Positions 1 through 29,639 of a stretch of DNA of 29,639 nt are shown here, piece after piece. A program made the position numbers and the translations under genes. The notes beneath the pieces were generated by a model. It had not been told where the DNA came from. It was given only the letters and a program-made list of their open reading frames with translations, and searched no databases. This stretch comes from a virus. Position 1 is the stretch's first letter, and every line of letters begins with the position of its first letter. The DNA lies in IMG/VR virus record IMGVR_UViG_3300025721_000041, positions 1 through 29,639 of that record; one strand, 5' to 3'.

Positions 1-970
1 GTAATACGTGAAAAATGTATTTCTTAAAGTCATTCCTACTATGCTGCTCACCGTTGTTAAATTGGCTAATAGTGGCGTGATGTAAGTGCTCAGGGAATTG
101 TAAGCATTATCGTAGTTTGTTTTTTCTGTTGTTATTCCAAATGAAACAGCCAGGGCATCGTTGATAGGTAATTCTCCCTGAATATCCGTCCATTCCTTCA
201 GTGTTGTTTTCTTCTCGACCGGAGTAAGGCTCGAATCACTCCCGATCTGATCCAATAACTGTTGAGCGTTCCACGCGTTTGTTACTCCCAGGGTTGCCTG
301 AGTCTGCGCCGTAGCTGCATTGGCGAGCGCTGAGTTGGCAGTTCCATTCGCCGTATTTGCTTGGGTCTGCGCCGCCCCTGCTGCTGTGTTTGCGGTATTT
401 GCAGTTGACTGCGCTGCTGCTGCGTTCGTGACTCCAAGATTCGCTTGCGTTTGTGCGGCGAGCGCATTTGCTACCCCGAGGTCTGCTTTGGTCTGAGCTG
501 TGGCAGCGTTCGTGACTCCAAGATTCGCTTTGACCTGCGCTGTCGCTGCATTCGTCACTCCAAGGGTCGCCTGGGTCTGCGCTGTCGCTGCGTTCGCGAC
601 TCCAAGGTTTGCCTGAGTTTGTGCCGTGGCGGCGTTGGTTGTTGCCGTTGTTGCTGATGTTTGTGCAGAATTCGCGAGTGTTCTAGCTTCGGCTGCAATC
701 GCATTTAGTAAGTTCGTTCTTGAGTCATAATAGGCTTTATAATTTGCTCGAAATGTGACCCCGTTGATATCGCTTGTCGTCGTCAGAACGGATAATAGTG
801 GATTGATATAGGTATTGAGTGCGCTGTACGCATTATCATACGTTGTTTTCTCGGTCGTGATTGCGAACGTGATAGCCTGGGCATCGTTCAGTATGACCTC
901 TGAAACAATGGAGTCCCATTCTTTTTTTGTGATTTGTTTTTCCTGGGCTGTTAGTTTATTGTCGTTTGTC
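1..970 (-). repeat. Duplicated 242-residue shaft module
   Basis: The module LTAQEKQITKKEWDSI with TTEKTTYDNAYSALNTYI (about 955-700) recurs as LTPVEKKTTLKEWTDI with TTEKTNYDNAYNSLSTYI (about 228 to the left edge). Each follows a 14-residue repeat array. The offset is about 726 bp (242 residues), so module plus array was duplicated as a unit and then diverged. Confidence 0.8.
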
Positions 971-2793
971 ATTTCTCCAAGTGCTGTATTCGCCGTCGAC
1001 GCATTTGTAACTCCCAGGTTTGCTTGGGTCTGTGCGGTCGCTGCATTTATGGTTGCGGTGTTTGCCTGCGTTTGTGCTGCGGCGGCGTTCGTTACTCCCA
1101 AGTTTGCCTGTGTTAGTGCGGCTGCTGCATTGGTTACTCCTGCGTTCGCCTGGGTCTGCGCTGTTGCTGCGTTCGTCACTCCTAGGGTCGCCTGGGTTTG
1201 TGCCGTAGCGGCATTTGTGACTCCTAGATTAGCTTGGGTCTGCGCTGTTACTACATTAGCTTCTGCTGTATTTGCGGCTGTCTGCGCTGCCGTCGCCGCC
1301 GCTAGAGCATTGCCCGCCGTCGTATTTGCGGCGCTCGGATCATATCCTGGGTCGAAGGTGCTTCCTGGTCCAATCTGTAGGAAGTCTGCTTTAATTTTCC
1401 CGGAGGTGATAAGGTCTGCGGTGAAGCCTGATCCATTCCCGAACGTTCGAAAATTCCATGATCCGTCGGGGTTCTTCGAGTTTGCTATCCCAAAGACTCC
1501 GCCGCCCAGCTTCATGGCCTTCGTCGCGGTGATTGGGTCCGGCGTATCATAGACCATAATTCCGTCATTAGCGCTAAATACTACATAGCCCCCGGCGGAC
1601 CGTAGCTCGCTGGTTAAGTCATAGATCGCTGGGTCGAGAACTGAAGGCACGAGGGCTGCTGCGTTATCCCAAATCCCCGCGTTATTTTGCACTTGTTGGT
1701 TCACTCGGTTTTGAAAGGCCTGATTCGATGCTAGATCCTGCCTAAAGTTACCTAGCACAATTTTAGTTTTATCAAACTCTAAATGATTCCTTTGGATCTG
1801 GATAACCCTGACAAATAACTGTAATGGTGGTACAAAATTATTATCAATAGCCACCACTACGTCCCCGATCCTTACAGCTTCGTGATCGTAACCCGGAGAA
1901 ATTTGTTCCAATGATACCGCGTCAAATTGGTAGCTAACTACAGGCACTTTGGCAATTTGTAGAGCTGCTTGGGTTTTAGTAAGTAACCCTGCAGGATCGG
2001 CTTCTTGGCTGTCGTCAAAGACGCCGAATCTATGCTTGATTCCCTTTATGCCGTACTGTGCTAGGGCTGCAACATCTTCAATATACTCTTTGCCTCCGTT
2101 GATAGACGCGAAGTTCAGACGAACTCCTTCAGTAGTCGCTTGGCCCCTTCCGTACATAGCGGTATAAAGGCCTGTAAAATCGACCTCGCGTTCTATCTTT
2201 AGCAGATCCTTGCCAAATACAAACTGTTTGCCCGTGGTATTTCCTCTTTGATCAACTAGGTCGACATATCTGTGAGTGATTATGTTGTTAGTAATATCTA
2301 TTCGAAACTGTAGCTCACCTTTCCAGGTTGCCGCTATTTGCTGTAAGCAAGCCAGCGCAGTTTGATAGCTGAAGACAGTGGTTTGGAGGCCAAGATTTAC
2401 GACGTTACCGACTTCCCATCGACTTTGTAAGAGTGCAGATGTTACGGCCAACCACGCCGAAGTTCCATCACCGCCCCCCGAAGGGACAATATCACCGAGC
2501 AACTCGTAAAACGCATGGTCGCAGAAGGCTTGCTTTATCGTGGCCGTATCATCTGTGTCTACGATCCGTTTTACCTCGAATAATTGCCATTCGGAGTCGA
2601 GGTCCTTGAAAGCCACTAGGCTGCCTTCTATCACAAATTGTGCGTCGGTATGGTCAGCCGGGATTGCAAATGTGAAGGTGTTTTCAAGGTTGATCTTCTC
2701 GTCGTGAACAGCGTTGAAAAAGGGACAGGCCGTCCCATCGTTAGAAAGGACAGCCTGAAGAACTTCGTTCTTGTCAAATACTAATAACCCCAC
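1..2793 (-). CDS. Tail-associated/receptor-binding protein, partial
   Basis: This frame is open from a GTG at 2793 to the left edge, at least 931 codons, so the C-terminus is missing. The GTG has GGAGGAAG eight bases upstream. Residues 1-400 match Tal/prophage tail endopeptidase-type proteins: MGLLVFDKNEVLQAVLSNDG, IPADHTDAQFV, GRGQATTEGVRL. A typical C-terminal block follows (GGGVFGIANS, DGSWNFRTFGNGSGFTADL, SGKIKADFLQIG, about 430-480). The rest is repetitive: 14-residue units like NAATAQTQANLGVT in two blocks (about 1330-975 and 690-283), alternating with a module beginning LTAQEKQITKKEWDSI. The baseplate end and receptor-binding head presumably lie beyond the edge. Confidence 0.9.
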   Translation of the reverse strand, partial: MGLLVFDKNEVLQAVLSNDGTACPFFNAVHDEKINLENTFTFAIPADHTDAQFVIEGSLVAFKDLDSEWQLFEVKRIVDTDDTATIKQAFCDHAFYELLGDIVPSGGGDGTSAWLAVTSALLQSRWEVGNVVNLGLQTTVFSYQTALACLQQIAATWKGELQFRIDITNNIITHRYVDLVDQRGNTTGKQFVFGKDLLKIEREVDFTGLYTAMYGRGQATTEGVRLNFASINGGKEYIEDVAALAQYGIKGIKHRFGVFDDSQEADPAGLLTKTQAALQIAKVPVVSYQFDAVSLEQISPGYDHEAVRIGDVVVAIDNNFVPPLQLFVRVIQIQRNHLEFDKTKIVLGNFRQDLASNQAFQNRVNQQVQNNAGIWDNAAALVPSVLDPAIYDLTSELRSAGGYVVFSANDGIMVYDTPDPITATKAMKLGGGVFGIANSKNPDGSWNFRTFGNGSGFTADLITSGKIKADFLQIGPGSTFDPGYDPSAANTTAGNALAAATAAQTAANTAEANVVTAQTQANLGVTNAATAQTQATLGVTNAATAQTQANAGVTNAAAALTQANLGVTNAAAAQTQANTATINAATAQTQANLGVTNASTANTALGEMTNDNKLTAQEKQITKKEWDSIVSEVILNDAQAITFAITTEKTTYDNAYSALNTYINPLLSVLTTTSDINGVTFRANYKAYYDSRTNLLNAIAAEARTLANSAQTSATTATTNAATAQTQANLGVANAATAQTQATLGVTNAATAQVKANLGVTNAATAQTKADLGVANALAAQTQANLGVTNAAAAQSTANTANTAAGAAQTQANTANGTANSALANAATAQTQATLGVTNAWNAQQLLDQIGSDSSLTPVEKKTTLKEWTDIQGELPINDALAVSFGITTEKTNYDNAYNSLSTYITPLLANLTTVSSIVGMTLRNTFFTYY
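283..690 (-). repeat. Second block of 14-residue (42-bp) repeats
   Basis: This second array of about eight units follows the same consensus, with changed units such as NAATAQVKANLGVT and NAATAQTKADLGVA, and a degenerate part (AQSTANTANTAAGAAQ). It lies about 726 bp from the first array, matching the spacing of the duplicated globular modules between the arrays. Confidence 0.85.
975..1330 (-). repeat. First block of 14-residue (42-bp) repeats
   Basis: About six units of consensus NAATAQTQANLGVT (42 bp) lie in tandem within the tail protein, for example at 1255-1214 and 1213-1172. The codons differ between units, so protein sequence is conserved more than DNA. Fourteen residues is two heptads, consistent with a trimeric coiled-coil shaft rich in Ala, Thr and Gln. 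Confidence 0.85.
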
Positions 2794-2809
2794 TTATGCT
2801 TCCTCCTTT

Positions 2810-3532
2810 TTACAGCCATCGGGCGTTATAGCTTACCACAGGTGTCGCAGCCCCTACTGGCGAAGGAGATATGACTGACGCTCCTGCGGGTATAGAGAAA
2901 AATCGGCTACTCAAATCAAGTTTGTCCATAACCCGCAGACCGTTGACTGTAACCTTACTCAAAGCCATGTCTATAACAAGGACATCGCCAATAATAAAGT
3001 TACGTACAATCCTTACATATAGCGCTGCTAACAGCACTTTGTACTCCGTAGCCGTAGCTGTAAATGTTGCTGTTATGATAGGGAATACGGGTGCTGTTCC
3101 TAGATTGTTAACTGCTAGCGCAGAGGAGGTTGCCACGATAGAGTAAGCATAGGGCTCGCATCGGAATATAAGCGTGAATTTACCCATTCCGGGAGTTTTC
3201 AATTTATCTAGTCCAACCACCCCGTCATATTTAACCCAGTAAAATTTGTCCGGTTCATCGTCAAAGATAAGCCGGACCTTTTGTTTGCTGTAAACCCATG
3301 CAGATATTTGGCGCTTAGTGGTCATTAGATCCACTGTGTTTGCTGTCAAGAATCCGCACTCGATCGGGATGATTCCATCAACCAGCTCCCTAGGAAACAT
3401 ATAACTTCCATCACGTCCGGGAACTTGGAGATAGGCGTCATTGGGTGCTGCTAAGACTGGCAGAACTTTACTCACCATGACTACCCCCAAAATACTACAG
3501 TGCTGGCCATTGAGGGTAAATCCTCTTTCCAT
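2810..3532 (-). CDS. Distal tail protein (Dit, SPP1 gp19.1-like)
   Basis: This 240-residue protein is a Dit-type distal tail protein, forming the ring that joins tail tube, tape measure and tip. It begins MERGFTLNGQHCSILG, with VPGRDGSYMFPRELVDGIIP and TTKRQISAWVYSKQKVRLIF, then RCEPYAYSI, which are family blocks of the N-terminal part. The C-terminal half is a beta-sandwich of ATEYKVLLAALYVRIV type and is short, without a carbohydrate-binding extension. Its ATG follows the tape measure stop directly. It is followed by the tail-associated protein. Confidence 0.94.
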   Translation of the reverse strand: MERGFTLNGQHCSILGVVMVSKVLPVLAAPNDAYLQVPGRDGSYMFPRELVDGIIPIECGFLTANTVDLMTTKRQISAWVYSKQKVRLIFDDEPDKFYWVKYDGVVGLDKLKTPGMGKFTLIFRCEPYAYSIVATSSALAVNNLGTAPVFPIITATFTATATEYKVLLAALYVRIVRNFIIGDVLVIDMALSKVTVNGLRVMDKLDLSSRFFSIPAGASVISPSPVGAATPVVSYNARWL

Positions 3533-6130
3533 TTAGCCACTCACCCCCAAGCTGTGCATCCTACCCTGTTGGAGACGAAACAGTTGTCTAGATATGACTG
3601 CTCCGTCCATGTGGAGATTAACCTGAATGGGTTGCGAAGATTCGCTTGGCTGGTTTTGCGTCTGCATGCTGGCCATAACGCCCCTCGTGACTTCCTGTGC
3701 GGTTTTCATCGCCATGTCTTGGCTAGTACTCGGCAGAGCCTTGTATTTTACGCCCATTGTCATATCTGTGGAAAGCCCCTGAATGGCTTGAGCCACTTTA
3801 AACTTGTTCTTTTCAATACCAGTAGCAAGCCCACCCATGAAATCAGGCATCCAACTTTCGTAGTCCGTTAAGGGGCCTTCGTCTGGCACACTGAAATGTA
3901 AATAACTCCTGATTTTATTAGCTACTCCAGATACTGCAGAACCAATCCTTCCAACCATCGCCTTGATACCGTTGATCATCCCCTGAATCATGTCAACGCC
4001 ATATGAGTACATCTTAGACGGCATACTTGTTATCCAACTCATGGCGCTCATAATTCCGTTTACGATTGTATTTTTAACTCCCGAAATAGTACCGCTAATA
4101 CCGTTTCTCATCGAGGTAAACATATTCGACCCTATATTAGATAGTTGACCAGGTAAACCCCTGAACCACGCCAGGAGCCCATTCCATATGTTTATAACTC
4201 CGTTGACTATACTTGAACCTATAGTCGTCGCCGTAGACTTCAGTGCGTTCCATGCTGTGGTAGCTGTTGATCTTAATTCGTTCCATACACCAACAAGCGC
4301 CGTTTTAATGCCTGTCCATGTTGCACTAAAAATAGTAGATACATCTGTCCATAATTTCATAAAAAACGCGCTGATAGGCTCCCAGTTTTTATAGACCACA
4401 AAGGCCAACGCGGCTAATCCGGCAATTACCGCGATCGCTATCCCAATTGGACTAATTAAAAATGTAAACACCGCCGCTAGGCCAGCTATAGCCGGAGTCG
4501 CCGCTGTTGCACCCACTGTTATCACTGCCATGGCTCCTGATACTGTGGCAATAGCCCCTGTAATAAAAGAAGCGGCTAAAATTAGCTTACCTACTATAAA
4601 TAACAGAGGCCCTATTGCACCCGCAATCAGCGCGAACTTAATTATCATTTCTTGCTGTGCCGGTGACATGGCAGCAAATCTACTCGTCAACTCTTGTAGT
4701 TTCTCAGCAAATGCTCTTATCTTCGGCAATAGGATATCACTTAGAGTTATTCCTATCCCCTCTAGGGCGCTTTTGAGCTTAGTTATGTCTCCCTTTGTGT
4801 TGTCTTGCATTGTTTCAGCCATCTTAGCTAAAGACCCTGTGCTTGCGTCTATGTTTCCCTGTAGGCTGTCGAACTCTTTACCCACTCCATCAACTAACGC
4901 TTGTAAGGTGGTTAGCTGAGTCTTGCCACCAATCATGGCGAGATACATATTCTTTTGTTCTTCCGTCATGTCTTTGGTTTTGTTTCCGACTTCTTTCAGG
5001 ACATTGCCCATTCCCTTAAATTTACCCGAGCTGTCGAACGCCTCGATATTTAGATCTGCCATTGCCTTACCAGCTTGCCCTGCTCCTGTGGTGAGGTTTA
5101 TCATTATGCTATTTAGGCTATTTCCGGCTTCGCTACCCTTCATGCCTCTGTTCGCCAATATACCTAATATGGCGTTAGACTCTCCGAGTGACACGTTAAG
5201 ATTTTTAAAAGTACCACCCGCGATAACAAACGCCTCGCCTAATTGGTCAACGCTTGTGTTACTCTTGGTACTCGCCATTGCCATCTTGTCTAAATACTCA
5301 GGCAAATCTTTAACCTCTAACCCTAACGATGACATACTATCTGTAACAATGTCGGACGCCCTCGCGAGATCCATGTTTCCAGCCTCGGATAATCGCAAAA
5401 TAGGCTCTAGACCGTCGATCATTTGTGTTGTATCCCAACCAGCTAGTGCCATAAAGGATAATGCGTTCGCCGATTCTGTCGCGCTTTTAGAGGTCTTAGC
5501 TCCCATTTCCTTGGCCTTGTCGGACAGTTTATTGAAATCTTCACCGGTAGCCCCTGATATGGCACTCACATTGCTCATTGCCGATTCAAAGTCCATACCA
5601 ACCTTAGCAGCCGCTGTCGCCACTCCCAACAAGGGCATAGTTATTCCAATCGCCAACGACTTCCCAATGCTTGTAAATTTCTTTCCTACCGCCTGTAGGT
5701 TCGCGGTTGTCCCTGCCATTCTTTCACTTAAATTGTTCCACGCAGATCCTTGTATTGCTAACTCTCTAGTAGTTTCAGCAATGGCAGTCTGTGTCCTCGA
5801 TAGAGCAGCATTGGCGTGGTTCAACCTTATCTCTAAATCTTGTGTCGCTCTTGCGTCCCTGCCCTTAGTTTCAACGCTTTTGTTATACGCTTCTTGGAGT
5901 GCATCAACTTTTTCCCTTTGTAGTTCTTCCTGCTTTGAGAGGTTTTCGGCTTTTAAGCGTAACCCGTCAATGCCTTTTGCATTCTCCCCAAGGGCTGCTG
6001 TGTTGGCTTTAAAGCTACTATCTAATAGTTTCAGCTGCTTGTTAATGCCAGTAATGCCTGTCGCAAACCCTGTTGAGTCTAAGCCTATAGAAACTGCAAG
6101 TGAACCGAGTTCATCTGCCATATCGTTCAC
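3533..6130 (-). CDS. Tape measure protein
   Basis: This 865-residue protein sets tail length. The N-terminal 130 residues are coiled-coil, beginning MADELGSLAVSIGLDSTGFA with EEQKLNL-like helices. A TP901-type core lies at about 170-420, including AKVGMDFESAMSNVSAISGA and SKSATESANALSFMALAGWD. Hydrophobic membrane segments occupy about 493-575 (KFALIAGAIGPLLFIVGKLI and following). The end has repeats of WNALKST and a SYLHFSVPDEGPL motif common to the family. GGAGGTGA precedes the ATG. It follows the chaperones as usual. An antisense frame of 404 codons over its 5' half is a shadow. Confidence 0.96.
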   Translation of the reverse strand: MNDMADELGSLAVSIGLDSTGFATGITGINKQLKLLDSSFKANTAALGENAKGIDGLRLKAENLSKQEELQREKVDALQEAYNKSVETKGRDARATQDLEIRLNHANAALSRTQTAIAETTRELAIQGSAWNNLSERMAGTTANLQAVGKKFTSIGKSLAIGITMPLLGVATAAAKVGMDFESAMSNVSAISGATGEDFNKLSDKAKEMGAKTSKSATESANALSFMALAGWDTTQMIDGLEPILRLSEAGNMDLARASDIVTDSMSSLGLEVKDLPEYLDKMAMASTKSNTSVDQLGEAFVIAGGTFKNLNVSLGESNAILGILANRGMKGSEAGNSLNSIMINLTTGAGQAGKAMADLNIEAFDSSGKFKGMGNVLKEVGNKTKDMTEEQKNMYLAMIGGKTQLTTLQALVDGVGKEFDSLQGNIDASTGSLAKMAETMQDNTKGDITKLKSALEGIGITLSDILLPKIRAFAEKLQELTSRFAAMSPAQQEMIIKFALIAGAIGPLLFIVGKLILAASFITGAIATVSGAMAVITVGATAATPAIAGLAAVFTFLISPIGIAIAVIAGLAALAFVVYKNWEPISAFFMKLWTDVSTIFSATWTGIKTALVGVWNELRSTATTAWNALKSTATTIGSSIVNGVINIWNGLLAWFRGLPGQLSNIGSNMFTSMRNGISGTISGVKNTIVNGIMSAMSWITSMPSKMYSYGVDMIQGMINGIKAMVGRIGSAVSGVANKIRSYLHFSVPDEGPLTDYESWMPDFMGGLATGIEKNKFKVAQAIQGLSTDMTMGVKYKALPSTSQDMAMKTAQEVTRGVMASMQTQNQPSESSQPIQVNLHMDGAVISRQLFRLQQGRMHSLGVSG

Positions 6131-6133
6131 CTC

Positions 6134-6600
6134 CTAGAAAACCTGATCTATGTACGCTCTTTTTTGCAAAGGATTTTGATCTCCGTTTTTGAAGGAAACA
6201 AGGTCCATGTACCAAGCTAGATCCATATCCTCAATGGCCGCTAAGGACCATCCTTGCTCAAGCAAATTGTTGTATAAGGTCTTTATCCAATCGAGTGGGG
6301 ATAATAAATCACCGCAGTCATTGCTATCCCCACTTACTTGTTTTTTCCCAAAGTACCGACGACTGCACCCATTATTTCGTTGATCTTTTCGACCATTTCA
6401 TCCGCATAGACTTCTTCGTAAAATTCATCGACGGTTATTTTATGGTCGAGTGCTTCACAGCAAAACTCGACCATTCCATCTAAGTCGCTTGAATTCATTT
6501 TAGTTAAATCTTTGTCCTGAGTAATTTGCAGGGCTTTCCTGAACGCACCGGCCTTTGCCCTTGGGAGCATTAACTTCTTTTCTCCAATTTCAATAATCAT
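6134..6600 (-). CDS. gpGT-like fusion by -1 frameshift
   Basis: After the slippery run at 6349-6340, the -1 frame is open for 68 sense codons and stops at TAG (6136-6134), giving a 155-residue fusion: 87 residues of gpG plus 68. The added part begins QVSGDSNDCGDLLSPLDW and contains WIKTLYNNLLEQGWSLAAIE, DMDLAWYMDLVSFKNG and RAYIDQVF. The pattern of a helix with L-x-x-x-G-W, then D-x-x-x-x-Y/W, is typical of gpT-like parts. The stop is 4 bases before the tape measure start. This is the normal gpG/gpGT arrangement between the tube and the tape measure gene. The fused part has no convincing start of its own. Confidence 0.85.
6334..6600 (-). CDS. Tail assembly chaperone (gpG-like)
   Basis: This 88-residue protein is a tail assembly chaperone of the gpG/gp13 type. 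It is mostly alpha-helical and acidic, beginning MIIEIGEKKLMLPRAKAGAF, with EFCCEALDHKITVDEFYEEV in the middle and ending TLGKNK. GGAGGG precedes its start. It is made in excess and coats the tape measure protein. The last codons contain the slippery run GGGAAAAAAC just before the TAA stop at 6334-6336, where a share of ribosomes should shift -1 to make the longer fusion. Confidence 0.88.
   Translation of the reverse strand: MIIEIGEKKLMLPRAKAGAFRKALQITQDKDLTKMNSSDLDGMVEFCCEALDHKITVDEFYEEVYADEMVEKINEIMGAVVGTLGKNK
6340..6349 (-). promoter_or_regulatory. -1 ribosomal frameshift site
   Basis: GGGAAAAAAC contains two overlapping canonical X-XXY-YYZ heptamers in the zero frame, GGGAAAA and AAAAAAC, right before the gpG stop codon four to six bases downstream. 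A stop close downstream favours slipping. A possible downstream stem is CTATCCCC and its reverse complement-like GTGGGGATAG region near 6290-6333. Confidence 0.85.
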
Positions 6601-6621
6601 TTAAATCCCTCCGTCCTAAAC

Positions 6622-6644
6622 TAAAAGAGGCCCGAAGGCCCCTT
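6622..6644 (-). terminator. Terminator after major tail protein
   Basis: AAGGGGCC (6644-6637) pairs with GGCCTCTT (6632-6625) with a TTCG tetraloop and one G-U pair, then TTTAG. The stable UUCG hairpin follows the abundant tail tube gene and precedes the chaperone genes, so it may reduce downstream expression. Confidence 0.7.
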
Positions 6645-6647
6645 CTG

Positions 6648-7532
6648 CTACGCTGTCGTGAAGTTTGTAATGTTTATTGTCGCTAAACGATTTCCGGCAA
6701 CATCAGTGACATTGGTTGTGCAAATTGCAATATACGGAGTTGCGGCAGTTAAGCTGGTCGTCGGATCAAGGGTTACGATCTTGTTCGCACCCGTTATGGC
6801 CAATGCACCTGAGACAATTGTTCCGTCTGTGCTCTTCATAAGGAAGAAGTTAGCCGCAGTAACCTTCAAACCATCAATGGCCTCGTTGAATGTCCATACC
6901 ATATTGGCGGTTACCGCTACAGCTGTTGCAGCGTCAGCTGGCGTGGTGATAACGGTCGGGGGAATTGTATCGGCATCTGGAATCGCGACCGCCGTGAACC
7001 AAGTTGAATCAATCGTGGCAGGACAGTTAGCGTCCGTAGTATCCACATGATATTCCCACATGCCGTTAAATTTCGTGGGCTGGAATATGGCAGATAGTTT
7101 AGGAACTTGGAAATCTTTCTTCCCTTCTTGCCCCTTCATTGAGTCGTCTGGCAAGTTAAAAATGCCCTTGTAGAGTACACCGTAGCGGAAACCTCCTCCG
7201 CTGAGGTTAGCCTTATACAAAACGGCTACATAAGGAGCAACGTCTGTGCTTTTGGCGTAGACTCCGCCAAGCGTGGCAATAGTTTGTCCTAAAAGAGTTG
7301 CCCTTTGTGCGCTCGTAAGATCAGCTTGGGTAACATCAACATCTGCGCTATCAAAGGAGGTTGCTTGGTCCCACAGGATATTCTCCGCATAGAGCCTTTC
7401 TGTGTTCTGTTTTGGTTTGACTCCAATTTCCTTGATGCCTGGATAATAGACAGGTATTTCAAAGGTCAGCTCTGTGGCATTGTCCAAGGTTAATGGGGCA
7501 ATGTATAATTTTTCTACACCAACGATTGGCAT
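6648..7532 (-). CDS. Major tail protein with C-terminal Ig-like domain
   Basis: This 294-residue protein forms the tail tube. Residues 1-175 match phi13-type major tail proteins, starting MPIVGVEKLYIAPLT, with PGIKEIGVKPKQNTERLY and GGFRYGVLYKGIFNLPDD. From about residue 190 (PPTVITTPADAATAVAVTAN) to the end is a bacterial Ig-like domain of the Big_5/SbsA type, ending DVAGNRLA and a last strand. Such domains decorate the outside of the tail and often bind weakly to sugars on the host. It is longer than simple tube proteins by about 100 residues for this reason. AGAGGAGAT supports the start. Confidence 0.93.
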   Translation of the reverse strand: MPIVGVEKLYIAPLTLDNATELTFEIPVYYPGIKEIGVKPKQNTERLYAENILWDQATSFDSADVDVTQADLTSAQRATLLGQTIATLGGVYAKSTDVAPYVAVLYKANLSGGGFRYGVLYKGIFNLPDDSMKGQEGKKDFQVPKLSAIFQPTKFNGMWEYHVDTTDANCPATIDSTWFTAVAIPDADTIPPTVITTPADAATAVAVTANMVWTFNEAIDGLKVTAANFFLMKSTDGTIVSGALAITGANKIVTLDPTTSLTAATPYIAICTTNVTDVAGNRLATINITNFTTA

Positions 7533-7546
7533 GAAATCATCTCCTC

Positions 7547-7867
7547 TTAATTCACGTAAACAAATCTCAGGACCTTATGGTAGATTTTTGTATCAACCTC
7601 AAACATTTCTGTGGCGTAGGTTCTACTGAGTCCTGCTCCTTCAAGTAAGGTTTTGGCCTGCTCCACAAGGGCCGTAAAATCACCGTTTGACCAAACATCA
7701 ACTTGCATATAAAAGCCTGTGGCAATCTCTTTGTTTTCTGCCCAGGCTTCTCCTTGCTCGTTGTACGTAAAAAAGGTTATATAAGTAGAAGCGGTACCCG
7801 CATACCTGAGGTTTGCTACAGGAAGGTTGAGAGGTTTGAGGGTATCCATTATCAATTTGTTAATCAC
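7547..7867 (-). CDS. Tail terminator/completion-like protein
   Basis: This 106-residue protein lies between gp10 and the major tail protein, where the tail terminator is encoded in siphoviruses. It starts with a GTG that overlaps the gp10 stop (GTGA). Segments include YAGTASTYITFFTYNEQGEA, FYMQVDVWSNGDFTALVEQ (an alpha-beta pattern common to such proteins) and KVLRFVYVN at the end. It probably forms a hexamer that caps the tail tube. The assignment is from position, size and secondary-structure pattern more than from a strict motif. Confidence 0.8.
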   Translation of the reverse strand: MINKLIMDTLKPLNLPVANLRYAGTASTYITFFTYNEQGEAWAENKEIATGFYMQVDVWSNGDFTALVEQAKTLLEGAGLSRTYATEMFEVDTKIYHKVLRFVYVN

Positions 7868-8250
7868 GACCCTAGCCCTTTCTTCAGTACCTTTCGTATA
7901 TTTTCAAGAGCTTGTGTTTTCTTTTGTTCATAGGCTGGCCCCATAAACGGTTTAGCGTGCATTTTGGACGTTCCGAATTCAGAAAACTTGAGATAAAATG
8001 CCTTGCTAACATCGCCTTTATCCAGGCCAATTAAAAGATACTTGATGCCGTTTTTTGTTTTTACCTTTCCTATCTTTAATTCAGCCTTTGCTTTGCCTGT
8101 TCTCACGGGTGCGTTCGCAACCATCTCGGAAAAGATTGGTTCTGCCCCAGCTCTTAAGGCTTTATTGGATAGTGTACTAACATTCGCACCTATGGCATTA
8201 AGCTTTGCTATGAGTTCGTCAACGCCAACGAGAGCTATCTCAGCCGCCAT
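7864..8250 (-). CDS. HK97 gp10-like head-tail protein
   Basis: This 128-residue protein is of the HK97-gp10/tail-component family. The motifs are LNAIGANVSTLSNKALRAGA, then VANAPVRTGKAKAELKIG, where APVRTG is the family hallmark, and KFSEFGTSKMHAKPFMGPAY near the end (F-x-E-x-G-T-x-x-x-x-A-x-P-F). It probably has a role in joining or completing the tail. The start at 8250 overlaps the end of the head-closure gene; longer frames do not have better sites. Its TGA overlaps the GTG of the next gene. Confidence 0.93.
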   Translation of the reverse strand: MAAEIALVGVDELIAKLNAIGANVSTLSNKALRAGAEPIFSEMVANAPVRTGKAKAELKIGKVKTKNGIKYLLIGLDKGDVSKAFYLKFSEFGTSKMHAKPFMGPAYEQKKTQALENIRKVLKKGLGS

Positions 8251-8578
8251 TTTGTAACACCTGCCTTGTGTGTAGTTCAAGATACTTTCGACGGCCATCA
8301 ACATCGACTGGTGGGATTTTTAGTTCGAAGTTTTCCGCCCCATGGATTAGTTTCATACCTGCCTTGACGTCTGATCGGTACCGAATTATAAACATGACGT
8401 CACTTTCAGCTTGTGCAGCTGCAGCCTGATAAAACAATTTCCCTTTAAGCCCGGTTCTTTTTGCATGGGTGGTAATGAGCGTTTGCCAATCTTCAAGTGG
8501 ACTGCCATTATCATTCGTCTGACCTATGGACGCATTGTATTGAAGGGTGATTCTATGCCTTAAAACTCCAGGATTCAT
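8240..8578 (-). CDS. Head-closure protein (SPP1 gp16-like)
   Basis: This 112-residue protein is of the phage head-tail joining/head-closure family. It begins MNPGVLRHRITLQ, the typical start of this family, followed by a small beta-barrel with SDVMFIIRYRSDVKAGMKLI and DGRRKYLELHTRQV. It closes the connector after DNA packaging. AGGGAGGT lies six bases before the ATG at 8578, so I reject the longer frame that begins at 8617. It ends inside the start region of the gp10-like gene (8250), showing translational coupling. Confidence 0.92.
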   Translation of the reverse strand: MNPGVLRHRITLQYNASIGQTNDNGSPLEDWQTLITTHAKRTGLKGKLFYQAAAAQAESDVMFIIRYRSDVKAGMKLIHGAENFELKIPPVDVDGRRKYLELHTRQVLQNGG

Positions 8579-8589
8579 AATGACCTCCC

Positions 8590-9183
8590 TTATACAGGCA
8601 CTATTCTGTCCTGCCATAACAAAGCCGACACAGCAAACGCTAGCTCCCCAGGTGCTTGGCCTGTCTCGCTTAAGGGAGTCCGATTCTCAAACCAATGACT
8701 GATGAGTAATTTCATGGCTTGCTTTACCTTTTGCGGCACAGTATCTGCGGTATCACCATAACCACACGTAAACTCAATGACGACCGCATCGAGTGGGAAA
8801 GGTACGAACGAAGGCCAGGGCTGTGCATAAGTAGGAGTTAGCCTACCCAAAACGCCGCGCGTACTGACAACATATTGTTGGGTTTCAGTAAGTGTTGTCT
8901 CTATCCCGGCGGAGTTCCTATAAGTGATTAGGTCGACGGATTGTAGGTTCCCTCTCGGTAGTTCAATCACTCGACTTGGCCAGTAGTCAAAACTCATTTG
9001 CCAAGTTTGAGTGATGTAGACGCGGTTTTGAAACGCTTCACAATACTCACGAGCTGCTGTAATGATGGCACTCAGGTAGTCGTCTTCTACGGTATCGGTA
9101 ACATCGTCGATTCTAAGATAGGTCTTTACATCAGCCAACTTCAAGGGCTCATTGGCGGGCGGTTTGGTTAAGACTAAGTTCAT
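8590..9183 (-). CDS. Head-tail connector (gp6-like)
   Basis: This 197-residue protein is a head-tail connector of the gp6/SPP1 gp15-like type. It begins MNLVLTKPPANEPLKLADVK with TYLRIDDVTDTVEDDYLSAI, the usual N-terminal helix pattern, and continues ITAAREYCEAFQNRV. It joins the portal ring to the head-closure protein. The frame is open to 9243, but AAGGAGGG directly before the ATG at 9183 supports the shorter start. It is followed by head-closure, gp10 and tail-terminator genes in the normal siphovirus order. Confidence 0.9.
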   Translation of the reverse strand: MNLVLTKPPANEPLKLADVKTYLRIDDVTDTVEDDYLSAIITAAREYCEAFQNRVYITQTWQMSFDYWPSRVIELPRGNLQSVDLITYRNSAGIETTLTETQQYVVSTRGVLGRLTPTYAQPWPSFVPFPLDAVVIEFTCGYGDTADTVPQKVKQAMKLLISHWFENRTPLSETGQAPGELAFAVSALLWQDRIVPV

Positions 9184-9274
9184 GACACCCTCCTTGTTAG
9201 TCAATAACGGCACTAGGTGGAGTCGATCCACCACTAAGCTCACTGGCTCTGTTAATAGGGGGTGCAGTTAATAA

Positions 9275-9296
9275 GGAGCAGGTGTTACCCTGCCCC
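9275..9296 (-). terminator. Terminator-like hairpin after capsid accessory gene
   Basis: GGGGCAGG (9296-9289) pairs with CCTGCTCC (9282-9275) around GTAACA, an 8-bp stem with one G-U pair. TTATTAA follows, so the U-run is weak. It may cause partial termination after the abundant capsid genes. Confidence 0.5.
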
Positions 9297-9307
9297 TGTA
9301 AATGAGA

Positions 9308-9772
9308 TTAAACTAAGACTGTATCTGGCACTTCGTTTTCAAACCGACCTTTGCTCAAGACTGCAACAACCCCGCCAACAATAGCTCCGACGACTACCTC
9401 CGTCGATTTTAGTCGCACGAAGCTATATCCAGTGGTCGCGAGAGATTGGTTTAGGACAAAAATTTTATAGACCTTATTACTCGCAGCTGCGGTCGTGAAT
9501 CCCGTCGCGGGAGCTTGGGTAATCGGGCCATAGGTATCACCTGTAACGCACTCTTGGTATAGGAAAGGAATCACTGTAGTGAGTGTCGGTGTAGCATCGC
9601 TGCAAGCCTCAATGATTATCGTCGCTGTACCTGCCAAGCCAACACCGCATTGAACGACAAAACAAGCGCTGCCCCAGTTTTTCATATTGATCACTTTCGT
9701 TGGAACCGCCCCTGCAAAAACATTGGCTGCAGGGGACAATACATTAACCACATGGTTTAATGAATCTCTCAT
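9308..9772 (-). CDS. Possible capsid accessory protein
   Basis: I do not recognise the family of this 154-residue protein. It follows the major capsid gene and has a beta-rich composition with many Ala, Thr, Val and Gly, and few charges, without a signal peptide. Features are NMKNWGSACFVVQCG (about 28-43), TATIIIEACSD, and VYKIFVLNQSLATTGYSFVRL, similar to a jelly-roll or beta-sandwich decoration or head fibre protein. GGAGGAAA lies about 11 bases before the ATG. The frame continues 36 sense codons past its TAA stop, as noted in the findings. A decoration role is inferred from position. Confidence 0.65.
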   Translation of the reverse strand: MRDSLNHVVNVLSPAANVFAGAVPTKVINMKNWGSACFVVQCGVGLAGTATIIIEACSDATPTLTTVIPFLYQECVTGDTYGPITQAPATGFTTAAASNKVYKIFVLNQSLATTGYSFVRLKSTEVVVGAIVGGVVAVLSKGRFENEVPDTVLV

Positions 9773-9800
9773 AGTATCTGTTTCCTCCTCATGTTTTCAA

Positions 9801-11093
9801 TTATGGACGTGGCGCTAAGGTTACAAATGGGCTGAGTGTGTTGCTTCCTTTAAATGGGGTGAGAGCTGACTTCCAGATCGGCTGCCCATCGACGCGGTAG
9901 ATGAAACGGAAAACACTCTCGTCATAAAGGAACCTCACATGGATGGACGATGCAGCATTAATACCACCTTTGTCGATTAGGAGGTATTGCGAAAGGTCAA
10001 CTAAGGAAATATCTCCGAGGGACCCTATGGTGTTAGCTTGTTCGACTGGAATCACAGGACGACCGAATAGTGTACTATACTGTGCCCCGGACACTCCGCC
10101 CGCTGGCATATAAACTGGCACACCTCCAGTGCCTACTGTGATCGTCATTTGGCTGAGTTGTGGTTCGACGTCTTGGTTGATTAACCACACAGCGTTTTGG
10201 CGAGATCTCCCCCAGCAGCGTGCCCACATATTCAGAGCGTTTTGTGTAACGATAGAACCGTTTACTTGTCCAGCTTCTTTTGCTACTGTGACAAGAGCGC
10301 CACTTTTCATGAATCCAAGGGGCTGACCAGCACCTAATCCGTTCATAATGGCATCATCCATTTTGAAACCGAACTCTTCCGCGAACGCTTGACCAATGAT
10401 GGATTCAAGTGCGGTACTATCTTGGAGAAGCTCATCGGTAGCGTAGCAAAGCCCGGTTAGTTTCTTGAGTTTTAACCCTACTTTATTAAACTTCGGCTTT
10501 GTGCCGACCAATCCATCGGCTTCGTTTTCCCAGTAAGATTGAATTCCGCCCCAGCGCGATCCGTTTGCTCGGCTTGTTTCGTCGATTCCGTTGGCTTCGA
10601 GTGAGTTCGACGTCGGACTGATCGGAATTTTACGACACTTCGAGGCTAAGATACCCGTTTCGTAGGTTCTCTGGAGTAACTCTTTGGCAAAATCCTCGCC
10701 TACAAGAAACCCTCCGTCGGATGGGACTGATTCACCCATTCCGGAAGCTGCATTTTGCATAAGCAACCGAGGGTCTGGGGCGACGCCTTGTTTGGAAGCA
10801 TTAAAGACAGCTGTCAGGAATTCACTGTTGTTCTTCCATAACACTTTTGTGTGGTCCTTAGGCTGTGCCCAAAGGGGCTCGTTGACGGCAATCTTTGCTT
10901 CCGCTGCAGCCTTTAGTTCCTCGGCTTCCATCGCATCAACCTGTTTTTGGACTTCAATCTTGGCATTGACAGCTTGAATTTCCGCAAGTACGGCGTTAAT
11001 TTCATCGGTGGTAGACGATTCCTTTGCCGTAATGCCTTGCGCTTTCGTCTTTAAACTTGCTTTGAGAGCCAGCAATCGTTCCATTTCATTCAT
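9801..11093 (-). CDS. HK97-family major capsid protein
   Basis: This 430-residue protein is an HK97-fold major capsid protein. The N-terminal 100 residues are a coiled-coil, charged delta/scaffold domain (LLALKASLKTKAQGI through QKQVDAMEAEELK) that the protease is expected to remove. The mature part begins near SGMGESVPSDGGFLVGEDFA and includes the E-loop region and ANTIGSLGDISLVDLSQYLL. The frame continues upstream to a GTG at 11147, but that extension overlaps the protease gene. GAGG nine bases before the ATG at 11093 supports the shorter form; an ATG three codons further is also possible. Confidence 0.94.
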   Translation of the reverse strand: MNEMERLLALKASLKTKAQGITAKESSTTDEINAVLAEIQAVNAKIEVQKQVDAMEAEELKAAAEAKIAVNEPLWAQPKDHTKVLWKNNSEFLTAVFNASKQGVAPDPRLLMQNAASGMGESVPSDGGFLVGEDFAKELLQRTYETGILASKCRKIPISPTSNSLEANGIDETSRANGSRWGGIQSYWENEADGLVGTKPKFNKVGLKLKKLTGLCYATDELLQDSTALESIIGQAFAEEFGFKMDDAIMNGLGAGQPLGFMKSGALVTVAKEAGQVNGSIVTQNALNMWARCWGRSRQNAVWLINQDVEPQLSQMTITVGTGGVPVYMPAGGVSGAQYSTLFGRPVIPVEQANTIGSLGDISLVDLSQYLLIDKGGINAASSIHVRFLYDESVFRFIYRVDGQPIWKSALTPFKGSNTLSPFVTLAPRP

Positions 11094-11136
11094 TCCTGTG
11101 AGCCTCGCTTTCTTTTTTGGGGCATAAAAATAACCT

Positions 11137-11907
11137 TTAGAGTTCACACTCCAAGGCTAAAATTGCTTTTGCTTTTGCAACGTCTTCTGTTGTGTCTGGT
11201 TCGACCGGGTCGATTGGCGCGGTGGGTCCAGGTGGATCTTCCTTTTCGCCCCTTACAGTAATAAACCTCGGAGTATTTCTATACTTGGCAAGGATTTCAA
11301 AGTCCCGAATGCTTGCAGCAATCGCTTTTTCCTCGTCGACAAAATCACAGAGGCCAAGATCGAAACATTCTTGGGCAGTTAACCAAGTTTCTGCGTCAAG
11401 TAAAGCAACAAGGTCCTCTCGGCTCATGTCCGAGGCTTTAGCCAAGTAAGTTTCTTGAATGCTCTCGCATACCTTGTCCAAAGTGTCGGCCATGGTCCGC
11501 ATCTCATGGGCATTTCCCCAAACTCCACTCATGGGATGATGAATCATCATCATGGCGTTTGCTGGCATATCAATTGTGTCGCCCGCCATGGCGATGACTG
11601 AGGCAATGCTGGCTGCTAGGCCATCGATGTGCATATTTACCGTCGCCTTATGCCTTTTTAACTGCGAATAGATCGTTTGACCTGCAAAGACATCCCCACC
11701 AGGGGAATTCATGTACACGTTTAGGGTTGTTATATCGCCAAGGGCATCTAGCTCTGCCTTGAATGACGTAGGGGTTACTTCGTTCCCATCGCTAAACCAA
11801 CCACCTTGTGAATCCGCAATCTCCCCGTAAACGGTCAACTCGCCTTTATTGTCAGCCAGTGCTTTGAATGCCCAAAATTTCTTCTTCGCTGTTACTTTTT
11901 TTGCCAC
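11137..11907 (-). CDS. ClpP-like prohead protease
   Basis: This 256-residue protein is a Clp-protease-related head maturation protease (S14/ClpP type). The catalytic serine is S100 in HIDGLAASIASV and the histidine is H123 in MMIHHPMSG; MNSPGGDVFAG (67-76) is the oxyanion-loop region. DAETWLTAQECFDLGLCD is the family block before the end of the fold. It trims scaffold and capsid proteins during head assembly. The frame is open to a TTG at 11931, but GGGAGGTGAG sits six bases before the GTG at 11907, so I use that start. Its last bases overlap the frame of the capsid gene. Confidence 0.92.
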   Translation of the reverse strand: MAKKVTAKKKFWAFKALADNKGELTVYGEIADSQGGWFSDGNEVTPTSFKAELDALGDITTLNVYMNSPGGDVFAGQTIYSQLKRHKATVNMHIDGLAASIASVIAMAGDTIDMPANAMMMIHHPMSGVWGNAHEMRTMADTLDKVCESIQETYLAKASDMSREDLVALLDAETWLTAQECFDLGLCDFVDEEKAIAASIRDFEILAKYRNTPRFITVRGEKEDPPGPTAPIDPVEPDTTEDVAKAKAILALECEL

Positions 11908-11929
11908 TTTCTCACCTCCCTTCAAAGGC

Positions 11930-11960
11930 AAAATAAAAAAGCATCGATTAAAATGCTTTA
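11930..11960 (-). terminator. Intrinsic terminator between portal and protease
   Basis: AAAGCAT (11959-11953) pairs with ATGCTTT (11944-11938), with a TTTAATCG loop, followed by a T-run with TTTATTTT on the minus strand. A 7-bp AT-rich stem makes partial termination likely, which could lower expression of genes beyond it or protect a processed mRNA end. Confidence 0.6.
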
Positions 11961-11964
11961 AGCC

Positions 11965-13224
11965 TTACTTCTCTGTAATTATTTTATTGATCGTATCCGC
12001 GAGGGCCTTGGTCCGGTCGGCCTCTTGGATTTTACCGGCCTCCCCCATATTTAGTGGTTGGGTGTAGATGTCTCCATTTGGTATAGCCGACATATTTTCT
12101 AGTTTACGGATGTCGTTAACACTGAGCCAGCCCCACTGCCTACCTTGCGCATAAGCAGTTGACCTGCTCACCGCATCGCCTCGGAGTAAGGAGTCAATTT
12201 TAAACTCAACATAATACCCTGCGGTTCTTTGCTTATCTGTGAGCAATTGCATGTTGATGTTCTCTTCCCAACGTTTGAAAATAGGGAGCATGGTGTACAT
12301 AACGAATTCGAGACTTTGATGCTCGATGTTGTTATTGGTTGAGTGACCGAGGAGTTGGATTAAGTGTTGCGGGACCCGGTAAATTCGGCAGATGTCCTCG
12401 GCTTGAAACGATTTACTCTCTAGCAATTGGGCATCGACCGGGTTAATCGTGTGGGGGGTGAATTTCATCCCGCCCTCAAGTAGCATCGGTGTACCCGTTC
12501 GTTTAAGTCCTGAATAATTATGCTTGAGTTCTTTCTTTAGTCGATTGAACGCTTCCTCTCCGAGTTCGCCTGGGACATCAAAGGAACCGGATGGGTTCGC
12601 ACCATTTTTATAAAAGTTAACTCCAAATTGTTCGTATGACATACCAAGCCGGATGGCTGAGGCAGCATAAGCGATCGGTGAAAGGCCGACTATTCCATCA
12701 AGGCTCAGGTTTGGAACGTGGAACACTTGATCCCTTGTCAGCTCTTTTTTGGAAATCCCATCCCGGATTGTGTAAACGAGTTTTTTGGTACTGGGGTTCC
12801 TCGAAATATTCACACTCGTATGCTGGTAGGGATATAGCCCGACGAGCTGACCTTTTCCGTTGACAAGCCTCTCGCAGACCGTGTTACCTCCTAGGTTCTG
12901 CGAAGTCATACACGCCTCTTTGAAATTAAAAGGTGACATCTCTTCGTTCGGTTTATAGTGGAGGATGTCATAAATGGCGAGGTCGTTAACAGCTTCGCGC
13001 TCACCGTTTTGGTCCTTCCTGTAAAGCATGGCGGGCATACAGGCGAATGTTTCTGCGAGTACCTTGTTGCAAGCAAAAACCGCCGTGTATTTCAGGGCGG
13101 TGGCGGGGTCCATCGAAGCATCTCCATAGGATGAGTTGTCTAGGTCATCTCCGGTGATAAATGCTCTTATATAATCGTCCATGTTGTTTTTGAATAATAA
13201 CTTAACCCTTTCAGTGAACTTCAC
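11965..13224 (-). CDS. HK97-family portal protein
   Basis: This 419-residue protein is a portal of the HK97 family, which forms the ring through which DNA enters the capsid. Recognisable parts are AVFACNKVLAETFACMPAMLY (41-70 region), AIYDILHYKPNEEMSPFNF, the crown/stem region with FKNGANPSG, and LLESKSFQAEDICRIYRVP with HLIQLLG. It lies directly after the large terminase, its usual place. The start is a GTG preceded by GGGAGGGG. A terminator-like hairpin follows its stop. Confidence 0.95.
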   Translation of the reverse strand: MKFTERVKLLFKNNMDDYIRAFITGDDLDNSSYGDASMDPATALKYTAVFACNKVLAETFACMPAMLYRKDQNGEREAVNDLAIYDILHYKPNEEMSPFNFKEACMTSQNLGGNTVCERLVNGKGQLVGLYPYQHTSVNISRNPSTKKLVYTIRDGISKKELTRDQVFHVPNLSLDGIVGLSPIAYAASAIRLGMSYEQFGVNFYKNGANPSGSFDVPGELGEEAFNRLKKELKHNYSGLKRTGTPMLLEGGMKFTPHTINPVDAQLLESKSFQAEDICRIYRVPQHLIQLLGHSTNNNIEHQSLEFVMYTMLPIFKRWEENINMQLLTDKQRTAGYYVEFKIDSLLRGDAVSRSTAYAQGRQWGWLSVNDIRKLENMSAIPNGDIYTQPLNMGEAGKIQEADRTKALADTINKIITEK

Positions 13225-13239
13225 CTATACCACCCCTCC

Positions 13240-14931
13240 CTAGATAAAACTTCTCATCCCGCGTTTTTCGTAGATGGATTTTTCTTCGATGACCGCCGCC
13301 CGACAGTGTGCGTTAATTAAGGCGGCTATGGGGTCAATTCTGTGTGTGGATTTTGACTTGTCCAGCATAAACGTTTCATTAGGGGCCATCTTGGTGATTG
13401 CATTCCCCACCGCCCAAGCTAGCACTGGATTGTTATTGTGTACTAGATTTCCCTTGTACACTTCTTCTCTGAAATTCTTAGTTGGCTCTCCTAGTGATGG
13501 CATCCCTTGTCGGATATCAACACACGTGTAGCCAAGGTTTGTCATTTCCGTTCCGAACATATTAGCGTTCCATTTGTCATAACAAAGCTCTTTGGGTATA
13601 AAGCCATGCTCTTTGGCAGTGGAGTTGATGTACTCGATAACAAAAGCATAGTCCACAACTTCACCCGGCGTTAGGGTGATCCATCCTTGGTCCACCCACA
13701 AATCGTAGGGGACTTTATCCGTCAAGATCTTTTCTCTTAGTTTTTCTTCCGGCATGAACGAATGGCACAGCACGTAATATTTACCCTCGATTTTAAACTC
13801 ATGCGCTACGCTTGTTAGGTCTAATGTTGCCGATAAGTCAACGCCAATAATGCAATTTTTATCCCGCAGAATCTCCAAATCGAAGTCTTCCCCACACCTG
13901 CTCCACTTGCTTAGGTCCATGTAACCGAACTCTCTCATTTGTACCCATTTGTTAACGGTCTTTGTTAGAAAGTCTCGCATCTTTTCAGGAGCCTCTAACG
14001 CTAGATCAAGCCTTCGCCTAATGGATTCAACGCCCTCGGGGTAGCTGCAAACAATCGGGTTTGCTTTAGCCCATACAGCCTCGTCCTTTATATTGTCGTC
14101 TACATCAATCTCGTTAACCATGACGAAATAATTGTCGTTCACATAAGGGTTGTCGGGGTCGAGGATATGCGACACGAGCTTATATTCGACCGAGTAGCAA
14201 GGATTCGCGAGATTAAATCCGGCGGTGGTTATGATCATTAATAGGGGTTGGGGTCTTGCGACCATACCACTGTCGATGATGTCATACATCTCACTGGTTT
14301 TATGTGCGTGATATTCGTCGATAACTCCGCATTGGGGGTTCAGACCGTCTCCGGTTTTCTCATCTTCTTTGCTGAGTGCGTCCATGATGGACCCCGTCTT
14401 TAGGTGTTTGATCTGACCGTAGGCAATTTTGAACTTCCCTTTTAATTCCGGGCATCCCAGGAGCATTGCTTCTGTCTCTTCCCAGACAATCCGTGCTTGT
14501 TTCCTTTTGGTCGCGGTGCAGTAAACCTCAGACGTTCCTTCCCCAAGAGCCATAAGCTCGTAGCTTCCCACACACGCGAGCGATTGAGATTTTGCATTTT
14601 TACGTCCAACTTGCCAGTAAGCTTTGCTGAATCTTCGGTAGCGAGTGCCTTTATGAATCCACCCGTAGATGTTTCCAAACACAAACTTTTGAATGACGTG
14701 CGGCTCGATGTGTTGTCCTTTAAGGACCCCTTTACGGTGCTTGAATAACCTCATCCAATCAAGGAACCGTTCAGCTCTTCCCTCGATAAAAACAAAAGGG
14801 AACCCTTCGGTCCCTTGGTTCGCTAGATCATTGAGAAATCTTTGACAGGCCCATTTATGCTTTTGGCAAGAGATTATTTCGCCGGATAGAACGGCCTCTG
14901 AATACTCGATTAGTTCTTCCGTTAGTGACAT
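13240..14931 (-). CDS. terL: Large terminase subunit
   Basis: This 563-residue protein is the packaging motor and nuclease. The ATPase shows a Walker A of the variant type VGRKNAKSQS (residues 108-117) and Walker B VIDEYH (203-208, with D205 and E206). ITTAGFN is the coupling motif. The nuclease part has IIGVDLSATLDLTSVAH with the first metal-binding Asp. Size and motifs fit HK97-type terminases that make cohesive ends. It is translated with the small subunit through an overlapping stop and start. A GGGACC-type inverted repeat inside it (14789-14812) is coding sequence. Confidence 0.96.
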   Translation of the reverse strand: MSLTEELIEYSEAVLSGEIISCQKHKWACQRFLNDLANQGTEGFPFVFIEGRAERFLDWMRLFKHRKGVLKGQHIEPHVIQKFVFGNIYGWIHKGTRYRRFSKAYWQVGRKNAKSQSLACVGSYELMALGEGTSEVYCTATKRKQARIVWEETEAMLLGCPELKGKFKIAYGQIKHLKTGSIMDALSKEDEKTGDGLNPQCGVIDEYHAHKTSEMYDIIDSGMVARPQPLLMIITTAGFNLANPCYSVEYKLVSHILDPDNPYVNDNYFVMVNEIDVDDNIKDEAVWAKANPIVCSYPEGVESIRRRLDLALEAPEKMRDFLTKTVNKWVQMREFGYMDLSKWSRCGEDFDLEILRDKNCIIGVDLSATLDLTSVAHEFKIEGKYYVLCHSFMPEEKLREKILTDKVPYDLWVDQGWITLTPGEVVDYAFVIEYINSTAKEHGFIPKELCYDKWNANMFGTEMTNLGYTCVDIRQGMPSLGEPTKNFREEVYKGNLVHNNNPVLAWAVGNAITKMAPNETFMLDKSKSTHRIDPIAALINAHCRAAVIEEKSIYEKRGMRSFI

Positions 14932-15428
14932 CAGACTTCACCGAATTTCCTCTCGAACTCCGTGGGTGGCTTAATCGTTTCTTTAGGCGTTGCCAGTCGT
15001 AACCTTGCCGCAGGAGTCAGCCCGAATTCTGCGCAGTATCGTTTATATATCTCACCATATTTATTGGATAAGGCCACGTAGGGGTTGGGTACTATGTTTT
15101 TATTCCCGCCCTTGTTTGTGTAAGTTACCAACATCCCATGTTTCTCGATCTCTATATTTGATTTAATGAACTTAGAAAAAGCATCGCAGCAAATCGCAAG
15201 AGCTCCTACGTCTACGTTTGTTAATAAATCAAGTTCTTGTAGTTCCCGGCTTAATATCTTCCAGTGTTTTTTTGATTCCGGATCGAGCCAGGTTGGACAT
15301 CGTACTTTGTCCATGTTAGGTCTGTATTTTTTTTCGAGTAGTCTGCGTGCCTCGATCTCGGCTTTGGTTAGGTGTTTCTTTCCTTCCAAAACAACCACAT
15401 CTATTGGCTTTGGTGGTCTACCTGCCAT
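14931..15428 (-). CDS. terS: P27-family small terminase subunit
   Basis: This 165-residue protein is a P27-family small terminase subunit, which recognises the packaging site and loads DNA on the large subunit. It begins MAGRPPKPIDVVVLEGKKHL, typical of the family. A helical middle has WLDPESKKHWKILSRELQEL and the end has FGLTPAARLRLATPK, another family hallmark. The start is supported by AAAGGAGAG. It follows the candidate cos region, and its TGA shares one base with the ATG of the large subunit (ATGA-like TGATG junction). Confidence 0.95.
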   Translation of the reverse strand: MAGRPPKPIDVVVLEGKKHLTKAEIEARRLLEKKYRPNMDKVRCPTWLDPESKKHWKILSRELQELDLLTNVDVGALAICCDAFSKFIKSNIEIEKHGMLVTYTNKGGNKNIVPNPYVALSNKYGEIYKRYCAEFGLTPAARLRLATPKETIKPPTEFERKFGEV

Positions 15429-15454
15429 GATATCTCTCCTTTCTTACCCCCTTT

Positions 15455-15545
15455 TAGTTTATAAAGGGAATTTTTTGCAAGGTTGAGGGCACTTCGGTCC
15501 CGGTGCTAAAGGCTGTAGAGAATACAACCCCCCTACCCCTCAGCG
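15455..15545. other. Candidate cos (packaging) site
   Basis: Between the HNH gene and the small terminase gene the minus strand reads GAGGGGTAGGGGGG (15541-15527), then about 25 bases later CGGGACCG (15502-15495), then GCAAAAAATT (15478-15469). A G-run, a short spacer and a GGGACCG block at this place are what I recall from cohesive-end phages with HNH, small and large terminase genes in a row. The exact cut cannot be read from sequence. Confidence 0.5.
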
Positions 15546-15546
15546 C

Positions 15547-15894
15547 TTACTCGCCCCGGCCCGTTCTGACGCTATGGCAACCCTTACACAAACCCATAAG
15601 ATTGTTCTTAACCAGTCGTAGCTCCGGGTGCTCTCGTATCTTTTTGACGTGATGCACTTCCTGTGTGGGAGTTAACCTTTTCTCAAGTAGACAGTCGTGG
15701 CATAAAGGGTTCTCCCAAAGAAAGAACTTTCGTAGCTTTTCCCATGCCTTGTCATACCCGCGCTGCCTAGCCGAGCCACGCTGCTTGTCGTATTCACTGA
15801 CAGTGTGTTTGTGTTCATCGCAGTACCCGTCAGCGTCCCTTGTAAGATGGAGGCAGCCAAGCTGCTTGCAGGGCCGTAATGCTTTTGCTGGCAT
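15547..15894 (-). CDS. HNH endonuclease (packaging-associated)
   Basis: This 115-residue HNH nuclease has two cysteine pairs that frame the fold: C65-x2-C68 and C103-x2-C106-H107. The catalytic HH is at 81-82 and the Asn at 97-98. An extra N-terminal Cys cluster (C9, C14, C25, H28) may bind a further zinc. In cos phages with P27 and HK97-type terminases, an HNH protein next to the small subunit is needed for cos cleavage, and that is the likely role here. The start is two bases after the methyltransferase stop, so translation is probably coupled; no good ribosome binding site of its own is seen. A probable cos region follows. Confidence 0.92.
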   Translation of the reverse strand: MPAKALRPCKQLGCLHLTRDADGYCDEHKHTVSEYDKQRGSARQRGYDKAWEKLRKFFLWENPLCHDCLLEKRLTPTQEVHHVKKIREHPELRLVKNNLMGLCKGCHSVRTGRGE

Positions 15895-15896
15895 AT

Positions 15897-17150
15897 CTAC
15901 TTAGCCACAGCTTGGTAGGATACCGTCTCCCCACCACGCAATAAAAAAACACCAGCATCGCTGGCAGCGCTTTCGACGAACCTTTTCACAATAACATCAG
16001 CATACTTTTCGTCGAGTTCCATTGAGTGGCACACTCTTTCTGTCTGCTCCGCCGCGAGGATCGTCGTTCCAGAACCGCCAAACAGGTCGAGAACCAAATC
16101 ACCTTTATGACTTGAGTTGAGGATGGCCTTTGCCACCAATACAATCGGCTTCATCGTCGGATGCAGTTCGGATCGCTTCGGTCTTGGTATATCCCAAACG
16201 TCGGTCTGCTTTCTATCTTCAAGAGGCGCAAGCCTAGCGCTGCCCTCCAACCATCCATACCATATCGGTTCGTATTGAGTGTGGTAATCCTTTCGGGATA
16301 ATACCAGCGAGTCCTTTCTCCAAATGACTGTACTCGACCAGTGATAACCTGCGTCGGTCAAAACATTCATAAGACTGCCCCACTCCTGTGCACTCATTAC
16401 CACATAGGTCATGCAGCCCGGCTCGCACACAGCTTTCATAGCACTGAAGGTTTTCTCCATGAATTCCTTGAATTGATCGGTCGGCATACTGTCGTTAAGA
16501 ATTGAACGCGACTTCCAGCTTGGGTGATTGGTACTCGAACCATAGTCAACATTCCAAGGCGGGTCTGTGAAAACGTGCCGGGCCTTTTTACCATTCATAA
16601 GAACTCCGACATCTTCAGGAGAAGTGCTATCCCCACACATCAATCGGTGCTTCCCGAGGAGCCAAACGTCGCCGCGCTGACTTATTGGAATTTCAATATC
16701 CGCCAGTGCCTTATCCGCATCGAAGTCGTCCTCTTCTACGTCTTCACTTGTGGGGTCACTATCAACAATCAATTCATCTAGATCAAAACCCGTTAGCGAA
16801 ACATCAAAGCCGCTGTCGCTGAGGTCTTTTAGTAGGTCCTCTAAACGTGGAGCATCCCACTCGCCGGATACCTTGTTGAGCGCGATATTTAGAGCCTTTT
16901 CTTTTTGCATATCCATATCCACCACGACACAGTCAACTTCCGTCGCTCCCTGCTCAGTTAATATTTTAAATCGTTGATGGCCGCCTACGATGTTACCGGT
17001 CCGCTTGTTCCAAATAACCGGTTCGACGTACCCAAATTCCTCGATGCTCCTTCGGAGTTTCTCATACTCTACGTCGCCGGGCTTCAGGTCTTTGCGGGGA
17101 TTGTATTTTGCCGCTTTCAACTGTTCAGCGGGTATTTTCTGTACGTCCAT
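15897..17150 (-). CDS. ParB-like/N6-adenine-type DNA methyltransferase fusion
   Basis: This 417-residue protein joins a ParB/sulfiredoxin-like N-terminal domain (residues 1-100, with KYNPR and GGHQRFKIL at 56-64) to a beta-class DNA methyltransferase. The catalytic motif TDPPWNVDYG has D196-P-P-W199, and the SAM-binding motif DLFGGSGTT is at about 355-363, so the order is the beta class (catalytic before SAM). D-P-P-W suggests adenine-N6 methylation, though N4-cytosine cannot be ruled out. No matching restriction enzyme is nearby, so it is an orphan enzyme. Likely roles are protection against host restriction or marking DNA for packaging or replication. GGAGG precedes the ATG. Confidence 0.93.
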   Translation of the reverse strand: MDVQKIPAEQLKAAKYNPRKDLKPGDVEYEKLRRSIEEFGYVEPVIWNKRTGNIVGGHQRFKILTEQGATEVDCVVVDMDMQKEKALNIALNKVSGEWDAPRLEDLLKDLSDSGFDVSLTGFDLDELIVDSDPTSEDVEEDDFDADKALADIEIPISQRGDVWLLGKHRLMCGDSTSPEDVGVLMNGKKARHVFTDPPWNVDYGSSTNHPSWKSRSILNDSMPTDQFKEFMEKTFSAMKAVCEPGCMTYVVMSAQEWGSLMNVLTDAGYHWSSTVIWRKDSLVLSRKDYHTQYEPIWYGWLEGSARLAPLEDRKQTDVWDIPRPKRSELHPTMKPIVLVAKAILNSSHKGDLVLDLFGGSGTTILAAEQTERVCHSMELDEKYADVIVKRFVESAASDAGVFLLRGGETVSYQAVAK

Positions 17151-17165
17151 GTTTTCCTCCCACGT

Positions 17166-17190
17166 AAAAAGGAGCCTCTTTCAAAGCTCC
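17166..17190 (-). terminator. Intrinsic terminator-like hairpin
   Basis: GGAGC (17190-17186) pairs with GCTCC (17175-17171), with TTTGAAAGAG between, followed by TTTTT (17170-17166). It is placed just before the ribosome binding site of the methyltransferase gene, so read-through or a start inside is needed for that gene. Confidence 0.6.
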
Positions 17191-17252
17191 TCTAGTGTTT
17201 TCTATTAATAACTGTCGTTCCACGCCATGCCCTTTTCGGGGCTGTCGCACTC

Positions 17253-17420
17253 TCACTTGATTTCGCAGGGTAGTGGGGTCTTACGCCTAGATCCATCGGA
17301 ACTTTTCGCCCCTGTATTCTCGGCAGCCCCCGTCTGAACACTTGCCCCAGCGATATCAACAAACGCCTCACTGGCGAGCGTGACGCGACACAGGGCATTC
17401 CCCGCCTCAAGGTTGTGCAT
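17253..17420 (-). CDS. Possible 55-aa protein
   Basis: An ATG at 17420 opens a 55-residue frame with a fairly natural composition: GNALCRVTLASEAFVDIAGA, then Gly/Ala/Thr-rich, ending TPLPCEIK. I do not recognise it. The only ribosome-binding-like sequence (AAAGGGG) is about 11 bases upstream and inside the loop and stem of a terminator hairpin, so translation would compete with hairpin formation. It may be a real orphan gene placed between two hairpins, or a chance frame. Confidence 0.35.
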   Translation of the reverse strand: MHNLEAGNALCRVTLASEAFVDIAGASVQTGAAENTGAKSSDGSRRKTPLPCEIK

Positions 17421-17422
17421 CG

Positions 17423-17448
17423 AAAAAGGAACCCCTTTCGAAGTTCCC
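17423..17448 (-). terminator. Intrinsic terminator-like hairpin
   Basis: GGAAC (17447-17443) pairs with GTTCC (17432-17428) around a purine-rich loop, followed by TTTTT (17427-17423) on the minus strand. It lies just after the 272-aa gene. Its layout closely matches a second hairpin at 17166-17190. Confidence 0.6.
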
Positions 17449-17456
17449 TCTGCCTC

Positions 17457-18275
17457 CTAAGCCTCTGAACTGGGCCCTTTGCGTTTCGCTTCGGCGGCAT
17501 GTTTGGCTTCAATCGTTCGGTAGCTCGCATTTCCGTCCAGCCTGCTCAGGAGAATACTTCGTTCGGTTTTATAGTCTGCGCCGATAAATCCTAGTTTTAA
17601 AAGGAAGCAGCGAAAGGCGTATTTATCGTTAACACCATCCTTTTGTATGGTTGAACATGATTTTTGTTTCTTCGCCTGCTCGTTGAGTTGCCAACAAAGT
17701 ACACCGAAAGTGTGGACCTCTTGGGCATCCAGTGTGGCGTTGAAAAAACTAAAGGAGATAGTCTTGTTTATCAAGTCAATATCAAGATCGCTACGCCCAG
17801 TGATCTCCCCGGCTTCGTTAGCGTTGTTTACGACGCTTACAAAATCGTCCAAGGTTTCTATAGGAACCGCGTTGATCGCCTTGACAAAGCTCGCTGGGAG
17901 TATGGCCTCATAACGGGCAAGTGCTTTTTGTATGAGCGTCTGCTTGCACCAAATAAGGTTAACAAGATTTCGAAGGGTATTCCCATTATGGCCGTCCATT
18001 GGAAGGGTTATAGTCAAATTCCCTTCTGGCTTTGCGCCCGCAATGTTTAGTGCATCGAACACCATCCTTAGTGTTACATGCTCCTCTTTGATTCCCATTT
18101 CAGGCGTTGTAACGATACCTTGTTTATCGATGGCCCACCCACCAGCATTGTATTTAAAACTTGGCACTCCAGCATAAATAACTTGTTCTCCGATTGTATC
18201 CGCGATCACCAATGCCACTTGTTTACGTTCTAAGCCTGTTACTTTGGTGGAAAATCTTAAGCTATCGTTCGTCAT
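17457..18275 (-). CDS. Prophage 'virulence-related' family protein
   Basis: This 272-residue protein resembles a family in Firmicutes prophages usually labelled 'virulence-related protein', though no virulence function is shown. The family features are VIYAGVPSFKYNAGGWAIDK at the N-terminus, a middle NLTITLPMDG, and ISFSFFNATLDAQEVHTFGV. The C-terminal block is KYAFRCFLLKLGFIGADYK followed by LLSRLDGN. There is no signal peptide, membrane segment or obvious catalytic motif, so I expect a cytoplasmic protein. AGGTAGGGAT gives a good ribosome binding site. A dyad lies just upstream, so it may have its own control. A terminator-like hairpin overlaps just after its stop. Confidence 0.75.
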   Translation of the reverse strand: MTNDSLRFSTKVTGLERKQVALVIADTIGEQVIYAGVPSFKYNAGGWAIDKQGIVTTPEMGIKEEHVTLRMVFDALNIAGAKPEGNLTITLPMDGHNGNTLRNLVNLIWCKQTLIQKALARYEAILPASFVKAINAVPIETLDDFVSVVNNANEAGEITGRSDLDIDLINKTISFSFFNATLDAQEVHTFGVLCWQLNEQAKKQKSCSTIQKDGVNDKYAFRCFLLKLGFIGADYKTERSILLSRLDGNASYRTIEAKHAAEAKRKGPSSEA

Positions 18276-18314
18276 GGTTTATCCCTACCTTTCGTTTTTG
18301 GTAGGTACATTCAT

Positions 18315-18338
18315 CACTCTATATCGAGTGTAAGTCAA
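18315..18338 (-). promoter_or_regulatory. Dyad operator next to a TTGACT box
   Basis: The minus strand reads TTGACT (18338-18333), then the dyad CACTC-GATATA-GAGTG (18330-18315), close to 40 bases before the 272-aa gene. A -35-like hexamer followed by a dyad resembles MerR-type promoters, where the dyad fills a 19-bp spacer. The matching -10 (TGAATG) is poor, so an operator for an unknown regulator is as likely. Confidence 0.4.
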
Positions 18339-18355
18339 GCTTTAATGGGTGTCTG

Positions 18356-18541
18356 TCATCTGTTGCATATCCCTTTGTTGCCTCTCATCATCTGGTCATA
18401 GGCTTTAAATTCCTCTGAGTCCTCGTACATTTCCTGTAACCGTTGTGCGTCAATGCATCGCTTTCCATCCCAACGCTTACAGTTAGTGCACGCCTTTGTA
18501 CATCCTGATTCAATAGGTGTAAATAAAACGCACCGTACCAT
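18356..18541 (-). CDS. Cys-rich mini-protein, unknown function
   Basis: This 61-residue protein has cysteines at 4, 14, 18, 21, 29 and 59. The C-x3-C-x2-C-x7-C cluster (SGCTKACTNCKRWDGKRC) suggests a zinc-binding or similar small metal site. The rest is a charged helix (DAQRLQEMYEDSEEFKAYDQ). I do not recognise the family. AGGGATGAATT before the ATG is a good ribosome binding site. It is the first gene after the late promoter, terminator and hairpins. A regulatory or anti-host role is possible but not shown by the sequence. Confidence 0.65.
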   Translation of the reverse strand: MVRCVLFTPIESGCTKACTNCKRWDGKRCIDAQRLQEMYEDSEEFKAYDQMMRGNKGICNR

Positions 18542-18569
18542 AATTCATCCCTGCCTTAATATGAATATA

Positions 18570-18620
18570 GGCCGCCATAAAGGCAGCCGTGATTTAAAAA
18601 GAATACGACCATAAGGCCGT
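18570..18620 (-). promoter_or_regulatory. Two related tandem hairpins in late leader
   Basis: Minus-strand RNA can form ACGGCC-UUAU-GGUCGU (18620-18605) and, 16 nt later, GGCUGCC-UUUAU-GGCGGCC (18588-18570). Both have a short UU(U)AU loop closed by CC/GG. Each contains one G-U pair that would be an A-C mismatch on the plus strand, so structure is favoured only in the minus-strand transcript. They follow the leader terminator and precede the first late gene. Confidence 0.5.
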
Positions 18621-18649
18621 TATATAAAAAGAGAGAGGAGCACGAAAAT

Positions 18650-18686
18650 ACAAAAGGCCCCTGGACAGATTGTTGTCCAAGAGCCT
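18650..18686 (-). terminator. Intrinsic terminator in late leader
   Basis: On the minus strand AGGC (18686-18683) and TTGGACA (18680-18674) pair with TGTCCAG (18667-18661) and GCCT (18658-18655), with a 2-nt internal mismatch and an ACAATC loop. TTTT G TATTTT follows. It begins about 15 nt after the expected start of the late promoter, so it may end most transcripts unless antitermination occurs, or may simply stop early-operon transcription. Confidence 0.75.
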
Positions 18687-18705
18687 CAATACTTTTCGCA
18701 TCTTT

Positions 18706-18734
18706 ACTATATCATTTTGAGAAAAGGGTGTCAC
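18706..18734 (-). promoter_or_regulatory. Candidate late promoter
   Basis: The -35 box is GTGACA (18734-18729) and the -10 box TATAGT (18711-18706), with a 17-bp spacer. TGA before the -10 makes it an extended -10 element. Transcription would start near 18699. The match to a sigma-A promoter is good, with a non-consensus first -35 base that fits activator dependence. It points toward the packaging and structural genes. Confidence 0.65.
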
Positions 18735-18764
18735 TCAACCTCTACTCAACCATTACTAAACCAT
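18732..18764 (-). promoter_or_regulatory. Three tandem 11-bp repeats, candidate activator site
   Basis: Read on the minus strand, ATGGTTTAGTA (18764-18754), ATGGTTGAGTA (18753-18743) and GAGGTTGAGTG (18742-18732) are contiguous 11-bp repeats with consensus ATGGTTGAGTA. An 11-bp period is about one helical turn, so bound protein units would line up on one face of the DNA. The last repeat overlaps the -35 box of the promoter, as for an activator touching RNA polymerase. The first overlaps the stop codon of the ArpU-like gene. Confidence 0.65.
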
Positions 18765-19232
18765 CCTTCTAAATTCAAACACCTTGGCAATCTCCCCAAC
18801 GCCTTTTTTGCGATACTTGCTGAGCATGTTCTGTGAAACATAGTATTTATTGCACATATAATCCCACGACATTCTGTTGATGAACATATCCATAATCACA
18901 TCTGACAGTCTCTGCTCCAAATGGGTAATGCAATAATCTAGTGTGTCCAACTCGTTCTTCTGGTCATGGTATTGCTTTAGCATTCCGCTCAAAGTTTCCC
19001 CGTTCTGCTTGTCAACGATATCCCTGTACATAAGTGCAATTCGTCCGGATTTGTCGGAAACGTTATTATTCTGAACACGCTCACCCTCCGGAGTAGTAAA
19101 GTTTAACCCTGCGATCCCCTCGTCATAACTTACCCCGGAAAAAGACGTTATTTGATATTCCACGAGCTCTAAACTCTGCCTACATTCGTGATAAGTCTTG
19201 AGTAAATGCTCGACGTGCTCTTTCGTATCCAT
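18756..19232 (-). CDS. ArpU-like late-gene transcriptional regulator
   Basis: This 158-residue protein has an N-terminal helical half and a C-terminal sigma region-4-like helix-turn-helix (MSWDYMCNKYYVSQNMLSKYRKKG, about residues 119-142). The size, last-early-gene position and domain layout match ArpU/RinA-like regulators that turn on packaging and structural genes in phages of Gram-positive bacteria. The start is supported by GGAGGTGAG. Its last codons overlap the first of three 11-bp direct repeats that lead into a promoter, which makes those repeats a natural target of this protein. The exact family is less sure than the role. Confidence 0.75.
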   Translation of the reverse strand: MDTKEHVEHLLKTYHECRQSLELVEYQITSFSGVSYDEGIAGLNFTTPEGERVQNNNVSDKSGRIALMYRDIVDKQNGETLSGMLKQYHDQKNELDTLDYCITHLEQRLSDVIMDMFINRMSWDYMCNKYYVSQNMLSKYRKKGVGEIAKVFEFRRMV

Positions 19233-19251
19233 TATGTCTCACCTCCTGCTG

Positions 19252-19512
19252 TCAGTCTTTTTTCCGTCGATAACGCAATTCTAACGTGCAATAGCCAATA
19301 ATATCTGAAATGGTGTCCTCGATGGACTCATCATTAACCTGAGCTTCATGCTTAGCTAAGGTCTTTATACGGTTGAATTTGTCATCCAGTCGAAGAAGGA
19401 AAGCGGTCGGGCCGAATTCGCGTCGGGTGTTATCGAAACTGTTTCCGTAGTCGGTGTTTTTTCTCTTAAGCAATTCAGCCACGGGCTCTAGGATTTTCAT
19501 AAATTCGTTCAT
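19252..19512 (-). CDS. DUF1599 (nucleotide-modification-associated domain 1)
   Basis: This 86-residue protein matches the DUF1599 family, all-helical and named for its association with phage nucleotide modification. The family features are KNTDYGNSFDNTRREFG, then LLRLDDKFNRIKTL, then ESIEDTISDIIGYC. These carry the conserved Asp/Glu residues expected to bind metal and a nucleotide. It overlaps the MazG-like gene by 38 bases, so two small nucleotide-pool proteins are encoded back to back. There is no recognisable base-modifying enzyme in the window besides the methyltransferase, so the substrate cannot be named. Confidence 0.85.
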   Translation of the reverse strand: MNEFMKILEPVAELLKRKNTDYGNSFDNTRREFGPTAFLLRLDDKFNRIKTLAKHEAQVNDESIEDTISDIIGYCTLELRYRRKKD

Positions 19513-19864
19513 CTTCTTTTCCCTTCCAATTGCTTAAATTTCGATCGCACGTTTCGCATGGATCGCGTCCCAACTCAGCGAGTTCTGCAGCTGCCATAAC
19601 GACATACCGGCACCGGCAGCATTTATTTATGCTTGTCTCCTTCTCTATCGACGCTATAAATTTTATTGCCATGGCCCCCACTTGGATAGCCTCTTCGCGC
19701 ATCCTGTCTTTGTCCGGACGTTTTTTCTTAATCTCATCCCAAAGCTCGTCGAGTTCTTCCAAAAGCACAGCGTATCCCTCATGCGGGGATGCAAAGCCTG
19801 TCCCATAGATTTTGTTAGCTCGCTCAAGTTCGTGGAGCATTAAAGTTGCTATCATTGTTTTCAT
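19475..19864 (-). CDS. MazG-like helical protein with Cys-rich tail
   Basis: This 129-residue protein has an N-terminal helical region with HEGYAVLLEELDELWDEIKK (about residues 27-46). This resembles the E-E-x-x-E metal-binding helix of MazG-type nucleotide pyrophosphohydrolases. A C-terminal segment has C83, C84, C86 and then CETC, which could bind zinc. If the MazG similarity holds, it would hydrolyse non-canonical or excess NTPs during phage replication. The second MazG helix (ExxD) is less clear, so function is uncertain. AGGATCG before the ATG supports the start. It overlaps the helicase gene at its start and the DUF1599 gene at its end. Confidence 0.7.
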   Translation of the reverse strand: MKTMIATLMLHELERANKIYGTGFASPHEGYAVLLEELDELWDEIKKKRPDKDRMREEAIQVGAMAIKFIASIEKETSINKCCRCRYVVMAAAELAELGRDPCETCDRNLSNWKGKEDERIYENPRARG

Positions 19865-21221
19865 TTTCGATCCTCGCTTTCACAGCATTAATCAGTGCCA
19901 TTTGCCCTACTTCTTTTCGGCTGAGTGCCTCTATGACTTGCTCATCAATCGTTCCACTGGTAACGATGTGATGGACGATTACAGCTTCATTTTGACCTTG
20001 GCGGTATAATCGCCCATTAGCTTGCAAGTATAGCTCTAAACTCCAAGTAAGTCCAAACCAGATGATGATGTTCCCGCCAGCCTGTAAGTTCAAACCATGC
20101 CCCGTCGAAGCAGGGTGTGCTAGTACCACTTCAAGTTTGCCATCGTTCCAGTCCGTAATATCTTGTGATGTGTTCAGCTCTCTCGGTTTTATGTTTCGAG
20201 CCTTGAAGAATTCATAAAGCTTGGTCTTATCGTGCTTGTAAGCATAAAACACCAGGATGGGCTTACCATTCGCCCCTTCCCACAAATCCTCCAGAGCATC
20301 CAGTTTGCGTCGGTGTATTTGCCGTACTTCGCCGAACTCATCGTAAACCGCACCGTTCGCCATTTGCAGTAGCTTGTTCGATAGTGCCGCAGCGTTTACT
20401 GCGTCAATATCCCCCTGGACAAAGGGCAGCAGCATGTCTCGTTCCAACTGTTCGTACAAAGCTTTCTCATCCTTTGACATCTCAACCTGAACATAGTTGT
20501 CTATCCTCTCCGGCATTTGTAAATAATCACACGCTTTCATACTCACGCAGATGTCAGATAATTTTTCATAAATGGCACTTTCCGCTTCTGGCCTTAGTTT
20601 GTAGCTGAAGATGACCGTTTGGTTTCGTTTATCCGGTACAAAGTACCTGTCCCGATATCCACCCATGGTTTTTCCTAATCGTTCCCCTCTGTCCAGCAAA
20701 TACATCTGTGACCACAGGCCCATCAGTCCATTGGGAGCGGGTGTTGCAGTCAATCCCACAATTCTCTTTATGAGTGGTCGTACTTTGCGCAAGGCTTTAA
20801 ACCGATTGGCCTTGGCTGACTTGAAACTTGATAACTCGTCGATCACCAGCATGTCAAAGGGCCAGTTCTTCCCATAGTGTTCAACTAACCACTCCACGTT
20901 CTCGCGGTTGATGATATATAGATCCGCTTTTGATTCCAAAGCCTCGATCCGCTTCTTCTCCGGCCCCAATACCTTAGCCATGTGTAAGTGTTTTAGGTGA
21001 TCCCACTTCTGGCACTCTTTACTCCAGGTGTCCTCAGCTACTCTCAGTGGTGCTATGACGAGCACCCGGTTAACTTCAAAACAATCATGGAGAAGTTCGT
21101 CAATTGCTGAAAGGGTTGCAACTGTTTTACCCATCCCGAGGTCTAAAAAACACCCACAGGCTTTGTTTCGCAAGATAAACTCTGTCGTGTACGTTTGGTA
21201 TCCGTGGGGAACATAGTTCAT
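19824..21221 (-). CDS. SNF2-family DEAD-like helicase
   Basis: This 465-residue protein is a superfamily 2 helicase/translocase of the SNF2 type. Motif I is DLGMGKT (residues 27-33), motif II is VIDELSS (D128, E129), motif III is GLTATPAPNG (156-165), and motif VI is NGRLYRQGQ (402-410). GHGLNLQAGG represents motif V. It is a compact two-domain phage form without accessory domains. It probably remodels or unwinds DNA with the VRR-NUC nuclease encoded immediately upstream, with which it shares a four-base ATGA overlap. GGAGGGG precedes its start. Its C-terminal end overlaps the next gene by about 40 bases, showing tight packing. Confidence 0.93.
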   Translation of the reverse strand: MNYVPHGYQTYTTEFILRNKACGCFLDLGMGKTVATLSAIDELLHDCFEVNRVLVIAPLRVAEDTWSKECQKWDHLKHLHMAKVLGPEKKRIEALESKADLYIINRENVEWLVEHYGKNWPFDMLVIDELSSFKSAKANRFKALRKVRPLIKRIVGLTATPAPNGLMGLWSQMYLLDRGERLGKTMGGYRDRYFVPDKRNQTVIFSYKLRPEAESAIYEKLSDICVSMKACDYLQMPERIDNYVQVEMSKDEKALYEQLERDMLLPFVQGDIDAVNAAALSNKLLQMANGAVYDEFGEVRQIHRRKLDALEDLWEGANGKPILVFYAYKHDKTKLYEFFKARNIKPRELNTSQDITDWNDGKLEVVLAHPASTGHGLNLQAGGNIIIWFGLTWSLELYLQANGRLYRQGQNEAVIVHHIVTSGTIDEQVIEALSRKEVGQMALINAVKARIENENNDSNFNAPRT

Positions 21222-21490
21222 AACCCCTCCACAAATCCTGCTATTTTTTCTACGCTGTCAATTACCCATACCTTATGCCCAAGCCTCTTAAGAACTGCCG
21301 CCATTTTCAATTGCTTGGGGGATAGACCTTTGCCCGGAGCTTTTAGCTCTACGAAATACACCCGGCCATCGGGAACCAGTATTAGTCTGTCGGGCACTCC
21401 TACCACCCCTGGGGAGACAAACTTTAATGCCAGACCGCCTTTGACCTTGACTGCACACTTAAGTTTCAGTTCAATTTGCCGTTCTCGCAT
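21218..21490 (-). CDS. VRR-NUC domain nuclease
   Basis: This 90-residue protein is a stand-alone VRR-NUC domain, a PD-(D/E)XK-type nuclease fold common in phages. It begins MRERQIELKL, then has ALKFVSPGVVGVPDR (P33, D34), FVELKAPGKG (E48, K50) and a conserved Gln at about residue 60, so the catalytic set is complete. An open frame continues 48 codons upstream, but that extension is low-complexity, and AAGGTG just before the ATG at 21490 supports the short form. Its TGA overlaps the ATG of the SNF2 helicase by four bases. Such nuclease-helicase pairs are probably used on branched or structured replication intermediates. Confidence 0.9.
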   Translation of the reverse strand: MRERQIELKLKCAVKVKGGLALKFVSPGVVGVPDRLILVPDGRVYFVELKAPGKGLSPKQLKMAAVLKRLGHKVWVIDSVEKIAGFVEGL

Positions 21491-21797
21491 AATGCACCTT
21501 CTCATTTTTGTACAGGCCCACTTCTTTATATAGAAGGAAGACCAGATAACCGACCTTTTCTCTGCTACTTTATACATATGTGGGTATGCAGGTGTGCAGG
21601 TGTGTGTGTGCATATGCGTATACCCTATACACACTAATTAATACTATATATATGGTAAACCCGGGAAACACCTACAGCCATGCAGACCTTGCCCGGCATC
21701 CAACCCGACCGCTAATCGGTAATTGCCTATTAGTTCTGGCTCTTCCAGCTACATTCAAAATACCCGGTATATACGGCTAACTCGGTCACTCTGAATA
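21491..21797. other. Non-coding stretch with repeats and Z-DNA-like tract
   Basis: No convincing gene is present in this 307-bp stretch between the primase-helicase and the VRR-NUC gene. Its right half (21660-21797) holds nothing I recognise. Its left part holds a composite element at 21571-21655: an AT-rich run, a CA/TG-rich set of octamer repeats, an inverted repeat and a tract of strictly alternating purines and pyrimidines. The open frame that extends through it from the VRR-NUC gene is low-complexity (MHTHTCTPAYPHM) and is not likely to be translated. Confidence 0.6.
21571..21655. repeat. Octamer iterons plus inverted repeat, candidate replication element
   Basis: On the plus strand, TATGCAGG, TGTGCAGG and TGTGTGTG follow each other at 21585-21608, an octamer repeat that decays into a TG run. 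Bases 21600-21623 alternate purine and pyrimidine without a break (24 nt), a pattern able to form Z-DNA. TATACATATG (21571-21580) and CATATGCGTATA (21611-21622) are near-perfect inverted copies. An AT-rich stretch (21632-21654) adjoins. The position directly beside the primase-helicase gene fits an origin or replication control site, but this is inference. Confidence 0.45.
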
Positions 21798-24146
21798 TTA
21801 GCCAAGAAAATTACCAACTTCTAAGTTTATTCCACGCCAGCTTCTTAACCCGTTTTGACGATACTCTTTGACCTCTGGATGGATCGCTTGCAACCTTGTA
21901 TTGAATTTCCCTTGGCTCAGTGGGTAATTTCCCCACTGACTACAAAAGTTCCGGTAGGCATCGTAGATTACTTGTTTTCCTGTCATTTCACCATCATTAA
22001 AGCTGCAATTCTCATCCAAGAAGTGGGCCGCCGTGTCGCTTCGGTTACGGTATTCAAGCAAGCTCGCTGTGACTGTTTCTGACTCTGTGAATTTCCCCTG
22101 CTTTTGCAGGCGTTGCATCCCTTGGAGCGCCCGCAGGAGTAGACCGCTTAAGCCTTCGGGTGTAAAGAGGCTCTGTCTCAATTTCCTGTTCGTGAACTTA
22201 GTGGGAAAGGGGATCATGAGTAGTTTACGATGGAAGCCCTCCGTGTTGTCTTTGCTCGTGGGTGGCTCATTGGCACTGTAGATCAGCTTGGCACGGTTCC
22301 TGAAACTAAACGGATTTTTGTGTTTTTCTTCGGCTTGGATCATATCTCCAGAGGTAACCTCCTTGAATTGAGCCGTGCTTTCAATCGTTTTATTCGGAAT
22401 ATCCGCGTGGAGATTCGCCATTTTACCAAAAAGTTGAGCTGTCGCAAAGCGGTTTTCTGTTAAGGCTTGGAAGGATACATTCGCGACATTTTTATCCCCA
22501 AGCATGGCGGTGATCATAGCAATCAGTGTCCCCTTGCCGTTTCCCCCTTCGCCGTGCAACACGAGTGACTTTTCATAGCGCATTGTGGGAATAAGACAAT
22601 ACCCGGCATACTCTTCGACAACGGTTATGGCATCGGCGGGAACAACAGCTTTTAAGAACACATCAATCTCTGAACAATCCGCTTCCGGATCATAGGACGC
22701 TGAAAGTTGGACAATGGTTTTCAACTCCGGCGTATGGGGTTTTAGCTCCAGGGTTTCTAAATTGAGCAGCCCATTCAGCAGGTTTAACCAACTCCCTGTA
22801 TTCATGGCGTCTTCCGGGGTTACCCTGAAAACTGTATTTTTAATATACGCTAGGGCCTCTCGTAGCCGAGACATTGTGAATTCTGCCTCAAGGGCCGCCG
22901 TCGCCTCTTTGTGAAACACCCTTTCGTCCCTTATATAAACACCGTTTTCGTAAATATACAGGTCGTCGTTCATTATAAAAGCCCCATGCCCCTTCAAAAA
23001 CCACTCTGCCATATACGCCGATATGAATTTATCGTCTTTGAAAAAGAGTCGCTTAGAATCAACTTTTTCGCCACCAAAATCCGCCTCGATTGCTGCCATT
23101 CGTTCTAGGTTTAAGGTTTCCTGTACTAATACATCATCGACAACGAAATCCTGCATGGCTTTATAAGAGGGTCGCTTACTCGGAGGTGTGTTCTCTTCTA
23201 CCCCGTCATCCTGAGCACCAAACTTGTGGACACGTACCAAATCGAAGGCGTTAACTAGCTTTCCACTGATGGGATCTGTCCCATGGTGTGAGAACGCAAA
23301 CGTGTCATTGTCGTATAGTATCAATCCCCCGGAGGTTGAGCCACCAAGGAAGGTATACCTGCCTTCTATATCACAGGGAGAATATACGTCTCCAAGGAAC
23401 GTTTCCAGTGCTTCGATGATAGAATACGTGCGGCAAAAGGCCCCGATTAAGCCAGTTTTGGTTGTGGGATCGGTCTGTTTCTCTGCTGACTTTTTAATAA
23501 CACTTTGCTGCCTAGATGATACCGGCCAGCTTGAAGCATCTTTCCAATCCTCGTAGCTTCCCAAGACTTCATCAGGATTCATCCATGGTCCGTCAATGTA
23601 TTCGAACACATACTTTCCACCCGTGGAGGTTGAGGGCCAGTACATTAGCCTAGCTGCTGAATACGTAGTATCATCGAACATTTCAATGCCAAGGTCGCCT
23701 GCTACCTTACGAGCAATGGCTGTGTATTCCTCAGCCGTTACCACCCTCATCAGTGGGATAACCAGCCTGAGCCTTGGGTTCTCTGGCGTGTACTTATGAG
23801 TGGAGTAAATGCAGCAAGCATAATCATAAAGCATGAAAATCTCATCCCAAACGTCAGGTTGAGCATAGTCCATATCGAGAGTGAGCAAAGAACGGTACTC
23901 CACAAAGCCATTTTTGCGTCGACCACCCTTTAGTTTACCGCCGACGAAACCTCCCACGTCTTTACGACCATCCTGTTCGTCTTTGGACATCTTTCGGTAC
24001 TCTTCCTGAGTTTCCGAAGTTTTCTGTGTGACTTCAACTGTTTCTAAAAACTGAGACCACTGCAACTCTTTGTTTGTCCATTTTTTCTCTTTACGTGAAT
24101 TGCCAGTAGCTATGGCAATAGGCCCATCATGCGTTAATTGATCCAT
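21798..24146 (-). CDS. Primase / SF3 helicase (VirE/D5 type)
   Basis: This is a large replication protein. Residues are counted from the ATG at 24146. The N-terminal part shows primase-polymerase-like signatures: LLTLDMD (about residues 87-93), STHKY with an S-x-H motif (about 115-119), and PRLRLVIPL. The C-terminal part is a superfamily 3 helicase with Walker A GEGGNGKGT (about 532-540), then ANLHADIPN (B-type motif region) and KLIYSANEPP (sensor-like motif C). It should prime and unwind phage DNA. The frame is open back to 24188, but GGGAGGT lies eight bases before the ATG at 24146, whereas the 24188 ATG has no good site. I therefore prefer the 782-residue form. Confidence 0.9.
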   Translation of the reverse strand: MDQLTHDGPIAIATGNSRKEKKWTNKELQWSQFLETVEVTQKTSETQEEYRKMSKDEQDGRKDVGGFVGGKLKGGRRKNGFVEYRSLLTLDMDYAQPDVWDEIFMLYDYACCIYSTHKYTPENPRLRLVIPLMRVVTAEEYTAIARKVAGDLGIEMFDDTTYSAARLMYWPSTSTGGKYVFEYIDGPWMNPDEVLGSYEDWKDASSWPVSSRQQSVIKKSAEKQTDPTTKTGLIGAFCRTYSIIEALETFLGDVYSPCDIEGRYTFLGGSTSGGLILYDNDTFAFSHHGTDPISGKLVNAFDLVRVHKFGAQDDGVEENTPPSKRPSYKAMQDFVVDDVLVQETLNLERMAAIEADFGGEKVDSKRLFFKDDKFISAYMAEWFLKGHGAFIMNDDLYIYENGVYIRDERVFHKEATAALEAEFTMSRLREALAYIKNTVFRVTPEDAMNTGSWLNLLNGLLNLETLELKPHTPELKTIVQLSASYDPEADCSEIDVFLKAVVPADAITVVEEYAGYCLIPTMRYEKSLVLHGEGGNGKGTLIAMITAMLGDKNVANVSFQALTENRFATAQLFGKMANLHADIPNKTIESTAQFKEVTSGDMIQAEEKHKNPFSFRNRAKLIYSANEPPTSKDNTEGFHRKLLMIPFPTKFTNRKLRQSLFTPEGLSGLLLRALQGMQRLQKQGKFTESETVTASLLEYRNRSDTAAHFLDENCSFNDGEMTGKQVIYDAYRNFCSQWGNYPLSQGKFNTRLQAIHPEVKEYRQNGLRSWRGINLEVGNFLG

Positions 24147-24190
24147 CTTAAGTTGACCTCCCGTTATTTTGGCCTCGCCTTTCCCCATTT

Positions 24191-24328
24191 TTACTTCATC
24201 ACCAGTCTTGCTTCGCCTCGTATTCTAGCTACAGCATTAAGTGGGGTTAGATCACGATTGCCATAGGCATCCCGGTTGTCCAGTCTTTCCTCTTTCTTAA
24301 GTTCTCTCTGCTTTTTTCGGTTTCGCAT
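24191..24328 (-). CDS. 45-aa basic phage protein
   Basis: This small gene encodes a highly charged protein with the sequence elements RKKQRELKKEERLD and then DAYGNRDLTPLNAVARI. The second part resembles small proteins I associate with replication modules of Firmicutes siphophages (D-A-Y-G-x-x-D-x-T-P-x-N-A). The start is supported by a strong AAAGGGGGATG ribosome binding site region six to ten bases upstream. It is too short for standard length cut-offs. It lies between the DNA polymerase and the primase-helicase, and its stop is 2 bases before a possible upstream start of the primase. Function is unknown; a nucleic-acid or replisome accessory role is only suggested by charge and position. 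Confidence 0.7.
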   Translation of the reverse strand: MRNRKKQRELKKEERLDNRDAYGNRDLTPLNAVARIRGEARLVMK

Positions 24329-24356
24329 AATTCATCCCCCTTTTTCGCATGACAAA

Positions 24357-24373
24357 CACACTCTCCCAGTGTG
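24357..24373 (-). other. Intergenic stem-loop
   Basis: CACACT and AGTGTG flank a GGGAG loop, forming a perfect 6-bp hairpin between the polymerase stop and the 45-aa gene. A short TTTG follows on the minus strand, too weak for a confident terminator. It may influence mRNA stability or translation of the small gene. Confidence 0.35.
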
Positions 24374-24401
24374 GAAATAGTCGTACTAACGTCACACTCG
24401 T

Positions 24402-26348
24402 CTAATCCTTTTTATAAAATTCAGCTTCAAATCCAGCTGCTCGCAATGGCAAGCCCTCTGCCCAACTTATCGGCTGACCCATTATGTCGCACACTTCTTC
24501 TAGTGACCCCTTACCCACTTGTGATGTGATAACCAACTCGTCATGGACGTGCATTGCAATCTTGTAACCAGCTTTATCGACCCGCATCATGGCATCGGCA
24601 AGGCAATCGCGAGCTACAGCTTGGGTAATATTTTCAACCAATTTTGGCCCATAGGTCTCAATCCGACACCACTGTTTCTTCTCGCCAATGCCCTCATAAG
24701 TGAGTCCGTCACGTCCAAACTTATTAAGCCTAATTTTGGGTTTAATATACGAGAGCTTCCGGCCCGAAGGTAGAGTGATAAATAATATACCGCTTGTGCA
24801 TTGAAATTTTAGTTTATCGACGGTTTGAGGTATTCTGTCCTTTACGGTTTTGAGTGCGGCTTTGTCTACATCCCACCAAAAGCGTGTTATATTGGGGTTC
24901 GAGGATCTCCAAGTGTTAACGAGTGGTTTCAACTCATCCTCTGATAGGCCCATGGTCAAGGCTCCCATCGCGGTTAAAGCACCGACACTACCCCCGTAGC
25001 CAAGGGCCAATTCACTTATTTTTCCTTTTTGCCGTAGCTCGTACTCTGGATTGCCTTTGACAATGCGCTCCAAGGGCACTTTAAACATGTGACTTGCCGA
25101 AGCTTCATAAATCTTCCCGTGAGTCTCAAAGACTTCCATGCGCCAGGCTTCCCCTGCCATCCAAGCGATGACCCTGGCTTCAATGGCTGAGAAGTCGGCT
25201 ACGATAATTCGATAGCCCTTTGGTGGAATAAAGGCTGTTCTGATGAGTTCAGACAGCACACCGGGCACACTCTCATACAGCATTCCCAAAAGATCATAGT
25301 CTCCGGACTTAACAATACCCCGCGCCAGTTCCAAGTCCTGCAAGTGGTTTTGTGGGAGGTTTTGGACTTGTACTAATCTTCCTGCCCACCGGCCTGTCCT
25401 ATTCGCGCCATAAAACTGCAATAGTCCACGAACATGGTTGTCCACGCAGATGGCTCTTTGGATCGCGTCGTATTTCTTGATGGAGGTTTTAGCCATTTCT
25501 TGCCGTAGCTGAAGTAGCCTTTGGATCGCACCTTCCGTGACACTCGCTAAGTCAGCCACGACCTTTTTGGATAAGCTCTCCACTTCAAGCCCGTTACCTA
25601 ATAGCCATTCTTTGAGCTGGGCCACACTATTGGGATTGTCCAGCCCGGTCAGTTCCTTAGCTTCTTCGAAAATACCCGTTCTGTAACGTTTATCACACCG
25701 AATGGCGTTTTTTACAAGTATGGTATCCACCAAAATCCCTCGATCATTAATCTGTTGGTCAAGTACCCAAAGTATCTGTTCGTTGTCGGTTATAGGGTAT
25801 TTCTCAAGTTTCTTTCGTATGGACTGCTCAACCTCAACATCTCTTTTGCAATAATCCTTAAAGGTTGTCCACTTCTCTGGTGCATGACTTGGCAGGTTGT
25901 GAGTTCTCTCTCCATTAGTCTTTGTAGGCTTACAAGGGATTGAGAAGTACCGGATCAGTGCCATTCCTTCGCCCATTTTCTGCTCTTCTAACTCAAGAAC
26001 CCTAGCTACCCCTGCCAGATTGAGCGGAAGCCCTAACTCTGCCGCCTGTACCGCTGTGCAGCGCCAGGCTTTGGCTGAGAGTGGCCGCTTTAAATAGACT
26101 GAGAGGCAAGTACGTTCAAAATTTGCGTTAAAGGCGGTCTTTATAATGCTCTCATCGGTTAAAGCCTTTAATATTTCCTGTGGCAGCTTCTCACCATTCG
26201 CCATATCCACTATCTGGACCGCCTCACCATCATAGGCATAAGCGAACAGTAAAATTTCAAAATCAGGGGCAGAGGTGTACGCATACACCCCCGCTTTTTT
26301 TAATTCCACACTGGAGTAGGTTTCTATATCGATGCCTAACGTTTTCAC
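24402..26348 (-). CDS. Family A (Pol I-type) phage DNA polymerase
   Basis: This 648-residue protein has a 3'-5' exonuclease domain and a family A polymerase domain. Exo I is GIDIETYS (D7, E9), Exo II is AFNANFERT and Exo III is YCKRDVEVE (D170). In the polymerase part, motif A is VADFSAIEAR (D385), motif B is RQKGKISELALGYGGS (residues 439-454) and motif C is MHVHDELV (D603, E604). All key acidic residues are present, so it should be active. There is no 5' nuclease domain, which is normal for phage enzymes of this size. The start is a GTG in a four-base overlap with the DUF2815 gene. It would be the main replicase, working with the primase-helicase encoded downstream. Confidence 0.95.
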   Translation of the reverse strand: MKTLGIDIETYSSVELKKAGVYAYTSAPDFEILLFAYAYDGEAVQIVDMANGEKLPQEILKALTDESIIKTAFNANFERTCLSVYLKRPLSAKAWRCTAVQAAELGLPLNLAGVARVLELEEQKMGEGMALIRYFSIPCKPTKTNGERTHNLPSHAPEKWTTFKDYCKRDVEVEQSIRKKLEKYPITDNEQILWVLDQQINDRGILVDTILVKNAIRCDKRYRTGIFEEAKELTGLDNPNSVAQLKEWLLGNGLEVESLSKKVVADLASVTEGAIQRLLQLRQEMAKTSIKKYDAIQRAICVDNHVRGLLQFYGANRTGRWAGRLVQVQNLPQNHLQDLELARGIVKSGDYDLLGMLYESVPGVLSELIRTAFIPPKGYRIIVADFSAIEARVIAWMAGEAWRMEVFETHGKIYEASASHMFKVPLERIVKGNPEYELRQKGKISELALGYGGSVGALTAMGALTMGLSEDELKPLVNTWRSSNPNITRFWWDVDKAALKTVKDRIPQTVDKLKFQCTSGILFITLPSGRKLSYIKPKIRLNKFGRDGLTYEGIGEKKQWCRIETYGPKLVENITQAVARDCLADAMMRVDKAGYKIAMHVHDELVITSQVGKGSLEEVCDIMGQPISWAEGLPLRAAGFEAEFYKKD

Positions 26349-26890
26349 GACAAAAAGTCGTCATCGTCATAGGCTTCAAAATCGTCCTCAGCTCTGCTGC
26401 GTCCTCCCAGCGATTCTCCGTCGGCTAATTTTTGCAAGTTTTGTAGGCCACAGGCAATGCCCCGATTGCCATTGGTGTTGAATGGATAGAATGTAATGCT
26501 CGCCCGGCCATAGCAGCCGCTGTAGACCTCCGTACTATCAAGGATGGGCTGGACGTTTTTGTCCACAATGTTTGGCTTTGTGGCACTGTTGGCATTTACA
26601 AAATAACAGTTTTCATAGTTCTCGTCATCAGAGCGGTCAATATCTCCGTCGCGGAGAGGGCGTTTAAATCCAGCGCCGCTTATGAACTTTGCCCCATGCT
26701 TTGCAATTCCTACTTTTTCGGCTTCTTTGATAGCCGCATTTATCTTGGCCAGGGTTTCTTTATCCGTCTTAGAGATTACGAGACTGACTGAGTATTTTTC
26801 GTCTCCCCCATTAATGCTCTTTGGTGCCCATATGTTACAAAATGAGAATCTTACTTTGCCAGTGATAACCTTTGTTGTTTCGTTCGCCAT
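26345..26890 (-). CDS. DUF2815 single-strand-DNA-binding-like protein
   Basis: This 181-residue protein is of the DUF2815 family, which in Firmicutes phages accompanies DUF2800 and a family A polymerase. The beginning (KVITGKVRFSFCNIWAPKS) and GKYSVSLVI-like strand (here EKYSVSLVISK) suggest an OB-fold. The tail is very acidic (EAYDDDDFLS), as in bacterial SSB proteins, where such tails recruit partner enzymes. I infer that it coats single-stranded DNA for the phage polymerase and nuclease. Its TGA overlaps the GTG of the polymerase gene by four bases (GTGA), so the two are probably translated in a coupled way. Confidence 0.88.
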   Translation of the reverse strand: MANETTKVITGKVRFSFCNIWAPKSINGGDEKYSVSLVISKTDKETLAKINAAIKEAEKVGIAKHGAKFISGAGFKRPLRDGDIDRSDDENYENCYFVNANSATKPNIVDKNVQPILDSTEVYSGCYGRASITFYPFNTNGNRGIACGLQNLQKLADGESLGGRSRAEDDFEAYDDDDFLS

Positions 26891-26997
26891 TTTTTTACTA
26901 CCCCTTTATGATTTTATTACGATGTGGACTGAGGTCTTTGAATCCCTTATAACCCCTAACCAGATTCCTTTTGTTATAAAGTTGCAAACACTCCATA

Positions 26998-28140
26998 TTA
27001 AATGGCATATGCAAAATCACTTCTTGCTGAATCCAGTGGATTCCACTCATCATGCTTGTCGGTCTCAACTACCAGCGAGGGTTTGCTCGGAGGTGCAATA
27101 CATAAACCTCCCAGTAGTTTCCTAAACTGTTGCTTGCCAAGAAGCTGCGTCATAGCTGTTATGCCGAGAAGATTCTTGGTATATATCTGCGTCTCGTCAT
27201 AGTCGCCAGTTGCCAACACCAGCTCTGCAATCTTGGCTTCATTCGTATATTTTCTCCGACTCGTCCCCTCGGTCAATTTGTATCCCGGCCATTTTTTCCG
27301 TCCAGCCATTGCTTCTTTTTCTGCGTATTCCCAGACATCCTTTGCCCAAACTTTGAGCTCATTCGCTTGCGCCAGAACCCCGGTCATCTCGTCATCCGTT
27401 AGCAAGTCAGGCAGTTTAAAGTCTAGTTTAGCTAGTTCTAAATTGGAATTGGCTCGTTCTCTGCATTGACTCCTTGCCCGGCAAAAGCGGCAATGTTCAC
27501 CTGCTATAAATTCGCCTTCACCCTTAAAGGCCAGCTCGGCCTTGGGTATTAACACTGTTTCTGCCCATTGTATAAGCTCGTCCACCGTCAGCTCAAAGGT
27601 AGATATACTGTCGAGCCTGGGTTGGCAGATCGTCATTCGTACTGTTTCTATGTCATACAAGAGGTCAAATAAATCCAAAGCACCCAACGCATAGAGCATC
27701 ATTTGGGTATTGTGTTCAGCTGACACCCTGACCCCTTTGCCATATTTAAGATCCACAACATCGAGAATGCCATCGGACACAATAACGAGATCGCCGGTTC
27801 CGAATCCATCCTTGGCATAGTGCGAGTAGTCTAGCCGCTGTTCAACGAGTGCTAAGGAATCACTTGACCTTGTTTTGGCCTCAGCTATCAGTTCGCAGGC
27901 GTAGCCAACATAAGCATCCGTGTAGAACTCTAGCTCCTGCGAGTCGTACTCACTGGTCAGTTTTTTTGTTTTGATTTTGAGAAACTTGCGAAGTTTATGC
28001 TCGGCTAAAGTGTGTGCGGCTGTTCCTTCCTCCGCAAAGGTGCTGGTTGTGTTTTCAAAATTTTCCTCAAGTCTGATAGCTGGCGTACAGTTCAACCATT
28101 TGTGAGAGCTAGAGGCTGACAGCTTTGCATGGTCGGCCAT
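26998..28140 (-). CDS. DUF2800 RecB-like PD-(D/E)XK nuclease
   Basis: This is a 380-residue member of the DUF2800 family, related to RecB/Cas4/AddB-type nucleases. EGTAAH lies near residue 39. The catalytic core is GFGTGDLVIV with D117 and VVDLKYGKG with D130 and K132. An iron-sulfur cluster is suggested by C18 near the N-terminus plus C217, C220 and C226 near HCRFCRARSQC, the spacing used by AddB-type nucleases. It probably processes DNA ends during phage replication or recombination, together with the single-strand-binding-like protein encoded next. Its start overlaps the stop of the preceding gene (TAATG). About 107 bases without a gene separate it from the DUF2815 gene upstream in the window. 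Confidence 0.9.
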   Translation of the reverse strand: MADHAKLSASSSHKWLNCTPAIRLEENFENTTSTFAEEGTAAHTLAEHKLRKFLKIKTKKLTSEYDSQELEFYTDAYVGYACELIAEAKTRSSDSLALVEQRLDYSHYAKDGFGTGDLVIVSDGILDVVDLKYGKGVRVSAEHNTQMMLYALGALDLFDLLYDIETVRMTICQPRLDSISTFELTVDELIQWAETVLIPKAELAFKGEGEFIAGEHCRFCRARSQCRERANSNLELAKLDFKLPDLLTDDEMTGVLAQANELKVWAKDVWEYAEKEAMAGRKKWPGYKLTEGTSRRKYTNEAKIAELVLATGDYDETQIYTKNLLGITAMTQLLGKQQFRKLLGGLCIAPPSKPSLVVETDKHDEWNPLDSARSDFAYAI

Positions 28141-28490
28141 TAAAGTTCCTCTGCTTCTTTTAACAAGTCTGTGAATTTTGCGGGATCGACAGAGGTCAGC
28201 TTTGTTGCGCCATACTTCTTGAAAAGCTCCTGAATTGCAGCTTTTTTGCCCGCTTGTGATTTGGCTGTGAGTACTGCTCGAACTTGCTCAAGGGTTACGG
28301 ATTTCTCCACTGTTTCGGGTTTCTTGATTTCTTCGGGTTGCTCAGGTGCGATGGATGGATCGTTTACCTCGCCAGACTCGTCAACCGTGACCTGAACAGC
28401 GCTTTGCTTGTTTTCCAATGCCTCCGCCAGCCTTGTCAGAGCCGCGATTAAATCCTCAGCGTATTTTATTGTGATTTCCAGTTTACTCAT
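28140..28490 (-). CDS. Phage protein with acidic linker, unknown function
   Basis: This 116-residue protein has three parts. Residues 1-35 are a predicted helix (SKLEITIKYAEDLIAALTR), residues 36-70 an acidic, Pro/Glu-rich linker, and residues 70-116 a helical domain containing VRAVLTAKSQAGKKAAIQ and LFKKYGATKLTSVDP. The C-terminal part looks like a small helical domain that I have seen in prophage proteins placed beside DUF2800 genes. No catalytic motif is visible. Its stop overlaps the next start in a TAATG junction, so translation is probably coupled to the DUF2800 nuclease. The ribosome binding site is GAGGGG. A role as a partner of the recombination/replication proteins is an inference from position. 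Confidence 0.7.
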   Translation of the reverse strand: MSKLEITIKYAEDLIAALTRLAEALENKQSAVQVTVDESGEVNDPSIAPEQPEEIKKPETVEKSVTLEQVRAVLTAKSQAGKKAAIQELFKKYGATKLTSVDPAKFTDLLKEAEEL

Positions 28491-28554
28491 TGACTTGCCC
28501 CTCTTCCAAATAGATTAATATAATAGGCCACATCGTCTCTTTGATCGAATACTT

Positions 28555-28899
28555 CTAGATCATCACTCCTGTTAAGTTTTCTCGCCTAACGCATCGGTCG
28601 CTGTAGTATTGAATTGGTATACCGAGTCGCTCTGCTGCTTCTATTTCGCCCTGCATTCCTTTAGAAATCTTAGAACCGAAAACCCAGAGTTCAGCACAGC
28701 GGTACATAATATCTAGGCCCATTTGCATTCCTAGCTGACGTTCTTCCAAAATTTCTTCGTCTAGAAACTGAGTGAAGATCACATGAGGTGCGATAGGAAT
28801 AACCCCCAGGGTTGCTGCAAATCGGCAATAACCATTCGCTCTGCTTATATTCCTTTCGATGTCGCCCCCTAGTGGAGAACATATATAGACTAATTTAAT
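28555..28899 (-). CDS. DUF4406 family protein (ATT start proposed)
   Basis: The protein resembles DUF4406 phage proteins, which have a nucleoside 2-deoxyribosyltransferase-like Rossmann fold. The family signature is clear: KLVYICSPLGGDIERN at the N-terminus, then APHVIFTQFLD, then CAELWVFGSKISKGMQGEIE. A role in nucleotide or nucleoside handling is an inference from the fold. The start is unusual. The open frame reaches back to a TTG at 28944 without a good ribosome binding site, whereas the strong GGGAGGTG at 28913-28906 sits right before ATT at 28899, exactly where family members begin (M-K-L-V-Y-I). No in-frame ATG exists there. A GTG at 28908 lies inside the ribosome binding site and is unlikely. 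The ATT form is 114 residues, the TTG form 129. Confidence 0.75.
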   Translation of the reverse strand: MKLVYICSPLGGDIERNISRANGYCRFAATLGVIPIAPHVIFTQFLDEEILEERQLGMQMGLDIMYRCAELWVFGSKISKGMQGEIEAAERLGIPIQYYSDRCVRRENLTGVMI

Positions 28900-28967
28900 T
28901 AGGTTCACCTCCCTTTTGGTTTTGAGATAGGTTTCATTCGTCAATCAGCACTTAATTACGTCTGCGT

Positions 28968-29156
28968 TTAATCGCATGGCCGCTCACCTATGTTGCTTGT
29001 TCCCGCTTCTACCTGTTCCTTGAGGATTGGACTAAAAAGTTCATCCAGCCCCTTCAGTGCTGCTTTCCTTTTGGCTTCTTTACTTACAGACTTCCTTTCT
29101 GTAATTACTACATTTGTAGGCTTTTCGCTGGAAATTGTAATTCTTATGGTTTGCAT
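28968..29156 (-). CDS. Small phage protein, unknown function
   Basis: This is a 62-residue protein that I do not recognise. It starts with a short beta-like stretch (MQTIRITISSEKPTNVVIT), then a lysine-rich segment with KEAKRKAALKGLDELF, and ends with a Cys-Asp pair. The start is supported by AAGGGGG seven bases before the ATG. It sits between the sigma-like gene and the DUF4406 gene in the same direction with short spacing, so it is probably cotranscribed with them. There is no signal peptide or membrane segment. Its codons and ribosome binding site look like those of its neighbours, so I take it as real. Confidence 0.6.
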   Translation of the reverse strand: MQTIRITISSEKPTNVVITERKSVSKEAKRKAALKGLDELFSPILKEQVEAGTSNIGERPCD

Positions 29157-29182
29157 TTTATCGCCCCCTTCTTTGAGACTGT

Positions 29183-29217
29183 AAAAAACGCCTCTATATA
29201 TAAGTCATGGCAGAGAC
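29183..29217 (-). terminator. Weak terminator-like hairpin
   Basis: On the minus strand GTCTCT (29217-29212) can pair with AGAGGC (29195-29190) around a 16-nt loop, with one G-U pair. A run of six T follows at 29188-29183. It lies just after the sigma-like gene and before the next small gene. The large loop and short stem make it a weak candidate, perhaps partial termination. Confidence 0.3.
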
Positions 29218-29231
29218 CAAAAGGAAGCCCC

Positions 29232-29639
29232 CTAAAGCAAATTATTTTTTATTATTTTTCTGAGCCTTGCCTTAATCTTGTTAACACGATCCTGGATTGC
29301 CTTTGAAGACACTCCTTCTTCACGTGCAATGTCAGCCATTGTGCGTTCTTCATAGAACACCTTATGTACCAGCAGCTCCTGCTGCGGCTGGAGCATTGCG
29401 ATTGCACTATATAAAACCTCATTTTCAAGACTGCTAAAAACCTCGGCTTCAACGTTGACTGATAAATCCTCAAATTTTTCTTGCTTGTCATTACCATTGC
29501 TATATGACTTATGCCTGCGGGTTTCACTTTGGTCACTGTTGTAAATCTCCCTGTCAAGTTCAATAGATACCTCGCCGATATCGTTCGGAACTTCAACCTC
29601 TACAATCTCACCTGTTAAAAATTCGTACTTAATCTTCAT
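29232..29639 (-). CDS. Sigma-70 region-4-like phage protein
   Basis: This 135-residue protein has a C-terminal helix-turn-helix of the sigma-70 region 4 type (about residues 80-132, around ERTMADIAREEGVSSKAIQD) followed by a basic helix. The N-terminal half begins MKIKYEFLTGEIVEVEVP, a beginning I associate with small sigma-like proteins of Firmicutes prophages and conjugative elements. There is no region 2, so it cannot act as a normal complete sigma factor by itself; a DNA-binding regulator of phage transcription is the likely role. The ATG is the last codon in the window, so its ribosome binding site and promoter lie outside and an upstream extension cannot be excluded. It would be the most upstream gene of the early operon seen here. 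Confidence 0.75.
   Translation of the reverse strand: MKIKYEFLTGEIVEVEVPNDIGEVSIELDREIYNSDQSETRRHKSYSNGNDKQEKFEDLSVNVEAEVFSSLENEVLYSAIAMLQPQQELLVHKVFYEERTMADIAREEGVSSKAIQDRVNKIKARLRKIIKNNLL

Follow-up and report, generated by a model that had tools for sequence, protein, structure and literature searches.

The locus analysed here raises the question of how a temperate phage starts transcription of its late genes, and of what becomes of RNA polymerase at the terminator-like hairpins that stand between the late promoter and the first gene behind it. The window, that is, the whole stretch of DNA analysed, comprises 29,639 nucleotides (positions 1 to 29,639 of IMG/VR virus record IMGVR_UViG_3300025721_000041). 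The phage is of the temperate type and its hosts are Desulfosporosinus-type bacteria. Its terminase, portal, protease, head and tail genes lie downstream of the promoter on the same strand, so that this promoter heads the late operon (Table 1). We consider it probable that the locus is a late switch of the Ltr/RinA type: the regulator would read a repeat array and activate the promoter, and the transcript would then enter a leader of terminator-like hairpins.

Relatives were collected from viral contigs, from one contig of Desulfosporosinus and from 74 genomes belonging to that order. The comparison sets the window against 19 related loci (L001–L004, L011–L014, L022–L026 and L029–L034), which together make 20 leader loci. 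In all 20 the elements come in the same order, namely regulator, array, extended −10, near-constant initial sequence and T1 hairpin. Another locus, L027, is a remnant without the leader module. In the gut Heliusvirales phages L015, L016, L018 and L019 a MazF-like gene lies directly behind the regulator, and neither array nor leader is found there, so the wider family does not have the module throughout; these four phages count against the switch reading.

Table 1. Coordinates of the regulator, the proposed operator, the promoter, the leader and the late genes in the window
Feature	Position	Strand	Basis or remark
Late regulator, 158 aa	18756..19232	−	PHROG_36 (RinA family), E=1.8e-11
Three contiguous 11-bp direct repeats, proposed operator	18732..18764	−	Sequence; lag-11 p=0.005; recognition-helix co-variation
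Repeat 1, ATGGTTTAGTA	18764-18754	−	Covers regulator TAG stop (18758-18756)
Repeat 2, ATGGTTGAGTA	18753-18743	−	
Repeat 3, GAGGTTGAGTG	18742-18732	−	Overlaps −35 hexamer
Late promoter	18706..18734	−	Promoter scan; −35 GTGACA 18734-18729, 17-bp spacer, TG 18714-18713, −10 TATAGT 18711-18706
Expected start (~18699) and near-invariant initial transcribed sequence, ATGCGAAAAGTATT	18688..18701	−	Alignment; start predicted from −10
Outer stem, 5′ arm GCGAAAA	18693..18699	−	Pairs with 18648-18642
T1 hairpin, terminator-like, GAGGCTCTTGGACA..TGTCCAGGGGCCTT, U-rich tail	18654..18687	−	Terminator scan; near-invariant in 20 loci
Outer stem, 3′ arm TTTTCGT	18642..18648	−	Beyond T1 U-tract; inner pairs with compensatory changes
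Pyrimidine tract, CTCCTCTCTCTTTTT, between T1 and T2	18626..18640	−	Kept in most relatives
T2 hairpin, terminator-like, ACGGCCTTATGGTCGT ATTCTTTTTA	18605..18620	−	Terminator scan
T3 hairpin, GGCTGCC-TTTAT-GGCGGCC	18570..18588	−	U-run weak in window, better in several relatives
First ORF after leader, 61 aa, cysteine-rich, CTKACTNCKRWDGKRC	18356..18541	−	CTxxCxNCKRWDGKxC
Late genes	3533..15428	−	PHROGs matches
Small terminase	14931-15428	−	PHROGs
Large terminase	13240-14931	−	PHROGs
Portal	11965-13224	−	PHROGs
Protease	11137-11931	−	PHROGs
Major head protein	9801-11147	−	PHROGs
Tape measure	3533-6130	−	PHROGs

A regulator of probable RinA family with a sigma-region-4-like fold

The initial annotation called the regulator ArpU-like. 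Profile comparison placed it with RinA instead, as phi11 RinA is assigned to PHROG_36 too (profile match, E=1.9e-38). At E<=1 the NCBIfam models gave neither an ArpU nor a RinA match to the regulator, and 'RinA-family' is the better label. PHROG_79, described as 'Q-like', also matched weakly (E=4e-4), the match to PHROG_36 being far stronger.

The protein consists of an N-terminal helical part and a C-terminal sigma-region-4-like domain (about residues 90–157); its AlphaFold2 model has a mean pLDDT of 81.7. In Foldseek searches the best local matches of the C-terminal domain were to sigma region 4 (3hug_K, TMt 0.82, rmsd 2.1; also 2h27_D, sigma-E region 4 on its −35 DNA, TMt 0.75), and, since the E-values of these matches were not significant, the likeness is to be taken as a fold resemblance. 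Weak sigma-factor sequence matches of the regulator agree with it. The model thus suggests that the DNA-binding domain resembles sigma region 4 in fold. A second, small sigma-region-4-like protein (PHROG_11138) is encoded at the edge of the window (29232-29639, minus strand).

An 11-bp repeat array reaches into the promoter

Behind the coding sequence we found the three contiguous 11-bp repeats that had been described as overlapping the regulator stop codon and the −35 box, and the promoter scan likewise returned the proposed promoter with its 17-bp spacer and TG-extended −10, scoring GTGACA-17-TATAGT with TG at 10/12. The repeat units have identities of 10/11, 8/11 and 7/11. Over the 66 bases upstream of the −10, self-match at a lag of 11 was 0.45 (z 3.0, p=0.005; null, dinucleotide shuffles), so that the array has moderate significance when judged by the window by itself; a general repeat search of the window did not list the three-unit array.

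The period is clearer among the relatives as a group. Across 18 loci, two Streptococcus phages included, mean self-match was highest at lag 11 (0.458); the neighbouring lags 10 and 12 gave 0.311 and 0.293, and most others about 0.24. Tandem 10–11-bp repeats of a motif of their own occur in nearly all relatives that keep the module, and are thus present beside close homologues of the regulator, as the initial annotation required. The motif varies from phage to phage and the period of about 11 bp stays, being clearly 10 bp in two loci (L026 and L030). The arrays of L022 (two clear units; p=0.18), L025 (p=0.07) and L029 (p=0.08) are statistically the weakest and individually non-significant. Further Streptococcus phages with distant regulators carry 11-bp arrays, each with its own motif. 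A period of 10–11 bp would fit binding of the regulator on one helical face, as had been suggested.

Most relatives keep the extended −10, and the −35 matches at 5/6 positions in the window and close relatives and is poor in distant relatives. Counts of promoters (5 vs 5.6) and terminators (3 vs 3.3) in the window are no higher than in shuffles; it is because they are conserved across relatives that the promoter and T1 rise above chance.

The DNA-binding half and the repeats are exchanged together

Similarity between recognition helices correlated with similarity between repeat motifs over 19 loci (Mantel, r=0.35, p=0.0002), also after N-terminal similarity had been removed (partial Mantel, r=0.31, p=0.0002), and N-terminal similarity, given the helix, added nothing to prediction of the motif (partial Mantel, r=−0.001, p=0.50); because the 19 loci are related, these p-values are approximate and serve as guides. 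The array windows were the promoter-proximal 66 bases and were set after the result of a first run, in which poorly placed four-unit windows gave a partial p of 0.012. L011 and L022 have recognition helix and motif in common and dissimilar N-termini (0.37).

Pairs of closely related phages point the same way. L025 and L026 come from two genomes. Their DNA is identical from at least 300 nt before the regulator to about nucleotide 275 within it; beyond this point the DNA-binding half and the repeats differ, and the sequence from the promoter core through T1 is 93–97% identical. L004 and L013 share 89% identity over 2.2 kb, ending at nucleotide 207 of the regulator, and 87% identity over a further 3.8 kb, of which the TG of the extended −10 is the very start. 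Similarity resumes exactly at the TG in L003/L013 and L003/L014 as well, one base before it in L004/L012 and L024/L026, and seven bases before it in L012/L013. In these mosaics the DNA-binding half and the repeats are swapped as one cassette, with similarity usually resuming at the TG. For the C-terminal domain as reader of the repeats, such exchange is the strongest evidence; with the co-variation, it gives strong indirect support to the binding of the regulator to the array that was proposed initially.

Long homologous flanks are common to mosaic phages, and a recently spread module could therefore owe its conserved block to shared descent, its repeats having arisen by chance. We hold this to be highly improbable, as the repeats, though variable in sequence, retain their period, and as their motif still follows the recognition helix once the N-terminus is corrected for. 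A chance or unrelated repeat array was rejected on the same grounds, the kept 10–11-bp period and the tracking of helix by motif.

Otherwise near-identical phages exchange the DNA-reading half with its repeats, and the extended −10 sets the boundary. This amounts to a natural domain swap, through which the recognition code of the regulator family becomes open to direct test. Possibly the exchange keeps other phages from cross-activating the switch, or satellites from exploiting it.

The late transcript would open with a conserved hairpin leader

T1, of 14 pairs, begins at about +13 from the expected start (terminator scan), close to the 15 nt estimated before. Both T1 and T2 have in the window the GC-rich stem and following U-run of intrinsic terminators; the U-run of T1 is short, and most loci have U-tracts of just 4–5 U. 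Together with the initial transcribed sequence, T1 is near-invariant in the 20 loci, window included. The T1 pattern was seen beside this regulator only (8/8 matches in the 74 genomes, 10/10 in viral contigs); all eight genome matches coincide with independently found regulators, and the reversed-pattern control gave 0. As the search patterns were derived from these same sequences, the informative point is that there were no occurrences elsewhere. In Streptococcus phages L017, L020 and L055–L060 a different near-invariant initial sequence, AAGATGTCAAAAAAGATAAAAAT, lies just after the regulator, and these phages mostly have a CCCAGTAATGACTGG hairpin without a U-run, behind 11-bp arrays of varied motif.

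The default product had been put at a 45–50-nt leader RNA. This picture is incomplete because pairing passes the T1 U-tract and reaches about +58, and T2 follows. This additional pairing forms an outer stem beginning at about +1. Its own arms pair better than swapped ones (−6.6 vs −5.1 kcal/mol, permutation p=0.0007, 19 loci) and at three inner pairs both partners have changed, support that is moderate because two sequence subgroups contribute; in L023 and L032 the stem is hardly formed. Most loci have a second terminator-like hairpin and several have a third, altered in sequence and kept in form; the transcribed strand carries 1.85 such hairpins per leader, against 0.195 for shuffles and 0.05 for the opposite strand. 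The pairing beyond the U-tract and the second hairpin suggest that T1 belongs to a larger leader. Rfam gave no match to the leader at gathering thresholds, and chance-level matches only at E up to 10.

The leader hairpin might instead be mainly a stabiliser or processing element at the 5′ end of the mRNA, its terminator look being incidental and T1 stopping little transcription. An outer stem of this extent, unneeded by a plain terminator, would agree with this, as would the 4–5 U tracts and the Streptococcus phages that keep a conserved leader and hairpin without the U-run. Additional hairpins that keep their form, in numbers well beyond those of shuffles and of the opposite strand, speak against it, and we regard it as unlikely.

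The switch reading would then run as follows. The regulator would be produced at the end of the early operon, and its sigma-region-4-like domain would bind the repeats behind its own gene, as co-variation and cassette exchange indicate, presumably with one protomer on each repeat and all protomers on the same face of the helix. By analogy with characterised relatives, the bound regulator would aid RNA polymerase at the extended −10, and the late operon would start at about 18699. The late transcript would open with the conserved terminator-like hairpins, which may also end the early operon and hold the late genes quiet. For full late expression polymerase would pass them either through strong activated initiation or because the regulator or the leader lowers termination. 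The DNA-binding half and the repeats would form an exchangeable specificity cassette bounded at the extended −10.

Comparison with characterised late switches

RinA, Alt and Ltr are activators of late promoters; the late promoter of phi13 loses its activity when the repeats are deleted, and for TP901-1 Alt four imperfect repeats lie at −76 to −32 (PMC13123087). With Ltr-type late promoters the window shares imperfect tandem repeats upstream of the promoter, near the end of the regulator. In the phi13 Ltr system (P23 promoter) the regulator gene ends with direct repeats that late promoter activity requires (PMC13123087), and a terminator-like hairpin stands behind that promoter; unlike our regulator, Ltr belongs to PHROG_1058, its repeats are of 18 bp and no sequence relation was detected. 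TP901-1 Alt, also a late activator, has tandem imperfect repeats with strong 11-bp periodicity (0.64), but falls into PHROG_2198, only weakly into PHROG_36, and its leader differs. In phi11 the gene for RinA, a PHROG_36 member, closes the early operon, repeats (TTGGCAGTAAA/GTGGCAGTTTT) and promoter lie right behind it, and a terminator-like hairpin precedes terS. The repeat motif is however another one, terS follows directly, such a conserved leader is lacking and sequence identity is low.

A terminator-like hairpin between the promoter and the first late gene is found in phi11, SAP8, phi13, TP901-1 and PLE2, at the equivalent place and with unrelated sequences. This is what one would expect of a simple early-operon terminator placed behind the late promoter, leaky enough for the late genes, with a leader of no special function. 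We find this explanation doubtful, as it leaves unexplained the near-invariance of the initial sequence and of T1, and the co-variation in the outer stem. A terminator behind every late promoter of the regulator family was considered and rejected, Streptococcus relatives and D6E having none. For phi11, phi13 and TP901-1 the hairpin raises the question of how polymerase passes from the late promoter to the first late gene.

In lambda, the gene for the late regulator Q is followed by a promoter and then a terminator (pR'/tR') before the late genes. The window has the same order, with a terminator-like hairpin in place of tR'; beyond the weak PHROG_79 match no homology to Q was seen. As a good −35 is combined with an extended −10 in the window and close relatives, an activator is not obviously needed, which counts against a pure activator model; and a promoter followed by conserved terminator-like hairpins requires read-through. 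In a Q-like antitermination, the promoter would be constitutive, a short RNA would extend to T1, and the repeat-bound regulator would load onto the early-paused polymerase and carry it past T1 and T2. Besides these two features, of which the hairpins precede the first gene in almost every locus of the group, the near-invariant initial transcribed sequence, the weak 'Q-like' match and the extension of the repeats to the −35 region are in its favour. On the other hand, the relatives that have been characterised act as activators, those from Streptococcus lack a terminator at this place and the −35 is poor in distant relatives, and we consider the Q-like scheme rather doubtful.

Antitermination by the regulator may nevertheless be part of an Ltr/RinA-type switch. 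It is conceivable, if unlikely in our judgement, that the regulator is both activator and antiterminator, starting the late transcript and, with the 5′ hairpin leader, modifying polymerase to run through T1 and T2. In that case, RinA/Ltr systems in which a terminator precedes the first late gene would be a Gram-positive equivalent of lambda Q whose operator specificity can be exchanged. Terminators within the late operon, sought as a sign of processive antitermination, numbered 24 vs 18.6±4.5 expected.

The operator part of the Ltr/RinA-type switch is of a known kind; late regulators of Gram-positive phages are already known to use repeats near promoters. The exchangeable cassette with its boundary at the extended −10 and the hairpin leader are apparently new, and may be partly described already.

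Genes behind the leader

A cysteine-rich ORF comparable to the 61-aa one is the first after the leader in most relatives; the latter had no family match in Pfam or PHROGs. In many relatives the pyrimidine tract is complementary to the ribosome binding site of this ORF, and the predicted pairing might mask its translation.

Between the leader and the terminase genes the late region encodes an amidoligase-like protein (PHROG_2443; 17457-18275, minus strand). A ParB-N domain fused to a DNA N6/N4 methyltransferase is encoded at 15897-17150 (minus strand), and the 3′ end of this methyltransferase gene, in the late operon, contains a terminator-like hairpin with seven T (15966-15950, minus strand).
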